Below are positions 1 through 64,000 of a stretch of 64,000 nucleotides of DNA, piece after piece. The stretch comes from Arthrobacter sp. NicSoilC5 (GTDB taxonomy: Bacteria > Actinomycetota > Actinomycetes > Actinomycetales > Micrococcaceae). Within the stretch, counting starts at the first letter, position 1; every line of letters begins with the position of its first letter. The DNA lies in contig NZ_AP024660.1 in the NCBI RefSeq assembly GCF_019977395.1, positions 2,170,001 through 2,234,000 on the forward strand, read 5' to 3'. The notes beneath the pieces were generated by a model that was not told where the DNA came from, ran no database searches, and saw nothing but the letters and a program-made list of their open reading frames with translations. A program made the translations under genes and the position numbers.

Positions 1-22
1 ACAACACATCCCAAGGACCGTT

Positions 23-2068
23 ATGACCACACAGCACTCCGCCGCCGCGGACCAGCCGCAGCAGCAGGCCGCTTCCCCAGCCGTCCCGCGGGTAGCCCTG
101 GTGGGCGTGCACGGCTTCGGCGAGCGCCACCTTGCCAACCTGTCCCGGCTCGAACAGGCCGGCGCCCTGGAACTGGTGGCCGTCGCCGATCCCAACCCGC
201 CGCAAGCCGGCACCCTCGCCGCCCCGGTGGCCGTGTTCCCCGATTTGGATGGACTGCTGGCCGCCCGGCCGGGGGTCGACGTCGTCATCATTGCCACGCC
301 CATCCAGACCCATGCCCCGCTGGCGGTAACCGCGCTGGAAGCCGGGATGGACGTCTACGTCGAAAAGCCGCCGGTGGCCTCCCTGGCACAGTTTGAAGAG
401 GTCCTTGCCGCTGCCCGGAAAAATGGGCGGCTGGTCCAGGTTGGCTTCCAGAGCCTGGGGTCCCACGCGTTGCCTGCCATCACGGAGATGGTGGCTGCCG
501 GGGATGTCGGCACCGTCCTGGGCATCAGCGCCACCGGCCAGTGGCTGCGGACCAAGGCATATTTCAAGCGCTCGCGCTGGGCCGGGAAGCGCACCCTGGA
601 CGGCACCGATGTGGTGGACGGCGTGGCAACAAATGCGCTGGCCCACGCCGTTGCCACTGCACTCCACGTCGCCGGCGCCCGCACCCTGGCAGATGTGGCC
701 TCCGTGGAAACAGACCTGTACCGGGCCCACGGGACCGAAAGCGACGACACGTCCGTACTCCGCATCCGCACGGCCAACGGAGCCACGGTGCTGTGCGCCC
801 TGACCCTCTGCGCCCCGGAACAGCAGGATCCCACCGTGACCGTCCACGGAACCCTGGGCGACATCACGCTTTCCTACACAAAAGACGAGGTGGTCATCAC
901 CACTGCCGATGGCGAACGCCGCGAGACATATGGCCGCACCGACCTCTCGGAGAACCTGCTGGACGCCCGCGCCACCGGGGCGCCGCTCCTGTCCGCGCTG
1001 CAGGACACCGGCGCCTTTACCGCCGTCCTCGAAGCCATCCGCACCTCCCCCGCGCCCGCCCCGATCGACCCCGGATCCATTTCCTGGGAAGGCGCGGGCG
1101 ACGACGCCCACCCGGTGGTCCAGGGCATCAGCGACCTCATCGGACGGTCCGTCAAAGCGCAGGCAACGTTCGCCGAGCTCGGTGTCCCGTGGGCGCGGGC
1201 CATTCCGCCCGTCCGCACGCTGACCATGGACAGACGGCCGGTGGCGGACTGCCAGGATGGCAGCCACATCCGCGCGGTCTCCTCCCCGCGGCCCTACCTG
1301 CACCCCGTCAGGACCCTGGGCGGCACCGTGGTGACGGACCACCAGCCGCTGGACCACGTATGGCACCTTGGTGCCGGCGTGGCCCTGCAGGACGTGGACG
1401 GCGTGAACTTCTGGGGCGGCCGCACCTATACCCGGGAGGCCGGAGCGTACGTCTGGCGCCCGGACCACGGCACCATCAGCGCCACGGCCGTACAGCAGAC
1501 CGATGCGGCCGGCGGGCACGGGGGCACGCTTCAGGAAACCCTGAGCTGGAACGGCCCGGACGGCGCCCCGATCCTCCTGGAGGAACGCTCCTGGGCGTGG
1601 TCCGGCGTCGCGCCCTCCACGTGGCGCCTGTCCCTCGACTTCGCGCTGTCCCCTGCCGGCAGTACGCCTGTCAGCCTGGGCAGCCCGGGCTCCAATGGCC
1701 GCTTTGAAGGCGGCTACGGCGGCTTCTTCTGGCGCCTGCCGGCCTGCGACGCCGCCACGGTCTGGACGCCCGATGGCAGTGGCGAGGCGGAGACCCACGG
1801 CAGCGTCACGCGCTGGCTCGCGTGGTCGGGAACGTTCGACGGCGGCCCGGCCACCCTGGTGTTCGTGGCCCCGGAAAGCTGCACGGATCCGTGGTTCGTC
1901 CGCGTGGAGGGCTACCCGGGCGTAGGCCAGTCGCTGGCATGGGAGGCGCCCGTCATCGCCCAACCAGGCGAGCCGGTCCGGCGGAGCGTCACCGTTTTTG
2001 TGGCCGACGGCAACCTGGCCACAGCCGATATCGAAGCACTGATCAACCACCAGGGGGACCCGTCATGA
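23..2068 (+). CDS. Gfo/Idh/MocA oxidoreductase fused to a DUF6807 (PmoA-like) domain
   Basis: This 681-residue protein has two parts. Residues 1 to about 390 form a Gfo/Idh/MocA dehydrogenase with a Rossmann start (VALVGVHGFGERH) and the family EKPP segment that marks the NAD(P)- and substrate-binding core. Residues from about 395 to 681 match the DUF6807 family, also called PmoA, of unknown activity. Family members oxidise or reduce sugars and cyclitols, so a sugar-derived substrate is likely; the exact one cannot be read. The ATG follows AAGGACC. The stop overlaps the next start (ATGA), so the two genes are probably translated together. The transporter one would expect may lie left of the window. 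Confidence 0.85.
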   Translation: MTTQHSAAADQPQQQAASPAVPRVALVGVHGFGERHLANLSRLEQAGALELVAVADPNPPQAGTLAAPVAVFPDLDGLLAARPGVDVVIIATPIQTHAPLAVTALEAGMDVYVEKPPVASLAQFEEVLAAARKNGRLVQVGFQSLGSHALPAITEMVAAGDVGTVLGISATGQWLRTKAYFKRSRWAGKRTLDGTDVVDGVATNALAHAVATALHVAGARTLADVASVETDLYRAHGTESDDTSVLRIRTANGATVLCALTLCAPEQQDPTVTVHGTLGDITLSYTKDEVVITTADGERRETYGRTDLSENLLDARATGAPLLSALQDTGAFTAVLEAIRTSPAPAPIDPGSISWEGAGDDAHPVVQGISDLIGRSVKAQATFAELGVPWARAIPPVRTLTMDRRPVADCQDGSHIRAVSSPRPYLHPVRTLGGTVVTDHQPLDHVWHLGAGVALQDVDGVNFWGGRTYTREAGAYVWRPDHGTISATAVQQTDAAGGHGGTLQETLSWNGPDGAPILLEERSWAWSGVAPSTWRLSLDFALSPAGSTPVSLGSPGSNGRFEGGYGGFFWRLPACDAATVWTPDGSGEAETHGSVTRWLAWSGTFDGGPATLVFVAPESCTDPWFVRVEGYPGVGQSLAWEAPVIAQPGEPVRRSVTVFVADGNLATADIEALINHQGDPS

Positions 2069-3180
2069 CCCAGACAACAACCGCAGCCGCTCCCCCGCAG
2101 GAGGCACGGCTGGCTCCCGGGTCACCGGCGGACCGCACCGTCAAGCGCCAACGGGTGGTGGACATCCTGGACGCCGCCGGGCGCGACTCGCTGCTCCTCA
2201 CCACCAATACCGCGTTGACCTGGTATCTGGACGGCAGCCGGGTCCACATCAGCCTGGCCGGCGATCCGATCGCCGCCGTGCTGGTGGACCGGGACGGCGA
2301 CCATCTGGTGACGTTCAACAACGAAGCCGGCCGCATCGCCGCAGAGGAGCTCCCGCTGGGGGTCAACCTGCACACAGTTCCCTGGCACGCCAACCTCCTC
2401 CAGGCCGCCGCGGCGCTTGGCACTGGTTCCCGGCCACCCCTGGGCGAAGGCGATGTCGCTGCCCAGCTGCGGGCCGCCCGCCAGCAGCTCCTCCCGGCGG
2501 AGAGTGCCCGGTACTCGCTGCTTGGCGCCGAGCTGGCCGGCATCATGACGGACGTCCTGTCCGCCGCCCGTCCGGACACCACGGAATTCGGCCTGGCCTC
2601 GGCGCTGGCCGCCCGCGTGGTGGCGGCCGGCGCCGAACCGCTGGTGCTGCTGTGCAACGGCAGTTCCCGCAGCGGCTTCCGGCATCCACTGCCGACGCAT
2701 GCATCCCTCGGCCGGCGCGCCATGGCGGTCGTGTGTGCCCGCCGGGATGGCCTGGTGGCCAACATCACCCGCTGGGTAAGGTTCGACGCCGGCCCCCCGG
2801 AAGAGCGCGACGCCGAGGCCCGCATCGCCGCAGTGGAAGCGGACATTTTCGACGCCACGGTTCCGGGGGCGCGGCTGGACAGGATCTTTGGGGAGATCCA
2901 GTCCGCCTACGTGCGCCACGGTTTCGGGGCGGACCAGTGGGAGCAGCACCATCAGGGTGGTCCTGCCGGTTATGCAGGACGCGACCCCCGGGTCACCACA
3001 GATGTCTCCGACGCCGTGGTGCTGGACCAGGCCTTCACCTGGAACCCGTCCGGGCCCGGCGTCAAGATCGAGGACACCGTGCAGCTCACGGAGTCCGGGC
3101 TTCACGTCCTCACCGTGGACCCGCGCTGGCCGACAGCCACGGTGAACGGCCTGGACCGGCCCCTCACCCTGCAGCTGTAG
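2065..3180 (+). CDS. M24 (creatinase/aminopeptidase P fold) family protein, metal site degenerate
   Basis: This 371-residue protein has the two-part layout of the M24 family: an N-terminal creatinase-like domain (to about 180) and a C-terminal pita-bread domain. The usual five metal ligands are Asp, Asp, His, Glu, Glu. Here the region normally carrying the two Asp reads AVVCA and VANITRW, and the first Glu position reads WNPSGPG. Only a histidine (EQHHQGG) and the last Glu (KIED) seem kept. It may therefore be a metal-free hydrolase, as creatinase is, rather than a peptidase. The ATG at 2065 was chosen because it overlaps the upstream stop by 4 bp. Confidence 0.75.
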   Translation: MTQTTTAAAPPQEARLAPGSPADRTVKRQRVVDILDAAGRDSLLLTTNTALTWYLDGSRVHISLAGDPIAAVLVDRDGDHLVTFNNEAGRIAAEELPLGVNLHTVPWHANLLQAAAALGTGSRPPLGEGDVAAQLRAARQQLLPAESARYSLLGAELAGIMTDVLSAARPDTTEFGLASALAARVVAAGAEPLVLLCNGSSRSGFRHPLPTHASLGRRAMAVVCARRDGLVANITRWVRFDAGPPEERDAEARIAAVEADIFDATVPGARLDRIFGEIQSAYVRHGFGADQWEQHHQGGPAGYAGRDPRVTTDVSDAVVLDQAFTWNPSGPGVKIEDTVQLTESGLHVLTVDPRWPTATVNGLDRPLTLQL

Positions 3181-3200
3181 GCAGGCCGCCAGGCACACAG

Positions 3201-3230
3201 AAAACCCCGGGACCGAGGTCCCGGGGTTTT
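3201..3230. terminator. Bidirectional intrinsic terminator
   Basis: A perfect 13-bp stem (AAAACCCCGGGAC and its complement) closes on a CGAG loop, with A and T runs at the outer ends so that it works on both strands. It separates the plus-strand M24-family gene from the convergent dehydrogenase gene. Confidence 0.85.
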
Positions 3231-3262
3231 CCGTTGGTGGTTGGGCTTACGGGTTCCTGGGC

Positions 3263-4714
3263 CTAGGGAAGCCGCAGTTCGCCGTCCACGCGGCGCGGGA
3301 CGCGCAGGGGGTTGGCCTCCCGCAAGGCCGGGTGCAGCACTTCTTCCGGGGCGTCCTGGTAGGCCACCGGGCGCTGGAACCTGCGGACCGCCGTGGCGCC
3401 CACGGACGTGAACAGCGAGGTGGTGGCCGGGTACGGTCCGCCGTGCTGCTGGGCCCAGTTCACGGCAACGCCCGTGGGCCAGCCTTCGAACAGGACCCGG
3501 CCGGCGAGCCCGGACAGCTGCTCCACGAGCGCACCGATCTCCTCGCCGGGCTGGGCATGGAGTGTGGCGGTCAGGCTGCCCGGCACCTTGGCCAGGACCG
3601 CCGACAGTTCCTCCTGGTCCGCATACTCGATCACCATGGTGGTGGGGCCGAAGCACTCCTCCAGGAGCTGCTCCGGGCGTTCCAGCACCTTTGCGGCAGT
3701 GGTGGAGAAGACAACCGGCGCCGCACCGTTGGCCGAAGCATCCTGGTCCACGGTGCCGCCCACCACGTCCACGCCGTCCACCGACGCAAAGCTGCGCAGG
3801 CCGTCCGGGTAGGCCTCGGCGATGCGGCTGGTGAGCATGCCGTGGGCCGGCTTATCCTTGCTCGCCTCCGCAACGTGTGCTGCGAACCCCGTCCCGGCAG
3901 GGATGAATACGACGCCCGGCTTGGTGCAGAACTGGCCCGCGCCCAGGGTGAAGGAGCCGGCCAGCCCCGCGGCAAGTTCGGAGGAGCGGGCCTGCAGGGC
4001 TGCCGCGGTGATGACCACGGGGTTCAGGCTGCCCAGTTCCCCGTAGAACGGGATGGGGTCGGGGCGTGAGGTGGCAAGGTCGAACAGGGCACGGCCGCCG
4101 GGGATGGAGCCGGTGAAGCCCACGGCCTTGATGGCAGGGTCCTGGACCAAGGCTGTGCCCACCTCGCGGCCGCTGACCAGCGCGAACAGGCCCTCGGGTG
4201 CACCGGCGCCGCGCAGGGCCCCGGACACGATTTCAGCGGTGCGTTCCGACAGGCGCAGGTGCCCGGAGTGCGCCTTGACGATCACGGGGCAGCCGACGGC
4301 GAGGGCTGAGGCGGTGTCTCCGCCGGCCACGGAGAAGGCGAACGGGAAGTTCGACGCAGAGAAGACGGCAACGGGGCCGATGGGCTTGAGGATCCGGCGG
4401 AGGTCCGGCTTTGGCGGGGTGGCTGACGGATCCGCGTGGTCGATGATGGCCTCCAGGTAGGAGCCCTCGGTGATCACGCGGGCGAACAGGCGTAGCTGCC
4501 CCGTGGTCCGGGCCACCTCCCCCGTAAGGCGCGGCACCCCCAGGCTGGTCTCGGCGTCCGCAATGTCCACCAGCTCGGCGGCGTTGGCATCCAGGGCGTC
4601 CGCTACCGCGTTCAGCCAGCCGGCGCGTTCGGCGTCGGTCGCCGCGGCGGAGGTCCTGGCCGCTTCCGTGGCGGCAGCGGTGAGCTCGGACAGGGAAAGG
4701 GTTGCAGTTGTCAC
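3263..4714 (-). CDS. 2-oxoglutarate semialdehyde (2,5-dioxovalerate) dehydrogenase
   Basis: This aldehyde dehydrogenase should oxidise 2,5-dioxopentanoate to 2-oxoglutarate with NAD(P)+, the last step of oxidative sugar-acid breakdown. Visible family marks are the SNFPFAFSVAGGDTA segment, the cofactor loop GFTGSIPGGRALFD, the general-base Glu near residue 226 (FYGELGSLNP) and the nucleophile Cys near 263 (GQFCTKPG). That pattern fits the alpha-ketoglutaric semialdehyde dehydrogenase subgroup. The GTG at 4714 gives 483 residues; a longer open frame upstream carries non-conserved sequence. It is the last gene of the five-gene operon and ends at the shared terminator. Confidence 0.85.
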   Translation of the reverse strand: MTTATLSLSELTAAATEAARTSAAATDAERAGWLNAVADALDANAAELVDIADAETSLGVPRLTGEVARTTGQLRLFARVITEGSYLEAIIDHADPSATPPKPDLRRILKPIGPVAVFSASNFPFAFSVAGGDTASALAVGCPVIVKAHSGHLRLSERTAEIVSGALRGAGAPEGLFALVSGREVGTALVQDPAIKAVGFTGSIPGGRALFDLATSRPDPIPFYGELGSLNPVVITAAALQARSSELAAGLAGSFTLGAGQFCTKPGVVFIPAGTGFAAHVAEASKDKPAHGMLTSRIAEAYPDGLRSFASVDGVDVVGGTVDQDASANGAAPVVFSTTAAKVLERPEQLLEECFGPTTMVIEYADQEELSAVLAKVPGSLTATLHAQPGEEIGALVEQLSGLAGRVLFEGWPTGVAVNWAQQHGGPYPATTSLFTSVGATAVRRFQRPVAYQDAPEEVLHPALREANPLRVPRRVDGELRLP

Positions 4715-4751
4715 GTCAGGTACCTGTTCGTCGTCGTTCGGAAAGTAGTGG

Positions 4752-5855
4752 TCACAGCGCCTCCCGGAAGCGGAGTCCCAGCCCCTGCCGGTCCGCCGTC
4801 GCCAGCCTGCTGTTTTTGAACCGGACCGGTGACGGGCCGGCCAGGAGGCCAAGCTGTTCGAAGGATGCCTCCTCGACGTCCTCCACCATGGTGGGCTCCG
4901 CCAGGGTCAGGGCCAGCTGCCCGGACAGTTCCGGCAGCAGGTGCGGCATGACCTTGATGCTGTGGGTCCGTGCCAGCTCCACGATCCGCCGGAACGGGGT
5001 GATGCCACCCACCCTGATGATGTTGGGCTGGATGATGTCCACCGCCTCCGCCTCGATGAAATCGCGGAACCGGTAGATGGTGTGCAGGTTTTCGCCCAGG
5101 GCTATGGGCACCGGCGAGTGTTTCCGGAGCCTCCGGCAAGCCCAGAGATCGTCCGCGCGGAGGGGTTCCTCCAGCCAGTCCAGCCCGTACCCGGCGAGGA
5201 CGTCCAAGGCGCGGAGGGTGGTGGGCAGGTCCCACCGCTGGTTCGCATCGATCATGAGCCGGCGGTCCGGGCCCAGCACGGTGCGGACGGCGGCAACCCG
5301 TTCTGCGTCCTCGCGGAGGTCCGGCTTGCCCACCTTGATTTTCACGGCTCGATGGCCTGCGGCGACCCAGCGTTCGGTCTGCGCCACCAGCTCCTCCAGG
5401 GTGTAGTGCAGGTTCACCCCGGAGCCGTACACCTCCACCGAGTCCTGCCGCTGGCCGAGGAAGCCAGTCACGGAGGTGCCGGCACTGCGCGCCTGCGCAT
5501 CCCAGAGGGCCAGGTCCACGCCTGCCATCGCGATGGTGGTGAGTCCCCCGCCACCGGCCTCGTGCAGCCGCTTCCACAGCGCGTCCCACACCGGCTCCGG
5601 CGCAGCCGGAAGGCCGGTGACAAAAGGTGCGATGTCGCAGTCCAGCAGCGCCTTGACTGCCTGAGGACCGATGGTAGGTGTCCAGGAGAAGCCAAAGCCC
5701 GTGCCGCCGTCGTCCGTGTGAAGCTCGGTGGCGATGACGTGGTTCTCCGGCGCCTCCACACCCCAGCTGCGGCGCAGCGGAACGGTGAGGAGCCTGGTGG
5801 ACAGTCCGGTGATGCGGGGAACGGTGCGGACGGTTTCCGCCGCCGGTGCTCTCAT
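4752..5855 (-). CDS. Enolase-superfamily (mandelate racemase/muconate lactonizing) sugar-acid dehydratase
   Basis: This 367-residue enolase-superfamily protein has its acid-base residues in place: Lys172 and Lys174 (VKIKVGK), metal ligands Asp203 (MIDANQ), Glu229 (LEEP) and Glu255 (LGENL), and His305 (MPHLLPE). In this group a base takes the alpha proton of a sugar acid and water leaves. Between an SDR and a 5-dehydro-4-deoxyglucarate dehydratase, the most economical role is an aldarate (glucarate or galactarate) dehydratase. The substrate is inferred from the neighbours, not from the protein itself. Start and upstream stop share one base (TGATG). Confidence 0.75.
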   Translation of the reverse strand: MRAPAAETVRTVPRITGLSTRLLTVPLRRSWGVEAPENHVIATELHTDDGGTGFGFSWTPTIGPQAVKALLDCDIAPFVTGLPAAPEPVWDALWKRLHEAGGGGLTTIAMAGVDLALWDAQARSAGTSVTGFLGQRQDSVEVYGSGVNLHYTLEELVAQTERWVAAGHRAVKIKVGKPDLREDAERVAAVRTVLGPDRRLMIDANQRWDLPTTLRALDVLAGYGLDWLEEPLRADDLWACRRLRKHSPVPIALGENLHTIYRFRDFIEAEAVDIIQPNIIRVGGITPFRRIVELARTHSIKVMPHLLPELSGQLALTLAEPTMVEDVEEASFEQLGLLAGPSPVRFKNSRLATADRQGLGLRFREAL

Positions 5856-6760
5856 CAGCGGCCGGCCAGCTCGTAGCCCCTGGCGAGGATGGCCTTGAGC
5901 TCCACCAGCTGCTCCCCGCTGGGATCCACCAGCGGCGGCCGGACGGACCCGACGGGAAGTCCACCCAGCCTCAGGCCGGCCTTGATCAGGGAAACGCCGA
6001 ACCCGGGCGTCTGGTCGCGGAGGCGTACCAGGGGTGCGTAAAAGCCCTCGAGCAAGGCGTTGCGCCGGTCCTCGTCCCCGGAGACGTAGGCGTCGTAGTA
6101 GGCCTTGGCGATTTCCGGGGCCATGGCAAACGCGGCCGAGGAATACAGCGGGATGCCCAGCCCGCGGTAAGCGCCCTGCGTCAGCTCGGCGGTGAGCAGG
6201 CCGTTGAAGAATGCGAAGTCTTCCCGGCCGGAGGCCCTGACAGCGGACACGATCTCCTGGGCCAGGCCCACATCTCCCAGGCCATCCTTGAAGCCGATGA
6301 CCTTCGGATTGGCAGCGAGCTTGGCCATGGACGCGGCGGTGAACCTGGCGTTGCCGCGGTGGTAGACAATGACCGGCAGGCTGCTGGCATCCGCCACGGC
6401 CTCGATGTACGCCACCAGCCCGTCGGTGGGTCCGGTCACCAGGTAGGGCGGAAGTACCAGGAGGGCGTCGGCGCCGGCCTCCTCGGCGGCGCGGGCGGCG
6501 GCGAGGGCGTGGCCCAAGGGTCCGCCCGCACCGGCCACCACGGGGACTTTTCCGGCGACAACCTCCACGGCAGCCGCCACGACGGTGCGGACCTCGTCGA
6601 TGCTGAGGGCATGGAATTCGCCAGTGCCGCAGGCGGGGAACACGCCGCCGGGTCCGAAGGGAAGCCGGGAGCCGATGTGTTCCTTGAGCATTTCCACGTC
6701 AACGGCGCCTTCGGCCGTGAACGGGGTGACAGGGAAGAACAGTACGCCGTCGAATTTCAT
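5855..6760 (-). CDS. 5-dehydro-4-deoxyglucarate dehydratase
   Basis: This 301-residue DapA/N-acetylneuraminate lyase-fold enzyme should dehydrate and decarboxylate 5-dehydro-4-deoxy-D-glucarate to 2,5-dioxopentanoate (EC 4.2.1.41). The Schiff-base lysine is Lys158 (VIGFKDG) and the partner tyrosine is Tyr133 (VIVYHR). The N-terminal segments GVLFFPVTPF and PACGTGEF are typical of this subfamily. Its product is the substrate of the downstream dehydrogenase. The ATG follows AAGGAG, which lies inside the end of the upstream gene; the two genes overlap by 4 bp. Confidence 0.88.
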   Translation of the reverse strand: MKFDGVLFFPVTPFTAEGAVDVEMLKEHIGSRLPFGPGGVFPACGTGEFHALSIDEVRTVVAAAVEVVAGKVPVVAGAGGPLGHALAAARAAEEAGADALLVLPPYLVTGPTDGLVAYIEAVADASSLPVIVYHRGNARFTAASMAKLAANPKVIGFKDGLGDVGLAQEIVSAVRASGREDFAFFNGLLTAELTQGAYRGLGIPLYSSAAFAMAPEIAKAYYDAYVSGDEDRRNALLEGFYAPLVRLRDQTPGFGVSLIKAGLRLGGLPVGSVRPPLVDPSGEQLVELKAILARGYELAGR

Positions 6761-7713
6761 GGTGTCTCCTTGCCTCCGCCGCCGGCGGTAACCAGGGCGG
6801 TGGCCTCGTCGTTGAGGGTGGGCTTCAGTTCGGTGCGCCAGCTGCGCCTGGGCTGCCAGCCGAGCAGCTCCCGGGCCTTGGCTATGGAAAAAGCGGGGCT
6901 GGTGCCGGTCAGGCCGGAGCTCAGCGCGTCGCTTCCCGGGAGGAATGCGGGCATCAGCTCCGCGAGCGGCGCCGTTGCGAGCGCGTCAGCTGCCCCCACG
7001 AAGAAGGTTTCCCCGTTGGGAATGTCTTCCATCTTCTGCAGCAGCACGTCCAGGAAGTCCGCAACGTCCCGCGCATCCACATAGTTGAACAGGGCCGGCG
7101 CGGAGAGGGCGGGGTCGGCGAGGCGTTCGGCGAGGGTGTGCCCCTGCTGCGTCGGGGCCCCTTCCCATTCTTCCGGCGAGATCACAAAGCAGGGCCGGAA
7201 CGCTGCATAGCGGATCTTCTCCCCCTGGGCGGCGGCGAACATCTGCACGGTTTGTTCGGCAATGTGCTTGGACAGCGCGTAGGCGTTCCAGGGCTTTGGC
7301 GGCGTGCGCTCGTCCAGCGGGAACGACGGCGGCAGCCAGCCGGCCGGGCAGCCGTAACCAAGGACGGTGGGGCTGCTGGCCGTCACCACCTTGGGGACGC
7401 CCAGCTCCGTCGCCGCACTGATGACGGCGAAGGCGAGCCGGGTGTTGGTGGCGAAGATGACGTCCTCGGGCGCACTGAACGGTACGGCGATCGCTGCAAG
7501 GTGGATGACGGCGTCGGGCCTTGACGCCCCTATCAGCCGCAACGCCTCACCCGGGGCAAGAAGGTCGGCGGTTTCCTGCACGACGCCGGGCGGCAGCAGT
7601 TCCGCGGGCACGGCCTCGCGGTCCACCGAGATGACGTGGTGGCCGGCCTGGGCCAGCCCGGCCACTACGCTGCGGCCCAGGCGGCCGGAGCCGCCGGTGA
7701 CAAAAATCCTCAT
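6757..7713 (-). CDS. NAD(P)-dependent extended SDR, candidate uronate dehydrogenase
   Basis: This 318-residue extended short-chain dehydrogenase opens with the nucleotide motif VTGGSGRLG and carries the catalytic YALSK (YxxxK) after an SSPTVLGYG strand. Uronate dehydrogenases belong to this group and oxidise D-galacturonate or D-glucuronate to the lactone, which would feed the dehydratases downstream. An epimerase role cannot be excluded from sequence alone. No lactonase is visible in the operon; hydrolysis could be spontaneous or encoded elsewhere. A good ribosome site (GGGGAAG) precedes the ATG. Confidence 0.7.
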   Translation of the reverse strand: MRIFVTGGSGRLGRSVVAGLAQAGHHVISVDREAVPAELLPPGVVQETADLLAPGEALRLIGASRPDAVIHLAAIAVPFSAPEDVIFATNTRLAFAVISAATELGVPKVVTASSPTVLGYGCPAGWLPPSFPLDERTPPKPWNAYALSKHIAEQTVQMFAAAQGEKIRYAAFRPCFVISPEEWEGAPTQQGHTLAERLADPALSAPALFNYVDARDVADFLDVLLQKMEDIPNGETFFVGAADALATAPLAELMPAFLPGSDALSSGLTGTSPAFSIAKARELLGWQPRRSWRTELKPTLNDEATALVTAGGGGKETP

Positions 7714-7722
7714 GGTCTTCCC

Positions 7723-9180
7723 CTACTTCCCGCGGCGGAGATCGACGCCGAGGTCCAGATCCTCGACCCGTACGGGCAGTGACGTCTCCAGGGACCGGTT
7801 CCCGGCGATGCCCACGGACACAGAGCGCAGCCCGTCCAGGTAGCCGGAGGGGCGGCCCAGCGGGTCTTCGCCCGGACCGTTGAAGAGGTCGGAAAGCAGC
7901 AGTTCGTCGCCGCCGCCGTGGCCGCCCTCGCCGTTGATGATGGGCACCTCATAGGCAGCGTCCCAGTGGCGTTGGACCACCAGGCGCTCGCCGTTGCGGC
8001 GGACTGCGTCCTCTTCCTCAACCGGCGTTGCGCTCGGGTCCACCACGGTCTTCTGGTCGGTGCTGTGCCGGACGGCGGCACGTTCCACCACTTCAAGCTC
8101 GGCGCGGCCCTCGGTTCCGTTGACCGCGACCCGGTAGCCTTCCCAGGGGCTGTGGGCATTCAGCGAGTAGCTCAGCCGCGGTCCGCCCTGGTATTCCACC
8201 ACCAGTGCCAGGTTGTCCTCGATGGTGATGCCACCGGTGAAGACATCCTGGTCGCGGCGGTAGCCGTCGTAGTGCTCGTTGTCCAGGAACAGCGCTTTGA
8301 GCCGTTCATCTTCCCTCAGGTCCAGCGCAAAGGGGTCCTTATCCGCAGTGGGGGCATCGGCGTCGGGCGTTCCGCGTTCGGGGCGGGGTCCAAGCCCGCG
8401 CTCGGCAGCGTTCTTGTCGCCATAGAACTTCAGCCCACCAGAGGCGAAGACCCGCTCCGGCACGTCGTCGATCCACCAGTTGACCAGGTCGAAGTGGTGG
8501 GAGGCCTTGTGGATGAGGAGGCCGCCGGAGTTCTTCTTTTCGCGGTGCCAGCGGCGGAAGTAGTCCGCGCCGTGCACGGTGTCCAGGACCCAGCTGAAGT
8601 CGACGGAGGTGACCTTGCCGATCACGCCGCTCTGGATGATTTCCTTCAGCGCGCTGTTGCGTGGCGAGTAGCGGTAGTTGAAGGTGACCACCACGTTGCG
8701 GCCGGTCTCGTGGACGGCGTGGACGATGCGGCGGCAGCTTTCGGCGTCAATGGTCAGGGGCTTTTCGACGACGACGTCCGCACCGGCCCGGAGCCCTTCC
8801 ACGATGTAGTCGGCGTGCGTGTAGTCCGGCGTGGTGACGATGATGCGGTCGATGTTGTTCGCCTGGACGAAACCGGTGAGCTGGGCAGGGTCGAACGACG
8901 CCACCGGTCCGGGCGCGCCCAGTTCCTGGATGAGCTTCTGGTAGAACTCCACGCGTCCGGGGTTCACGTCCGAGAAAGCCACCAGCTCGGCGGTGTCCGC
9001 GTGCTTGCCGTAGATGGCACGGATGTACATCTCGGAACGGCCGCCGGTGCCGATCAGGGCAATCCGGGCTTTCCCGCCCCTACGGGCGGCGGTGCCTGCA
9101 GCGGCAGCGGTCTCAGCGCCGGCGGCTCTGCCGGTCTCTGAAGCAGCTGCGGCCGACGTGGTCTCGGCTGTGTTGACCAT
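7723..9180 (-). CDS. Gfo/Idh/MocA family oxidoreductase
   Basis: This 485-residue protein is the first gene of the sugar-acid operon. After an Ala/Thr-rich start of about 35 residues comes the Rossmann strand (RIALIGTGGRSEMY), then VEKPLTID, the family EKP motif, and a long C-terminal substrate domain (GGLLIHKASHHFD). This long form is common in actinobacterial sugar operons. The substrate is unknown, but joint transcription with the aldarate genes suggests an uronic or aldonic acid. AAAGGGA precedes the ATG. Nine bases separate it from the next gene. Confidence 0.82.
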   Translation of the reverse strand: MVNTAETTSAAAASETGRAAGAETAAAAGTAARRGGKARIALIGTGGRSEMYIRAIYGKHADTAELVAFSDVNPGRVEFYQKLIQELGAPGPVASFDPAQLTGFVQANNIDRIIVTTPDYTHADYIVEGLRAGADVVVEKPLTIDAESCRRIVHAVHETGRNVVVTFNYRYSPRNSALKEIIQSGVIGKVTSVDFSWVLDTVHGADYFRRWHREKKNSGGLLIHKASHHFDLVNWWIDDVPERVFASGGLKFYGDKNAAERGLGPRPERGTPDADAPTADKDPFALDLREDERLKALFLDNEHYDGYRRDQDVFTGGITIEDNLALVVEYQGGPRLSYSLNAHSPWEGYRVAVNGTEGRAELEVVERAAVRHSTDQKTVVDPSATPVEEEDAVRRNGERLVVQRHWDAAYEVPIINGEGGHGGGDELLLSDLFNGPGEDPLGRPSGYLDGLRSVSVGIAGNRSLETSLPVRVEDLDLGVDLRRGK

Positions 9181-9266
9181 TGGGGTCCCTTTCGAAAAAG
9201 CTCATGTCCCGCGGTGGGGCGGCGGTGTTCCGGCAGCGGTACTGTGCTGCACCGTGGCGGAGGGCT

Positions 9267-9282
9267 GAGAAAGCGTTTTCTC
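9267..9282. promoter_or_regulatory. LacI-type operator 1
   Basis: A 16-bp near-perfect palindrome, GAGAAAGCGTTTTCTC, with the central CG typical of LacI-family operators. It lies about 87 bases upstream of the minus-strand operon start, so it could block the promoter. Confidence 0.65.
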
Positions 9283-9344
9283 ATTGCTCTATAAGAGTTT
9301 TATCAACCTGTCGGCAGATCCGTCAACCACTTCCAGAAAAGGAA

Positions 9345-9356
9345 GAAAGCGGTTTC
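9345..9356. promoter_or_regulatory. LacI-type operator 2
   Basis: GAAAGCGGTTTC, the second copy of the same palindrome pattern, 76 bases from copy 1. It sits in the middle of the divergent region. Confidence 0.55.
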
Positions 9357-9414
9357 CGGGCCTTCCGCATGCAGCACCGGCAGCGCCGCCGGGAAAACGG
9401 CCGGGAAAAGGATA

Positions 9415-9426
9415 GAAATCGGTTTC
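9415..9426. promoter_or_regulatory. LacI-type operator 3
   Basis: GAAATCGGTTTC, the third copy, 70 bases from copy 2 and about 110 bases upstream of the lacI-type start. It may serve autoregulation or looping. Confidence 0.55.
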
Positions 9427-9535
9427 CCACTCCCGTATATGCTGTCTTCCAAAGCACCTGCCATGAAGGCCGGAGCCCCTGGACGCCAAGCAGTCCCGGG
9501 GGGCGCCGGCCGACGGCGCAAACGAAGGGTTCCCT

Positions 9536-10570
9536 ATGGCCAGGAAATCGGCAAGCGGCCGGATCGGCATCGCGGATGTCGCCGTCAAGGCGGGAGTCTC
9601 CCACGCCACCGTTTCGCGTGTCATGAACGGCAACTTCACCGTGGACCCGGACATCGCGGCCAGGGTCCGGGCGGCAGCCGCAGAGCTGAAGTACCAGCCC
9701 AACCCGGTGGGCCGCAGCCTGGCGCTGGGCAAGACGGACACCATCGGCATCGTGGTCCCGGACCTGGCCAACCCCACGTTCCAGGCGATCCTCCGCGGCC
9801 TGAGCCGGGCCGCTGCGCAGGACGGCTACCGGGTCCTCATTGCAGACTCGTTTGAAGTGTCCAGTGAGGAATCCATCCTGGCGGGTGAAGCGCGGCGGCG
9901 CTGCGACGGGCTGGTCCTCTGCGCCCCGCGCATGACTGACGCGGAACTCGAGGAGATTGCACCCTCACTCCACCCGCTGGTGCTGATCAACCGCACCACC
10001 ACGGCGCCGGGAGTCCCCAGCCTGGTGGTGGACTACGGCCAGGGCGTCCAGGACATCGCCGAACACCTGGTGGAACTCGGCCACACCCGCCTGGCCTTCC
10101 TGGCCGGCCCGCCCCGCAGCGCCTCCAATGAGATGCGGCTCAAAGGCCTGGAGACATTCAAGGCAGCCCACCCCGAAGTGGACGTCACCATGCTGGAGGG
10201 CGGATCGGACTTCGACACCGGACATGGGGCCGTGGATGCCGTCCTGGCCAGCGGGGCCACCGGAATCCTGGCCTTCAATGACCTGGTGGCCATGGGCCTG
10301 ATGAGCGGCCTCCATGAGCGGGGCCTGGACGTCCCCGGCGACATCTCGGTGACGGGCTTCGATGACATCCCCTTTGCCAGATATACGACGCCGGCGCTCA
10401 CCACCGGCGCCGTCCCCATCACCGAGCTGGGCGAGCAGGCATGGCACCAGCTCCGGGCGCTGATCCGCAAGGAAGGGAACGACACCCCCGGCGGCCGCTA
10501 CCAGCCGCGCCTGGAAGTCCGGGCCAGCACGGGACCGGCAAAGGCGCCGCGCAGCACGGTCCACGGCTGA
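9536..10570 (+). CDS. LacI family transcriptional regulator of the sugar-acid operon
   Basis: This 344-residue regulator has an N-terminal helix-turn-helix (IADVAVKAGVSHATVSRVMNG), the hinge helix (KYQPNPVGRSLALGKT) and a periplasmic-binding-protein-like sensor domain (residues about 65 to 340) that would bind a sugar-acid inducer. It is divergent from the five-gene catabolic operon and faces three matching operators, so local repression is the simplest reading. The inducer is unknown. The ATG at 9536 follows GAAGGG. It ends three bases from the convergent TetR gene. Confidence 0.88.
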   Translation: MARKSASGRIGIADVAVKAGVSHATVSRVMNGNFTVDPDIAARVRAAAAELKYQPNPVGRSLALGKTDTIGIVVPDLANPTFQAILRGLSRAAAQDGYRVLIADSFEVSSEESILAGEARRRCDGLVLCAPRMTDAELEEIAPSLHPLVLINRTTTAPGVPSLVVDYGQGVQDIAEHLVELGHTRLAFLAGPPRSASNEMRLKGLETFKAAHPEVDVTMLEGGSDFDTGHGAVDAVLASGATGILAFNDLVAMGLMSGLHERGLDVPGDISVTGFDDIPFARYTTPALTTGAVPITELGEQAWHQLRALIRKEGNDTPGGRYQPRLEVRASTGPAKAPRSTVHG

Positions 10571-10573
10571 TAC

Positions 10574-11164
10574 CTAGGCAGCCGGCGGCTTCAGGAGCAC
10601 ATCAATGAACTCGCGCAGCCCGTCCGCCACGTCCACGTCCTTGTCGTAGAGCCACTGCAGCTGCAGGCCGTCGGAGACTGCCACCACCAGCTTGGCCAGG
10701 TCGCCGGCGGGCAGGTCCGAGCGCGCCTCCCCGGCAGACTGGCGGCGTTCAATGTCTGCCGCCAGCACGTCAACCACCTCGGCGTAGCGCTCCTTGAAAT
10801 AGGCGTGCGAATCGTGCCCCGGGTCATTGGCAGTGGCTGACGCCACGGCATACAGCGTGGTAAGCCCGGGCTCACGGCGGTTCCGCTCCGCGGAGCGCAC
10901 CATCAGCGCCAACCCTGCCTCCTCGGCGCCCATTGCCGCGAGGCTGCGGCGGTCCCGCTCGGCCAGGACCGCCGTCAGCAGTTCCTGCTTGCCCCGGAAG
11001 TAGTGGAAAAGGGTGGCTTCCCTGACCCCCACCAGCTCTGCCACGCGCTTCAGCGCCGTGCCTTCAAAACCTTCAGTCGCGAAAACGTCCGTAGCCGTTT
11101 GGATGATCTGTTCGCGGCGTTCCGCTCCCTTGGCGTACTGGCCGCGCGGCTTTGATGAAGGCAT
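10574..11164 (-). CDS. TetR family transcriptional regulator
   Basis: This 196-residue TetR-type repressor has the usual N-terminal DNA-binding helices (REQIIQTATDVFATEGFEGTA... VREATLFHYFRGKQELL) and a variable ligand domain. It faces the MFS/GH3 pair across a 23-bp palindrome, so it probably represses that operon and itself until a glycoside-derived ligand binds. The ATG at 11164 was preferred; an in-frame GTG at 11182 would add six residues. Neither start has a clear ribosome site. Confidence 0.85.
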   Translation of the reverse strand: MPSSKPRGQYAKGAERREQIIQTATDVFATEGFEGTALKRVAELVGVREATLFHYFRGKQELLTAVLAERDRRSLAAMGAEEAGLALMVRSAERNRREPGLTTLYAVASATANDPGHDSHAYFKERYAEVVDVLAADIERRQSAGEARSDLPAGDLAKLVVAVSDGLQLQWLYDKDVDVADGLREFIDVLLKPPAA

Positions 11165-11193
11165 CTGGCCAGTGTATTTCACGTGGAATCGAC

Positions 11194-11216
11194 AAAACCT
11201 AGTCAGACTCGGTTTT
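11194..11216. promoter_or_regulatory. TetR-type operator palindrome
   Basis: Two 11-base arms, AAAACCTAGTC and GACTCGGTTTT, flank a central A. Ten of eleven pairs are complementary. It lies 30 bases upstream of the TetR start and about 60 bases upstream of the transporter start, the usual place for a TetR-family operator. Confidence 0.75.
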
Positions 11217-11273
11217 TACCGGTACCATCTTTCGCAGGGCCCAATGGAGGGCCACTTTTTGTCAGGAGGCACC

Positions 11274-12590
11274 GTGGCCGTCAAGACCATCACCGGGGAT
11301 TCAGCAGGGTTGCCTGCCGGAATCCCTTCAAGCAGCATTTCACCGTCCAGCACTGTTTCAGCCGCTCCCTCCGGAGCGCCCACCCGGACACCCCGCGCCT
11401 ACGTGATCGGCATGCCCATTGCCAGCGCCGGGCTTTGGATGGCCGTCCTCGCTCCGGCCCTGGTGGTGCTGGCCATCAAAGTTTCAGAAATCACCACACC
11501 GGAAACGCGTGCAGGTGCGCTCAGCCTGGTGGCCGGCGTCGGAGCCCTCATTGCGCTCCTGGCCAACCCCTTCTTCGGCCGGTTAAGTGACCGCACAACA
11601 TCCCGCTTCGGCATGCGCAAGCCGTGGATCGTGGGCGGGTCCCTGATTGGACTGGCATCCCTGGTCCTCCTGGGCTCCGCCACCAACGTCACCGGCGTCA
11701 TGGTTGCCTGGGTCATCGCCCAGCTCGGCTTCAATGCAGCGCTGGCGGCCCTGGTAGCCACGCTTCCGGACCAGACGGCACCCGCCGAACGCGGCCGCCT
11801 CTCAGGACTGATCGGGATGACCCTGCCGGTGGGCCTGGTCGCCGCCGCGTACTTCGCCCAACTGTTCGACAACGCTTTCCAGATGGCGGTGGTCCCCGGC
11901 GTCGTAGGGACCGCCGTGACGCTCATCTTCGCGTTCACCTTCAAGGACCGTGTACTGACGGAAAAGCCGGCCCCGCTGAACCTGAAGGAAATTGCCGGCT
12001 CCTTCTACTTCAACCCCCGCACCTACCCCGGCCTCGGCTGGGCCTGGTTCACCAAGTTCCTGGTGTACGTCGGCTACTGCGCCGGACTGCTCTACCTGCC
12101 CTACTTCTTCGCCGACCACCTGCACGTAGCAGAAACCGCAGTCCCGGCCCTGGTCTTCCAGGCCACCTTGGTCAGCTCGGCCGGAACCGTGGTCACCAGC
12201 ATCGCCGGCGGCTGGCTCAGCGACCGGATCGGCAAACGCAAAGCCATGGTCATCGCCTCCGCCATCATCATGATGGCTGGCCTGATTGTCATTGCCACCA
12301 GCAGCACCACGGACCAGGTCCTGGTGGGACAGGCCCTGGCCGGCCTGGGCCTCGGCTGCTTCGGGGCGGTCGATGTGGCCCTCATCGCGGACCTCCTGCC
12401 CGGGAGCCAAAGCGAGAACGCCAAGACCTTCGGCGTCTTCAACATCGCCCAGGCCCTGCCCCAGTCCCTGGTACCGGCCATCGCCTTCCCCGTCATCACC
12501 CTTGGCGGCTACCCCGCCCTCTTCATCGGCGGAGCCGTCGTCGGCATCATCGGCGCCGTCCTCGTCACCCGCATCAAAGGAGTCAAGTAA
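11274..12590 (+). CDS. MFS transporter, likely glycoside or sugar uptake
   Basis: This 438-residue integral membrane protein has about twelve hydrophobic segments. The conserved loop between segments 2 and 3 reads FFGRLSDRTTSRFGMRKPW (the family GxxxDRxxxRxGRR-like loop), and a second copy follows midway (GGWLSDRIGKRK). The layout resembles the sugar:cation symporter side of the superfamily. The GTG at 11274 was chosen because AGGAGG lies just before it; an in-frame ATG at 11244 has a poorer site. It abuts the GH3 gene, so it likely imports the beta-glucoside that enzyme splits. Confidence 0.8.
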   Translation: MAVKTITGDSAGLPAGIPSSSISPSSTVSAAPSGAPTRTPRAYVIGMPIASAGLWMAVLAPALVVLAIKVSEITTPETRAGALSLVAGVGALIALLANPFFGRLSDRTTSRFGMRKPWIVGGSLIGLASLVLLGSATNVTGVMVAWVIAQLGFNAALAALVATLPDQTAPAERGRLSGLIGMTLPVGLVAAAYFAQLFDNAFQMAVVPGVVGTAVTLIFAFTFKDRVLTEKPAPLNLKEIAGSFYFNPRTYPGLGWAWFTKFLVYVGYCAGLLYLPYFFADHLHVAETAVPALVFQATLVSSAGTVVTSIAGGWLSDRIGKRKAMVIASAIIMMAGLIVIATSSTTDQVLVGQALAGLGLGCFGAVDVALIADLLPGSQSENAKTFGVFNIAQALPQSLVPAIAFPVITLGGYPALFIGGAVVGIIGAVLVTRIKGVK

Positions 12591-15092
12591 ATGAATCCCA
12601 CGCTCTCCCCCGCCGTCACTGCTCCCCCCGCCGGTTCACCGGATGCCGAAGCGCGCCTCCTTGACCTGGCCAAGAGCCTCACCCTCGAAGAACAGATCCA
12701 GCTGCTGACCGGCGCTGACGTCTGGGCAACCCACTCCCTGCCCTCCATCGGCCTCTCCCGCGTGGTCATGTCCGACGGCCCGGCAGGTGTCCGCGGGGAA
12801 GACTTCGACGAGCGGCACGACTCCGTTTCCCTGCCGTCGTCGTCTGCCCTGTCCGCCACCTGGAGCGTGGAGACCGCCCGCCGCTACGGCCAGGTCCTGG
12901 GCCAGGAGGCTCGCCGCAAGGGCGTCCACGCAGTCCTGGGCCCCACCATCAACCTGCACCGGTCCCCGCTGGGCGGCCGCCACTTCGAGTGCATGAGCGA
13001 GGACCCCCGCCTGACCGCCACCATGGCGGCAGGGTACGTTGCCGGAGTCCAGTCCATGGGCGTAGGGGCAACACCCAAGCACTACATTGCCAACGAGGCC
13101 GAAACCGAGCGTTTCACGTCCAACTCAGTGGTGGACGAGCGCCCCCTGCGCGAGCTCTACCTTGCAGCCTTCGAGGACGCCATCACCGAGGCCCGCGCCT
13201 GGCTGGTGATGAGCTCCTACAACTCCATCAACGGCACCACCGCCAGCGAAAACGACCTGCTGAAGACGCCACTGTCCACCGAATGGGGCTTCGACGGCGT
13301 CGTCGTGTCCGACTGGACCGGTGTCCGATCGGTGGAGGCCGCCAACGCCAACCAGGATCTGGAGATGCCCGGGCCGGTGGGCCACTGGGGACCCAAGCTG
13401 CTGGCCGCCGTGAACGATGGCCGCGTGAGCAGGTCCGCGATCCTTGAAAAGGTGGTCCGTATCCTGCGGCTCGCCGCCCGCGTCGGCTCCCTCGAGGGCG
13501 TCTCCCCCTCCGTCACGGAGCTGCCGGCACCCCTGAATGCCGCCGCCGTCGCCCGCGAAGTGGCCGTGCGCGGCGCTGTGCTGGTGCGCAACAAGGACAG
13601 CCTGCTGCCGCTGGATCCGCAGGCGCTGGCGAGCGTCGCCATCAGCGGCCACAACGCGGAGGAGGCCCGCACCCAGGGCGGCGGCAGCGCCACCGTCATG
13701 CCCAAGCAGAACATCTCACCGCTTGAAGGCCTGCGCGCGGCGCTGCCCGAAGGCGTCCGCGTCAGTTACGCCCGCGGCGCCAAGGTGGCGGAAGGCCTGC
13801 AGCCCTTCCCCCGCACCTCGCTGCACAACCCCGTATCCGGCGTGCCCGGCCTGCGGGTGACCTTCCTGGCCGGCGACGGGACCGTCATCTCGGGTGAGGA
13901 CCGGCTGGCGTCGCACCTGATCTGGTTTGGCGTCGGCATCCCCGAGGGCGCAGCGGCCATCCGGATGGAAACGGAGTGGACCGCGCCGACGGCCGGCATC
14001 CACCACCTGGGCATCGGCACCGTCGGCCGGGTCCGCCTGTCCCTGAACGGTGACGAGGTGTTCAACGGCGGGCTCGAGGATGACACCGACGTGCTCGGCG
14101 CGGCCCTTTTCGACCCGCCCAAGACCGTCCACCCCGTCACCACCGACGCCGCCGGGGACGCGGTCCGCATTGAGGCCGTATACGACCTCCCCGCGGACCA
14201 GGTCATCCCCTTCACGGCCATCCTCCTGGGCGAGGAAACGGTGGTGGACGACCCGCAGGCAGAGATCGACGCCGCGGTGGAGGCTGCCCGGACCGCCGAT
14301 GTGGCGGTGGTGGTGGTGGGAACCAGTGCCGCCATCGAATCCGAGGGCTTTGACCGCAAGGACTTGGACCTTCCAGGCCGGCAGAACCAGCTGGTGGAAG
14401 CGGTGGCGGCGGTGAACCCGCGCACCGTGGTGGTGGTGAACTCCGGCTCGCCCGTCATCATGCCATGGCTGGACAAGGTGGGCGCCGTCCTGCTCGGCTG
14501 GTTTGGCGGCCAGGAATTCGGCCGTGCCATCGCCGACATCCTGCTGGGCGTCGAAGAGCCGGGCGGCCGCCTTCCCACCACCTGGCCTGCGGCCCTGGCC
14601 GACGTCCCGGTCCTGGACACCACCCCGGTGGACGGCAAGGTGGTGTACTCCGAGGGCATCCACGTCGGCTACCGTGCCTGGCTCAAGCAGCAAGCTTCGG
14701 GCGGTGCCGCACCGGCCCTTCCCTTCGGCTACGGCCTGGGCTACACCACGTTCGAGCTCGGCGCCCCGCATGCGCGGGAGTCGGTCCCGGCCGGCGCCGA
14801 CGTCGTCGTCCACGTTCCTGTCCGCAACACCGGCAGCCGGTCCGGCCGTGAAGTAGTGCAGGTGTACCTGGACCGGCCCGTATCCGCTGTGGAACGGCCT
14901 GTCCGCTGGCTGGCGGGCTACGCGGGCACCCACCTGGCGCCGGGCGGCACCGAGAGTGTGGAAGTCCGGATTCCGGCCCGCTCCTTTGCGCATTACGACG
15001 GCGGCTGGCAGTTTGAGCGCGGCACCTTCCGGATCCTCGTGGGCCGTCATGCCGAGGACGACTTCCAGGAATTGGCGATCGAGGTCCGCTAG
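12591..15092 (+). CDS. Glycoside hydrolase family 3 beta-glucosidase with PA14 domain
   Basis: This 833-residue GH3 enzyme has an N-terminal barrel with the nucleophile Asp in VVVSDWTG (about residue 240), the GH3 segments GPTINLHRSPLGGRHFE and TPKHYIANE, an inserted PA14-like domain (about 405-545), the second alpha/beta domain and a C-terminal fibronectin-III-like domain. There is no signal peptide, so it should act in the cytoplasm on an imported beta-glucoside. The start follows the transporter stop directly (TAAATG), with AAAGGAG inside the transporter gene. The stop overlaps the convergent GntR stop at CTAG. Confidence 0.9.
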   Translation: MNPTLSPAVTAPPAGSPDAEARLLDLAKSLTLEEQIQLLTGADVWATHSLPSIGLSRVVMSDGPAGVRGEDFDERHDSVSLPSSSALSATWSVETARRYGQVLGQEARRKGVHAVLGPTINLHRSPLGGRHFECMSEDPRLTATMAAGYVAGVQSMGVGATPKHYIANEAETERFTSNSVVDERPLRELYLAAFEDAITEARAWLVMSSYNSINGTTASENDLLKTPLSTEWGFDGVVVSDWTGVRSVEAANANQDLEMPGPVGHWGPKLLAAVNDGRVSRSAILEKVVRILRLAARVGSLEGVSPSVTELPAPLNAAAVAREVAVRGAVLVRNKDSLLPLDPQALASVAISGHNAEEARTQGGGSATVMPKQNISPLEGLRAALPEGVRVSYARGAKVAEGLQPFPRTSLHNPVSGVPGLRVTFLAGDGTVISGEDRLASHLIWFGVGIPEGAAAIRMETEWTAPTAGIHHLGIGTVGRVRLSLNGDEVFNGGLEDDTDVLGAALFDPPKTVHPVTTDAAGDAVRIEAVYDLPADQVIPFTAILLGEETVVDDPQAEIDAAVEAARTADVAVVVVGTSAAIESEGFDRKDLDLPGRQNQLVEAVAAVNPRTVVVVNSGSPVIMPWLDKVGAVLLGWFGGQEFGRAIADILLGVEEPGGRLPTTWPAALADVPVLDTTPVDGKVVYSEGIHVGYRAWLKQQASGGAAPALPFGYGLGYTTFELGAPHARESVPAGADVVVHVPVRNTGSRSGREVVQVYLDRPVSAVERPVRWLAGYAGTHLAPGGTESVEVRIPARSFAHYDGGWQFERGTFRILVGRHAEDDFQELAIEVR

Positions 15093-15808
15093 CCCACTGT
15101 GCCGGGCTGGGCGGGGTTATCCCTGCCCAGCCCGGCTTCTTTGTAGAACCCTTTGATATGGCCCGACACCAGCTCCGCCGCCCGGCCGCCGTCGCCGTTC
15201 CTGACCGCAGCCAGGATGGCGTGGTGCTCGGCGTGCAGGCGCGAGGCAGTTGCCTTCCAGTCCGGCAGGTTGCCCGTCAGTTCCGCGGCGTACCCCTGGA
15301 TGGATTCGCGGAGCGAGCCCATCATGGCGCTGACCACTGCGTTGCCTGCGGCGTTGGCCAGGGCCAGGTGGAACCGGACATCGAGGGCCAGGAATTCGCC
15401 CACGGGCAGGCCTTCCGGAGCGTCCATCGCCGCCAGGAGCGTGGCCGCATCCTCAAGCTGCGGCGCATCCCGTCGGGCCCTCGCAGCAGCCCACGACTCC
15501 AGCAGGACCCGGGTCTCCACAATGTCCGCCACGGGCAGGTGCTGGGTGGCCACGTGCAGCCGAAGGGCTGAGCCGAGGGCGGCGGTGGGATCCGAGATCA
15601 CCACTGTCCCGGCATCCGGGCCGGAGCCAACGCCGGACCGCACCACGCCCATGGCTTCAAGAATCCGGATGGCCTCCCGCACGGAGGTCCGGGAGACCTG
15701 GAGCTGTTCTGCCAGCGCGCGCTCCGCCGGGAGCCTGCCGCCTACGGCCAGGTCGCAGGCTGACAGCCGATCCTCGATCCAGTGCAAAACCAGCTGGTGG
15801 GTGCGCAT
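15089..15808 (-). CDS. lldR: GntR/FadR family regulator, LldR-like
   Basis: This 239-residue protein has a winged helix ([32 protein letters not shown]) followed by an FCD ligand domain (about 95-230), the layout of LldR and FadR. It is divergent from an L-lactate dehydrogenase gene, and both known LldR-type half-sites (TGGT-N3-ACCA) occur twice between them. It should repress lactate oxidation until lactate binds. The ATG at 15808 was chosen; the frame stays open upstream but crosses the operators. Its last codons contain the terminator hairpin of the GH3 gene. Confidence 0.82.
15101..15136 (+). terminator. Terminator hairpin of the MFS/GH3 operon, inside the convergent gene
   Basis: A perfect 12-bp GC stem (GCCGGGCTGGGC and its complement) with a 12-base loop lies nine bases after the GH3 stop and is followed by TTCTTTG. 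It falls inside the 3' coding end of the convergent GntR gene. Confidence 0.6.
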
Positions 15809-15827
15809 ACCAAAAATAGTAGTTGAT

Positions 15828-15840
15828 GTGGTTGGACCAC
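15828..15840. promoter_or_regulatory. LldR-type operator 1
   Basis: GTGGTTGGACCAC is a perfect palindrome around three central bases (TGGT-N3-ACCA). It lies 20 bases upstream of the regulator start and is 25 bases from the second copy. Confidence 0.75.
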
Positions 15841-15853
15841 ATGTCCTAGAGTG

Positions 15854-15864
15854 TGGTTGGACCA
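15854..15864. promoter_or_regulatory. LldR-type operator 2
   Basis: TGGTTGGACCA, identical to the core of operator 1, ends two bases before the ribosome site of the lactate dehydrogenase gene, so binding here could block its transcription or initiation. Confidence 0.75.
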
Positions 15865-15875
15865 TAGGAGGACCC

Positions 15876-17225
15876 ATGACCCACACCATCCAGCCCAACA
15901 ACCCGGAGGCTACCCCGGCTCCGGAGGCCACGGACGTCCCCGCAGCCCCGGCACCTGCCAAGGCTCCGTCGTCGGCTGCCCTTCCCGGTTTGGTGCCTCC
16001 AGCACTCAAGCGCCGCGTCCCCAAGTACTCGGACCTGGCGCCCCTGATGCAGTTCAAGAAGCCCGGATTCAGCAAGGCTGCCCGGCTGCAGCGGGCCAGC
16101 ACCATTTGGGAACTCCGCGACATCGCCAAACGCCGCACCCCGAAGGCGCCCTTCGACTACACGGACGGCGCCGCCGAAGAGGAAATCACCCTCCGCCGCG
16201 CCCGCCAGGCTTTCCTGGACATCGAGTTCCGTCCGGGCATCCTGCGGAACGTCTCCAGCATCGACCTCAGCACCGAGATCCTGGGCAAGCCGTCGCGGCT
16301 GCCGGTCGGCATCGCCCCCACCGGCTTCACCCGGATGATGCAGTCCGAGGGCGAGTACGCCGGCTCCCAGGCCGCGGAAGCCGCCGGCATTCCCTACACG
16401 CTGTCCACCATGGGCACCGCCTCCATCGAGGATGTGGCCGCCGCCGCGCCCAACGGCCGCAACTGGTTCCAGCTGTACCTGTGGACGGACCGGGACCGCT
16501 CGCTGGAACTGATCGAACGCGCTGCCAGGGCAGGCAACGACACCCTCATGGTCACGGTTGACACCGCCGTGGCCGGTGCCCGGCTCCGGGACGTCCGCAA
16601 CGGTATGACCATCCCGCCGGCGCTGACGCTCAAGACCGTCCTGGACGCCTCCTACCGGCCGGCCTGGTGGTTCAACTTCCTGACCCATGAGCCCCTGACG
16701 TTCGCCTCACTGTCCCGCTACACCGGCACGGTGGCGGACCTGATCAACTCGATGTTCGATCCCACCCTGACCTTCGGGGACCTGGACTGGCTGCGGGAAA
16801 CCTGGAAGGGCAAGCTGGTTGTCAAGGGCATCCAGACGGTGGAGGACGCCCGCCGCGTGGTGGATCACGGCGCCGACGGCATCATCCTGTCCAACCACGG
16901 GGGACGCCAGCTGGACCGGGCCCCTATCCCGTTCCATCTGCTCCCCGAGGTCAAGCAGGCCTTCGCTGCGGACAACGCCACGGCGGCCATCATGCTGGAC
17001 ACCGGGATCATGAGCGGCGCGGACATCGTGGCGGCGCTGGCCCTGGGCGCCGACTTCACGCTGATCGGCCGCGCCTACCTTTACGGACTGATGGCCGGCG
17101 GCCGCGCAGGCGTGGACCGGACCCTGCAGATCCTGGAAAAGGACATGGCCCGCACCATGGCCCTCCTGGGTGTCAGCCGCGTTTCCGAACTCACCCCGGA
17201 GCACGTGCGGCTGCTGGCCAGGTAG
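15876..17225 (+). CDS. lldD: FMN-dependent L-lactate dehydrogenase (alpha-hydroxy-acid oxidase family)
   Basis: This 449-residue flavoenzyme oxidises L-lactate to pyruvate at the membrane. Family marks are the N-terminal FMN-site [20 protein letters not shown], the QLYLWTDRD strand, the catalytic His in SNHGGRQLD and the C-terminal phosphate-binding [20 protein letters not shown]. About 55 residues at the N terminus are Pro/Ala-rich and not conserved. The ATG at 15876 follows TAGGAGGA. Context with an LldR-like regulator supports lactate over glycolate or mandelate as substrate. Confidence 0.85.
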
Positions 17226-17248
17226 GCCCTGCTTCTTCCGGCCGGGCC

Positions 17249-17896
17249 CTACTTCTTGCGTCCGAATTTCGGCAGGTTGGGGAGGCTGGCCAACAGGTCG
17301 GCCGCCTTGGTGGCCGCCCGGCCAACGGTGCGTCCGATCTGCTGCGGAACGGTATCGTCGCTCAGCGGGGCGGCTGTCCCGCCGGGAATCACGACGGCGG
17401 GGCTCAGCTCGGCGCCTTCCCGCACCAGCAGGGGCGCGGGGACCTCTTCCCGGGGTTTCTGCGTCACCGCCGGCTGCGCCGCCCTGGGGGCCGGCGGCAA
17501 CGAAGCGGCCGCAGCGGCAACGCCCTCCTGCAGGTGGGCGGGGACTTCCGGGGCGGCCTCTGCCTGCGCGGCGGGTGACGGGACTGCTGCTGACTGGTCC
17601 GCGCCGGACGGTGCGGCGGCGGCGCTGCCGGCGGTGCCGACGTCGAACGTTTCCAGCCAGCTGGCGATGCCTTCCAGCGGTCCCCGGTTCAAGGCGTAGT
17701 AGCGCTTCTGGCCCTGCGCCCGCATGCTGACCAGCTGCGCTTCACGGAGGACTTTCAGGTGCTTGGAAATGGTGGGCTGGCTCGCCGCCAGTTCCTCCAC
17801 CAGTTCCCCCACGGCTTTATCTCCTGCCCGAAGGGCCACCAGGATGTCCCGCCGGGTGGATTCCGCTATGACGGCAAATACGTCGTCTGTCACCAT
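17249..17896 (-). CDS. ArsR family regulator with long disordered C-terminal tail
   Basis: Residues 1 to about 85 are an ArsR-type winged helix (FAVIAESTRRDILVALR and SQPTISKHLKVLREAQLV). No cysteine is present, so it is unlikely to be a classical metal sensor. Residues from about 90 to the end are Ala/Pro-rich, of low complexity, and finish with a basic KFGRKK. The family is usually about 100-120 residues; this is 215. The ATG at 17896 is only one base after GGGAGG, so GTG at 17893 or an upstream ATG at 17932 is also possible. Target genes are unknown. Confidence 0.75.
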   Translation of the reverse strand: MVTDDVFAVIAESTRRDILVALRAGDKAVGELVEELAASQPTISKHLKVLREAQLVSMRAQGQKRYYALNRGPLEGIASWLETFDVGTAGSAAAAPSGADQSAAVPSPAAQAEAAPEVPAHLQEGVAAAAASLPPAPRAAQPAVTQKPREEVPAPLLVREGAELSPAVVIPGGTAAPLSDDTVPQQIGRTVGRAATKAADLLASLPNLPKFGRKK

Positions 17897-17911
17897 GCCT
17901 CCCACCCTAGC

Positions 17912-17923
17912 GACATATACGTC
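17912..17923. promoter_or_regulatory. Small imperfect palindrome upstream of the ArsR-type gene
   Basis: GACATATACGTC pairs in five of six positions and lies 16 bases before the preferred start. It may be an autoregulatory site or a -10 region; the evidence is position only. Confidence 0.3.
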
Positions 17924-17965
17924 TAAAGGCATCAACTATTTCGGCGGCGCAAAGTTCCGGCTTGA

Positions 17966-19177
17966 CTAGTCGAACCAGGGATCCAGTCCGTGCAGCGGGA
18001 ACACTGCCTTGCGGGTGGCCATGACGGTGCGGTCCACGGCGTCATTGGGGTCGAAGCCCACCTCCCAGGACCGCCACCAGAGCTCCACGTCATCCCCCAT
18101 CAGGGCGGGCGCTTCCCTGCCGAACTTCTCCATCACGTACTGACGCCAGTCCGCCGGCACGGGGGTCCGCAGCGGTACCGGCCGCCCCGCGGCGATGGCC
18201 ACCAGGTGGCTCCAGGCCCGTGGCACCACATCCAGCACGTTGTAGCCTCCGCCGCCGGTAGCGATCCAGCGGCCGCCGCAGTACCTTTCGGCCAAGTGCC
18301 CGACGGCGTTCGCTGCCTCGCGCTGGCCGTCCACGCTGAGGTTGAGGTGCGTGAGGGGGTCGCTGCGGTGCGAGTCGCAGCCGTGCTGGCTCACGATCAC
18401 CCCGGGTTCGAAGGCACCCACCAGTTGCGGCACCACGGCGTAGAAGGCGCGAAGCCAGCCGGCGTCGGACGTTCCTGCAGGCAGGGCGACGTTCACGGCC
18501 GTCCCCTCCGCCACGGGGCCGCCCACCTCGTTGGCGAAGCCCGTGCCAGGAAAGAGGGTCAGCCCCGTCTCGTGCAGCGAGATCGTCAGGACCCGGGGAT
18601 CGTCCCAGAAGATGTTCTGCGTGCCGTCGCCGTGGTGCGCGTCGACGTCGATATAGGCCACCTTGCCCACCCCGCCGTCGAGCAGTTTCTGCACGGCAAG
18701 GGCGGCGTCGTTGTAGATGCAGAATCCGCTGGCGCGCTCCCGGGCGGCGTGGTGCATGCCGCCGCCGAAGTTCACCGCGTGGACAGCCGAACCATCCAGC
18801 ACGCGCTGGGCCGCCAGCAGCGAACCGCCGGCCAGGCGCGCCGCGGCCTCGTGCATGCCCGCGAATGCCGGATCGTCCTCGGTTCCCAGCCCGCGCGACT
18901 CGTCCGGCCGGGAAGGGTCCGTACTGACCCGGCGGACTGCTGCAACGTAATCAGCGGAGTGGACGGACTCCAGTTCCGCGTCCGATGCGACCTCCGGGGC
19001 TGCAAGGTCAACGTGGTCCAGGTCGAAGAGCCCCAGGCTGCGGGACAGGCGCGCGGTCAGGTCCATACGCTCGGGCGCCATGGGGTGGCCGGGCCCAAAG
19101 TTGTAAGCTGTCATGTCAGGACTCCACGCCACCATCGTTGGCGGCGCGGGCTGGCTGAGTCCGGGCAGGTATGTCAT
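17966..19177 (-). CDS. acuC: Class I/II histone deacetylase-fold amidohydrolase, AcuC-like
   Basis: This 403-residue zinc amidohydrolase has the deacetylase signature residues: the His pair in GGGMHHA, the zinc ligands in DVDAHHGDGTQ and the later Asp in SQHGCDSH, and the GGGGYN loop. In Bacillus subtilis AcuC removes acetyl groups from acetyl-CoA synthetase. An acetyl-CoA synthetase gene is present in this window, but 26 kb away. ATG at 19177 was chosen; no clear ribosome site is visible. Confidence 0.82.
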   Translation of the reverse strand: MTYLPGLSQPAPPTMVAWSPDMTAYNFGPGHPMAPERMDLTARLSRSLGLFDLDHVDLAAPEVASDAELESVHSADYVAAVRRVSTDPSRPDESRGLGTEDDPAFAGMHEAAARLAGGSLLAAQRVLDGSAVHAVNFGGGMHHAARERASGFCIYNDAALAVQKLLDGGVGKVAYIDVDAHHGDGTQNIFWDDPRVLTISLHETGLTLFPGTGFANEVGGPVAEGTAVNVALPAGTSDAGWLRAFYAVVPQLVGAFEPGVIVSQHGCDSHRSDPLTHLNLSVDGQREAANAVGHLAERYCGGRWIATGGGGYNVLDVVPRAWSHLVAIAAGRPVPLRTPVPADWRQYVMEKFGREAPALMGDDVELWWRSWEVGFDPNDAVDRTVMATRKAVFPLHGLDPWFD

Positions 19178-19281
19178 CAATCACAGGCTACCCGAGCCCG
19201 CGCTGCCGCCGGCCCGGCCATGGCGCGGGCTTTAGTGGTTTACTACTGAAGGAAGCCGTTTCAACCGAGGAAAACCCACAC

Positions 19282-20715
19282 ATGACGCAAAGCCAGTCGA
19301 GGCCCCGGACTCCGGCCCCCTGGCACCCCCCGGCGCAGGAGCGGGAGGGCCTCTGGATCTTCACGCGGCTGCGCGACTTCATTGACGACATCGCCAACAC
19401 CTCCCCCGCACGGCTGGCACTGACCGCGTTCGCCGCTGTGTGCACGGTATTCACCTTCCTGCTGTCCCTGCCCGTATCGTCGGCTGACGGAACACCCACC
19501 CCCATCCACCAGGCGCTGTTCACGGCCGTCTCAGCCGTGTGCGTCACGGGGCTCACGGTGGTTTCGACGGCGATCCACTGGTCCTTCTTTGGCCAACTGG
19601 TGATCCTGGTGGGCATCTTCATCGGCGGCTTGGGCACGTTGACGCTGGCATCGCTGCTGGCGCTCATGGTGAGCAAGCGGCTGGGTGTGCGCGGCAAGAT
19701 CATTGCCGCGGAATCCATGAACAATGCCGGCCGCCTGGGCGAAGTGGGCACGCTGCTGCGGATCGTCATCACCACTTCCGTAGTCATCGAGGGCATCCTG
19801 GCGCTCGCCCTGGTCCCGCGGTTCCTCACCCTGGGCGAACCGTTCTGGCAGTCTGTCTGGCACGGCGTCTTCTATTCCATTTCGTCGTTCAACAACGCCG
19901 GCTTCACGCCGCACTCGGACGGCATCGTGCCCTACGAGACGGACCTGTGGATCCTGATCCCCCTCATGGTGGGGGTCTTCCTGGGCAGCCTGGGGTTCCC
20001 GGTGGTGATGGTCCTGCAGCAGAACGGCCTGAACTGGAAGAAGTGGAACCTCCACACCAAGCTCACCATCCAGGTCTCCCTCATCCTGCTTGCCGCGGGC
20101 ACACTGCTGTGGGCCCTGATGGAGTGGGACAACGCCCGGACCATCGGGCCGATGGCCATCGGCGACAAGATCACCCATTCCCTTTTTGCCTCGGTCATGA
20201 CGCGTTCGGGTGGGTTCAACCTGGTGGACCAGAATCACATGGAATCCACCACCAAGCTGCTGACTGACGCGCTGATGTTCGCAGGCGGCGGGTCGGCGTC
20301 GACGGCGGGCGGCATCAAGGTGACCACCATCGCCGTGATGTTCCTGGCCATCGTTGCCGAAGCCCGCGGCGACGCCGACGTTAAGGTGTACGGCCGGACC
20401 ATCCCGCAGGGCACCATGCGGGTGGCCATCTCCGTGATCGTTGCCGGCGCCACGCTTGTTTCCGTCTCCGCCTTCCTGCTCCTGCAGTTCAGCGGCGCAT
20501 CACTGGACCGGGTACTGTTTGAGACGATTTCGGCCTTCGCCACGGTGGGCCTGAGCACCGGCCTCAGCGCGGAGGTTCCGCCCGAGGGCGTCTACGTCCT
20601 GACAGCCCTCATGTTCGCCGGCCGCGTGGGCACCGTGACCCTCGCCGCTGCACTGGCCCTGCGCCAGCGCAGCCAGCTGTACCACTACCCCGAAGAGAGG
20701 CCGATCATTGGCTAG
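19282..20715 (+). CDS. TrkH/KtrB-type potassium uptake channel subunit
   Basis: This 477-residue membrane protein has four repeated membrane-pore-membrane units. The selectivity loops read VCVTGLTVV, NNAGFTPHSDG, TRSGGFNLVD and TVGLSTGL. It forms the ion path of a Trk/Ktr potassium importer and pairs with the regulatory subunit encoded next, which it overlaps by 8 bp. The ATG at 19282 lies ten bases after GAGGAAAA. Confidence 0.9.
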   Translation: MTQSQSRPRTPAPWHPPAQEREGLWIFTRLRDFIDDIANTSPARLALTAFAAVCTVFTFLLSLPVSSADGTPTPIHQALFTAVSAVCVTGLTVVSTAIHWSFFGQLVILVGIFIGGLGTLTLASLLALMVSKRLGVRGKIIAAESMNNAGRLGEVGTLLRIVITTSVVIEGILALALVPRFLTLGEPFWQSVWHGVFYSISSFNNAGFTPHSDGIVPYETDLWILIPLMVGVFLGSLGFPVVMVLQQNGLNWKKWNLHTKLTIQVSLILLAAGTLLWALMEWDNARTIGPMAIGDKITHSLFASVMTRSGGFNLVDQNHMESTTKLLTDALMFAGGGSASTAGGIKVTTIAVMFLAIVAEARGDADVKVYGRTIPQGTMRVAISVIVAGATLVSVSAFLLLQFSGASLDRVLFETISAFATVGLSTGLSAEVPPEGVYVLTALMFAGRVGTVTLAAALALRQRSQLYHYPEERPIIG

Positions 20716-21394
20716 TTCCACAGACGCCCCCCGGCGCCCCGCCCACAATGCTCCGGTACTGGTCATCGGGCTGGGCCGCTTCGGATCATCCACCGCGGAG
20801 CAGCTGGTCAAGCAGGGCCGGGAAGTGCTCGCCATTGAACGGGACCGGAACCTGGTGCAGAAATGGGCACCCCTCCTGACCCATGTGGTGGAGGCTGATG
20901 CCACCAACATCGACGCACTCCGCCAGCTGGGCGCCCAGGAGTTCAGCTCCGCCGTCGTGGGCGTGGGCACCTCCATTGAGTCCTCGGTACTGATTACCGT
21001 GAACCTGGTGGACCTGGGCATCGAGCACCTCTGGGTCAAGGCCATCACTCCGTCGCACGGCAAGATCCTGACCCGGATCGGCGCGAACCACGTCATCTAC
21101 CCCGAGGCCGACGCCGGAGTCCGCGCCGCGCACCTGGTCTCCGGGCGCATGCTGGACTTCATCGAGTTCGACGACGACTTTGCCATCGTGAAGATGTACC
21201 CGCCGCGCGAGACCGTGGGCTTCACCCTGGACGAGTCAAAGGTCCGCTCCAAGTACGGCGTGACCATCGTGGGCGTGAAGTCCCCGGGTGAGGACTTCAC
21301 GTACGCCCGGCCCGAGACCAAGGTGTCCTCCCGGGATATGCTCATCGTCTCCGGCCACGTGGACCTGCTGGAGAGGTTCGCGGCCCGGCCGTAG
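20708..21394 (+). CDS. TrkA/KtrA-type potassium uptake regulatory subunit
   Basis: This 228-residue protein has an RCK-N Rossmann domain (VLVIGLGRFGSSTAEQL, residues about 15-140) and an RCK-C domain (about 145-225). It gates the TrkH-type channel by binding nucleotides. It starts with TTG after GAGAGG, inside the end of the upstream gene, which suggests coupled translation and balanced subunit levels. Confidence 0.9.
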   Translation: MASSTDAPRRPAHNAPVLVIGLGRFGSSTAEQLVKQGREVLAIERDRNLVQKWAPLLTHVVEADATNIDALRQLGAQEFSSAVVGVGTSIESSVLITVNLVDLGIEHLWVKAITPSHGKILTRIGANHVIYPEADAGVRAAHLVSGRMLDFIEFDDDFAIVKMYPPRETVGFTLDESKVRSKYGVTIVGVKSPGEDFTYARPETKVSSRDMLIVSGHVDLLERFAARP

Positions 21395-21412
21395 CCGGGC
21401 CACGCCTGGGAA

Positions 21413-22246
21413 TCAGCCGAGCTGCCTGGTGATCTCTGCTGCCCGGTCGGCGGCGGCGCGGGCGCCGGCGGCAATGATCGCGGGGATGCCCTGTTCGTCA
21501 AAGGTGGCAATGGCGCGTTCGGTGGTGCCGTTGGGGCTGGTGACGGCCTTGCGCAGCGCTGCGGGATCTGCCCCGGGCTCGGCCAGCATGAGGCCGGCGC
21601 CGGCCACTGTTTCGCGCGCCAGCAGGAGGGACAACTCTCGGTCCAGGCCCAGCTCTTCCCCTGCGGACGCCATGGCCTCGGCAAGGTAGAACGCGTAGGC
21701 AGGACCGGAGCCACTGATGGCCGAGAGTGCATCCACCTGCTCCTCGGGGACCTCAACCACGGTTCCTGCGCCCTGCAGCATGTCTTTGACCATCTGGAGT
21801 TGTTCCGGAGTGCAGTGCGTGCCCGGCGAGACCGAAACGACGCCGCGGCCCAGCTTCGCGGGGGTGTTGGGCATGGTCCGGATCACCGGCTGCCCCGCGG
21901 GGAGTGCAGCCTCCAGCTGGGCGATGGACACGGCCGCAGCCACACTGACCACCACGGTATCGGGCGAAAGGGCCGGGCTGATTTCCTTTGCCAGGTCCGC
22001 GATGCCCACGGGCTTGACGCCAAGGATGACTACGGCAGATCCCTTGGCGGCCTGTTTGTTGTTGTCAGGTTCTTCCTCGCCGGCGATGGCGGTGATCCCG
22101 TGGTACCGCTCGGCCAGTTCCGCGGCGCGACCGGCGCGGCGGACCGTGGCCACCACATCCCCCGGGTCCTTCCCCGCCTCCAGCAGGCCGCCAAGAATGG
22201 CTTCGTTCATGGATCCACAGCCAAGGAATGCGATTCGGTTGCTCAT
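21413..22246 (-). CDS. proC: Pyrroline-5-carboxylate reductase
   Basis: This 277-residue enzyme reduces 1-pyrroline-5-carboxylate to L-proline with NAD(P)H. The nucleotide site is FLGCGSMNEAI and the C-terminal signature begins SGSGPAYAFY. The ATG at 22246 fits the family start, but GGAGG lies only one base before it; an upstream in-frame ATG at 22273 would add nine residues and has better spacing to GGGAG. Proline synthesis is a housekeeping role. It converges on the potassium genes. Confidence 0.92.
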   Translation of the reverse strand: MSNRIAFLGCGSMNEAILGGLLEAGKDPGDVVATVRRAGRAAELAERYHGITAIAGEEEPDNNKQAAKGSAVVILGVKPVGIADLAKEISPALSPDTVVVSVAAAVSIAQLEAALPAGQPVIRTMPNTPAKLGRGVVSVSPGTHCTPEQLQMVKDMLQGAGTVVEVPEEQVDALSAISGSGPAYAFYLAEAMASAGEELGLDRELSLLLARETVAGAGLMLAEPGADPAALRKAVTSPNGTTERAIATFDEQGIPAIIAAGARAAADRAAEITRQLG

Positions 22247-22360
22247 GCCTCCATCATTGCAGTTGCGAGGCATTCACAGGCAACTCCCATCTTCAGCGCA
22301 GGCAGCACACAACTTGGGGTCCTAACGTAGTTATTACCTCATTGAGGGTGCGAGTGATGC

Positions 22361-22382
22361 GGCAGGCATGGGGATGCCTGCC
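22361..22382. repeat. Orphan 9-bp hairpin in the proC-ppx gap
   Basis: GGCAGGCAT and its exact complement flank a GGGG loop. It has no T run on either side, so it is not a textbook terminator. It lies 115 bases upstream of proC and may be structured leader RNA. Confidence 0.4.
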
Positions 22383-22458
22383 AAGGGCACCGGTGGCACG
22401 GCAGCAGGTTTTCCCCCATTTTCCTGTTGCCGGCCCCGGTGCTTCCGCTTTTAATGAA

Positions 22459-22474
22459 CCTGCTGCGAAGCAGG
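22459..22474 (-). terminator. Possible terminator of the Ppx/GppA gene
   Basis: A 6-bp stem (CCTGCT/AGCAGG) with a four-base loop lies 15 bases after the stop of the minus-strand phosphatase gene and is followed on that strand by TTCATTAAAAG. The short stem keeps confidence low. Confidence 0.35.
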
Positions 22475-22488
22475 CTGGACGCCTGTGG

Positions 22489-23478
22489 CTAGACTCCTGC
22501 GTCCACCGGCCGGGAAGCGGCAACATGGGGCGCCGGCTCCAGAGGTCCGGCAAAGACCAGCTGGTCTAGGCGCCGCAGGATGAGCCCTTCGCGGAGCGCC
22601 CAGGGGCAAATGCGGAGCTTCTTGAACTTGAACATTTCCAGGGCTGCCTCGGCCACCAGAGCGCCGGCAAGGAGCTGATGGGCGCGCGCCTCGGAAACAC
22701 CGGGAAGGTGCAGCCTGTCTTCCGAACTCATGGCCGAGATCCGCTGGGTCCAGATGCCCAGGTCCGAGGCGTGCAGTTCCCTCTTAACGTAGGGTCCTTC
22801 CGCACTGGGGGCGGCACCGGCGATCCGGGCCAGGGAGCGGAAGGTCTTGGAGGTTCCGGCCACCACGTTTGCCCGGCCCAGGCCGTCGAATTCGCGGACG
22901 GCAGGTTTGAGCGTGGCCCTGATGTACCGCCGCAGTTCCTTGACGCTTTTGGCCGACGGTGGATCCTCGGCGAGCCAGTCCCTGGTGAGCCGGCTGGCGC
23001 CCAGCGGCACCGAGGTGGCTACTTCCGGAAGTTCGTCCTGGCCAAAGGCCATTTCAAACGAGCCGCCGCCGATGTCCAGGTTCAGGATGGGACCGGCTCC
23101 CCACCCATGCCAGCGCCGTACAGCGAAGAAGGTCATGGACGCCTCTTCGCTGCCGGTGAGTTCCTGGAGGGTCACCGTGGTTTCGTGCTTGACCCGGGCC
23201 AGGACGGCTGGGCCGTTGGTGGCCTCGCGGATGGCCGAGGTACAGAACGCCAGCAGGTCCTCGGCCTTGTGGCGCGCCGCGAATTCCCAGGCTTCCAGCA
23301 CGAACTCGGTCAGCTCGTGCTGGCCCTCGTCGCTGATGCTGCCATCCGGTTCCAGGTACTGCACCAGGGACAGCGGCCGCTTATGGGACGCGAACGGGAC
23401 CGGCTGCGCGCCCGGGTGGGCATCCACCAGGAGCAGATGGACAGTATTGGAACCAATGTCGAGGACGCCTAGACGCAT
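22489..23478 (-). CDS. Ppx/GppA phosphatase family protein
   Basis: This 329-residue protein has the ASKHA-fold phosphate loops of the exopolyphosphatase/guanosine pentaphosphatase family: DIGSNTVHLLL at the start and LDIGGGSFEM near 140. It is the short actinobacterial form without the C-terminal HD domain. Members hydrolyse polyphosphate or pppGpp; which one cannot be told here. It lies seven bases downstream of the SseB-domain gene and is likely cotranscribed with it. Confidence 0.85.
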   Translation of the reverse strand: MRLGVLDIGSNTVHLLLVDAHPGAQPVPFASHKRPLSLVQYLEPDGSISDEGQHELTEFVLEAWEFAARHKAEDLLAFCTSAIREATNGPAVLARVKHETTVTLQELTGSEEASMTFFAVRRWHGWGAGPILNLDIGGGSFEMAFGQDELPEVATSVPLGASRLTRDWLAEDPPSAKSVKELRRYIRATLKPAVREFDGLGRANVVAGTSKTFRSLARIAGAAPSAEGPYVKRELHASDLGIWTQRISAMSSEDRLHLPGVSEARAHQLLAGALVAEAALEMFKFKKLRICPWALREGLILRRLDQLVFAGPLEPAPHVAASRPVDAGV

Positions 23479-23485
23479 GGGGACA

Positions 23486-23905
23486 TTATTGCTCGTCGGC
23501 GCGCTTGAAGTCGCGCCGGATGTTGGCGACGCCCTCGGGGTTGATCTCGAAACCGTAGGCTGCGCCGGGGTTGATCACCATGCCCAGCTCATCGCCGATA
23601 TTGGCGATGATGGCAGCGCCCTGCGTGCCCAGGACGTTGGGGGCGGCTTCCAGGTACTGCTGGTCCACCCGGCTGGGGTGCGAGAAAACGGCAAGGACGG
23701 GGTCGCCGTCGGCGTTGGCAAGGACCAGGGGCTCCACCTGGGAGTCGATGCCCTCAACCGTGTCCGAGCTGATGATGTAGACCTCGCTGTTGAGGAAGGA
23801 CAGGATGACGTCCACCGGGTCGGCGTCGGGCTGTCCGCCGGTGGCGAGCTTCTCCTCGAGGTCGTTGAGCGGCTGGAGATCCGTGTGCGCGGGCTGTTCA
23901 GTCAT
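23486..23905 (-). CDS. SseB family protein
   Basis: This 139-residue acidic protein matches the SseB N-terminal domain, with the repeated beta-alpha pattern around VYIISSD, PLVLANADGDPVLAVF and MVINPGAAYGFEI. The domain occurs in many actinobacterial proteins of unknown role. No signal peptide or membrane segment is seen. AGGGGA stands right before the ATG. It lies between topA and the phosphatase gene. Confidence 0.75.
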   Translation of the reverse strand: MTEQPAHTDLQPLNDLEEKLATGGQPDADPVDVILSFLNSEVYIISSDTVEGIDSQVEPLVLANADGDPVLAVFSHPSRVDQQYLEAAPNVLGTQGAAIIANIGDELGMVINPGAAYGFEINPEGVANIRRDFKRADEQ

Positions 23906-23927
23906 TCCCCTAGCCGATCACGATACG

Positions 23928-23953
23928 GTGGCCGGCGCAAACGCGCCGGCCAC
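23928..23953 (-). terminator. Hairpin after topA
   Basis: A perfect 11-bp GC-rich stem (GTGGCCGGCGC and complement) with an AAAC loop begins four bases after the topA stop. There is no T run; such T-less hairpins are common at actinobacterial gene ends. Confidence 0.5.
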
Positions 23954-23957
23954 ACGC

Positions 23958-26684
23958 CTACTTCTTGGCCGTTGCCTTCTTCTTCGCGGGCGCCTTGCGG
24001 GTGGCGGTCCGCTTGACCGGGCCCTTGGCGCGCTTCTCTGCCAGCAACTCCACGGCCTGTTCCCGTGTGAGTTCCTCCAGCGAGGTGGCACGGGGAACCG
24101 TGATGTTGGTGATGCCGTCGGTGATGTAGGGCCCGAACCGGCCCTCCTTCACCACGATGTTCTTCTCGGATACCGGGTCCGGGCCGAACTCCGCCAGCGG
24201 CGGCACCGCGGCACGGGCGCCGCGCTGCTTGGGCTGCGAGTAGATCTCCAGGGCCTGTTCCAGGGTGATGGTGAAGATTTCCTCTTCGGAACCAATGGAG
24301 CGGGAGTCAGTCCCCTTCTTCAGGTAGGGCCCGAACCGGCCGTTCTGCACCGTGATGAGGTTGCCTTCGGCGTCCTCCCCCAGTGCCCGGGGCAGGCTCA
24401 TGAGCTGGAGCGCCTCGTCCAGGGTGACGGACTCCACGGTCATCGACTTGAAGAGCGACCCCGTGCGGGGCTTTGCCTTGACGGGCTTCTTCGGCGGCTT
24501 GGGCTTGCCGTTCTTGTAGTACTCCACCGGCTGGTTGGCCAGTTCCTCGTCGGTCATCTCAGGGATGATCTCGGTGACGTAGGCGCCGTAACGGCCGTTC
24601 TTGGCCACCACGGTGTGTCCCGTATGCGGATCGGCGCCGAGCACGCGTTCCTCCGGGGCCGCCGTCTCCATCAGCTCGATGGCCTTGGCCGCGGTCAGCT
24701 CATCCGGAGCCAGGTCCTCGGGCACGTTGGCGCGCGCCGATTCCACGATCTCGCCCGTCTTCGGGTCCACCACGGCGGCAGAGCTTTCCAGGTAGGGACC
24801 GAACTTGCCCACCCGGAGCGTGATCTCGTCGGTGATCGGGATTGAGTTGATTTCCCGGGCATCGATCTCGCCCAGGTTGTTGACGATGCTCAGCAGGCCC
24901 GGATCGGAATCCTCGCCGAAGTAGAAGTGCCGCAGCCAGGAGGCGCCGGCTTCCTGGCCATTGGCGATCTTGTCCAGGTCGCCTTCCATGTCGGCGGTGA
25001 ACTCGTAATCCACGTAGTCGGAGAAATGCTGCTCCAGGAGCCGGATGACGGAGAAGGCGATCCAGCTGGGCACCAGGGCTGAACCCTGCTTCCGGACGTA
25101 GCCGCGGTCCTGGATGGTGGAGATGGTGGAGGCGTAGGTGGACGGGCGGCCGATGCCCTTCTTCTCCAGCTCCGCGGTCAGCGATGCTTCCGTGTAGCGC
25201 GGCGGCGGGGACGTCTCGTGGCCCACGGCCTGGATGTCCGCGGCCGTCAGGGAGTCATCCTTGGCCACATTGGGCAGCCGGCGTGCTTCGTCGGAGTCGT
25301 CGTCGCCGCGGGTCTCGTCCTTGCCTTCCTCGTAGGCGGCGAGGAAGCCGGGGAACGTGATCACGGTGCCGGAGGCGGAGAATTCCGCGTCCCGGCCATC
25401 TGCGGAGACGGCACCCAGGCGGATGGTGGCCGTTGAACCCTTGGCGTCGCCCATTTGGGAGGCGACCGTACGCTTCCAGATGAGCTCGTACAGGCGGAAC
25501 TCATCGCCGGAGAGCTGCTTGGCGACCTGGGCAGGCGTGCGGAAAGAGTCACCGGCGGGGCGGATGGCCTCGTGCGCTTCCTGGGCGTTGGCGGCCTTAT
25601 TGGAGTAGACGCGCGGCGACTGGGGAATGTATTCGGGGCCGTACAGTTCGGAGGCCTGGCGGCGGGCTGCCGTGATGGCCTCATCGCTCAACGCGGACGA
25701 GTCCGTACGCATATAGGTGATGTAGCCGTTTTCGTACAGCCGCTGGGCGATCTGCATGGTGCTCTTGGAGGAGAAGCGCAGCTTGCGGCCGGCCTCCTGC
25801 TGCAGCGTGGAGGTGGTGAACGGCGCGGCGGGACGGCGCGTGTACGGCTTGGTGTCCACCGACCGGACGCGGAAGTCGGCGTTCTGCAGGCCGGCCGCCA
25901 GGGACGTTGCCAGTTCCTCGTTGAGGTGGGCCACGTTCCGGGACGTGAGCTCGCCGTTGTCGTTGAAGTCGCGGCCCGTGGCCACCTTGGCGCCGTCCAC
26001 GGCGGCCAGCTTGGCCTTGAACGAGCCGGACTCGGCGCCGAACTGGCCGGTCAGGTCCCAGTAGGAGGCAGCCTTGAAGGCCATGCGTTCGCGTTCGCGG
26101 TCCACCACCATGCGGGTGACCACGGACTGCACGCGTCCGGCGGACAGGCCGCGGGCCACCTTGCGCCAGAGGACGGGTGAGATTTCGTAGCCGTAGAGGC
26201 GGTCCAGGACGCGGCGGGTTTCCTGGGCGTCCACCAGGTCCTGGTCCACGTCGCGCAGGTTGCCCATGGCGCGCTGGATGGCTTCCTTGGTGATTTCGCC
26301 GAACGTCATCCGGTACACCGGGACCTTGGGCTTGAGTACTTCCAGCAGGTGCCACGCGATGGCCTCGCCCTCGCGGTCCCCATCGGTTGCGAGATAGAGT
26401 TCGTCGGCGTCCTTGAGCGCGGCTTTGAGCTCGGTGACCTTTTTCTTCTTGTCCGGGGACACCACGTAGTAGGGCTTGAAGTCGTGTTCAATGTCGACGG
26501 CGAACTTGCCGACGGAGGTTTTCTTCAGCTCGGCAGGGAGTTCGGACGGCTGCGGCAGGTCCCGGATGTGACCAATGGAGGCCTCTACGATGAAGCCCTC
26601 GCCGAGGTACTTGGCGATGGTCTTGCTCTTGGCTGGAGACTCCACAATCACGAGTTTCTTGCCGGTTTTGGCCTTGCTTGGCAC
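23958..26684 (-). CDS. topA: DNA topoisomerase I
   Basis: This 908-residue type IA topoisomerase relaxes negative supercoils. In order: a TOPRIM domain (KLVIVESPAKSKT; acidic triad region LYLATDGDREGEAIAWH), the catalytic tyrosine in GYITYMRTDS, and a long C-terminal part with several repeated actinobacterial domains (RVGKFGPYLE, NGRYGAYVTE, NGRFGPYLKK, EGRFGPYIT) ending in a Lys-rich tail. No zinc-ribbon cysteines are seen, as in mycobacterial TopA. The GTG at 26684 follows TAGGAG; the longer frame upstream is non-coding in character. Confidence 0.95.
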   Translation of the reverse strand: MPSKAKTGKKLVIVESPAKSKTIAKYLGEGFIVEASIGHIRDLPQPSELPAELKKTSVGKFAVDIEHDFKPYYVVSPDKKKKVTELKAALKDADELYLATDGDREGEAIAWHLLEVLKPKVPVYRMTFGEITKEAIQRAMGNLRDVDQDLVDAQETRRVLDRLYGYEISPVLWRKVARGLSAGRVQSVVTRMVVDRERERMAFKAASYWDLTGQFGAESGSFKAKLAAVDGAKVATGRDFNDNGELTSRNVAHLNEELATSLAAGLQNADFRVRSVDTKPYTRRPAAPFTTSTLQQEAGRKLRFSSKSTMQIAQRLYENGYITYMRTDSSALSDEAITAARRQASELYGPEYIPQSPRVYSNKAANAQEAHEAIRPAGDSFRTPAQVAKQLSGDEFRLYELIWKRTVASQMGDAKGSTATIRLGAVSADGRDAEFSASGTVITFPGFLAAYEEGKDETRGDDDSDEARRLPNVAKDDSLTAADIQAVGHETSPPPRYTEASLTAELEKKGIGRPSTYASTISTIQDRGYVRKQGSALVPSWIAFSVIRLLEQHFSDYVDYEFTADMEGDLDKIANGQEAGASWLRHFYFGEDSDPGLLSIVNNLGEIDAREINSIPITDEITLRVGKFGPYLESSAAVVDPKTGEIVESARANVPEDLAPDELTAAKAIELMETAAPEERVLGADPHTGHTVVAKNGRYGAYVTEIIPEMTDEELANQPVEYYKNGKPKPPKKPVKAKPRTGSLFKSMTVESVTLDEALQLMSLPRALGEDAEGNLITVQNGRFGPYLKKGTDSRSIGSEEEIFTITLEQALEIYSQPKQRGARAAVPPLAEFGPDPVSEKNIVVKEGRFGPYITDGITNITVPRATSLEELTREQAVELLAEKRAKGPVKRTATRKAPAKKKATAKK

Positions 26685-26807
26685 GGTGCTCCTACAGAAA
26701 AAGGTTGCTGGGGCAGATGAGCCCATGTTCGCCTAGTTCACCATATTTTGGGCAATCGTGCGCATTCATGTGGAAAAGACGGGGCTCTGTTGAGGGCTTG
26801 AGGGGGC

Positions 26808-28457
26808 TTATTCCACGGCGGGATTTCCGGCCGGGACCAGGAAGCCGTCACGGACCAGGTTGGCAACGTCGGCGAGCAGCGCAGCCTGGAAAGTCCCGGC
26901 GTCGAACCCCTCCCCGCCGCCCAGGAGGGCCTCCAAAGCCCCGGCGATCTGCCCGGCGGTGAGGTCGCCGTCGCATGCGGACACGAAGCCTGCCAGCTCC
27001 GTGCTCATCAAATTGGTGCGGCGCAGCCCGGCACCCTGCCGGAGCAGGATCACGCCGGGGTGTTCGGCGCCCGGGCGCTGGTGGCGCTCCTCGGTGACGT
27101 CCTCCGCCACGAGCAGGTGCGTGGCCTCAAGGTCATGCGCGGCGAGCCAGTCGGCGCGTTCGACGGCGGCACCCAGGTGGGGGCCGATGGGCTGCTCGAT
27201 GGGGTACGTGATTTCCTCGAAGCGGCTGATGGCGGCAGCGCGGCCGTCAGCGGGGCGGCGCAGCCAGACCATGCCGAAGCCGATGCCGGCAACATCCCGG
27301 GACCCGAAATCGGCAAGGTACTGGGCATAAGACTCCCGGTAGTGCTGCCGGTCCCGGGACTCCGAGGCGTCCCGGAGCCAGGTTTCGGCGTACTGTTCCG
27401 GGCTGACCTCTTCACGTTGGATGAACCAGGCGTCCGTGCCCTGCCGCACCCAGGATTTTGGCCGCTCCTCCCAGCTGCTGCCGGCGGCGACTTCCCAGTT
27501 GCCCAGCATCTGGGCCCAACCGCCGGGCTCCAAGACGCCGGGCAGGGCGGCCACCAGGGAGGCGACGATCCCGTCGCCCGGGAGGCCGCCGTCGCGGTAG
27601 GTGAATTGGTCCGCCGCGTCCTCGCCGGGACTGCGCGGGGTGATGACGAACGGCGGGTTGGAGACCACCAGGCCGAACTCTTCCCCGGCCACCGGCTCCA
27701 GGAGCGAACCCAGGCGGAGGCTGACCCGGTCCTCGAGGTGGTCCGGGTCGATGGACAGCGCCTCCGCGTTGAGCAGGATGTTGAACCGCGCGTAGGCCAG
27801 GGCACGTTCGGAGATGTCGGTGGCGGTCACGTGCTGGCAGTGGTGCAGCAGGTGGAAGGCCTGGATGCCGCACCCTGTCCCCAGGTCCAGCGCGCGCTCG
27901 GTGTGGCGGCGGATGGTGGTCTGCACCAGGGTGGTGGATGCCTGCCCGATGCCAAGGACGTGGTCATGCCGGAGCACCCCGGCCTGCTGGTGGGCGGCGA
28001 GGTCGCTGGCCACCCAGAGCTCCGCGCCGCCGCTGCCGTCCTCATTCTTGTCCCAGCCGTACGGCCGGAGGTCAGCCTTCGCCGTAAGGAGCCCGGAGCC
28101 GGGGACGGGCTGCACCAGCCCCAGTTCAAGGAGACCGTCGGCGCCGGTGCCCGGCAGTGCGGCGTCGAGCGTTTCCTTTTCCTGCGGCTCTGCGAGGAGC
28201 CACAAGCGGACGACGGCGGCCAGCGGCGCCGTGCCGTTGTCGGCCCGCACAGCATGCTCAACAGCGAGCACCGCGGGGATGATCTGGTCCCTGTTCAGCG
28301 CGGCCGAGGCCGCCGGGCCCAGCAGCCGTGCCACGCCGTCAAGCGTGTAGTCGAGCCCGCGCAGGTCCGCGGCGAGGGTGGAAAGCAGCGCGGGGAGGTC
28401 GCTGCGGGGAGCGTCGGCAGTGTTTCCGGCGGTGAACTCATAAGGGGATCCAGGCAT
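26808..28457 (-). CDS. Class I SAM-dependent methyltransferase (actinobacterial two-domain type)
   Basis: This 549-residue protein has a class I methyltransferase core: the SAM loop ALDLGTGCGIQAFHLLHH near residue 195 and the catalytic VVSNPPFVI motif, which is typical of enzymes that methylate an amide or amino nitrogen in protein or RNA. N- and C-terminal regions have no motif I recognise. The substrate is unknown; the NPPF motif suggests a glutamine or nucleic-acid base. It lies upstream of topA on the same strand. Confidence 0.75.
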   Translation of the reverse strand: MPGSPYEFTAGNTADAPRSDLPALLSTLAADLRGLDYTLDGVARLLGPAASAALNRDQIIPAVLAVEHAVRADNGTAPLAAVVRLWLLAEPQEKETLDAALPGTGADGLLELGLVQPVPGSGLLTAKADLRPYGWDKNEDGSGGAELWVASDLAAHQQAGVLRHDHVLGIGQASTTLVQTTIRRHTERALDLGTGCGIQAFHLLHHCQHVTATDISERALAYARFNILLNAEALSIDPDHLEDRVSLRLGSLLEPVAGEEFGLVVSNPPFVITPRSPGEDAADQFTYRDGGLPGDGIVASLVAALPGVLEPGGWAQMLGNWEVAAGSSWEERPKSWVRQGTDAWFIQREEVSPEQYAETWLRDASESRDRQHYRESYAQYLADFGSRDVAGIGFGMVWLRRPADGRAAAISRFEEITYPIEQPIGPHLGAAVERADWLAAHDLEATHLLVAEDVTEERHQRPGAEHPGVILLRQGAGLRRTNLMSTELAGFVSACDGDLTAGQIAGALEALLGGGEGFDAGTFQAALLADVANLVRDGFLVPAGNPAVE

Positions 28458-28500
28458 CGCTCAAGTTTAGTCCGGCGTGGCTGCGGGGTACGGTGGTCAC

Positions 28501-28977
28501 ATGCCTTCCCGCCTTCCCCTCCTTCCGCGCGCCCGCACGGCGGCCGCTGTGGTCCGCCGTTCGCTGCCGGTGACGGTGGTGGCCGCGGCTCTCTGCCTGG
28601 CCGCGGCGGGGTGTTCACCCGTGAACTCGGTGGAGAATGCGGATGTTCCCAAGTGGCGGGCCACCGCCCTGCCCTCTACGCCGGCGGGTGTCGTGCTCCA
28701 GGATTCGGGGAAGATCCTCAACCGGAACCGCATTGTGCAGGAGGCCGCCAGGGTGCCCGCCGGCAGCTATGTACTCACGACGGTGTGCGAAGGGACCGGC
28801 AAAGCCTTCTTCGCCGTGTCCCTGGACGGCAAAGCCGTGACGGAAGCAGGAGCAGCCTGCAACGGCCGGCAGGAAACCACCAAAATAACGCTGTCCGCCA
28901 CCGGACGGGTCGAAATCAGCAGTTCCAGCGTGGACGCTCCGCTGCTCTACGCCTACCAGCTGGCACCGGCGAAATAA
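28501..28977 (+). CDS. Predicted lipoprotein, paralogue A
   Basis: This 158-residue protein has a signal peptide with two arginine clusters and the lipobox LAAAGC, so it should be lipid-anchored outside the membrane. The mature part carries GSYVLTTVCEG and a second cysteine about 29 residues on, a pair that could form a disulfide. Its C-terminal half aligns with the next gene. No ribosome site is seen before the ATG, which may be leaderless. Its function is unknown. Confidence 0.75.
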   Translation: MPSRLPLLPRARTAAAVVRRSLPVTVVAAALCLAAAGCSPVNSVENADVPKWRATALPSTPAGVVLQDSGKILNRNRIVQEAARVPAGSYVLTTVCEGTGKAFFAVSLDGKAVTEAGAACNGRQETTKITLSATGRVEISSSSVDAPLLYAYQLAPAK

Positions 28978-29027
28978 GCCCTCTTCCGGCTCTGGCCCGC
29001 CGCCCGCTGCGGGCTTAGAGTCGGACT

Positions 29028-29591
29028 ATGCCCAGCGTGCGGGGAATCTCCGCGCCCCTTCCCGAAGGGACAGCACGGGCGCTTCTGGCACCGAAGCCGG
29101 GAGCCGCCGTCGCCCTTGGGCTGGTGCTTGCGGCAGGTGCACTGGCCGGCTGCGAATATACGTACGACGACGGCAGGGCCGGCAGCGCGCAGGGCACCGG
29201 GACTGCTGCGCCGGCGCCTGCGTTCACCCGCGACCCGCTGCAGCAGGATCCGGTGGGCGCGGCGGAGCTGGGTGACTGGGTGTCCCGGGCCCTTCCGGGT
29301 ACCACCGGCCCCGTGGTCCAGGCCGACGCCGGGCTTTTGGCTGCCGGGGAGGACCGGCTGGTCGCGTCGCCGGTGCTGGACACCGGGACCTATATCTTGT
29401 CCATCGCCTGCCGCAGCCAGCGCCGGGTGACCTTCACCGTCCGCACCGAGACCCTCACCTTGGTGGACCTTGCCCTCCGGTGCGGCATCAACCGCGAGAA
29501 CGTCATTTACCTGTCAACGGACAGCGTCCTCACGGTCCGGGTGGAGGCGAGGACCGCGGCGAACTACGCGTTCCGGGTGCACAGGCTCTAA
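29028..29591 (+). CDS. Predicted lipoprotein, paralogue B
   Basis: This 187-residue protein has a hydrophobic signal segment and lipobox LAGC near residue 42. Its C-terminal half repeats the pattern of the preceding gene: GTYILSIACRS, then a second cysteine about 29 residues on, then a strand ending AYAFRV-like (NYAFRVHRL). The two genes look like a tandem duplication that has diverged. An acidic, Gly/Ala-rich linker follows the lipobox. Function is unknown. Confidence 0.75.
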   Translation: MPSVRGISAPLPEGTARALLAPKPGAAVALGLVLAAGALAGCEYTYDDGRAGSAQGTGTAAPAPAFTRDPLQQDPVGAAELGDWVSRALPGTTGPVVQADAGLLAAGEDRLVASPVLDTGTYILSIACRSQRRVTFTVRTETLTLVDLALRCGINRENVIYLSTDSVLTVRVEARTAANYAFRVHRL

Positions 29592-29647
29592 TCCGGGACG
29601 ACGGGCGGGCATCACGCTCCCCCAGCCCGGTTTCCTTGCGGTGCGGC

Positions 29648-30544
29648 TCAGGCCGCCGCGCAGCCGTCCGGGCAGCGGAGCGTCTCCGGGCTGGCGGCGC
29701 AGTCGGCGCAGTACAGCGTGAGGGTGCGGCAGCTCGGGTTGGAGCAGTTCTCGAATTTGCTGGTGGGCGCCGAGCAGCGGGCGCACTGGCCGATGGTCTT
29801 GGCGTCCTCGCTGAATTCCAGGTGCATGCGCTTGTCAAAGACGTACAGCGAGCCCTCCCAGAGCCCCTGGTCCTTGAAGGCTTCGCCGTACCGGACGATC
29901 CCGCCGTCGAGCTGGTACACCTCTTTGAAGCCGCGGTTCACCATCAGGCTGGAGAGCACCTCGCAGCGGATGCCTCCGGTGCAGTAGGTCACCACGGGCT
30001 TGTCCTTCAGAGAGTCGTATTTGCCGGACTCCAGCTCCTTGATGAAGTCATGGGTGGTGGCGACATCCGGTACCACCGCGTCCTTGAACCGGCCAATCTG
30101 CGCTTCGAAGGCGTTCCGGCCGTCGAAGAACACCACGTCCCCGCCTTCCTGTTTCCTGGCTTCCACGAGCTCGTGGAGCTCCTCCGGCTTGAGGTGTTTT
30201 CCGCCGCCCACCACGCCACCGGCGTCGACCTTGAGTTCGCCGGGCGCGCCGAAGGAGACAATCTCGTCCCGCACCTTCACGCTGAGCCGGGGGAAGTCCG
30301 CCGCGCCGCCGTCGGACCATTTGACGTCGATTCCCCGGAACCCGGAGTACTCGCGGGTGGTCTTGACGTACTGTTTGACGGCGCCGATTTCCCCGCCCAC
30401 CGTGGCATTGATGCCGTCCTTGGAAATGAGGATGCGGCCGGTCAGTCCCAGCTTTTCGCACAGGGCACGCTGCCAGAGGCGGACGGCGTCCGGGTCAGCT
30501 ATGGGGGTAAAGCCGTAAAAGAGCACAATCTTGTTCAAAGCCAC
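29648..30544 (-). CDS. trhO: tRNA uridine(34) hydroxylase, rhodanese-domain protein
   Basis: This 298-residue protein matches TrhO (YceA), which hydroxylates U34 of some tRNAs. It has an N-terminal ferredoxin-like domain ([22 protein letters not shown]), a rhodanese domain with the active cysteine in [11 protein letters not shown], and a C-terminal Cys-rich tail ([19 protein letters not shown]) typical of longer members and possibly zinc-binding. The start is uncertain: GTG at 30544 fits the family start (VALNKIVLF) but has no clear ribosome site. Confidence 0.85.
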
Positions 30545-30691
30545 GTATTTAAGGGTACCGGCTGCTTTAAGGTCAGCGGCTGCGCTGCAGGGCCGGCCCG
30601 GGTCCACGTGCGGCGGCCCGGCGTATCACAATTGCATAAGCACTTCGGCACCCCCTGTTGCTTGTGATCGGGCTGGAATAGTGTTCTTGCC

Positions 30692-31384
30692 ATGAGCCCG
30701 GAAACCCTGGTTGAAGACATCACTGGCCTGCTCGAAGTGTGGGTTGCCGGCTGGGCCGGATGTCGCGGCTACCGGACCTCCACGGAGGGCCGTTTCCCCG
30801 CTGCGCTCCGCTCTGACACCAGCGGCGAGTGGGAAATTTTCGCGTCCGAACCCACCGATGACGAGTTCGCCGCCCTCGCGGCCAGGACTGCGGAATCCCC
30901 GGCGCGGGTACTGACCATTCTTACCAACGACCCCTCACGGTACGCCGCCCTGGCGGCCCGTAAAGGGCTGAACGTCACGTCCGATTCGCAGACGATGATG
31001 ATCGTGGACATGGAGACGCAGGACGCCGAGGACCCCTGGCTGTCCGACGACGACCTGAGCCTGTCCACGTACGAGCAGGACGGCGTGCATTACGCCGAGG
31101 TCCGCTCCGGAGAAGCCCTCGCGGCCAGTGGCAGGGTGTTCGTGGTGGGTGACACCGCAGTGTTCGACAAGATCATCACCGAGCCGGCGTTCCAGCGCAG
31201 GGGCCTGGGCAGTTTCATCATGCGTGCGCTGGCGGCCCAGGCCTTCGGGCACGATGTCCGCGCCGGTTTGCTGCTGGCGTCCCTGGACGGGCAGAAGCTC
31301 TACTCCCATCTTGGCTGGACCACGGTGGCCCGGGTCCTGATGCTCTCGGCATCTCATGACGGGGCGGACCTCTCCCTGAGCTGA
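30692..31384 (+). CDS. GNAT family N-acetyltransferase
   Basis: This 230-residue protein has a GNAT fold in its C-terminal half, with the acetyl-CoA loop QRRGLGSFIMRAL and the following strand AGLLLASLDGQKLYSHLGW. The N-terminal half carries no recognised motif. The substrate is unknown. No ribosome site precedes the ATG, so the mRNA may be leaderless. It precedes the helicase gene on the same strand by 84 bases. Confidence 0.75.
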   Translation: MSPETLVEDITGLLEVWVAGWAGCRGYRTSTEGRFPAALRSDTSGEWEIFASEPTDDEFAALAARTAESPARVLTILTNDPSRYAALAARKGLNVTSDSQTMMIVDMETQDAEDPWLSDDDLSLSTYEQDGVHYAEVRSGEALAASGRVFVVGDTAVFDKIITEPAFQRRGLGSFIMRALAAQAFGHDVRAGLLLASLDGQKLYSHLGWTTVARVLMLSASHDGADLSLS

Positions 31385-31468
31385 ACGGGTTCAGCTGGGC
31401 CTGCCGTTTGTTTTCCCCGTTGGCGAACCTCGGGCGGGCGGCACAGTTACGGGTGGAAGAATGGTGGG

Positions 31469-33844
31469 GTGAACCCCCACGACTCCCTGATTCCTTTGCT
31501 GGGCCGCGGCCCGGAACCGGAACAGCTGCGTCATGTCCGCACCATACCGGCGCGGGAGGCAGTCCACGCGCCCTGGCCTGAATGGGTTCATCCGGACATT
31601 GCTGCGGCGTACGGGACGCTGGGCATCCTTGAGCCGTACCGGCACCAGGTTGACGCGGCCGATGCAGCGCATTCGGGCCAGCACGTTGTGGTGGCTACCG
31701 GCACTGCGTCCGGAAAGTCCCTGGCGTACCAGCTGCCGGCGTTGGATGCGATCCACCGGTCCGAACTCCGCGTGCTCGCGGACCCGGGCAAGATTCACGA
31801 CGACGGCGCCGTCACCCTTTACCTCTCCCCCACCAAGGCGCTGGCGGCGGACCAGCTGAACGCCATCCGCGCCCTGAAGCTGCCCACGGTCCGGGCGGAA
31901 ACTTACGACGGCGATACCGATCCCTCCGCCCGCCGGTGGATCAGGGACCACGCCAACTTCATCCTGGCCAACCCCGACATGCTGCACTTTGGCATCCTTC
32001 CCAACCACGCGTGGTGGGCCGGTTTCTTCCGCCGCCTTCGCTACGTCATCGTGGACGAGGCGCACAGCTACCGGGGCGTGTTTGGCTCACACGTGGCCAA
32101 CCTGATGCGGCGGCTGCGCCGGATCTGCGCCTATTACGGTGCGGGAACGGCGTTCCCCGAGCCCGTGTTCATCGCTGCCTCCGCCACCGCGTCCGAGCCC
32201 GATGTCTCCTTTTCCCGCCTCATCGGGGCCCCCGTCAAGGCGGTGTCCCGCGACTGCTCGCCGCACGGGGCCACCACCGTGGCGCTGTGGGAACCGGCGC
32301 TGACCGAGGTCAGAGGGGAGAACGGCGCGAAGGAGCGGCGGACGGCCGTGGCCGAAACCTCCGATCTGCTGGCCAATCTGGTATCCGCCCGGGTCCGCAC
32401 CATCGCCTTCATCAAGTCCCGCCGCGGCGCCGAGACCATCTCCGCGATTACCAAGCGGCTCCTCGACGAGGTGGATCCCAGCCTCCCGCAGCGGGTTGCC
32501 GCCTACCGGTCGGGGTACCTGCCGGAGGAACGCCGGGCGGTGGAGAAAGCGCTGCGTTCAGGCCAGCTGCTGGGTGTTTCCAGCACGTCTGCGTTGGAAC
32601 TCGGGATCGACATCTCGGGCCTGGATGCCGTCCTGGTGGCCGGCTGGCCCGGTACGCGGGCATCGCTGTTCCAGCAGATCGGCAGGGCCGGCCGGGCGGG
32701 CCAGGATGCCATTGCGGCCTTCGTGGCCAGCGATGACCCGCTGGACACTTTCCTGGTGAACCATCCCGAGGCCATCTTCGACGTGTCGGTGGAGGCGACG
32801 GTCTTCGACCCTTCCAACCCCTATGTTCTGGGCCCGCACCTGTGTGCGGCAGCCGCCGAGCTTCCCTTGGGGCCGGGCGAGCTGGACCTCTTCGGGCCCA
32901 CCGCTGAAATGCTCCTGGACCGGCTGGTTGCCCAGGGCTACCTCCGGCGGCGGCCCGCGGGCTGGTTCTGGACCCACTCGCAAAGCGCGGCGGGGATGGT
33001 CAACCTGCGGGCAGACGGTGGGGGCCCGGTCAGCATCGTCGACGCCGAGACGGGTTCCCTCCTGGGGACCATGGACTCGCCGCAGACGCACTACCAGGCA
33101 CACACCGGGGCCGTGTATGTCCACCAGGGCGACTCCTATGTGGTGGAGGACCTGAATGAAGACGACCACTGCGTGATGGTCCGCCGGGCCAACCCCGACT
33201 ACTACACGACGGCACGCGACGTAACCCAGATCGAGGTCCTGGACACCCTGCGGACCATGCAGTGGGGCGACGTGACCGTCCACTTCGGCGACGTGAAGGT
33301 CACCACCCAGGTTGTCTCTTTCCAGCGCAAGGCCCTGATCTCCAATGAGGTCCTGGGCGAGGAGCCGCTGGAACTCGGTGCACGGGAGCTCTTCACCAAG
33401 GCGGTGTGGTTCGTGGTGGACAACCGTTCGCTGACCGGGGCCGGCCTCATCGAAGCGCAGTTCCCGGGCGCCCTGCATGCCGCGGAGCACGCCGCGATCG
33501 GACTTCTGCCGCTGGTGGCCTCCAGCGACCGGTGGGACATCGGCGGGGTCTCCACTGCCCTGCATGCCGATACCGGGGTGCCCACCATTTTCGTGTACGA
33601 CGGGCACCCCGGCGGAGCCGGCTTTGCCGAACGGGGATTCGACAAAGCCATGGTCTGGCTGGCAGCGACCCGCGATGCCATCAAGGCCTGCGAGTGCGAT
33701 GCCGGCTGCCCGTCCTGCGTGCAGTCCCCAAAATGCGGCAACAAGAACAACCCGCTGGATAAGGCCGCCGCGGTTACCCTCCTGGACGTGCTGCTCAAGG
33801 ACGCCACAGAAGCCACGCCGGTGGATCTGGAAGCCAGGAGCTGA
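31469..33844 (+). CDS. DEAD/DEAH helicase with DUF1998 cysteine cluster (MrfA/YprA-like)
   Basis: This 791-residue superfamily 2 helicase has the Q-region YRHQ, Walker A ATGTASGKS, DEAH (VIVDEAHSY), motif III SATA, and motif VI QQIGRAGRAGQ. The C-terminal DUF1998 region ends with the cysteine set CECDAGCPSCVQSPKCG, which binds zinc in MrfA. In Bacillus, MrfA works with MrfB in mitomycin lesion repair; a repair role is possible here. Its position beside a tad operon matches the helicase/secretion neighbourhood of other actinobacteria. Start is GTG. Confidence 0.88.
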   Translation: MNPHDSLIPLLGRGPEPEQLRHVRTIPAREAVHAPWPEWVHPDIAAAYGTLGILEPYRHQVDAADAAHSGQHVVVATGTASGKSLAYQLPALDAIHRSELRVLADPGKIHDDGAVTLYLSPTKALAADQLNAIRALKLPTVRAETYDGDTDPSARRWIRDHANFILANPDMLHFGILPNHAWWAGFFRRLRYVIVDEAHSYRGVFGSHVANLMRRLRRICAYYGAGTAFPEPVFIAASATASEPDVSFSRLIGAPVKAVSRDCSPHGATTVALWEPALTEVRGENGAKERRTAVAETSDLLANLVSARVRTIAFIKSRRGAETISAITKRLLDEVDPSLPQRVAAYRSGYLPEERRAVEKALRSGQLLGVSSTSALELGIDISGLDAVLVAGWPGTRASLFQQIGRAGRAGQDAIAAFVASDDPLDTFLVNHPEAIFDVSVEATVFDPSNPYVLGPHLCAAAAELPLGPGELDLFGPTAEMLLDRLVAQGYLRRRPAGWFWTHSQSAAGMVNLRADGGGPVSIVDAETGSLLGTMDSPQTHYQAHTGAVYVHQGDSYVVEDLNEDDHCVMVRRANPDYYTTARDVTQIEVLDTLRTMQWGDVTVHFGDVKVTTQVVSFQRKALISNEVLGEEPLELGARELFTKAVWFVVDNRSLTGAGLIEAQFPGALHAAEHAAIGLLPLVASSDRWDIGGVSTALHADTGVPTIFVYDGHPGGAGFAERGFDKAMVWLAATRDAIKACECDAGCPSCVQSPKCGNKNNPLDKAAAVTLLDVLLKDATEATPVDLEARS

Positions 33845-33898
33845 TTCCCCGCCCGGAGACGTGCCCTTCGATGACCCATCTCCCCCGATTCCCTGGCC

Positions 33899-34399
33899 CT
33901 ACGGCGGAGGTCCTGCCCGGGCCCGTCCCGTCGCGGCACCCAGCAGTGCGCGCTCCCCGAGCTCAGTGCACACCTCAATCGTCTGTCCCGGGCCCGCTGA
34001 GCAGCTGAGGACCGTGGCGGAGTGCCGCGCCGCCACCTCAACGGCCACCGCGCAGGGATCCCCCGTGGTGATGCCGCGGAGGGCATCCGCCGCGGCGAGA
34101 GCTGCCAGGTCCGCTGCTGCTGCCGCCCTGCTCGCGAGCACGGCTGACTGGGCCAGCAGCAGCATGACGGCCATGGCCGTCATGACCACCAGCGCCAGCC
34201 CCGCGGCCAGGACCGTTCCCGACCCACGTTCGCGGCCATCTGTGGCGCCTTGTGGACTCTGACCGGGACCAAAATTCCGCCGCCCTCCCCGGGCGTACCG
34301 GCGTCTTGTGGCGTGCCGGCGCCCGGGTGCAGCACGACCGGACCCAGCACAGGGATGGCCGGTCCCAATCGTGGGGTGTCGCCGCCCGTGGTCACCCAT
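33899..34399 (-). CDS. TadE-like pseudopilin (Rv3654c-like)
   Basis: This 166-residue protein is the last gene of the tad operon. A Gly/Arg-rich leader of about 58 residues precedes ERGSGTVLAAGLALVV, a hydrophobic helix like that of pilins, but the +5 glutamate of true pilins is absent. Rv3654c of M. tuberculosis has the same place and shape. The start shares one base with the TadE stop (TGATG), and the preceding ORF frame further upstream is inside tadE. It is probably a minor subunit or assembly factor. Confidence 0.65.
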   Translation of the reverse strand: MGDHGRRHPTIGTGHPCAGSGRAAPGRRHATRRRYARGGRRNFGPGQSPQGATDGRERGSGTVLAAGLALVVMTAMAVMLLLAQSAVLASRAAAAADLAALAAADALRGITTGDPCAVAVEVAARHSATVLSCSAGPGQTIEVCTELGERALLGAATGRARAGPPP

Positions 34400-34893
34400 C
34401 ACCTGACGCCCCCGGCATCGCCCGATCCGTCGCCGCTGCCGGCGGCGCCGGTCCCCGCAGTCTCGCTGCGTGTTGAGGCACGGGCGGTAAGGGTCCATGG
34501 GATGGAAGTTCCCAGGGGTCCGGGCACCCGGTCAGTGACCGTGACCCTGAACCAGCCACCGTCGGCGGCAACTGTCGCGGACGCCGAACTGCCGGCGAGC
34601 ATCCTGACGGTCCGTTCCACGGCTGCGGGGTCATCGCCCCTGGCCACGGCCCTGGCGCCGGCCCGGGCTCCCTCTTCAATACGCAGCTGAGTCATGCCCG
34701 CGGCGGCTCCGGCGAGCAACATGGCCAGGAGTGCCAGCACGGCCGGCAATGCCACGGCGAACTCTGCCGTTACGGTGCCGCGGGCGTCGCCCGTCTTGCC
34801 TGCCTGTTCCTGGTGACCGTAGCTGGAGCCCACACCGCCGGTCACCGCTTCAAGAGTCTTCCGGGACGTCAACAGTCCTGCCGGACGCGTCAC
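34399..34893 (-). CDS. tadE: TadE family pseudopilin
   Basis: This 164-residue protein has a type IVb-like cleavage site: Gly39 then TVTAEF, which puts Glu at +5 and Phe at +6, followed by a hydrophobic helix (AVALPAVLALLAMLLAG). TadE is a minor pilin-like component of Flp/Tad pili. The C-terminal part is Gly/Ser-rich and short. It begins with GTG and overlaps the DUF4244 pilin stop by 4 bp. A prepilin peptidase is needed to process it, and none is in the window. Confidence 0.75.
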   Translation of the reverse strand: MTRPAGLLTSRKTLEAVTGGVGSSYGHQEQAGKTGDARGTVTAEFAVALPAVLALLAMLLAGAAAGMTQLRIEEGARAGARAVARGDDPAAVERTVRMLAGSSASATVAADGGWFRVTVTDRVPGPLGTSIPWTLTARASTRSETAGTGAAGSGDGSGDAGGVR

Positions 34894-35402
34894 GGCAGCG
34901 CCAGGGCGGTGCGGATGAGGTTCAGCAGGAAACCACGCACTTCATCGCTGCGGAGGATGAACACGAGCAGCCCGGCAAAACCCACCGCGGCCAGGGTGGC
35001 AATGGCGTATTCGGCTGTTGCCATGCCGGCTTCCGAGCCCAGCAACCCTACGCTGCGCCGCATCCTGGGGGTGCGGCCCGCAGCCGGGTACAGCTCCACC
35101 ACGTTGCCGGGCGGCGGGAAGGACGCCGCTGGAAAGGACGTACCTGAGGCCGGTGCCTGCGGAACGAGTGCGCGACTGACAGTTGTGTTGGAAGCAAGGG
35201 CACGGGATGTGGCACGGGATGTGTATTGCGTCCCGACCGCGTTGCCACGGCTGCGGGCCGGCCCCATGGCCATCGGCCTGGGAGCGGTGGCCATCGGCCT
35301 GGGAGCGGTGGCCATCTGCCTGGGAGCGGTGGCCATCTGCCTGGAAGCAGCGGGTGCGGACATTCCGGCGGAGTAATTGCGGCGGTAGTGGTTGGTGGAC
35401 AT
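34890..35402 (-). CDS. DUF4244 Flp-type pilin with a long repeat-bearing leader
   Basis: The C-terminal 57 residues (LGSEAG then MATAEYAIATLAAV...) match the DUF4244/Flp pilin core, with cleavage after Gly126 and Glu at +5, Tyr at +6. The leader before that site is 126 residues, against 10-25 in usual Flp pilins. It contains four seven-residue repeats of the type RQMATAP, then a Pro/Ser/Thr-rich stretch. The first ATG has a good AAAGGA ribosome site, while an internal ATG at 35063 (giving a 13-residue leader) has none at a good distance. Both must be kept in mind. Confidence 0.8.
   Translation of the reverse strand: MSTNHYRRNYSAGMSAPAASRQMATAPRQMATAPRPMATAPRPMAMGPARSRGNAVGTQYTSRATSRALASNTTVSRALVPQAPASGTSFPAASFPPPGNVVELYPAAGRTPRMRRSVGLLGSEAGMATAEYAIATLAAVGFAGLLVFILRSDEVRGFLLNLIRTALALP
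35268..35351. repeat. Four tandem 21-bp repeats inside the pilin gene
   Basis: Four direct 21-base units of the form GGCCATCGGCCTGGGAGCGG plus T differ at only a few bases. They encode the seven-residue repeats in the pilin leader, in frame on the minus strand. Confidence 0.9.
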
Positions 35403-35722
35403 CTGGTTTCCTTTCCATGGGTGCCGGTGGTTTTCCCGGCTGTCTTGACTCTTCCCGGCGGGGTTGTTGCGGGTAAGGGAGGGTGTGGGCTAAGTGGAAA
35501 AGCGGGGCTGCTCCAGCGCTGTGGAGGAGGGGACGGACAGCGCGACCGGGGGCGGCGGGACAGGCTGGGAACCAGGAACCAGGGGCACCGGGACAGACCG
35601 GGAACCGGGAACCGGAAGCGGCGGAATAGGCCGGGAAGCGGGAACCGGGGCCCGGGGCCCGGGAGCGGCGGAGCCAGCGAGGAGCCGGATTGCGACGAGC
35701 CGGATTCCGAGGAGACAGCCGC
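35403..35722. other. GGGAACC-rich low-complexity gap between tadC and the pilin gene
   Basis: This 320-base gap has no supported gene. Between about 35567 and 35665 the plus strand holds many copies of GGGAACC or GGAACC, then CCCGGGGCCC-like palindromic runs. On the minus strand this is the untranslated part between the tadC stop and the pilin ribosome site, so it may hold a separate pilin promoter or an RNA structure. Confidence 0.55.
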
Positions 35723-36340
35723 TTAGGAACCGGACGGTACCAGGGCCAGCAGCACCGGAACGACACCAAGGCAGATGAAGGCCGGGAGTGAGCACAGGCC
35801 CAGGGGAACGACCAGCTTCACCCCGAGCGAAGCGGCCCGCTTCTCCGCAGCCCGAAACCGCTCCCGGCGGAGCCTTGCAGCCTGGGCGTAAAGAATCGCT
35901 GACGACGGCGCGCCCGTGAGTGCGGCGAAGCCCAGCGCGTCCCGCAACTCCAGGACTTCGGGCAGCTGTATTGCGGAGCTGCGCCATGCCGTCTCCCAGT
36001 CGGCGCCAATGGCCAGCGCCGAGACCACGGGCCGCAGGGATTCCCGGTACTGCGGGGCAGCCGAAGCAGCCACCAGGTCAAGCGCCCGGCCAATGCCGGC
36101 GCCGGCATCGAGCATGGCCGCCACCAGCTCCAGCATCATGGCCGGATCCTTCAGCCCGCTGCCGGAACTCGCTGGCGCCCCTTTGGTGGCTGCCGTCGGT
36201 TGTGCCCCTGCAGCGGCAGGAAGCAGGAGGCGCAGCCGTTGGCGCGGCCTGGCGTGGCTGGAACAGGCAAGCCAGGCGCTGGCCGCGAGCAGCAGGAACA
36301 ATGCCAGGCCTGGAGCCCACCCCTGGGTCATGGCACTCAT
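35723..36340 (-). CDS. tadC: TadC-like inner membrane platform protein
   Basis: This 205-residue type II secretion F-domain protein carries hydrophobic segments at each end and the F-domain helices (MLELVAAMLDAGAGIGRALDLVA, then LRRERFRAAEKRAASLGVKLVVPLGLC). It should form the membrane platform of the Tad pilus with TadB. The ATG at 36340 overlaps the TadB stop by 4 bp and is preceded by AGGGGC. Confidence 0.78.
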   Translation of the reverse strand: MSAMTQGWAPGLALFLLLAASAWLACSSHARPRQRLRLLLPAAAGAQPTAATKGAPASSGSGLKDPAMMLELVAAMLDAGAGIGRALDLVAASAAPQYRESLRPVVSALAIGADWETAWRSSAIQLPEVLELRDALGFAALTGAPSSAILYAQAARLRRERFRAAEKRAASLGVKLVVPLGLCSLPAFICLGVVPVLLALVPSGS

Positions 36341-37128
36341 GCCCCTGCCGCCGCCGAAACCAGCCGGGCAGACCATGCCCTTCCCGTCACGGTGAGGACC
36401 ACCCCGCCGAACAAGGCGGCCAGTCCCAGGGGTGTTCCCAAGAGGGTAGCGAGGGGATCCACGCCGAGGGCGGCACCAAGTCCAAGACCCATCAAGGGGA
36501 GCCAGGTCAGGAGCCGAACGGTGGCTTTGGGCCCTGCGAGCGCCGTCTGCCGGGCCGCATCTGCGTCATCCTCCGCTTCCAGTTGGGCCGCGAACCGGGT
36601 CAGTACGTCGGCGAGCGGACACCCGCTGGCCTCCGCAATGTCAAAGCAGGCGGCCAGCTCCAGCCAGGTCCTGGCCTCCCTGTCCCGGGGCTGGAACGCT
36701 GTGGAAACCGCGCGCCGGATGGATTCCGAAACGGGAGCTCCGGTCGCGGCGGCAGCACGCGCGGATGACAGAACCGCAGCTGATCCCTCTGACAGCATCG
36801 CCCCGGAAACGGGTGCACGCTCTTGAAGCCGCTGCCCGTTTCCGCCATCGCCGTAAACCGTCCACAGCTCGTCCCACAACCGCCCCGGCGTCCGTCCGCC
36901 CTGGAGCAGTGCCGCCAGTTGCTGCACCACCAGGGTCAGGCCCGGTCCCCGCCTCCGTGCCGCGCTCCTGCCGGCAGCGTTGCCCCACGGCCGTACCAGG
37001 ACTCTCTTTATCCCCTGCGTGTTCTTCCTCTTGCCGGTTGCCGTGCGCAGCCGGGAAGCCGCGTCCAGGGGCGGTTTGAGGAGCAGCAGCATGGCACTGC
37101 AAAGAAGCACGATGAACAGGACCGTCAC
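36337..37128 (-). CDS. tadB: TadB-like inner membrane platform protein
   Basis: This 263-residue F-domain protein has an N-terminal membrane helix (TVLFIVLLCSAMLLLL), a cytoplasmic F domain (VVQQLAALLQGGRTPGRLWDEL ... FDIAEASGCPLADVLTRF) and two C-terminal helices. It pairs with TadC. GTG at 37128 overlaps the TadA stop (GTGA). Confidence 0.78.
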   Translation of the reverse strand: MTVLFIVLLCSAMLLLLKPPLDAASRLRTATGKRKNTQGIKRVLVRPWGNAAGRSAARRRGPGLTLVVQQLAALLQGGRTPGRLWDELWTVYGDGGNGQRLQERAPVSGAMLSEGSAAVLSSARAAAATGAPVSESIRRAVSTAFQPRDREARTWLELAACFDIAEASGCPLADVLTRFAAQLEAEDDADAARQTALAGPKATVRLLTWLPLMGLGLGAALGVDPLATLLGTPLGLAALFGGVVLTVTGRAWSARLVSAAAGA

Positions 37129-38423
37129 AGGGTTGCCCCGGGATCCATCCCCAACCGGGCCGCCAGCGCCGGCCACGCCGGACCCGTGATACCTGACTCC
37201 TTAATGGCCGGCACCACGGCCAGTCCTGCCGGGCCATCGGCGATGAGTCCAACGCACAGGACTTCCCGGCCCTTCGGGGTCCTTCCGACATGGATGACAA
37301 CGTCGAGGGCGCTGGCGGCCTGAAGCCGCACGGCCTCCGGGCCGAGCCCGGCGAGCGCGCCGAGGGCGTTGAGCCTGGCCGGGACCGCGGCTGCCGTGTT
37401 CGCGTGGATGGTTCCGCCACCGCCACTGTGCCCGGTATTCATCGCCGTCAGGAGCTCACGGACTTCAGCACCCCGGCACTCCCCCACCACCAGCCTGTCC
37501 GGACGCATGCGAAGCGCCTGGCGAACCAGCTCCCCCAAGTCCACGGCGCCGCCACCTTCAAGATTCCCGTGGCGTGATTCGAGGGCCACCACATGGGGGT
37601 GGACAGGGTTGAGTTCGGCCGCATCCTCGATCAGGACCAGCCGCTCTTTCGCGGAACAAAGGCCCAGCAGGGTGGACAGCAGCGTGGTCTTACCGGAACC
37701 CGTGGCACCGCTGACCAGGAAACTCAGCTTCCTCTCCACTATCCTCTCCAGCACCGTCTGCACGCGCTGGCCGAACATGCCGCCCGCGCGCAGCTCCGCC
37801 ATGCTGAAAACCCTCTCCCTGCGAATCCGGACGCTCAGCAGCGTCCCGGACGTGGACACCGGCGGCAACACGGCGTGAACACGGTAGCCGCCGGCAAGCC
37901 TGACATCGACGCAGGGCGACCCGTCATCCAGGCGGCGCCCGCCTGCAGCCACCAGCCGGCAGGCCAGCGCGCGCAGTTGGGCCTCGCCATCGAACACGAC
38001 AGGTACGCGCTCGATGCCCCTGCCACGGTCCACCCACACGGAATCGGGAGCGTTAACGAAAATGTCTGTGACGGCAGGATCCCTGGTGAGCTCCTGCAGC
38101 GGTCCCAGTCCGTTGAGTTCGGCACTGATCCGTTCCACCGCGGCAAGCGCTCCGGCGGTGCCCAACAGCTTGCCCGTGGCCTGGACAGCAGCAGCGACGC
38201 GCGACGGTGTTACCGCTCCAGCCTCGGCCATCATCGACTCACGGACGGATTCCAGCAGCCCGGAATCAACGGCCCGGCCAGTACCGGCTGCCTCACCGGC
38301 CCGCGCCTGGCGGACGGCCTGGTTCGCTTCAAGGATCCGGGCACTGCGCCGTGCACCCAGGCCCCCGGACCCTGCAGCGCTGCCCGTATCGGGAGCTGAA
38401 GGTGTACCCGACGGCCGCCTCAT
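37125..38423 (-). CDS. tadA: TadA/CpaF secretion ATPase
   Basis: This 432-residue type II/IV secretion ATPase drives pilus assembly. An N-terminal domain precedes Walker A (SGATGSGKTTLLSTLL), the Asp box (LIEDAAEL), Walker B (LVVGECRGAEV) and the His box (GTIHANTAAA). Its sequence matches the actinobacterial helicase/secretion-neighbourhood ATPase family. The start overlaps the upstream stop by 4 bp. Confidence 0.88.
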   Translation of the reverse strand: MRRPSGTPSAPDTGSAAGSGGLGARRSARILEANQAVRQARAGEAAGTGRAVDSGLLESVRESMMAEAGAVTPSRVAAAVQATGKLLGTAGALAAVERISAELNGLGPLQELTRDPAVTDIFVNAPDSVWVDRGRGIERVPVVFDGEAQLRALACRLVAAGGRRLDDGSPCVDVRLAGGYRVHAVLPPVSTSGTLLSVRIRRERVFSMAELRAGGMFGQRVQTVLERIVERKLSFLVSGATGSGKTTLLSTLLGLCSAKERLVLIEDAAELNPVHPHVVALESRHGNLEGGGAVDLGELVRQALRMRPDRLVVGECRGAEVRELLTAMNTGHSGGGGTIHANTAAAVPARLNALGALAGLGPEAVRLQAASALDVVIHVGRTPKGREVLCVGLIADGPAGLAVVPAIKESGITGPAWPALAARLGMDPGATL

Positions 38424-39646
38424 GCCACATCCCCCGCCTGCAGGTCCTCGCCGAGCCAATCGAGCACCGTGGCGCCGAAATGGCGGATGCTCCGCCGCTT
38501 CCCAAAGTCCAGCAGGCGCCCCGCTTCCATGGCTACCGGGACGGCCCGCAGTTCGGGGATGCGGCCCTGCACGGGCAACCCTACGGCGTCAGCAATCAGG
38601 GAACTGTCCAGCGCAGCGCCTGGCCGGCCCCGCACTAGCAAGGCAGCCTCCACGGGCGGAAGTTCCTGCAGGAGGCGCACCGTTGCGACCGCGGCCTTCA
38701 GCTGCGCCGGCACCACCACCATGATCCGGTCACAGTCCCCGGCCACCGTATGGAGCGGCTCCGCGGCCCTTCCCACATCCACAACGACCAGCTCAAAACC
38801 ACGGCGGGCAGCATCGAGCACACCCGCTGCGGCGGCAGCAGGGACACGGACCGGCTGCTCCCGGGTGGCAGGCCAGGACAGGAAGGAAAAACCTCCGGCC
38901 ACGGGCAGGGAGTCGGAGAGCTGCAGGGGATCAATGCTGCCCCTTGCCTCCGCGAGGTCCGGCCAGCGCAGTCCGGGGTTGTCCTCGGCAGCGAGCGCCA
39001 GTTCCAGGCCACCGCCCCAGGGGTCCCCGTCAAACAGCAGGACGCGTACCCCCAGCCCTGCCGCGGCCTGGGCTATCCAAATGGCGGCGGTGGTTGCCCC
39101 CGCCCCGCCGCAACCGCCCGTGATGCCAAGGACCAGGCCGCCGGGTCCCGGCGAGCGTGACCGGCTCAGATGGTCCGCCAGCCAGGCAGCGGCATCGGGC
39201 AGCACGGCAACGCGTTCGGCGCCCAGGGCGGCGGCGAGGTGCCAGAGGCTGTCCCCTTCGCCGTCGAGGCCCACCATGACGGCAGGGGTGCGCCGCCGTG
39301 GTGGCAGCTCCCGCACATCGCTGCCCACCAGGACGGCCGATGCAGCGTCCCAGTACCGTCCGCCCTCCACTGCATCCGGAACGACGCGCAGCTGGGCTCC
39401 GGCGGCTGCCACAATGCGCTCCACTTCGGCGCGGAGAACCCCCGAGGAGGTAACCAGCAGCACCCCGCCCGCACCGCCCGGTGCTGAACCGCCCGGCGGT
39501 GAACCGTCCGGCAGCCAGGCGGCGCCGGACGCCGGGTTGTCCGGCAACGCAGCACGGGAGGGTGATCTCCGGCCTGGTGGCCGCCGGAAGGAATCCGTGG
39601 CCTGCCCCGGCGCGGGGTGCGGTGCATTCAGCTGGTGCCTGCTCAT
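38420..39646 (-). CDS. CpaE/Ssd-like MinD-family protein of the tad operon
   Basis: This 408-residue protein has a Pro/Gly-rich N-terminal region, a receiver-like domain (LLVTSSGVLRAEVERIVAAAG), then a ParA/MinD ATPase domain with a deviant Walker A (GGCGGAGATTAA) and LLFDGDPWGGG. The homologue in M. tuberculosis (Rv3660c, Ssd) affects septum formation, and CpaE localises the pilus machine in Caulobacter. It is the first gene of the operon. The ATG at 39646 was chosen; the ribosome site is weak. Confidence 0.78.
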   Translation of the reverse strand: MSRHQLNAPHPAPGQATDSFRRPPGRRSPSRAALPDNPASGAAWLPDGSPPGGSAPGGAGGVLLVTSSGVLRAEVERIVAAAGAQLRVVPDAVEGGRYWDAASAVLVGSDVRELPPRRRTPAVMVGLDGEGDSLWHLAAALGAERVAVLPDAAAWLADHLSRSRSPGPGGLVLGITGGCGGAGATTAAIWIAQAAAGLGVRVLLFDGDPWGGGLELALAAEDNPGLRWPDLAEARGSIDPLQLSDSLPVAGGFSFLSWPATREQPVRVPAAAAAGVLDAARRGFELVVVDVGRAAEPLHTVAGDCDRIMVVVPAQLKAAVATVRLLQELPPVEAALLVRGRPGAALDSSLIADAVGLPVQGRIPELRAVPVAMEAGRLLDFGKRRSIRHFGATVLDWLGEDLQAGDVA

Positions 39647-39742
39647 GCAGCCACTCTGCCGCGGCAACCAAAGCCCGTTAAGGGGGCACCTCCCCTATGT
39701 GGACAAACAGGGCCACCACTCCCGGCAGGGCACAATGGGAAC

Positions 39743-41479
39743 ATGTACCTGCTGCTTGCCGCCCACCCCCGCGGTGCGGCACTGCAGGAACTGACACAGG
39801 CAGGCGACCCTCAACCGGCCAACCCCGGGCCCCGGCTGGTGGCACCCGGCGAGCTTGCCGCCGTCGTCCGTGAACTGGAAGCCCGGCGCCCCGGAGGACA
39901 GCCGCCCCGGTGGATCTGGCACCGGACGCAGGACTGGTACCCCGCGCTGCTCGCCTCCGGTGTGGAGGTGGAGCGCTGCTACGACGTCACCCTCTGCGGC
40001 AACATCCTGGCCTTCTCGCAGTTCAGCGCCCATACCGATTACGCCAGGAATACCGACAGGGTCCCGGTGGAGGATCCCATGCTCCCGCCGAAGGCTCTGC
40101 TGCCGCCGCGTCCCCCGGCGGACCAGGGAGCGCTGTTCGACGATCCGGGTGCCGGACCGGCCCCGGGGTGGGGACTTGAGGACCTCCGCGCCGAATACGC
40201 GGCCCAGCAGGCCGCCCTGGCCGGCGTGGGGATGGAGGAAAACCGCCGGCACCGCCTCCAGCTGCTGCTCGCGGCGGAGTCGGCAGCCGCCATGGTTGCT
40301 GCCGAGATGCAGCACGCGGGCGTTCCGTGGCGGGAGGACCTGCACGAACAGATCCTGGTTGACCACCTGGGGCCCCGCCCGCCCGCCGGACAGCGTCCGC
40401 AAAGACTCGAGGCGCTTGCTGCGGAACTGCGTACCCTGCTCAACTCCCCGGGGCTCAACCCCGACTCGCCGCAGGACCTGATGCGGGCCCTGCACCGCAA
40501 CGGCATCGAGGTGAAGAGCACCCGGAAGTGGGAGCTCAGGGAGTCCAGCCACCCTGTCATCGAGCCGCTGCTGGAATACAAGAAGCTCTCCCGCCTCCAC
40601 ACGGCCAACGGCTGGTCATGGCTGGACGCCTGGGTGGACGGTGGCAGGTTCCGCCCCGAGTATGTGGTGGGTGGAGTCGTTTCCGGGCGCTGGGCGTCCC
40701 GGGGCGGTGGCGCACTGCAGATCCCGCGCCAGGTCCGCGGAGCGGTCCATGCAGACCCGGGCCACAAACTGATCGTGGCCGACGCCTCGCAGCTGGAACC
40801 GCGCGTCCTGGTGGCCCTCGCGCAGGACTCCTCCATGGCTGAGGCCGCCCGGGACCAGGACCTGTATGCCGGCATCGCCGCCAAGGGCTTCGGCGGGGAC
40901 CGGGCCAAAGCGAAGATGGCGTTGCTGGGCGCGATGTACGGCGCCACCTCCGGCGAGGCCGGGCGGCTGATGCCGCAGTTGGCGCGCACCTATCCGCGCG
41001 CCGTCGACTTTGTGGAGCGTGCGGCGCGGGCGGGTGAAGCCGGCGGAACGGTGACCACGCGGCTGGGCCGCAGCAGCCCGCCGCCCTCGGAGCGGTGGTT
41101 CCTGAGCCAGCGCTCCACCACCGCCGAAGAGCAGCGGCGCGCAGAGTCCATAGCCCGGTCCCGGGGGCGTTTCACCCGGAACTTCGTGGTCCAGGGCTCC
41201 GCGGCGGACTGGGCGGCGTGCTGGCTCGCGGAATTACGACGGCGGCTGCGCACCCTTCGGACAGCGGGCACCGGCGGCAGCGGCGGGACGGTCCGGGCCG
41301 AGTTGGTCTTCTTCCTGCACGATGAGGTGATGGTGCATGCGCCCGCGGAAAGGGTTGACGCCTGCATCGCCGCCATCGAGGAATCGGCCGTGGCGGCAAA
41401 GGAGCTATTGTTCGGGCGGATCCCGGTGGAGTTCCCGGTGAGCCTCGCCGTCGTCGACTCCTACAACCTCGCCAAATAG
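39743..41479 (+). CDS. DNA polymerase I-like protein (Klenow-type, degenerate exonuclease domain)
   Basis: This 578-residue protein has the three family A polymerase motifs: motif A VADASQLEPRVLV, motif B RAKAKMALLGAMYG (RxxxKx7YG) and motif C LHDEVMVHA. There is no 5' nuclease domain. The N-terminal 190 residues sit where a 3'-5' exonuclease would be, but I cannot see the DxE or YxxxD metal-binding residues, so proofreading may be lost. It is divergent from the tad operon. A repair or translesion role is possible. The ATG follows TGGGA. Confidence 0.82.
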   Translation: MYLLLAAHPRGAALQELTQAGDPQPANPGPRLVAPGELAAVVRELEARRPGGQPPRWIWHRTQDWYPALLASGVEVERCYDVTLCGNILAFSQFSAHTDYARNTDRVPVEDPMLPPKALLPPRPPADQGALFDDPGAGPAPGWGLEDLRAEYAAQQAALAGVGMEENRRHRLQLLLAAESAAAMVAAEMQHAGVPWREDLHEQILVDHLGPRPPAGQRPQRLEALAAELRTLLNSPGLNPDSPQDLMRALHRNGIEVKSTRKWELRESSHPVIEPLLEYKKLSRLHTANGWSWLDAWVDGGRFRPEYVVGGVVSGRWASRGGGALQIPRQVRGAVHADPGHKLIVADASQLEPRVLVALAQDSSMAEAARDQDLYAGIAAKGFGGDRAKAKMALLGAMYGATSGEAGRLMPQLARTYPRAVDFVERAARAGEAGGTVTTRLGRSSPPPSERWFLSQRSTTAEEQRRAESIARSRGRFTRNFVVQGSAADWAACWLAELRRRLRTLRTAGTGGSGGTVRAELVFFLHDEVMVHAPAERVDACIAAIEESAVAAKELLFGRIPVEFPVSLAVVDSYNLAK

Positions 41480-41639
41480 CGGTCCTGGCGGGCGCCGGAT
41501 ACCTGCCCATGAGATGCAAGGTAACCTACCCGGCAGTAGCTCGACGGGCAGGGTGGCGGAGGTTACAGTCGGAGGCGGTGGCTGAAACAGACCGGTCCAC
41601 ACGCTGATGCAACGACGCATACCAGGGAGGTCCCCGTCC

Positions 41640-41828
41640 ATGGCGGGAAGATTTGAAATACACCGCACAGGCGACGAGTCGTACCGGCTGCGGCTCACCG
41701 ACTCCGAGGGCAACACCGTTGCGGTTTCGCCAACCTTCAAGTCCCTGACCATGCTCCGTGACGGCATCAAGGCCATGCGCGAGAACGCCGCCACCGGCAT
41801 CGTGGTGGATTTGCGCCAGCAGGCCTGA
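41640..41828 (+). CDS. DUF1508 (UPF0339/YegP-like) small protein
   Basis: This 62-residue protein holds one DUF1508 unit (RFEIHRTGDESYRLRLTDSEGNTVAVS... SLTMLRDGIKAMRENA). E. coli YegP has two tandem units. Function is unknown. GGGAGG lies ten bases upstream of the ATG. The gene ends three bases from the convergent NUDIX gene. Confidence 0.8.
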   Translation: MAGRFEIHRTGDESYRLRLTDSEGNTVAVSPTFKSLTMLRDGIKAMRENAATGIVVDLRQQA

Positions 41829-41831
41829 GGT

Positions 41832-42509
41832 TTAGACCCCGATCGGATGCAGCCGGTTCCGGTCCCACGGAACCGACCAGCCGAGCTGGTCGAAGAGGCC
41901 ACTGAGCACAATGCCGGTGAAGCCCCACACCACCACGCCGTTCACCGTGAACGCTGGGCTGTCGAACGTCCGCCCTGCCCGGTGGACGGTGGCCATGACC
42001 CGGTTGTCCGGGTCCAGCAGGTCCCGCACCGGGACGCGGAACACCTGGGCGGATTCACCATAGTCCACCACCCGGACCGGCGAGGGTGCCTGCCACCACC
42101 CCAGCACGGGCGTCACCAGGAAGTTGCTGTGCGCCAACCCCAGCTCCTGGAGCGTGCCCAGCACTTCCACGCCGCTGGAATCCAGCCCGGTCTCCTCCTC
42201 GGCTTCCCGGAGCGCGGCCTCCACCGGGGTTTCGTCCCTGTCGATGCCGCCGCCGGGAAAGGCCACCTGGCCGGGATGGGAACCCAGGGTGTGGGCGCGT
42301 TCCAGGAGCAGGACGTCCAGGTCGGCCGGCGCAAGTGGCTTGCCGGACGCGGCCGGGACGTCGTCAAGAACGCCAAAGAGCATCAGCACCGCGGCCCTGC
42401 GGGCGCGTGCCGCGTCGACGGTCAGGGCCGCCCAGCGCGGATCAGGAGGGCCGGCCGTTCCGGTTTTGGCCCGCCGGACCAGCCCGGCGAGGTCTTCGCG
42501 GGCGCTCAC
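41832..42509 (-). CDS. NUDIX hydrolase, CoA pyrophosphatase type
   Basis: This 225-residue enzyme has the NUDIX box [24 protein letters not shown] (GX5EX7REUXEEXGU pattern) and, before it, the UPF0035-type [21 protein letters not shown]. Family members split coenzyme A or its derivatives into acyl-phosphopantetheine and 3',5'-ADP. It begins with GTG that overlaps the nth stop (GTGA), with AGAGGA as ribosome site. The pairing with nth is common in actinobacteria (Rv3672c with Rv3674c). Confidence 0.85.
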
Positions 42510-43339
42510 GGGGTCCTCTTCTGGGAAGCCATCCGGATCTCTGCGGCCCGGTGCTGTTCTGCCAGGTACTGCTCCAGCAATGCCTCGCTGCCGGGGGCAA
42601 GTTCGTATTTGAGGAGCTTGGCCGCCTTGACGGGGTCGGTCTCGCCCAGACCGTAGCTGGGGCACCAGTTGGCCACCGGACAGGCGCCGCAGGCGGGTTT
42701 CCTGGCGTGGCAGACCCGGCGGCCATGGAAGATCACCCGGTGGGACAGCATGGTCCAGTCCCTGCGCTCGAACAGCTCCGCCACGTCCTGTTCAATCTGG
42801 ACGGGATCCTCTGACTGGGTCCAGCCGAACCGCTTGGCGAGCCGGGCGAAGTGCGTGTCAACGGAGATGCCCGGAACGCCGAAGGCGTTGGCGAGCACCA
42901 CGTTGGCGGTTTTGCGGCCCACGCCGGGCAACGTGACCATTTCCTCCATCCGCCCGGGCACCTCGCCGTCAAAGTCGTCCACCAGCCGCGTGCACAGTGC
43001 CTGGACGTTCTTCGCCTTGGCACGGAAGAACCCGGTGGGCTTGAGGATGGCCTCAAGCTCCGTGGGGTCCGCCTCCGCCAGGGCGCGGGCATTGGGCCAC
43101 CGCGCGAACAGTACTTTGGTGACCTGGTTGACCGTCACGTCGGTGGTCTGGGCGGACAGGACGGTGGCCACGAGCAGTTCGAACGGATTGCGGAAATCCA
43201 GTTCCGCGTGGGCGTACGGGTATTTCTCGGCCAGGGCCTTGTGGATGCGCCGCGCCCTCCGCTTCAGCGCCAGGACGGATTCGGACGAGACCACGGGCAT
43301 CCCTGCGGCCTGGCCGGTCTTGGTGCGGGCCCCGGCCAC
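42506..43339 (-). CDS. nth: Endonuclease III
   Basis: This 277-residue DNA glycosylase/AP lyase removes oxidised pyrimidines. It has the HhH motif [18 protein letters not shown] with the catalytic Lys, the catalytic Asp in [10 protein letters not shown], and the [4Fe-4S] cysteines in [17 protein letters not shown]. The start may be the GTG at 43339 or the ATG at 43300. It overlaps the NUDIX gene by 4 bp, which suggests coupling. Confidence 0.93.
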
Positions 43340-43344
43340 CGGCG

Positions 43345-44775
43345 TCAGCCGCGCTCGATGTTGCTGAGGTCGCGCAGCACGCCCAGCCGTCCATCGGTGT
43401 GCTGGACCAGGAATTCGTGGCCGCGGTCCTCAAGTGCCAGCACCCAGCCGCCGGGTTCAATCACGAACGCGGGGGCACCGGTGCGGGGGTCGAAGGCGGT
43501 GCGGTGCTGGGCAACGGCAAACCAAAAGGCCTCGTGGATCGGCTGCCCGTCCATCTCGTCGTGGCGGCTTGCCGGGTCCACCGTTGCCCCGATGGGCTGC
43601 TCGGCGCGGACCTGCTGGTGAACGGCGGTGGCAGCCGGCGGCTCCCACGCCGCCTGGGGGGCATGGGCTGCGGGGACATCCCCGTGCTGGGTCTCCTCCG
43701 CAACGGGAGCAGAAGCAGGGCGGACGACGTCGGCTGCCTGGGTGGGCGGGCCGGCGTCCACCGCGGGGGCAGGGCGGGCGACGTCGGCTGCCTGGGTGGG
43801 CGGCCCGGCGTCCACTTCAGGGGTCCGTTCCGACGTTTCGGGGGCGGGCGCGGACGGCGACGACGCGGACGCGGCAGGCCCGTGGGCACCGGAAGCGGCG
43901 GCCGCGGCACCGGCTCCTGCAGCTGCAGCTCCGGCGGTTCCCGCGTTTGATGTCCCGGCGGCAGCCACCGGTACGGCAGCGGTAGCGGGCGGCTGCGCGG
44001 AACGGACGGGCTCAGGGCTGTGGCCGGCAGATCCCGGCTGGACAGCGGAGGAGCCGGCGCCGGCACCCCCGAAGATGCCGGCGCCCTTGAAGCCGCCCTT
44101 GGACTGGTTGGCGCCGGTCTCCGGTTTGGCCGCTTTAGGGGCCCGCGGCTTCCGGGTCGGGACCGCGGCTTCGCGGGCCACGACATGCGCCGGCATCTCG
44201 GGCCGGTCCTTGAAGTCACCGGACAGATAGGGCACGAAACGGCCCAGCACCGTGGCAGTGAACAGGATCAGGGAGCCGATCAGGCCCACCAGCAGTGTGG
44301 TCCCGTATCCGGAGGCCACCGACAGGAAGAAGAAGGCGACGGCAAAGGAAGCCACCACGGAGGCGAACTGGTCGATGGAGAGCGAACCCACGCGGATCCG
44401 GGTGGCAGGGGCCAGCCGGCGGGCGGCGAACAGGGCACTGGCGATCAGCGGCAGAATGATGCCCAGTCCCAGGAAGAACAGGTTGTTCAGGTTCCACAGG
44501 TTGTACCTGGCACCGAAAAGGGGCAGCAGGGACGCGACAAACAGGATCAACGTCCCGGCGAAAACGGCCAGGTCCCGCACAGTGAACGGACCGAGGACGG
44601 CATGGTTGGCGTTGGGGTCGATCTTTCCGGAGGCAGCGTTGCGCCCTGCAGCCTGTCCCTTGGCGGCGCCGCCGGCGGCCGTCGGGTGACCTGGTCCCAC
44701 AGCGGCGGATCCGGAGCCTCCGGGCCCCGGCTCGGTGTCCGGGGCCGTTCGCTGGCCGAAGCTCTGCTGGTTCAT
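43345..44775 (-). CDS. Membrane protein with long Pro/Ala linker and C-terminal beta domain
   Basis: This 476-residue protein has about four hydrophobic segments between residues 45 and 180 ([20 protein letters not shown] and following), then about 200 residues of low-complexity Pro/Ala linker, and a C-terminal small beta domain ([20 protein letters not shown]). An 18-residue unit ([12 protein letters not shown]...) occurs twice in tandem in the linker. The ATG follows AAGGAG. It sits just upstream of nth on the same strand. I do not recognise its function. Confidence 0.7.
43715..43816. repeat. 54-bp tandem repeat within the membrane-protein gene
   Basis: Two adjacent copies begin GCAGGGCGG and run through GACGTCGGCTGCCTGGGTGG; start-to-start distance is 54 bases, so the frame is kept and 18 residues are duplicated. 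Copies differ at a few bases. Confidence 0.8.
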
Positions 44776-45183
44776 TCTGCTCTCCTTAGCGTGGCGGCAC
44801 CGGGCCCGGTCCGGACCCGAAAACCGTGCCGTCTTGACATGCGGACCGGGCCCGTCCAGGCACTGTTTGCGCCTGGGCGGAGCGGTCCGAAATGAAGTCA
44901 CAATTCCATCTCAGCCTAGTCAACAGCCTGGCTGATCACTAGCTGGAGCAGGCCTCCGTGGCCCCGGGAGGAGTAATGAAGACACCATTCACCGCTTAAA
45001 AAATGCCGCTCATGGCCGCACGTGTGACGGGGAGCACAGAGGGCGAGCGGCAAGCATTAGGCTAGGTTGCGGAACAGCTCTTTGCGGTACGCCCGCCCGG
45101 CTGGAGCCCAATGCCGTGCCACACGGAGGGCCCTGCCGTGCCGGTGTCCCGCGCGGCAAAGATCGATGAATGATGAGGTTCAC
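44776..45183. promoter_or_regulatory. Divergent region upstream of acs
   Basis: This 408-base gap lies between the membrane-protein gene and acs. It holds the mini-ORF listed at 44976 with a strong ribosome site, and otherwise I see no gene. Promoters for both directions must lie here; I could not place their boxes. Confidence 0.6.
44976..44999 (+). CDS. Possible seven-codon leader ORF upstream of acs
   Basis: GGGAGGAG stands directly before an ATG and encodes MKTPFTA then TAA. It lies 184 bases before acs. Such a strong ribosome site before so short a frame suggests a leader peptide or a vestigial start, but this could be chance. No gene family is implied. Confidence 0.3.
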   Translation: MKTPFTA

Positions 45184-47205
<2,022 letters not shown>

Positions 47206-47217
47206 CGGTATCCGTTT

Positions 47218-47254
47218 GGCGACGGCGCTGCCCGGCCTGGGTGGCGCCGTCGCC
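47218..47254 (+). terminator. Terminator-like hairpin after acs
   Basis: GGCGACGGCGC and its exact complement flank a 15-base loop, beginning 13 bases after the acs stop. No T run follows. Confidence 0.5.
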
Positions 47255-47300
47255 GTATGCTGGGAGCAACCCTGTAATACCAATGAAGGAACCCGCTCAC

Positions 47301-48077
47301 ATGCTTGCAGCTGCCCGACACCAGGCCATTGTGAATGCTGTCCAGCGGGAGCGGGTGGTGCGGGTTTCGGACCTGGCCGCGCAGCTGGGTGTGTCGCTGA
47401 TGACGGTGCGGCGGGACATTGAGCAGCTTGAAGAGGGCGGGAAACTGGAGCGCATCCACGGTGGGGCGAAACTTCCCGGTGACGCCAGTGCCCATGAGCC
47501 CGGCTTCGAGTTGAAATCCACACAGTTGACGGCGGAGAAGCGTGCCATTGCCGTAGCCGCTGCGGGGCTGGTGCAGGAAGGCATGGCGGTCGGCTTGAGC
47601 GCAGGCACCACCACGTGGGCGCTGGCCCGGGAATTGACCGGCGGCCCGCGCATCACCGTGGTGACCAATTCGATGCGGATTGCCGATCTTTTCCACCCCG
47701 GCGGGTCCACCGTGATCCTGATAGGCGGCGAACGCACGCCGTCGGACGCCCTGGTTGGCCCGATCGCCACCGGGGCCCTCAAGCAACTGCACCTGGACGT
47801 CCTGTTCCTGGGCGTCCACGGAATGGATGCAGACGCCGGGTTCACCACCCCAAACCTGCTCGAAGCCGAGACGGACCGTGCGTTCGTGGCAGCCGCACGG
47901 AAGACGGTGGTCCTTGCCGACCACACCAAGTGGGGCATGTTGGGCATCAGCTCCATCGCAGCACTCGATGACGTGGATGAGGTCATCAGTGATGCGGGGC
48001 TCAGCGCCGAGGCCCAGCGCGTCCTTGGTGAACGTGTGGGCCGGCTGCGACTCCCTGAGGTGGCGCCGGCCGGCTAG
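47301..48077 (+). CDS. DeoR/GlpR family transcriptional regulator
   Basis: This 258-residue regulator has the DeoR-type helix-turn-helix (VVRVSDLAAQLGVSLMTVRRDIEQLEEGGKLERIHGGA) and a sugar-phosphate-sensing DeoRC domain with the conserved GLSAGTTTWALARE and FLGVHGMDADAGFTT segments. It likely responds to a phosphorylated sugar. Its target is unknown: it lies between acs and the alpha-galactoside genes. An ATG at 47301 was chosen; an in-frame ATG at 47283 is also open. Its stop overlaps the convergent LacI stop at CTAG. Confidence 0.83.
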   Translation: MLAAARHQAIVNAVQRERVVRVSDLAAQLGVSLMTVRRDIEQLEEGGKLERIHGGAKLPGDASAHEPGFELKSTQLTAEKRAIAVAAAGLVQEGMAVGLSAGTTTWALARELTGGPRITVVTNSMRIADLFHPGGSTVILIGGERTPSDALVGPIATGALKQLHLDVLFLGVHGMDADAGFTTPNLLEAETDRAFVAAARKTVVLADHTKWGMLGISSIAALDDVDEVISDAGLSAEAQRVLGERVGRLRLPEVAPAG

Positions 48078-49105
48078 GGGCAGCCGCAGGACTGGCGTAC
48101 GTGCAGTTTGGTGGGGAAAATCCGGTGCCGCGGTTTCTCGCCGCGGCTGGCGCCTACCAGCGCCGCCACCGCTGCCGCGGCCATGACCGCCACCGGCTGC
48201 TCAACTGTGGTCAGCGGCGGCCAGGAGTATTCAGAGTCGGTCGACCCGTCGAAGGAGGCCACGGCAATGTCGCCCGGAACTGACAGTCCCGCTTCATGGA
48301 TGGCCCGCAGGAGTCCTATCCCCTGCATATCGGATGTGGCGAAGATGGCCGTTGGCCGGTTCACTGATGCCAGAAGGCGCTGCCCGGCCACGTAACCACC
48401 AGGCCGGGTGAAGGCACTGTACGAAATAGGCCCCTCGGGCAGGCCTGCTTCCTGGAGCGCCTGCCGCCAGCCCACCTCACGGCCGTCCGTCTCCCCGGAG
48501 ACGTTGGTTCCCATGGCCAGGCCTATGTTGATGTGGCCATGGCTGATCAGGTGTTCCACCGCGATCCTGGCTCCGGCCGCCAGGTCCACACCGATGCTGT
48601 TGAAGCCCGGGGCGTCACGTTCCTGGTTGAGCAGCACGGACGGGATGTCCGCAGTTTCCAGCGCCTCAAGATCGGGCTCGAAAAGGACGCTCGCCAGCAG
48701 GACGCCGTCCACCTGCCGGGCTGCGAGGTTCCGGATATTGCGGCGCTCCTTGGCCAGGTTCCCGTCCGAGTTGCTCAACACCAGCGCATACCCCAGGTCC
48801 GCGGCGGCATCCTCCACCGCGTGGGAGAACAATGAGAAGAACGGGTTTGAGATGTCCGGAACGATAAGCCCCAGCGTCTCGCTCGAACCGAGCTTCAGCG
48901 CCCGCGCCGCGGCGTTGGGCCGGTAGCCCAGGACGCGGATGGCGTCCTGGACCTTGGCTTCGGTGGCCGGGGCCACCTTCTTGGGGCCGCCATTGACCAC
49001 GTAGCTGACGACGGCGGTGCTGACGCCGGCATAGCGCGCAACGTCCTTGCGCGTCACAGGGCCGCCACGGGGAGCCTTTACTGCCGGTGATGTCATGGTC
49101 TCCAT
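48074..49105 (-). CDS. LacI family regulator of the alpha-galactoside cluster
   Basis: This 343-residue LacI-family protein has the helix-turn-helix VTRKDVARYAGVSTAVVSYVVNGG, hinge YRPNAAARAL and a sugar-binding sensor domain (LIVPDISNPFF ... SVPGDIAVASFD). It lies five bases downstream of a Gfo/Idh gene on the same strand and very likely acts on the shared promoter region at 50314-50496. A second in-frame ATG nine bases in (49096) has GGAG before it and is an alternative start. Confidence 0.88.
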   Translation of the reverse strand: METMTSPAVKAPRGGPVTRKDVARYAGVSTAVVSYVVNGGPKKVAPATEAKVQDAIRVLGYRPNAAARALKLGSSETLGLIVPDISNPFFSLFSHAVEDAAADLGYALVLSNSDGNLAKERRNIRNLAARQVDGVLLASVLFEPDLEALETADIPSVLLNQERDAPGFNSIGVDLAAGARIAVEHLISHGHINIGLAMGTNVSGETDGREVGWRQALQEAGLPEGPISYSAFTRPGGYVAGQRLLASVNRPTAIFATSDMQGIGLLRAIHEAGLSVPGDIAVASFDGSTDSEYSWPPLTTVEQPVAVMAAAAVAALVGASRGEKPRHRIFPTKLHVRQSCGCP

Positions 49106-49110
49106 GCTAG

Positions 49111-50313
49111 CTACGAGTCGGCCGGGGCATCGCCAAAGTCGCGGATGGGCAGCCGGGCGCCGTTCTGCCGGGCCGATTCGTGGGCGACGATCCCGGGGAG
49201 GGTGAAACGTGCGGCCACCCAGGCGTTGACCGGGGGCAGTGTCCGGTTGTTCACCGCGGTGACGAAGTCGTCCACCAGGAAATGATGGCTGCCCTCATGG
49301 CCGTTGGGCGCTCCCTGGAACTCCACGGGCAGCCGTCCCGCGTCGTGGACCGGGGAGAGTCCCGACACGAACGCGTCCCGAAGCTCCGGCGCCACGTGGG
49401 CCAGGGACGGATCGTCCAGGGACATGCTGGGACGGGTTTCCATCTGCTCCGACATGTCGTGGACGTCCTGCTTGTCCTGCCAGACGGTGACCTTGGCGAG
49501 CTGTTCGAAACTGGCCTCGGTGCCGAAGAACCGGAACCGGGATTCTCGGATGTGCGACGGATAACCGACGCGGCGCATTTCGTTGGTGCGCATCACGCCG
49601 CCGTCATTCAGTTCGAAAAGCGCCGTGGCGTTGGAGAAGTCGTTGCCGAACATGCTGACGTCCTTGTCGAACACGCCGTCGTTCCGCTGGTCGCTGACCC
49701 CCACGCAGCTGACGCTGACGGCGTGGGCCGGGACTGCCCCGAGCACACCGCCGATGGCGTGGGTGGGGTAGAGCATGGGCGGATAGCTGGCCGTCTCTTT
49801 CCACCGGTCGCCGCCGCTGTACTGGTAGGCGTCATAGAAGCCAAGGTCCATGTCGTGGACGTAGTCACCCTCGGAGTAGAAGATCCGCCCGAACCTGCCG
49901 GCCGCGTGCTGTTCGCGGGCATAGACGGTGGCCGGGTTGTAGTAGCTGGTCTCCCCCATCATGTAGACCAGGCCGGTTTCCCGGACTGCTTCAATGATGC
50001 GCTCGATTTCGTCCTCTGAGACTGCCATGGGGACCGCAGAGTAGACGTGCTTGCCTGCACGGAGGGCGCGTTCCACCAGCGGACCGTGCGTCCAGCGCTG
50101 CGTGAAAATTGCCACCGCATCGATGTCAGAGGCCAGGAGCGCGTCAAAGTCCGGCAGTACACCGGCGAGTTCGAGGCGTTCGGCCACTGATTCCGCACGT
50201 GCGGGCAGCTGGTCGACCATGTGGACTGCGCTGATGCCGGGGTGCAGGTTGAACAGGTGCGCGAACTGGCCGCCGAACTGGCCTGCGCCCACGATGCCGA
50301 TGGAGAACGTCAT
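49111..50313 (-). CDS. Gfo/Idh/MocA family oxidoreductase
   Basis: This 400-residue protein begins with a Rossmann loop (IGIVGAGQFGGQFAHLF) and has the variant AVPM where the family EKP usually lies, then ETSYYNPATVYAREQHAAG and a C-terminal beta-sheet domain. The missing Lys of EKP may point to an altered or lost dehydrogenase activity. It is divergent from an ABC importer and shares an operon with the LacI gene. Its substrate is unknown, though a galactoside-derived sugar is the natural guess. GGAAGG precedes the ATG. Confidence 0.78.
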   Translation of the reverse strand: MTFSIGIVGAGQFGGQFAHLFNLHPGISAVHMVDQLPARAESVAERLELAGVLPDFDALLASDIDAVAIFTQRWTHGPLVERALRAGKHVYSAVPMAVSEDEIERIIEAVRETGLVYMMGETSYYNPATVYAREQHAAGRFGRIFYSEGDYVHDMDLGFYDAYQYSGGDRWKETASYPPMLYPTHAIGGVLGAVPAHAVSVSCVGVSDQRNDGVFDKDVSMFGNDFSNATALFELNDGGVMRTNEMRRVGYPSHIRESRFRFFGTEASFEQLAKVTVWQDKQDVHDMSEQMETRPSMSLDDPSLAHVAPELRDAFVSGLSPVHDAGRLPVEFQGAPNGHEGSHHFLVDDFVTAVNNRTLPPVNAWVAARFTLPGIVAHESARQNGARLPIRDFGDAPADS

Positions 50314-50338
50314 TGTTTGCCTTCCGATAGGGGTTTGT

Positions 50339-50355
50339 CCGAGTGTTTCACTCGG
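50339..50355. promoter_or_regulatory. Inverted repeat in the divergent region
   Basis: CCGAGTG and CACTCGG flank TTT, a perfect 7-bp inverted repeat. It lies 26 bases upstream of the Gfo/Idh start, next to an operator half-like sequence. Confidence 0.5.
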
Positions 50356-50371
50356 ATCTACTCGAGTCAAT
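50356..50371. promoter_or_regulatory. Possible LacI operator 2 of the alpha-galactoside cluster
   Basis: ATCTACTCGAGTCAAT shares the ATCTACTCG left half with the better site at 50433. The right half is poor. Confidence 0.45.
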
Positions 50372-50432
50372 ATCCATAGAATTGCGAAAATACTTGGTGT
50401 AGAAACATTTCGACGTAGGCATTGCCGAGCTA

Positions 50433-50450
50433 AATCTACTCGTGTAGATT
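50433..50450. promoter_or_regulatory. LacI operator 1 of the alpha-galactoside cluster
   Basis: AATCTACTCGTGTAGATT is an 18-bp palindrome with one mismatched pair around a central CG, the form expected of LacI-family operators. It lies 46 bases upstream of the first importer gene. Confidence 0.7.
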
Positions 50451-50496
50451 ACATCGCAGCTTGTTACTTCCATCACACTCGCCGAAAGGGTCGACG

Positions 50497-51429
50497 ATGA
50501 CCACCCTTACCAGGAACGCCAGCCCGGCAGCCAACACGGTGCACCGGCCACTGAAGCGCCGGGGACAAAGCGACCTGAAGACCGCACTATTCTTCATCGC
50601 CCCCGCAATGATCGGATTTATCGCCTTTTACCTGGTGCCCACGCTTCGCGGCATCTACCTCAGCTTCACCGAATACAGCATCCTCGGGGATCCCACCTGG
50701 ATCGGGACCGCCAACTATGAGGCCATCGGCAAGGATCCCCTTTTCTGGAACGCCCTCGCGGTCACCACGCAGTACGTCCTGATCAACATCGTCCTGCAGA
50801 CGGCGCTGGCCCTGGGCCTGGCCCTCCTGATGCACCGGGTCGCCAGATCAACGTTCATCCGGGGGACCCTGCTCCTCCCCTACCTGATGGCCAACGTGAT
50901 CGCCGCACTGCTGTGGTTCTGGCTGCTGGACTACCAGATCGGCATCGTCAACTACTTCATCGATGCCCTGGGCATGCCCAAGGTAGCTTTTTTCGGCAGC
51001 GAAGAATGGGCCATCCCCACGCAGGCCCTGATCAACACCTGGCGGCACATGGGCTACACCGCACTGCTGATCTTCGCCGGCCTGCAGGCCATCCCGCACC
51101 ATGTATACGAGGTTGCCAACCTGGACGGCGCCTCCCCATGGCAGACGTTCCGGAAGATCACCCTGCCCCTGCTGCGCCCGGTCCTGGCCCTGGTCCTGAT
51201 CGTCACCATCATCGGTTCCTTCCAGGTCTTCGACACCGTCGCCGTCACCACCCAGGGCGGACCGGTCAACGCCAGCCGCGTGCTGCAGTTCTACATCTAC
51301 CAAAAGGCCTTCACGGAATCGGACTTCGGTTACGGGTCCGCCCTGGCCGTCATCCTCTTCGTCATCCTCGCCCTGGTGGCCTTCATCCAAATGAAGTTCC
51401 TCAAGGGCAATGAATCGGACCTGGACTAA
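50497..51429 (+). CDS. ABC sugar transporter permease, MalF-type
   Basis: This 310-residue CUT1-class permease has six membrane segments and the permease loop EVANLDGASPWQTFRKITLPLLRP (the EAA signature, ending in G-x-x-x-x-x-x-I-x-L-P). It is the first gene of the importer. Together with the next permease and the binding protein it should import an alpha-galactoside such as melibiose or raffinose. GAAAGGG precedes the ATG. Confidence 0.88.
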   Translation: MTTLTRNASPAANTVHRPLKRRGQSDLKTALFFIAPAMIGFIAFYLVPTLRGIYLSFTEYSILGDPTWIGTANYEAIGKDPLFWNALAVTTQYVLINIVLQTALALGLALLMHRVARSTFIRGTLLLPYLMANVIAALLWFWLLDYQIGIVNYFIDALGMPKVAFFGSEEWAIPTQALINTWRHMGYTALLIFAGLQAIPHHVYEVANLDGASPWQTFRKITLPLLRPVLALVLIVTIIGSFQVFDTVAVTTQGGPVNASRVLQFYIYQKAFTESDFGYGSALAVILFVILALVAFIQMKFLKGNESDLD

Positions 51430-51438
51430 GGACGCCCC

Positions 51439-52362
51439 ATGACCACCGCAAGAGTCTCCGCCCCCGCCCGGCCGGCCGCCCGGCGTCGCCCGTTCAACTG
51501 GCGCCGCGCCGGCGCCTGGGTCCTCGTCGCCATCGCCGTCGCCGTCTCCGTCCTCCCGTTCTACTGGGTCCTGCGGACCGCGCTGTCCACCAACGGGGCC
51601 CTGGCCTCCAACGCCACCAACCTGCTCCCCGCCGAGTTCAACCTGGGTGCGTTCCAGCGCGTCTTCGGCCTGCAGTCCCCGGAGGAAGCCGTGGCCGACG
51701 GCGGTTCCGGCGCCCAGATCGACTTCTGGTCCTACCTCCGCAACTCCGTGCTGTTCGCCTCCATCACCACCATCGGGGCCGTGTTCTTCAGCGCCATGGC
51801 GGCGTACGCGTTCGCCCGGCTCCGCTGGCGGGGACGGAACGCCGTGTTCAGCCTCTTCCTGGCCACCATGATGGTCCCGCCGATCTTCACGGCCCTGCCC
51901 AACTTCCTGCTCATCAAGAACCTGGGCCTGCTGAACACCATGGTTGGCCTGGTGCTGCCCTATATCTTCATGACCCCCTTCGCCATCTTCTTCCTCCGCC
52001 AGTTCTTCCTGAACATGTCCCGCGAAGTCGAAGAAGCGGCAATGCTCGACGGCGCCAAGCACCTCCGGATCTTCTTCCAGATCATCCTGCCCAACGCCGC
52101 AGCCCCGCTCGCCACACTTGCCCTGCTCACATTCATCGGCCAGTGGAATGAATACTTCTGGCCCCTGCTGGTGGGCCAGGACGAATCCGTCCGCGTCCTC
52201 ACCGTGGGCCTGGGCGTCTTCAAGTCCCAGTCGCCCCAGGGTGCACCGGACTGGTCCGGCCTCATGGCGGCAACCCTGGTCTCGGCCCTTCCGGTCCTGA
52301 TCCTGTTCGCCGCCTTCGGCAAGAAGATCGTCAACTCCATCGGCTTCTCCGGCATTAAGTAA
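51439..52362 (+). CDS. ABC sugar transporter permease, MalG-type
   Basis: This 307-residue CUT1-class permease has six hydrophobic segments and the EAA loop EVEEAAMLDGAKHLRIFFQIILPNAAP. It lies nine bases after the first permease and starts after AAGGAC. An insert (about residues 65-95) is longer than in the MalG family core. No ATPase gene accompanies it; a shared MsiK-type ATPase from elsewhere in the genome is likely. Confidence 0.88.
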   Translation: MTTARVSAPARPAARRRPFNWRRAGAWVLVAIAVAVSVLPFYWVLRTALSTNGALASNATNLLPAEFNLGAFQRVFGLQSPEEAVADGGSGAQIDFWSYLRNSVLFASITTIGAVFFSAMAAYAFARLRWRGRNAVFSLFLATMMVPPIFTALPNFLLIKNLGLLNTMVGLVLPYIFMTPFAIFFLRQFFLNMSREVEEAAMLDGAKHLRIFFQIILPNAAAPLATLALLTFIGQWNEYFWPLLVGQDESVRVLTVGLGVFKSQSPQGAPDWSGLMAATLVSALPVLILFAAFGKKIVNSIGFSGIK

Positions 52363-52440
52363 CACCCCTCAGCTCCCCAGCTCCCTGACCCCGGCCGCGC
52401 CATGGCGGCGCGCCCGGAAGCACACCCTGAAAGGACCCTC

Positions 52441-53784
52441 ATGAACAAGAAGAAAGCACTCGGTTCCCTCGCTGCAGCCGCGGCCGCCGTCCTGGCACTC
52501 TCCGCCTGCGGAAGCGGTGGCTCCGCCGAGGCCGGCAAGGGCGAGATCAACTACTGGCTCTGGGACGCCAACCAGCTCCCGGCCTACAAGCAGTGCGCCG
52601 ACGACTTCCACAAAGCCAACCCGGACATCACCGTCAAGGTCACCCAGCGCGGCTGGGACGACTACTGGGGCACCCTTACCAACGGCTTCGTCGCAGGCAC
52701 CGCGCCGGACGTCTTCACCGACCACCTGGCCAAGTACCCCGAGTTCGTCAAGAACAAGCAGATCCTCGCCCTGGATGACGCCGTCAAGAAGGACAACATC
52801 GACACCGGGATCTACAACTCCGGGCTGGCGGACCTCTGGGTCGGAGAGGACGGAAAGCGCTACGGACTGCCTAAGGACTGGGACACCATCGGCCTGTTCT
52901 ACAACACCAAGCTGGCAGCGGACGCAGGCGTCACCCCGGAGCAGATGGCCACCCTGACCTGGAACCCCCAGGACGGCGGCACGTACGAAAAGACCATCGC
53001 CCACCTGACGGTGGACAAGAACGGCAAGCGCGGCGATGAGCCCGGCTTCGACAAGGACAACGTGGCGGTCTACGGTCTTGGCCTCAATGGCTCCGGTTCC
53101 GGCCAGGGCCAGACCGAATGGAGCTACCTGACCGGGACCACCGGCTGGACGCACACTGACAAGAACCCCTGGGGCAAGCACTTCAACTATGACGACCCCA
53201 AGTTCCAGCAGAGCATCGACTGGTTCGCAGGCCTGGTGCAGAAGGGCTACATGCCCAAGCTCGAGACCACAGTGGGCGCCAGCATGGCGGACACCTTCGC
53301 GGCCGGCAAGTCCGTGATCAACGCCAACGGCTCCTGGATGATCGGCCAGTACACCGGGTACAAGGACATCAAGGTCGGCATCGCCCCTACCCCGACGGGT
53401 GTGGACGGCAAGCGCTCCAGCATGTACAACGGGCTGGCTGACTCCATCTACGCCGGCACCAAGAAGCCCGAAGCTGCCGCCAAGTGGGTCGAGTACCTGG
53501 GTTCGACTGCCTGCCAGGACGTGGTCGCGGCCAAGGCCGTCGTCTTCCCCGCCATCAAGTCCTCCGCAGACAAGGCCGTCGAGGCGTTCAAGGCAAAGGG
53601 CGTGGACGTCACCCCGTTCAGCCAGCAGGTCAAGGACGGCACCACTTTCCTCTTCCCCATTGCGGACAAGGCAGCCAAGGTTGACGGCATCATGAAGCCG
53701 GCCATGGACGCCGTGGTCACGGGCAAGGCCCCGGCCAGCTCCCTCACGGCGGCCAATGACCAGGTCAACGCCCTGTTCAAGTAG
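52441..53784 (+). CDS. ABC sugar-binding lipoprotein
   Basis: This 447-residue solute-binding protein has a lipoprotein signal peptide (LALSACGSGG) and a type 1 extracellular binding-protein body (INYWLWDANQLPAYKQCADDF ...). It should capture the oligosaccharide at the cell surface for the two permeases. GAAAGGA precedes the ATG. The gene is followed by a GC hairpin, then by the GH36 gene. Confidence 0.88.
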   Translation: MNKKKALGSLAAAAAAVLALSACGSGGSAEAGKGEINYWLWDANQLPAYKQCADDFHKANPDITVKVTQRGWDDYWGTLTNGFVAGTAPDVFTDHLAKYPEFVKNKQILALDDAVKKDNIDTGIYNSGLADLWVGEDGKRYGLPKDWDTIGLFYNTKLAADAGVTPEQMATLTWNPQDGGTYEKTIAHLTVDKNGKRGDEPGFDKDNVAVYGLGLNGSGSGQGQTEWSYLTGTTGWTHTDKNPWGKHFNYDDPKFQQSIDWFAGLVQKGYMPKLETTVGASMADTFAAGKSVINANGSWMIGQYTGYKDIKVGIAPTPTGVDGKRSSMYNGLADSIYAGTKKPEAAAKWVEYLGSTACQDVVAAKAVVFPAIKSSADKAVEAFKAKGVDVTPFSQQVKDGTTFLFPIADKAAKVDGIMKPAMDAVVTGKAPASSLTAANDQVNALFK

Positions 53785-53793
53785 CCCCTCCAC

Positions 53794-53819
53794 GTGGCTG
53801 CGTATGTGGTCGCAGCCAC
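53794..53819 (+). terminator. Hairpin between the binding-protein and GH36 genes
   Basis: GTGGCTGCG and its complement flank an eight-base loop seven bases after the stop. It lacks a T run and may act as an attenuator, giving more binding protein than GH36 enzyme. Confidence 0.45.
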
Positions 53820-53923
53820 CCCGGCCGGGTGCCGCCGTCCCCCTCCCGGCGGCAGCATCCGGCTACCCTGTCCCCACCCTTTAACTTTCAGCGCACAGCA
53901 TCATCACGAAGAGAGATTTTCCT

Positions 53924-56131
53924 ATGGACCCCCTGTACCTCCGTTCCGCCGGCACCAGCCTGCTGGTCAGCTTCGACAGCGGGGAGGCCGAGGTCATCCA
54001 CTGGGGCGCCGACCTCGGAGCAGACGTGCCGCACCTCGGCATCCTGGGCGCTCCGGTGGGGCACTCCTCCATTGACGCCCACGTTCCCGCCGGCCTCCTC
54101 CCCTCGGCCGCTTCCGCCTGGCGGGGCCGGCCGGCCCTGCGCGGCCATCGAATCACCGCCGGCGCCGCCGGCTTCGACTTCTCGTCCCGCCTCCGCGTCA
54201 CCTCCGTGAACACTGAGGGTGCCGCCGCCACCATCGTGCAGGCCGACGCCGACGCCGGGCTCAGTGTCTCCTCCTCCCTTAAGCTTCACGACGGCGGCCT
54301 GCTGGAACTGCGCCACACCGTCACCAATGACGGCACCACCCCGTTTCAGGTGGACGAACTGGCCACCGTCCTCCCGGTGGCACCGGACGCCGTCGAACTC
54401 CTGGACCTGACCGGGCGCTGGTGCCGGGAACGCCACCCGCAGCGGCACCGGATCCAGCAGGGCACGTGGGTCCGGACCGGACGGCACGGCCGCACCGGCC
54501 ACGATTCCTCCCTGCTGTTCGCCGCCGGCACCCAGGGGTTCGGCAACCGGCACGGCAAAGTCTGGGCGACGCACCTGGCCTGGAGCGGCAACCACGAACA
54601 GTTCGCGGACACCATCGGTGACGGCCGGACCATGATCGGCGGCTCGGAGCTGCTGGGCCCGGCGGAAGTCACCCTGGAACCGGGTGGCAGCTACACCACC
54701 CCGGCACTGTTCGCCGCCTACTCGGACCGCGGCCTGGACGGCATCACCGAAGCCTTCTACAGCTGGTTCCGCTCCCGCCCCCACCACGTGCTGCCCGCCG
54801 CGTCCACCGGCCTGCCCGCAGGCAAACCGCGCCCCGTGGTGCTCAACACGTGGGAGGCCGTCTACTTCGATCACAACCTGGACACCCTGATCGAACTGGC
54901 GGAGTCCGCGGCCGGCCTCGGCGTGGAGCGCTTCGTGCTTGACGACGGCTGGTTCCGGGGCCGCCGTGACGACCACGCCGGGCTGGGCGACTGGTACGTC
55001 GACGAGACCGTGTGGCCGGAAGGACTGGCCCCGCTGATCAACGCGGTCACCTCGCGTGGCATGGAGTTCGGGCTGTGGGTCGAGCCGGAAATGGTGAACC
55101 TGGACTCGGACGTGGCCCGGGCGCACCCGGACTGGATCGTGGGCCCCTCCGCGGCCGCGCACAAGGACGGCGGCCGGCTGCCCCTGGAGTGGCGCAACCA
55201 GCACGTCATCGACCTGGTGAACCCGGAGGCGTGGCAGTACGTCTTCGACCGGATCGATGCGCTCCTGGCCGGGAACAACATCAGCTACCTGAAGTGGGAC
55301 CAGAACCGTGACCTGGCCGAACACGGCCACGCCGGCCGCCCCTCGGTCCACGCACAGACCCTGGCCGCGTACCGCCTGTTTGACGAGCTCCGGAAGGCCC
55401 ATCCCGGCGTGGAAATTGAGAGCTGCTCTTCCGGCGGCGGACGTGTCGACCTGGGCATCCTGGAGCGGACCGACCGTATCTGGGCTTCCGACTGCAACGA
55501 CGCGCTGGAGCGGCAGACCATCCAGCGCTGGACCGGTGCGGTGGTTCCGCCCGAATTGGTGGGCAGCCACATCGGCCCAACCACCTCGCACACCACGGCC
55601 CGCACCCACGACCTGTCCTTCCGGGCCATCACGGCACTGTTCGGTCATTTCGGCATGGAGTGGGACATCCGGGGCGTCCAGGGCAAGGACCGCGAGGAGC
55701 TGCGGCGCATTGTGGGCCTGTACAAGGAGCACCGGGACCTGATCCACGGCGGCCGCCGGGTCCATGCGGACCTCACCGACGACTCGTTGCTCCTGCACGG
55801 CGTGGTGGCCGGTTCTGCCGGGGACGGCATCGAAGTCCAGGAAGGGACGACGGCGGGCCTGTTCGCCCTGGTCAGCACGCGCACCTCGGCAGCGGAGGCA
55901 CCGGGCCGCATCGGCATCCCGGGGCTCGACGCCGGCCGCAGCTACCGGGTGGAAGCGCTCTTCCCCACCACGGACGACGCCGACCACGCCCACACGTACA
56001 CGCAGGTCGAGCCGCCCGCCTGGCTGTCCGGCGGCGCAGAGGCCAGCGGCAGGTTCCTGGCAGAGGTGGGGCTGCCCATGCCCATCCTCAACCCGGAGCA
56101 CGCAGTACTGCTGAAGGTCACGGCCCTCTGA
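53924..56131 (+). CDS. Alpha-galactosidase, glycoside hydrolase family 36
   Basis: This 735-residue GH36 enzyme hydrolyses alpha-galactosides such as melibiose and raffinose. It has an N-terminal beta-supersandwich, a central barrel with the nucleophile Asp459 (YLKWDQNRD) and the acid/base Asp523 ([12 protein letters not shown]), the DDGWF loop at 340, the CSSGGGR segment, and a C-terminal beta domain. No signal peptide is seen, so it should act on imported sugar. The ribosome site is AAGAGAG. It ends the transport operon. Confidence 0.92.
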
Positions 56132-56144
56132 CATCCATTGCCGC

Positions 56145-56180
56145 GTACTTGTCGTTTTGGAGCTTCAGAACGACAAGTAC
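56145..56180. repeat. 12-bp perfect inverted repeat between GH36 and aroQ
   Basis: GTACTTGTCGTT and AACGACAAGTAC flank a 12-base loop. It may end the GH36 transcript or be a repetitive extragenic palindrome; it is 14 bases after the stop and carries no T run. Confidence 0.6.
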
Positions 56181-56249
56181 TCAGCAGTCGATGGTGTATG
56201 CCGGCGTAAGAATGCGCGGCAGGGATGGCCAACCGATAGATTTGCAGGC

Positions 56250-56714
56250 ATGACTGAAGCCTCCTCCACTGTCGAAGCCGGCCGCGGCACCATCCTCGTA
56301 ATCAATGGCCCCAACTTGAACATGCTGGGTACGCGGGAGCCGGAAAAGTACGGCACCTCCACCCTTGCCGACGTCGAACAGCTGGCTGCGGCCGCCGGGA
56401 AGAACCACGGATTCGCCGTGGAGTGCGTCCAGTCCAACCATGAAGGCGTCCTGCTGGACGCCATCCACGCAGCCCGGGGCGCCGCCGTGGGAATCGTCCT
56501 GAACGCGGGCGCCTTCACGCACACCTCCGTGGCACTTCGCGACGCCCTGGCAGCCGTGCAGCTTCCCGCCGTCGAGGTTCACATCACCAACGTGCACCAG
56601 CGGGAGGAATTCCGGCACCACTCCTACCTGTCACCGGTTTGCGCGGCAGTGATTGTGGGCGCTGGAGTGTTCGGCTACAAGCTCGCCATCGACTACCTGG
56701 CAGAGGTCCTGTAG
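56250..56714 (+). CDS. aroQ: Type II 3-dehydroquinate dehydratase
   Basis: This 154-residue enzyme of the shikimate pathway converts 3-dehydroquinate to 3-dehydroshikimate. It has [17 protein letters not shown] (with the active Tyr), [22 protein letters not shown] and [18 protein letters not shown] with the catalytic His. The ATG at 56250 was chosen; a longer frame crosses the upstream inverted repeat. No aro neighbour is present, so the gene stands alone. Confidence 0.93.
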
Positions 56715-56733
56715 CCGGAGGGACGCGGTGCCC

Positions 56734-56774
56734 TTACTTCTGGATGCAGTGCCTTATTTTTGGATGCACTGCCC
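56734..56774. repeat. Imperfect 21-bp tandem duplication at the end of marP
   Basis: Two neighbouring copies of a segment containing TGGATGCAGTGCC or TGGATGCACTGCC, each ending (on the minus strand) in a TAA. The right copy holds the last six codons and stop of marP; the left copy lies just after the stop. Confidence 0.75.
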
Positions 56775-57938
56775 GGAGGACACGGGTGAGGCCAGCGATG
56801 GCGCCTGCTCCGCGACGGGGTCCAGGTCATTCATGGTGATGGCGAACCCCACCTCGGCGTCCGAGGTTGCCTTGGCGAAAATTACGCCTGCCACCTGGCC
56901 GTCGGTGGTGAGCAGCGGCCCGCCGGAATTGCCCGGCTGGACGTCCCCGGCAAGGCGGTAGATGTCCTCCGGCGCGGGATTGTTGCCGTAGATGTCCGGG
57001 ACCAGGACGGTGGCAATGTCCTGGACGGTGGCGGGCTTGGACTGGAATGGGCCGCCGTGCGGGTACCCGGCGAACGCAGCCTGGCTGCCGCCGGGTAGGT
57101 CGCGGCTCAGTTGCAGCGGCTGGGACGGCAGGTTGTCCACGGCCAGGACTGCAAGGTCGCGCCGGGTGTCGAAGTAGACCACCCGCCCGGGCATGGCCCC
57201 GCCGTCGGGCATTTCCACCACCGGCTGCGACACACCGGCCACCACGTGCGCGTTGGTTACCACGCGGTCCTCCGAGACGACGAAGCCACTGCCGGTCTGG
57301 TTCTGGCCGCATTCATAGGCCGTGCCCGCGATCCTCAGGACGGACTGGGCAGCCCTGTTGAGCGCGGGTGTATTGGTGCTGGTGTTGGGCACCTGGACGG
57401 CCTGGCCCTGGTCCAGGCCTTCGAGCAGGGTGGGGATGCCGTTGCCGATCACCGTGGACCGCAGCTCCGCCATGGTGGCCTTGACCGGGGTGGGCGTCAG
57501 CCCGTCGATGAAGCGGATCACCTTGGATTCAGCCAGCTGCTGGGACACCACGGGCACGCCGAGCGAGCTAACGCTGAATGCCAGCATGGACATCACCAGG
57601 GCGGACACCACAAGGTTCAGCGCCCCGCCCACCAGCCGGTCCACCGCCCGCAGCGGCCGGATCCGCACCACGCCGCGGAGTTGGCGCCCCACCATGGTTC
57701 CCAGGCCATGCCCCAGTGCCATCAGGACGACGGCGGCAGCGATGATGGCGGTGAGCCTCCACCCGGAGTCCTCAACAAAGGTGCTGACGAGCGGGACGGC
57801 AAAGAAAGCGGCAATGGCGCCGGCGGCAAAGCCTGCAAGGCCGCCGACAGTGACCAGGAACCCATTGCGGAGGCCGTAGACCAGGTATGACAGCAGCGCC
57901 AGGATCAGGACAATGTCCAGGACAGTCAGGCCGACCAC
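56754..57938 (-). CDS. marP: MarP-like membrane serine protease
   Basis: This 394-residue protein has four N-terminal membrane segments of the CvpA type (residues about 5-130) and a periplasmic chymotrypsin-fold protease with His231 (TNAHVV), Asp261 (TRRDLAVL) and Ser338 (GNSGGPL). Cys210 and Cys391 are placed like the disulfide pair that regulates MarP in M. tuberculosis, where it is needed for acid resistance. The GTG start follows AAGGAG. The stop lies within a tandem duplication. Confidence 0.9.
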   Translation of the reverse strand: MVGLTVLDIVLILALLSYLVYGLRNGFLVTVGGLAGFAAGAIAAFFAVPLVSTFVEDSGWRLTAIIAAAVVLMALGHGLGTMVGRQLRGVVRIRPLRAVDRLVGGALNLVVSALVMSMLAFSVSSLGVPVVSQQLAESKVIRFIDGLTPTPVKATMAELRSTVIGNGIPTLLEGLDQGQAVQVPNTSTNTPALNRAAQSVLRIAGTAYECGQNQTGSGFVVSEDRVVTNAHVVAGVSQPVVEMPDGGAMPGRVVYFDTRRDLAVLAVDNLPSQPLQLSRDLPGGSQAAFAGYPHGGPFQSKPATVQDIATVLVPDIYGNNPAPEDIYRLAGDVQPGNSGGPLLTTDGQVAGVIFAKATSDAEVGFAITMNDLDPVAEQAPSLASPVSSGQCIQK

Positions 57939-58134
57939 AAAGGCTCCTTATTTACAGTTGAACCCCCATTCTAGTGGCGGACGCTGACAATCTTCTGTGG
58001 GGTGCAGCGGCCTCCGGCGGACCGCCGGCGGGCTGCCTGCGGGCGTTTCCCATGCCAAGTTCGTCACAGAACCTTGAAAATTCTGAAACAATGGCAAAAG
58101 CGCCCACAGCCGATACTTTTACTCAGGAGATTTC

Positions 58135-58812
58135 ATGGACATCGAGGTACTGCGCCGAGCACCCCTTTTCGCCACGCTCGACGACGACGCATTCCGGCTG
58201 CTGACGGACGAACTCACCGAGGTGGACCTTTCCCGCGGCGCATCAGTGTTCCGCGAAGGTGACCAGGGTGACCAGCTGTACTTCATCGTCTCCGGCAAGG
58301 TGAAGCTCGGCCGCACCTCCCCGGACGGCCGTGAGTCGCTCCTGGCCATCCTCGGCCCCGGCGAGCTCTTCGGCGAGATGGCGCTGTTTGATCCCAGCCC
58401 CCGCACCGCCACCGCCACCGCGGTGTCCGAAACCCGGCTGGCCGGGCTCAAGAACGAGAGCCTGAACGCCCTGCTGCGCACCCGCCCCGAGGTCTCGGCC
58501 CAGCTGCTGCAGGCCCTGGCCCGCCGCCTGCGCCGCACCAACGACTCCCTCTCGGACCTCGTCTTCTCGGACGTCCCGGGCCGCGTGGCCAAGGCCCTGC
58601 TGGACCTTGCCGACCGCTTCGGCCGCCCGGCCACCGACGGCGTCCTGGTGGCGCACGAGCTCACGCAGGAAGAACTGGCGCAGCTGGTGGGCGCCTCCCG
58701 CGAAACCGTCAACAAGGCCCTGGCCGAGTTTGTCCAGCGTGGCTGGCTCCGGCTCGAGGCCCGCGCCGTGGTGATCCTGGACATGCAGCGCCTCCGCCAG
58801 CGCTCCCGCTAG
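58135..58812 (+). CDS. crp: Crp/Fnr family regulator, GlxR-like
   Basis: This 225-residue regulator has a cyclic-nucleotide-binding domain (GELFGEMALFDPSPRTATATA, the cAMP phosphate-binding cassette) and a C-terminal winged helix (LTQEELAQLVGASRETVNKALAEF). It closely follows the GlxR/Rv3676 type that governs central metabolism in actinobacteria. AGGAGA precedes the ATG. It is divergent from marP, as in M. tuberculosis. A strong bidirectional terminator follows. Confidence 0.92.
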   Translation: MDIEVLRRAPLFATLDDDAFRLLTDELTEVDLSRGASVFREGDQGDQLYFIVSGKVKLGRTSPDGRESLLAILGPGELFGEMALFDPSPRTATATAVSETRLAGLKNESLNALLRTRPEVSAQLLQALARRLRRTNDSLSDLVFSDVPGRVAKALLDLADRFGRPATDGVLVAHELTQEELAQLVGASRETVNKALAEFVQRGWLRLEARAVVILDMQRLRQRSR

Positions 58813-58820
58813 GACCACAC

Positions 58821-58852
58821 AAAAAAGGCCGCCCCACGGGGCGGCCTTTTTT
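58821..58852. terminator. Bidirectional intrinsic terminator
   Basis: An A6 run, an 8-bp GC stem (GGCCGCCC and complement) around a small loop and a T6 run make a classic terminator for crp on the plus strand and the GH51 gene on the minus strand. Confidence 0.92.
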
Positions 58853-58870
58853 GTTGCGCAGCTGCGGGAG

Positions 58871-60409
58871 TCAGTTTTTCACCACGTCCAGTTCGACGAC
58901 GGCCCACGACAACGCAGGAAGGCTGAGGCGCAGCTCAGAGCCGTTTGCCTTGGCACCCTCCAGCGGCTTCAGGCCCACGCGGTCCTGGTTGTCCTGGTTG
59001 TTGATGGTGAAGCGGTCACCGCCGTCAGGGATTTCCAGCACTTCCGCCCTGACCACCCGCTGCGCGTCGAAGCCCCGCAGGCTGACCTCCACGTCCGCTG
59101 CCTCCTCGAGGCCGCGGTTGGCAAGGAACAAGGCCACCCGGCCCGTCTCCTCGTTCCAGGTGGCGCTGACATCGACCAGGTCCGTATCGCCAAACCGGGT
59201 ATTGGCGTACTTGTCGGAGTCGACGGACAACCGCAGGATCTGGCCCTTCGCCAGTTCCGCCATCCTGGAGAACGGGTGGAAGATCGTTTGCCGCCAGGCC
59301 GGACCGTTCTCCTCGCTGAAGATGGGGGCGATGACGTTGACCAGCTGCGCCTGGTTGGCGATCTTGACCCGGTCGCCGTGCCGGAGCAGCGAGTTGAGCA
59401 AAGTTCCGACGACGACGGCGTCCGTCACGTTGTACTTGTCCTCGATGACCCGGGGGTGCTCACGCCAGCCGGCCTTGGACACGTTGTGCGGCTGGTCCTC
59501 CGTGTCCAGGCCCCGCTGGTACCAGACGTTCCATTCGTCGAAGGACAGGTTGATGTGCTTCTTGTGCTTGCCCTTGGCGCGGACCGCGTCTGCGGTGGCA
59601 ATGACCGATTCGATGAAGTAGTCGGTGTCCACTGCGCTGGCCAGGAAGCTGCCGACGTCCCCGTCGTGCTCCTGGTAGTAGGCGTGCAGGGAAACATAGT
59701 CGACTTCGTCGTAGGCGTGGGTCAGGACGGTCTGCTCCCAGGCTCCGAACGTGGGCATCCGCGAGTTGGAGCTTCCGCAGGCCACCAGTTCGATGTCCGG
59801 GTCAACGAACCGCATGGCCTTGGCCGCCTCCTGGGCCAGCCGGCCGTACTCCTCTGCCGTCTTGTGGCCGATCTGCCAGGGGCCGTCCATTTCATTGCCC
59901 AGGCACCAGAGCTTGATGTTGAAGGGGTCCTTGTGGCCGTTTTTGGCGCGCAGGTCCGAAAGGCGGGTGCCGCCCGGGTGGTTGGCGTATTCGACGATGG
60001 CGCGGGCTGCGTCCACTCCCCGGGTTCCCAGGTTGATGGCTTCCATGATTTCGGTACCGGCCTGGCGGGACCAGTCCACGAACTCGTGGAGGCCGAAGGC
60101 GTTGGTTTCCAGGGTGTGCCAGGCCCCGTCAAGCCTGCGCGGCCGGTCTTCGCGGGGGCCAATTCCGTCTTCCCAGTCGTAGCCGGAGACGAAGTTGCCG
60201 CCGGGATAGCGGACCACTGTGGCGCCAAGCTCCTTGACGAGTTTGAGGACGTCCTGGCGGAAGCCGTTTTCGTCGGCCTCCGGGTGGCCCGGTTCGTAGA
60301 TGCCGGTATAGACGCAGCGGCCCATGTGCTCCACGAAGGAGCCAAAAAGGCGCCGGGGCACTTCGCCGATGGTGAAGTCGCGGTCGAGGGTGATTCTGGC
60401 GCGGGACAT
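58871..60409 (-). CDS. Alpha-L-arabinofuranosidase, glycoside hydrolase family 51
   Basis: This 512-residue GH51 enzyme removes L-arabinofuranose from arabinan or arabinoxylan fragments. The acid/base is Glu173 (LGNEMDG) and the nucleophile Glu292 (LSFDEWNVWY), within a barrel; a C-terminal beta-sandwich starts near 390. No signal peptide is seen, so it acts on imported fragments. AAGGAG lies upstream of the ATG. It is the last gene of the arabinoside operon. Confidence 0.92.
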   Translation of the reverse strand: MSRARITLDRDFTIGEVPRRLFGSFVEHMGRCVYTGIYEPGHPEADENGFRQDVLKLVKELGATVVRYPGGNFVSGYDWEDGIGPREDRPRRLDGAWHTLETNAFGLHEFVDWSRQAGTEIMEAINLGTRGVDAARAIVEYANHPGGTRLSDLRAKNGHKDPFNIKLWCLGNEMDGPWQIGHKTAEEYGRLAQEAAKAMRFVDPDIELVACGSSNSRMPTFGAWEQTVLTHAYDEVDYVSLHAYYQEHDGDVGSFLASAVDTDYFIESVIATADAVRAKGKHKKHINLSFDEWNVWYQRGLDTEDQPHNVSKAGWREHPRVIEDKYNVTDAVVVGTLLNSLLRHGDRVKIANQAQLVNVIAPIFSEENGPAWRQTIFHPFSRMAELAKGQILRLSVDSDKYANTRFGDTDLVDVSATWNEETGRVALFLANRGLEEAADVEVSLRGFDAQRVVRAEVLEIPDGGDRFTINNQDNQDRVGLKPLEGAKANGSELRLSLPALSWAVVELDVVKN

Positions 60410-60464
60410 AAGAACGATCTCCTTGGTTGAACGTCAGGCAGGTGGTGGAAAGCGACGGTGGGCG

Positions 60465-61361
60465 TCAGGTGCCGGCGAGTCCCGTCGTCGCAACGCCCTT
60501 GATGATCTGGCGCTGGAAGAACAGGAAAAGCAGGATCAGCGGCAGGGCCGCGAGCAACGCGGACGCCATGTTCTGGGCGTACTGGATGCCGTAGGCGCTC
60601 TTGATGGTCTGCAACCCCACGGGGAGGGTCAGGACGGACCCGTCGTTGGTGGCGATGAAGGGCCAGAGGAAGTTGTTCCAGGCGCCGATGAACACGAAGA
60701 TTGCCACGGCCGCGAGGATGGGGCGGGACAGCGGAAGGATGACCTGGAGGAAAATCCGCATCCGGCTGGCACCGTCCATGACCGCGGCTTCTTCGAGTTC
60801 GCGCGGGATCTGGTCGAAGAACTTCTTGAGCACGAACACCATGGCGGGATGGATGACCTGCGGCAGGATGATGGCCCAGGAGGTATCGATCATGTGCAGT
60901 GCCACCATTTGGTAGAACAGCGGGATGATCAGGACCGGCGGGGGAACGATGATGGACGCGATGATCACGGTCATCAGGACCTTCTTGCCCCGGAAGTCGA
61001 TGCGGGACAGCGCGTAGGCCACCAGCGCGGAAATGACCAGCGTGATCACTGTGATGGCCGCCGAGGTGTACAGGGAGTTCCAGGTCCAGAGCGGGATGTT
61101 GCCGTCCTGGAACACCTTGACGAACGCATCGGCGGTGAAGCCCGACGGCGGGATCCAGCTGATTTTCGGAGCGGCGGCATCAGTTTCGCTCTTGAAAGCG
61201 GTGACGGTTGCCCAGGCAAAGGGCACCATCCAGAGGACGGCCAGCAGGGCGGCGACTGCCAGGACCGCAACGCGGCCGGGGCTCATCCTGCGGCCGTTCC
61301 TGCCGCCGGCGGACGGCGTGGCCGTGGAGGGAACAGGGCGGGCGAGGGTTTCAGTTGCCAT
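60465..61361 (-). CDS. ABC sugar transporter permease, MalG-type
   Basis: This 298-residue CUT1-class permease has six membrane segments and the EAA loop ELEEAAVMDGASRMRIFLQVILPLSRP. It lies two bases after the other permease gene and starts after AGGAG. It should import arabino-oligosaccharides for the GH51 enzyme. Confidence 0.88.
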   Translation of the reverse strand: MATETLARPVPSTATPSAGGRNGRRMSPGRVAVLAVAALLAVLWMVPFAWATVTAFKSETDAAAPKISWIPPSGFTADAFVKVFQDGNIPLWTWNSLYTSAAITVITLVISALVAYALSRIDFRGKKVLMTVIIASIIVPPPVLIIPLFYQMVALHMIDTSWAIILPQVIHPAMVFVLKKFFDQIPRELEEAAVMDGASRMRIFLQVILPLSRPILAAVAIFVFIGAWNNFLWPFIATNDGSVLTLPVGLQTIKSAYGIQYAQNMASALLAALPLILLFLFFQRQIIKGVATTGLAGT

Positions 61362-61363
61362 GG

Positions 61364-62344
61364 CTATGCACTCCTGCGGCGGGTGATGAGGAACTGGATG
61401 ACCGAGACAGCCACGATCAGTCCGAAGAAGATGTAGGAGATGGCTGCCGAGTAGCCCAGGCGGTATCCGGTAAAGCCGGTTTCGAAGATGTACTGCACCA
61501 CGGGCCGGGTGGCGCCGCCGGGGCCGCCGGCTGTCATTTGGTAGACCTGGTCGAAAATCTTCAGCGAGGCCAGGATCTGGAGGAGCACGATCATCACGGT
61601 GGTGGGGGCCAGCTGCGGCAGGGTGATGGAGAAGAACTGCCGCCAGGCACCGGCGCCGTCCAGCGACGCCGCCTCATAATGCTGGGCGGGGATGTTCTGC
61701 ATCGCCGCCAGGTACAGGAGGAAGTTGAAGCCCACCGTCCACCACAGTGTGGCGATGACGATTGCCCACATCGCGACGCCGGGGTCGTTCAGCCACGCAA
61801 CTTTCGGCAGCCCTATTTTGGCCAGCGAGTCGTTGATCAGGCCCAACTGGGGGTTGTACATCCAGGTGAAGAACAGGGAGACAACGGTGGAGGCCAGCAG
61901 GTACGGGGCAAAGTAGGACAGCCGCCACAGCCATTGCGCGGGCAGTCCGACATTGACCAGGGCGGCCATCACCAGGGCGACGACCACCAGCGGGACGGTG
62001 CTGATGACCGTGAAGTAGAGGGTGTTGCCCAGCGAATGCCACATGTCGGAGTCGGCGAGGGCTTCGCTGTAGTTCGCCAGCCCAATCAGGCTGTCGTTGG
62101 CGCCGGTAAGGGACTTGCCGGTCAGGCTCATGTACAGCCCGTAAAGGAGGGGCCAGACGAGGAAGACCAGGAAGAATGCCAGGAACGGTGCGGCGAAGGC
62201 CCAGCCGTTGAGGTTGTCCCTGCTTCCCTGGGAACGGGACCCGGCGGTCCTGGACCCCGCCTGCCTGGACATTCTTTGGCGGGACAGCCCGGGCAGCGAA
62301 CCCGCCGGACCCTCGCTGCTGTGTGAAGTTGCTACGGAACTCAT
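61364..62344 (-). CDS. ABC sugar transporter permease, MalF-type
   Basis: This 326-residue CUT1-class permease has six membrane segments after a Ser/Arg-rich start of about 45 residues, and the EAA loop YEAASLDGAGAWRQFFSITLPQLAP. The ATG at 62344 follows AGGAG, and the longer frame upstream overlaps the binding-protein gene. Its partners are the adjacent permease and binding protein; no ATPase gene is present. Confidence 0.88.
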   Translation of the reverse strand: MSSVATSHSSEGPAGSLPGLSRQRMSRQAGSRTAGSRSQGSRDNLNGWAFAAPFLAFFLVFLVWPLLYGLYMSLTGKSLTGANDSLIGLANYSEALADSDMWHSLGNTLYFTVISTVPLVVVALVMAALVNVGLPAQWLWRLSYFAPYLLASTVVSLFFTWMYNPQLGLINDSLAKIGLPKVAWLNDPGVAMWAIVIATLWWTVGFNFLLYLAAMQNIPAQHYEAASLDGAGAWRQFFSITLPQLAPTTVMIVLLQILASLKIFDQVYQMTAGGPGGATRPVVQYIFETGFTGYRLGYSAAISYIFFGLIVAVSVIQFLITRRRSA

Positions 62345-62369
62345 TTGGACTCCTGTGTCGCTTGGCGGT

Positions 62370-63704
62370 TCAAACCGGGTTGGGACGGGAAAGCAGGGTA
62401 TTGGTGCGCCGCACGAAGGCATCCCAGCCATCAGTTGCCTTGTCGCGGCCGAGGAGCACGTTCTGCACGGTCTCCGCAAAGTACGTTTGCCAGTCGGAGC
62501 CCGATCCGCTGAACCAGGCCTCCGGGTCGTAGGCGATGATGTCTGCGGCGTTGGCGTAGTGGATCTGGGGCGTGAGTTCGCGGTAGGCCTGGGATTGCAC
62601 CACCGGCTGGAAGGCGGGGATATGCCCTGCCTCAGCCCAGGACAGCGAGCCCTTGAGGATGTCGCTGACGAATTTGTAGACGTCGCGGCGCTTGGCGTCG
62701 TCGACGTTCAGCTGCCGGGGAAGCACGAAGGAATGCGAGTCAGCGTAGGCGGCCGGCGTTCCAAACAGCGTGGGGATGGTGGCGGCGTCAACGGGCAGGT
62801 TTGCCTTCTTGAAGGTGGGCAGCTCCCAGACCCCGCTGAAGAGCATGCCTGATCCCCCGCGGGCGAATTCCGCGATGCCGGTGCTGATGTCGCCGCTTTG
62901 CGCCGCGATGGTGTCATCGAACAGAGAGGTCATGAATTCCAGGGACTCAACGGCGGCCTCGTTGTCGGCCACCATTGGCTTGCCGGGGGTCAGTTCCATG
63001 CTTGCCCCGTGCTGCCGGTAGAGGGTGTAGAAAAGGCGCCACATCTGTGACCCGCTGCCGAGGTACCCGAAGGACAGACCGTGCGCCTGGGTCACTTTCT
63101 GCATTTCCCGCGCGATGCTGATGAATTCCTGCGGGGACTTCGCTTCCTGCAACTGCCCGTTGCTGCCAAGCAGTCCTGCCTTTCCCGCCACGTCACGGTT
63201 GTAGAACATGACAAAGGGGTGCGAATCCAGGGCGATGGAGAAGACTTTGCCGTTGTTCTGGCTCTTGTCCCAGATCCTGGGCGCGAAGCTCTGGCTGGTG
63301 ACGCCGAACTCTGACAGCAGGTCCAGGTCCCATGGGTCGATCAGGCCGCCGGGCGCATAGCCGGGAACGCGGCTGGCATGCATGATGGCCAACTGCGGCG
63401 GACGGCCGCCGGCCGATGCCATGGCCAGCTTGGTGTAGTACGGCGGCCCCCAGGCAAGAACTGTCGGGTGCACCTTGAACGCGGGGTTGGCGTCGTTCAC
63501 CTTGCTGATCATGTTCTGCATCTTGATGCCGTCGCCACCGGACAGGAGATGCCAGAACTGGATGTCCCTGGGGGCCGCGGCGGAGGCATTTCCGCCGCAC
63601 CCGGACAAGGCCGCCGCGGCGAACACGCTTCCCAACGCTGCGCTTCCGGACAACAGCCGGCGCCTGGACAGTTGCCTGTCGTCGAAAAAATCAAACTGCT
63701 TCAC
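62370..63704 (-). CDS. ABC sugar-binding Tat-type lipoprotein
   Basis: This 444-residue binding protein has a Tat-like SRRRLL signal and lipobox LSGCGG, so it is probably folded before export and lipid-anchored. The type 1 solute-binding body runs from about residue 45. It starts with GTG after AAAGGAG and is the first gene of the arabinoside operon, downstream of a perfect operator. Confidence 0.88.
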   Translation of the reverse strand: MKQFDFFDDRQLSRRRLLSGSAALGSVFAAAALSGCGGNASAAAPRDIQFWHLLSGGDGIKMQNMISKVNDANPAFKVHPTVLAWGPPYYTKLAMASAGGRPPQLAIMHASRVPGYAPGGLIDPWDLDLLSEFGVTSQSFAPRIWDKSQNNGKVFSIALDSHPFVMFYNRDVAGKAGLLGSNGQLQEAKSPQEFISIAREMQKVTQAHGLSFGYLGSGSQMWRLFYTLYRQHGASMELTPGKPMVADNEAAVESLEFMTSLFDDTIAAQSGDISTGIAEFARGGSGMLFSGVWELPTFKKANLPVDAATIPTLFGTPAAYADSHSFVLPRQLNVDDAKRRDVYKFVSDILKGSLSWAEAGHIPAFQPVVQSQAYRELTPQIHYANAADIIAYDPEAWFSGSGSDWQTYFAETVQNVLLGRDKATDGWDAFVRRTNTLLSRPNPV

Positions 63705-63810
63705 CCGTCACTCCTTTGGATGGGTCCGCTGAAAGTCATTCCGTTGCCACAACCGTTGCTGCCGGGTGTCCCTCATCGCAGTCCCGCAAGCTCCGGTGTG
63801 ACGCACGCCT

Positions 63811-63832
63811 CACATTACATCGATGTAATGTG
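63811..63832. promoter_or_regulatory. Perfect 22-bp LacI-type operator of the arabinoside operon
   Basis: CACATTACATC is followed directly by its reverse complement, with central CG. It lies 107 bases upstream of the binding-protein start and 88 bases from the end of the LacI-type gene. LacI-family regulation of arabinose-containing polymer genes fits this form. Confidence 0.8.
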
Positions 63833-63919
63833 TCCCGCAACGAAAATTGTTAGCGTTCGCAAAGTGATTCCGCTGTCTCGCTTCGACGCCACGCCAGTGG
63901 CCGGCGCTGCGTGCAGGGC

Positions 63920-64000
63920 CTAGGAAGAGGTGCTTTCCCGCTCCACGACTTCGTAATCGACGGCCACCACCCGCTGCGGGCCCTCGCGGTCCTGCATGCG
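63920..64000 (-). CDS. C-terminal end of a LacI-like regulator (cut by the window)
   Basis: The last 26 codons of a minus-strand frame end VVAVDYEVVERESTSS then TAG. The form resembles the ends of LacI-family regulators (VVRESTA-type). It would be upstream of and parallel to the arabinoside operon, so it is a plausible regulator of the perfect palindrome. The rest of the gene lies outside the window. Confidence 0.6.
   Translation of the reverse strand, partial: RMQDREGPQRVVAVDYEVVERESTSS

Follow-up and report, generated by a model that had tools for sequence, protein, structure and literature searches.

The locus considered here lies within a window of 64,000 nucleotides from the genome of Arthrobacter sp. 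NicSoilC5, and it raises the question of why a pilin with a predicted mature form of 44 residues should be made behind a leader of 126, and whether the tandem repeats within that leader have any part to play. Judged from its sequence, the gene, flp, is the prepilin gene of an actinobacterial Tad (T4c) pilus. In a Pfam scan, residues 120-167 of its product match DUF4244 (PF14029) with 70.7 bits against a curated cut-off of 27, and the Flp_Fap family (PF04964) gave no match at E values up to 1. Both the G/xxxxEY cleavage site and the hydrophobic helix of Flp/Tad (T4c) pilins are present, and upon translation Gly126 is followed by mature M-A-T-A-E-Y, so that Glu occupies +5 and Tyr +6, i.e. the cleavage motif is intact, as had been noted from the DNA alone. 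We call the product a variant Flp/Tad pilin because its precursor, at 170 residues with a leader of 126, is not the short one (50-80 aa) with a short leader; the mature part, at 44 residues, is normal.

The cluster around flp (Table 1) contains Ssd, TadA, TadC and TadE by profile as well as TadB by position and a sub-threshold match, and its order, Ssd-tadA-tadB-tadC-flp-tadE, in what is an Arthrobacter/Pseudarthrobacter-type genome, is also that reported for Rv3660c-Rv3654c in Mycobacterium tuberculosis. The closest named proteins to the flp product come from Arthrobacter sp. 8AJ (96 %) and Pseudarthrobacter sp. LMD1-1-1.1 (87 %). Matches to flp occur in 204 of 206 genomes of the genus, and matches to DUF4244 in 145 of 149 genomes of the family and in 144 of 296 drawn from the phylum. 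Two genus genomes, G194 (98 % complete) and G184 (63 % complete), are without an flp match; given the completeness of G194, the gene may be lost or split there. Further tad loci of the same genome lie at 1.646-1.660 Mb (L076) and 1.376-1.386 Mb (L077), the first of them holding four Flp_Fap pilins. These are the genome's four matches to that profile, all away from flp, and they too are Tad pilins with a G/xxxxEY site, differing in their Pfam family; three have leaders of 24 residues, and the longest option for the fourth is 42, with internal methionines.

Table 1. Features of the flp locus (positions within the window)
Feature	Position	Strand	Basis or remark
Rv3654c-family TadE-like protein (TIGR03816)	33899..34498	-	Profile match
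tadE minor pilin (NF041390)	34399..34893	-	Profile match; GTG start overlapping flp stop
flp, DUF4244 Flp/Tad prepilin, 170 aa	34890..35402	-	PF14029 profile and translation
Mature pilin, 44 residues, 4.66 kDa, predicted helices 127-151 and 153-167	34893..35024	-	Translation, AlphaFold2
Leader (propeptide), residues 1-126, predicted disordered, last residue Gly126	35025..35402	-	Translation, AlphaFold2, genus comparison
Conserved leader motif NVVELYP, residues 100-106	35085..35105	-	Motif regex in 81/97 distinct genus leaders
Four 21-bp / seven-residue tandem repeats, RQMATAP-like	35259..35342	-	Tandem Repeats Finder, translation
Ribosome site GAAAGGA	35409..35415	-	6 nt upstream of ATG 35402; exact in 74/97 distinct genus sequences
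Conserved upstream element: CCTCCACA, CTTTTCCACTT, CTTACC, GGAAGAGTC, then CAGCCGG	35436..35527	-	Genus comparison
tadC (T2SSF)	35723..36376	-	Profile match
tadB	36337..37176	-	Named by position; T2SSF match below cut-off, E 0.0086
tadA ATPase (TIGR03819)	37125..38459	-	Profile match
ssd / tadZ-like (TIGR03815)	38420..39667	-	Profile match

The length of the leader follows from the choice of start codon. The original prediction had credited the upstream ATG with a good ribosome site and the internal one, at 35063, with none, and both statements hold. Initiation at 35063 would yield a leader of textbook length, 13 residues, with the remainder untranslated, and a start codon giving a leader of 5-30 residues is indeed present in 78 of 97 distinct genus sequences; however, any listed ribosome site accompanies such a codon in just one of the 97, and the methionine of the internal ATG is replaced by threonine in L002, the closest species locus. 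The 97 sequences derive from a survey of 146 genus loci, 144 with an intact core (the other two, L067 and L068, are both insertion-split) and 115 with an ATG or GTG behind an AAGG-type ribosome site. Among 47 pairs with a DNA identity of 0.75-0.985, substitutions per site at the three codon positions are flat upstream of the ATG (0.076, 0.063, 0.077), periodic across the leader (0.120, 0.093, 0.217) and strongly periodic across the core (0.020, 0.003, 0.171). The ribosome-site survey and this codon-periodic substitution, beginning as it does at the upstream ATG, show at the level of sequence that translation of flp begins at 35402, and initiation at 35063, for which the missing ribosome site, the threonine of L002 and the periodicity of the leader leave hardly any room, was rejected. 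One genome, to which both L020 and L161 apparently belong, speaks for a short leader in that its only in-frame start is a GTG giving 23 residues; its ATGs are out of frame, as would result from a frameshift or a sequencing error.

By this assignment, a long leader is the norm of the genus. Leader lengths among the 97 distinct sequences run from 49 to 140 residues with a median of 71, a range that depends on the start having been chosen by its ribosome site; 80 of them exceed 51, none is shorter than 49, and the leader of 126 residues ranks fourth, with three longer. The 29 intact loci without an AAGG-type start were excluded from the counts of length, motif and substitution; in 25 of them an ATG is available that would yield 40 residues of leader or more, and in four (L020, L064, L138 and L161) there is none. 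Beyond the genus, where starts are less certain, leaders measure approximately 16 to 138 residues in the 30 best-scoring loci from other genera of the family, approximately 11 to 90 in order-level loci, and approximately 15 to 42 in loci of mycobacterial type. The claim that the leader is several times longer than usual therefore stands against the type IV pilin leaders of two reviews, given in their excerpted text as 6-26 aa (PMC4471445) and 6-51 aa (PMC6916266), but not against its own genus, where it sits in the upper tail of 49-140. No leader of more than 51 residues was found among the matches listed in the literature on type IV pilins. Because 80 of the 97 assigned leaders exceed that length, search tools that presuppose a short leader could overlook pilins of this kind.

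The Flp of M. tuberculosis, Rv3656c, has 68 aa, and its peptide TGDSIVSALNR is close to the core of the mycobacterial-type DUF4244 loci; from the position of that peptide, 48-58, and the core, its leader would be about 23 residues, vs 126 here (PMC9531140, excerpt). Micrococcus luteus, also of the Micrococcaceae, has a Tad pilin, Mlut_18170, of 77 aa and a processed mass of 4.4 kDa, similar to the 4.66 kDa here; its leader, as derived from these two figures, would be approximately 33-35 residues, vs 126. In that species, according to the excerpted text, two tad clusters are needed, the peptidase is separately encoded, and surface Flp complexes went undetected upon deletion of the peptidase gene (PMC4322843). 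The type IVa pilins PilE1 and PilE2 of Streptococcus sanguinis, which are cut by a dedicated peptidase, have leaders termed very long for T4a pilins in an excerpt of PMC10191384, yet these are of 18 residues (PMC5389465, excerpt), vs 126 here.

The repeats within the leader were confirmed as four units, RQMATAP, RQMATAP, RPMATAP and RPMAMGP, and Tandem Repeats Finder reports the array with a period of 21, 3.9 copies, 96 % matches and a score of 143, the highest among the 97 leaders, ahead of one of 88. They also vary in number, as anticipated: by regex, counted by eye, there are four copies in this flp and P0001, three in P0002-P0005, and two in P0006 and L002. Such variation among close relatives, along with the strength of the array, is what might be expected if copy number tuned the retention or release of the pilin. 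However, the repeats are degenerate in P0007 and P0008 and gone in P0009, beyond the closest relatives, and 18 of 97 leaders contain a tandem array of some kind, vs 22 of 96 tadE segments of equal length, though only five of 97 tadC segments do. Since arrays are no commoner in leaders than in tadE segments, the array is read as slippage in a tolerant stretch, and the repeats as a special feature of the leader were rejected. A role for them in tuning the retention or release of the pilin is thus very improbable; they look like neutral slack that fades beyond the closest relatives.

The leader and the pilin that it precedes also differ sharply in how they evolve. Pooled over 143 non-independent pairs that share sequences (those with a leader identity of 0.55 or higher, cores of equal length and eight or more differences), pN/pS is 0.43 for the leader vs 0.022 for the core. 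There are 27 distinct cores among the 97 genus sequences, that of this flp being the commonest, with 31. AlphaFold2 gives block-mean pLDDT values of 41-52 over residues 1-130 and places no secondary structure before residue 127, where the two helices of the mature pilin begin; over the whole product, the mean pLDDT is 54.7 and the pTM is 0.20. The leader is accordingly predicted to be mostly disordered. By the rules for class III signals, under which the leader stays cytoplasmic and the peptidase cuts after the glycine (PMC10191384, excerpt), it would be a cytoplasmic segment that is cut off, and to that extent the idea of a cytoplasmic or cleaved leader holds up; a leader domain with its own fold was dropped in view of the low pLDDT and the lack of secondary structure. 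A search of solved structures with the mature pilin, at E values up to 10, returned a single match, at E=1, which was taken as chance.

One short part of the leader stands out from its scrambled surroundings. The regex [VI]x[EQ][ILF][YFHRCS][PL] matches 81 of 97 genus leaders, vs a mean of 0.15, and at most two, in shuffled leaders. The motif keeps its distance from the cleavage site (median of 22 residues from its end to the glycine, with an SD of 8.0) more closely than its distance from the start codon (SD of 18.0), and it recurs in other genera, where 12 of the 30 best-scoring family loci, searched over the whole open frame before the glycine, carry forms such as NVREIFPGA, NVSEIYPGA, NVVELFPGA and similar. 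By way of this motif, which lies outside the repeats, a role for the leader is possible. Among the 16 genus leaders that miss the regex, seven are near misses by eye (four of these keep ELYPG) and nine have nothing similar; six of the nine (L049, L050, L056, L058, L059 and L062) carry an acidic FELE/FDLE stretch. The motif NVxELYPG is likewise absent from the printed leaders of the mycobacterial-type DUF4244 loci. The motif is missing from family relatives whose leaders have 16-17 residues, and is thus dispensable for a pilin of this family.

The nine motif-free leaders can be turned into an argument that the leader does nothing beyond supplying a membrane-proximal basic stretch and the glycine, its length being unselected and grown by drift, and the motif representing processing context only. 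The same argument can call upon the leader's pN/pS of 0.43 and its lengths of 49-140, the 18 of 30 other-genus loci without the motif, the relatives that have merely 16-17 residues, and the three Flp_Fap pilins of the same genome that manage with 24. Against it are the persistence of the motif in 81 of 97 leaders amid scrambled surroundings where shuffling predicts 0.15, its recurrence in other genera, and the lack of any assigned leader shorter than 49 residues among the 97. Pure drift is thus regarded as a possible but doubtful explanation.

The reading that is modestly favoured is that the leader is a cleaved cytoplasmic propeptide, drifting in sequence and length, with a short docking tag. 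According to this proposal, the leader would remain cytoplasmic, and an A24 prepilin peptidase with its gene elsewhere in the genome would cut after Gly126. Each of 25 genus genomes, this one among them, has two matches to such peptidases; here both exceed the cut-off and lie at 1.6465 Mb, beside the Flp_Fap pilin genes, and at 4.3205 Mb, far from every match to a T2SSE-type ATPase. Because the leader would never enter the filament, its sequence and length could drift, with the repeats as one product of that drift, while the mature pilin would be frozen, probably by filament packing. The selected part would be the NVxE[IL][YF]PG-like motif approximately 22 residues before the cut, a putative docking tag that may pass the precursor on, before cleavage, to a partner in the cytoplasm or membrane, whether the peptidase, TadA or Ssd, the choice among which is a guess. 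A stricter version, in which the leader is a disordered cytoplasmic arm and the partner must bind the motif before the peptidase can free the pilin, is put forward tentatively and is on the unlikely side; if true, it would constitute a checkpoint on pilin supply in the Tad pili of the Micrococcaceae, and no such checkpoint was found described among the matches listed in the literature on type IV pilins. Since a near-frozen pilin of 44 residues is joined to a leader that is scrambled except for one conserved motif, simple mutants could test whether the leader has a function.

Two other features of the locus, a conserved element upstream of flp and the insertion of recombinase elements into the gene, may matter more than the leader. 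TTWTCCACTT occurs upstream of flp in 94 of 97 genus loci vs none of 97 in the tadC control stretch, and in 83 of the 85 loci that have both, GGRASAGTC follows exactly 46 nt later, the intervening sequence being variable. CAGCCGG, the last box of the element, is the first arm of a CCGG/CCGG inverted repeat that extends just past it. The pattern TTWTCCACTT-N(8-26)-CTTAC was found in 20 of 25 genus genomes and in none of 14 others; 20 of its 21 sites are, by coordinate, at the flp locus, and the remaining one, in G010, is about 20 kb off. The reversed control pattern occurred once in each of five of the 39 genomes. The element looks like a dedicated promoter or operator of flp, with boxes that may resemble DnaA boxes. 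It is read as DNA rather than RNA because an alignment fold of the region upstream of flp gave no meaningful structure, at -0.18 kcal/mol. Known RNA families had no match at the gathering threshold within 33500-40000. Here the gap between tadC and flp spans 320 nt, and 91 of the 93 loci measured fall within 136-342 nt; at 35545-35650, the gap here holds GC-rich repeats with a period of 33 and 3.2 copies.

Genome comparison indicates that different elements with large serine recombinases have repeatedly inserted into flp. In G007, G027, G121 and G237, an element of approximately 9.1-10.2 kb, bearing a large serine recombinase at one of its ends, splits the gene within the first codons past the cleavage site; G168 has, near a contig end, the right half of flp and roughly 90 residues from a recombinase that shares 88 % identity with that of G237; and G211 probably has a right junction, accompanied by a serine recombinase fragment. 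The resulting count for the genus, five clear insertions and one probable among 204 genomes, is a lower bound, as inspection was limited to matches that looked suspicious (weak or double). Outside the genus but within the family, four of 137 genomes with a match have an insertion, each with a recombinase: both halves of flp were found in G568 and G671, and the right half in G664 and G665, with G599, whose match ends at a contig end, left out. The loci concerned are L107, L108, L121, L122, L123 and L124 within the genus and L286, L287, L289 and L290 outside it. At least three groups of recombinases can be distinguished: G007/G121/G664/G665 (47-82 %), G027/G237/G671 (40-84 %) together with the G168 fragment, and G568, which is at ~31 % from the first. 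The elements are phage-like: of the four scanned in the genus, that of G007 encodes a tail tape measure protein, that of G121 a D5-type primase, that of G027 both a capsid and a primase-polymerase, and that of G237 a capsid. Direct repeats of at least 16 nt bounding the elements were absent from the two elements tested. Recombinase elements in a Tad pilin gene were not found among the matches listed in the literature; phages in comK of Listeria offer a parallel. Lying in the frozen core, these insertions amount to natural knock-outs of flp, and P0006, one of the relatives with two repeat copies, ends in a junction of the same type.
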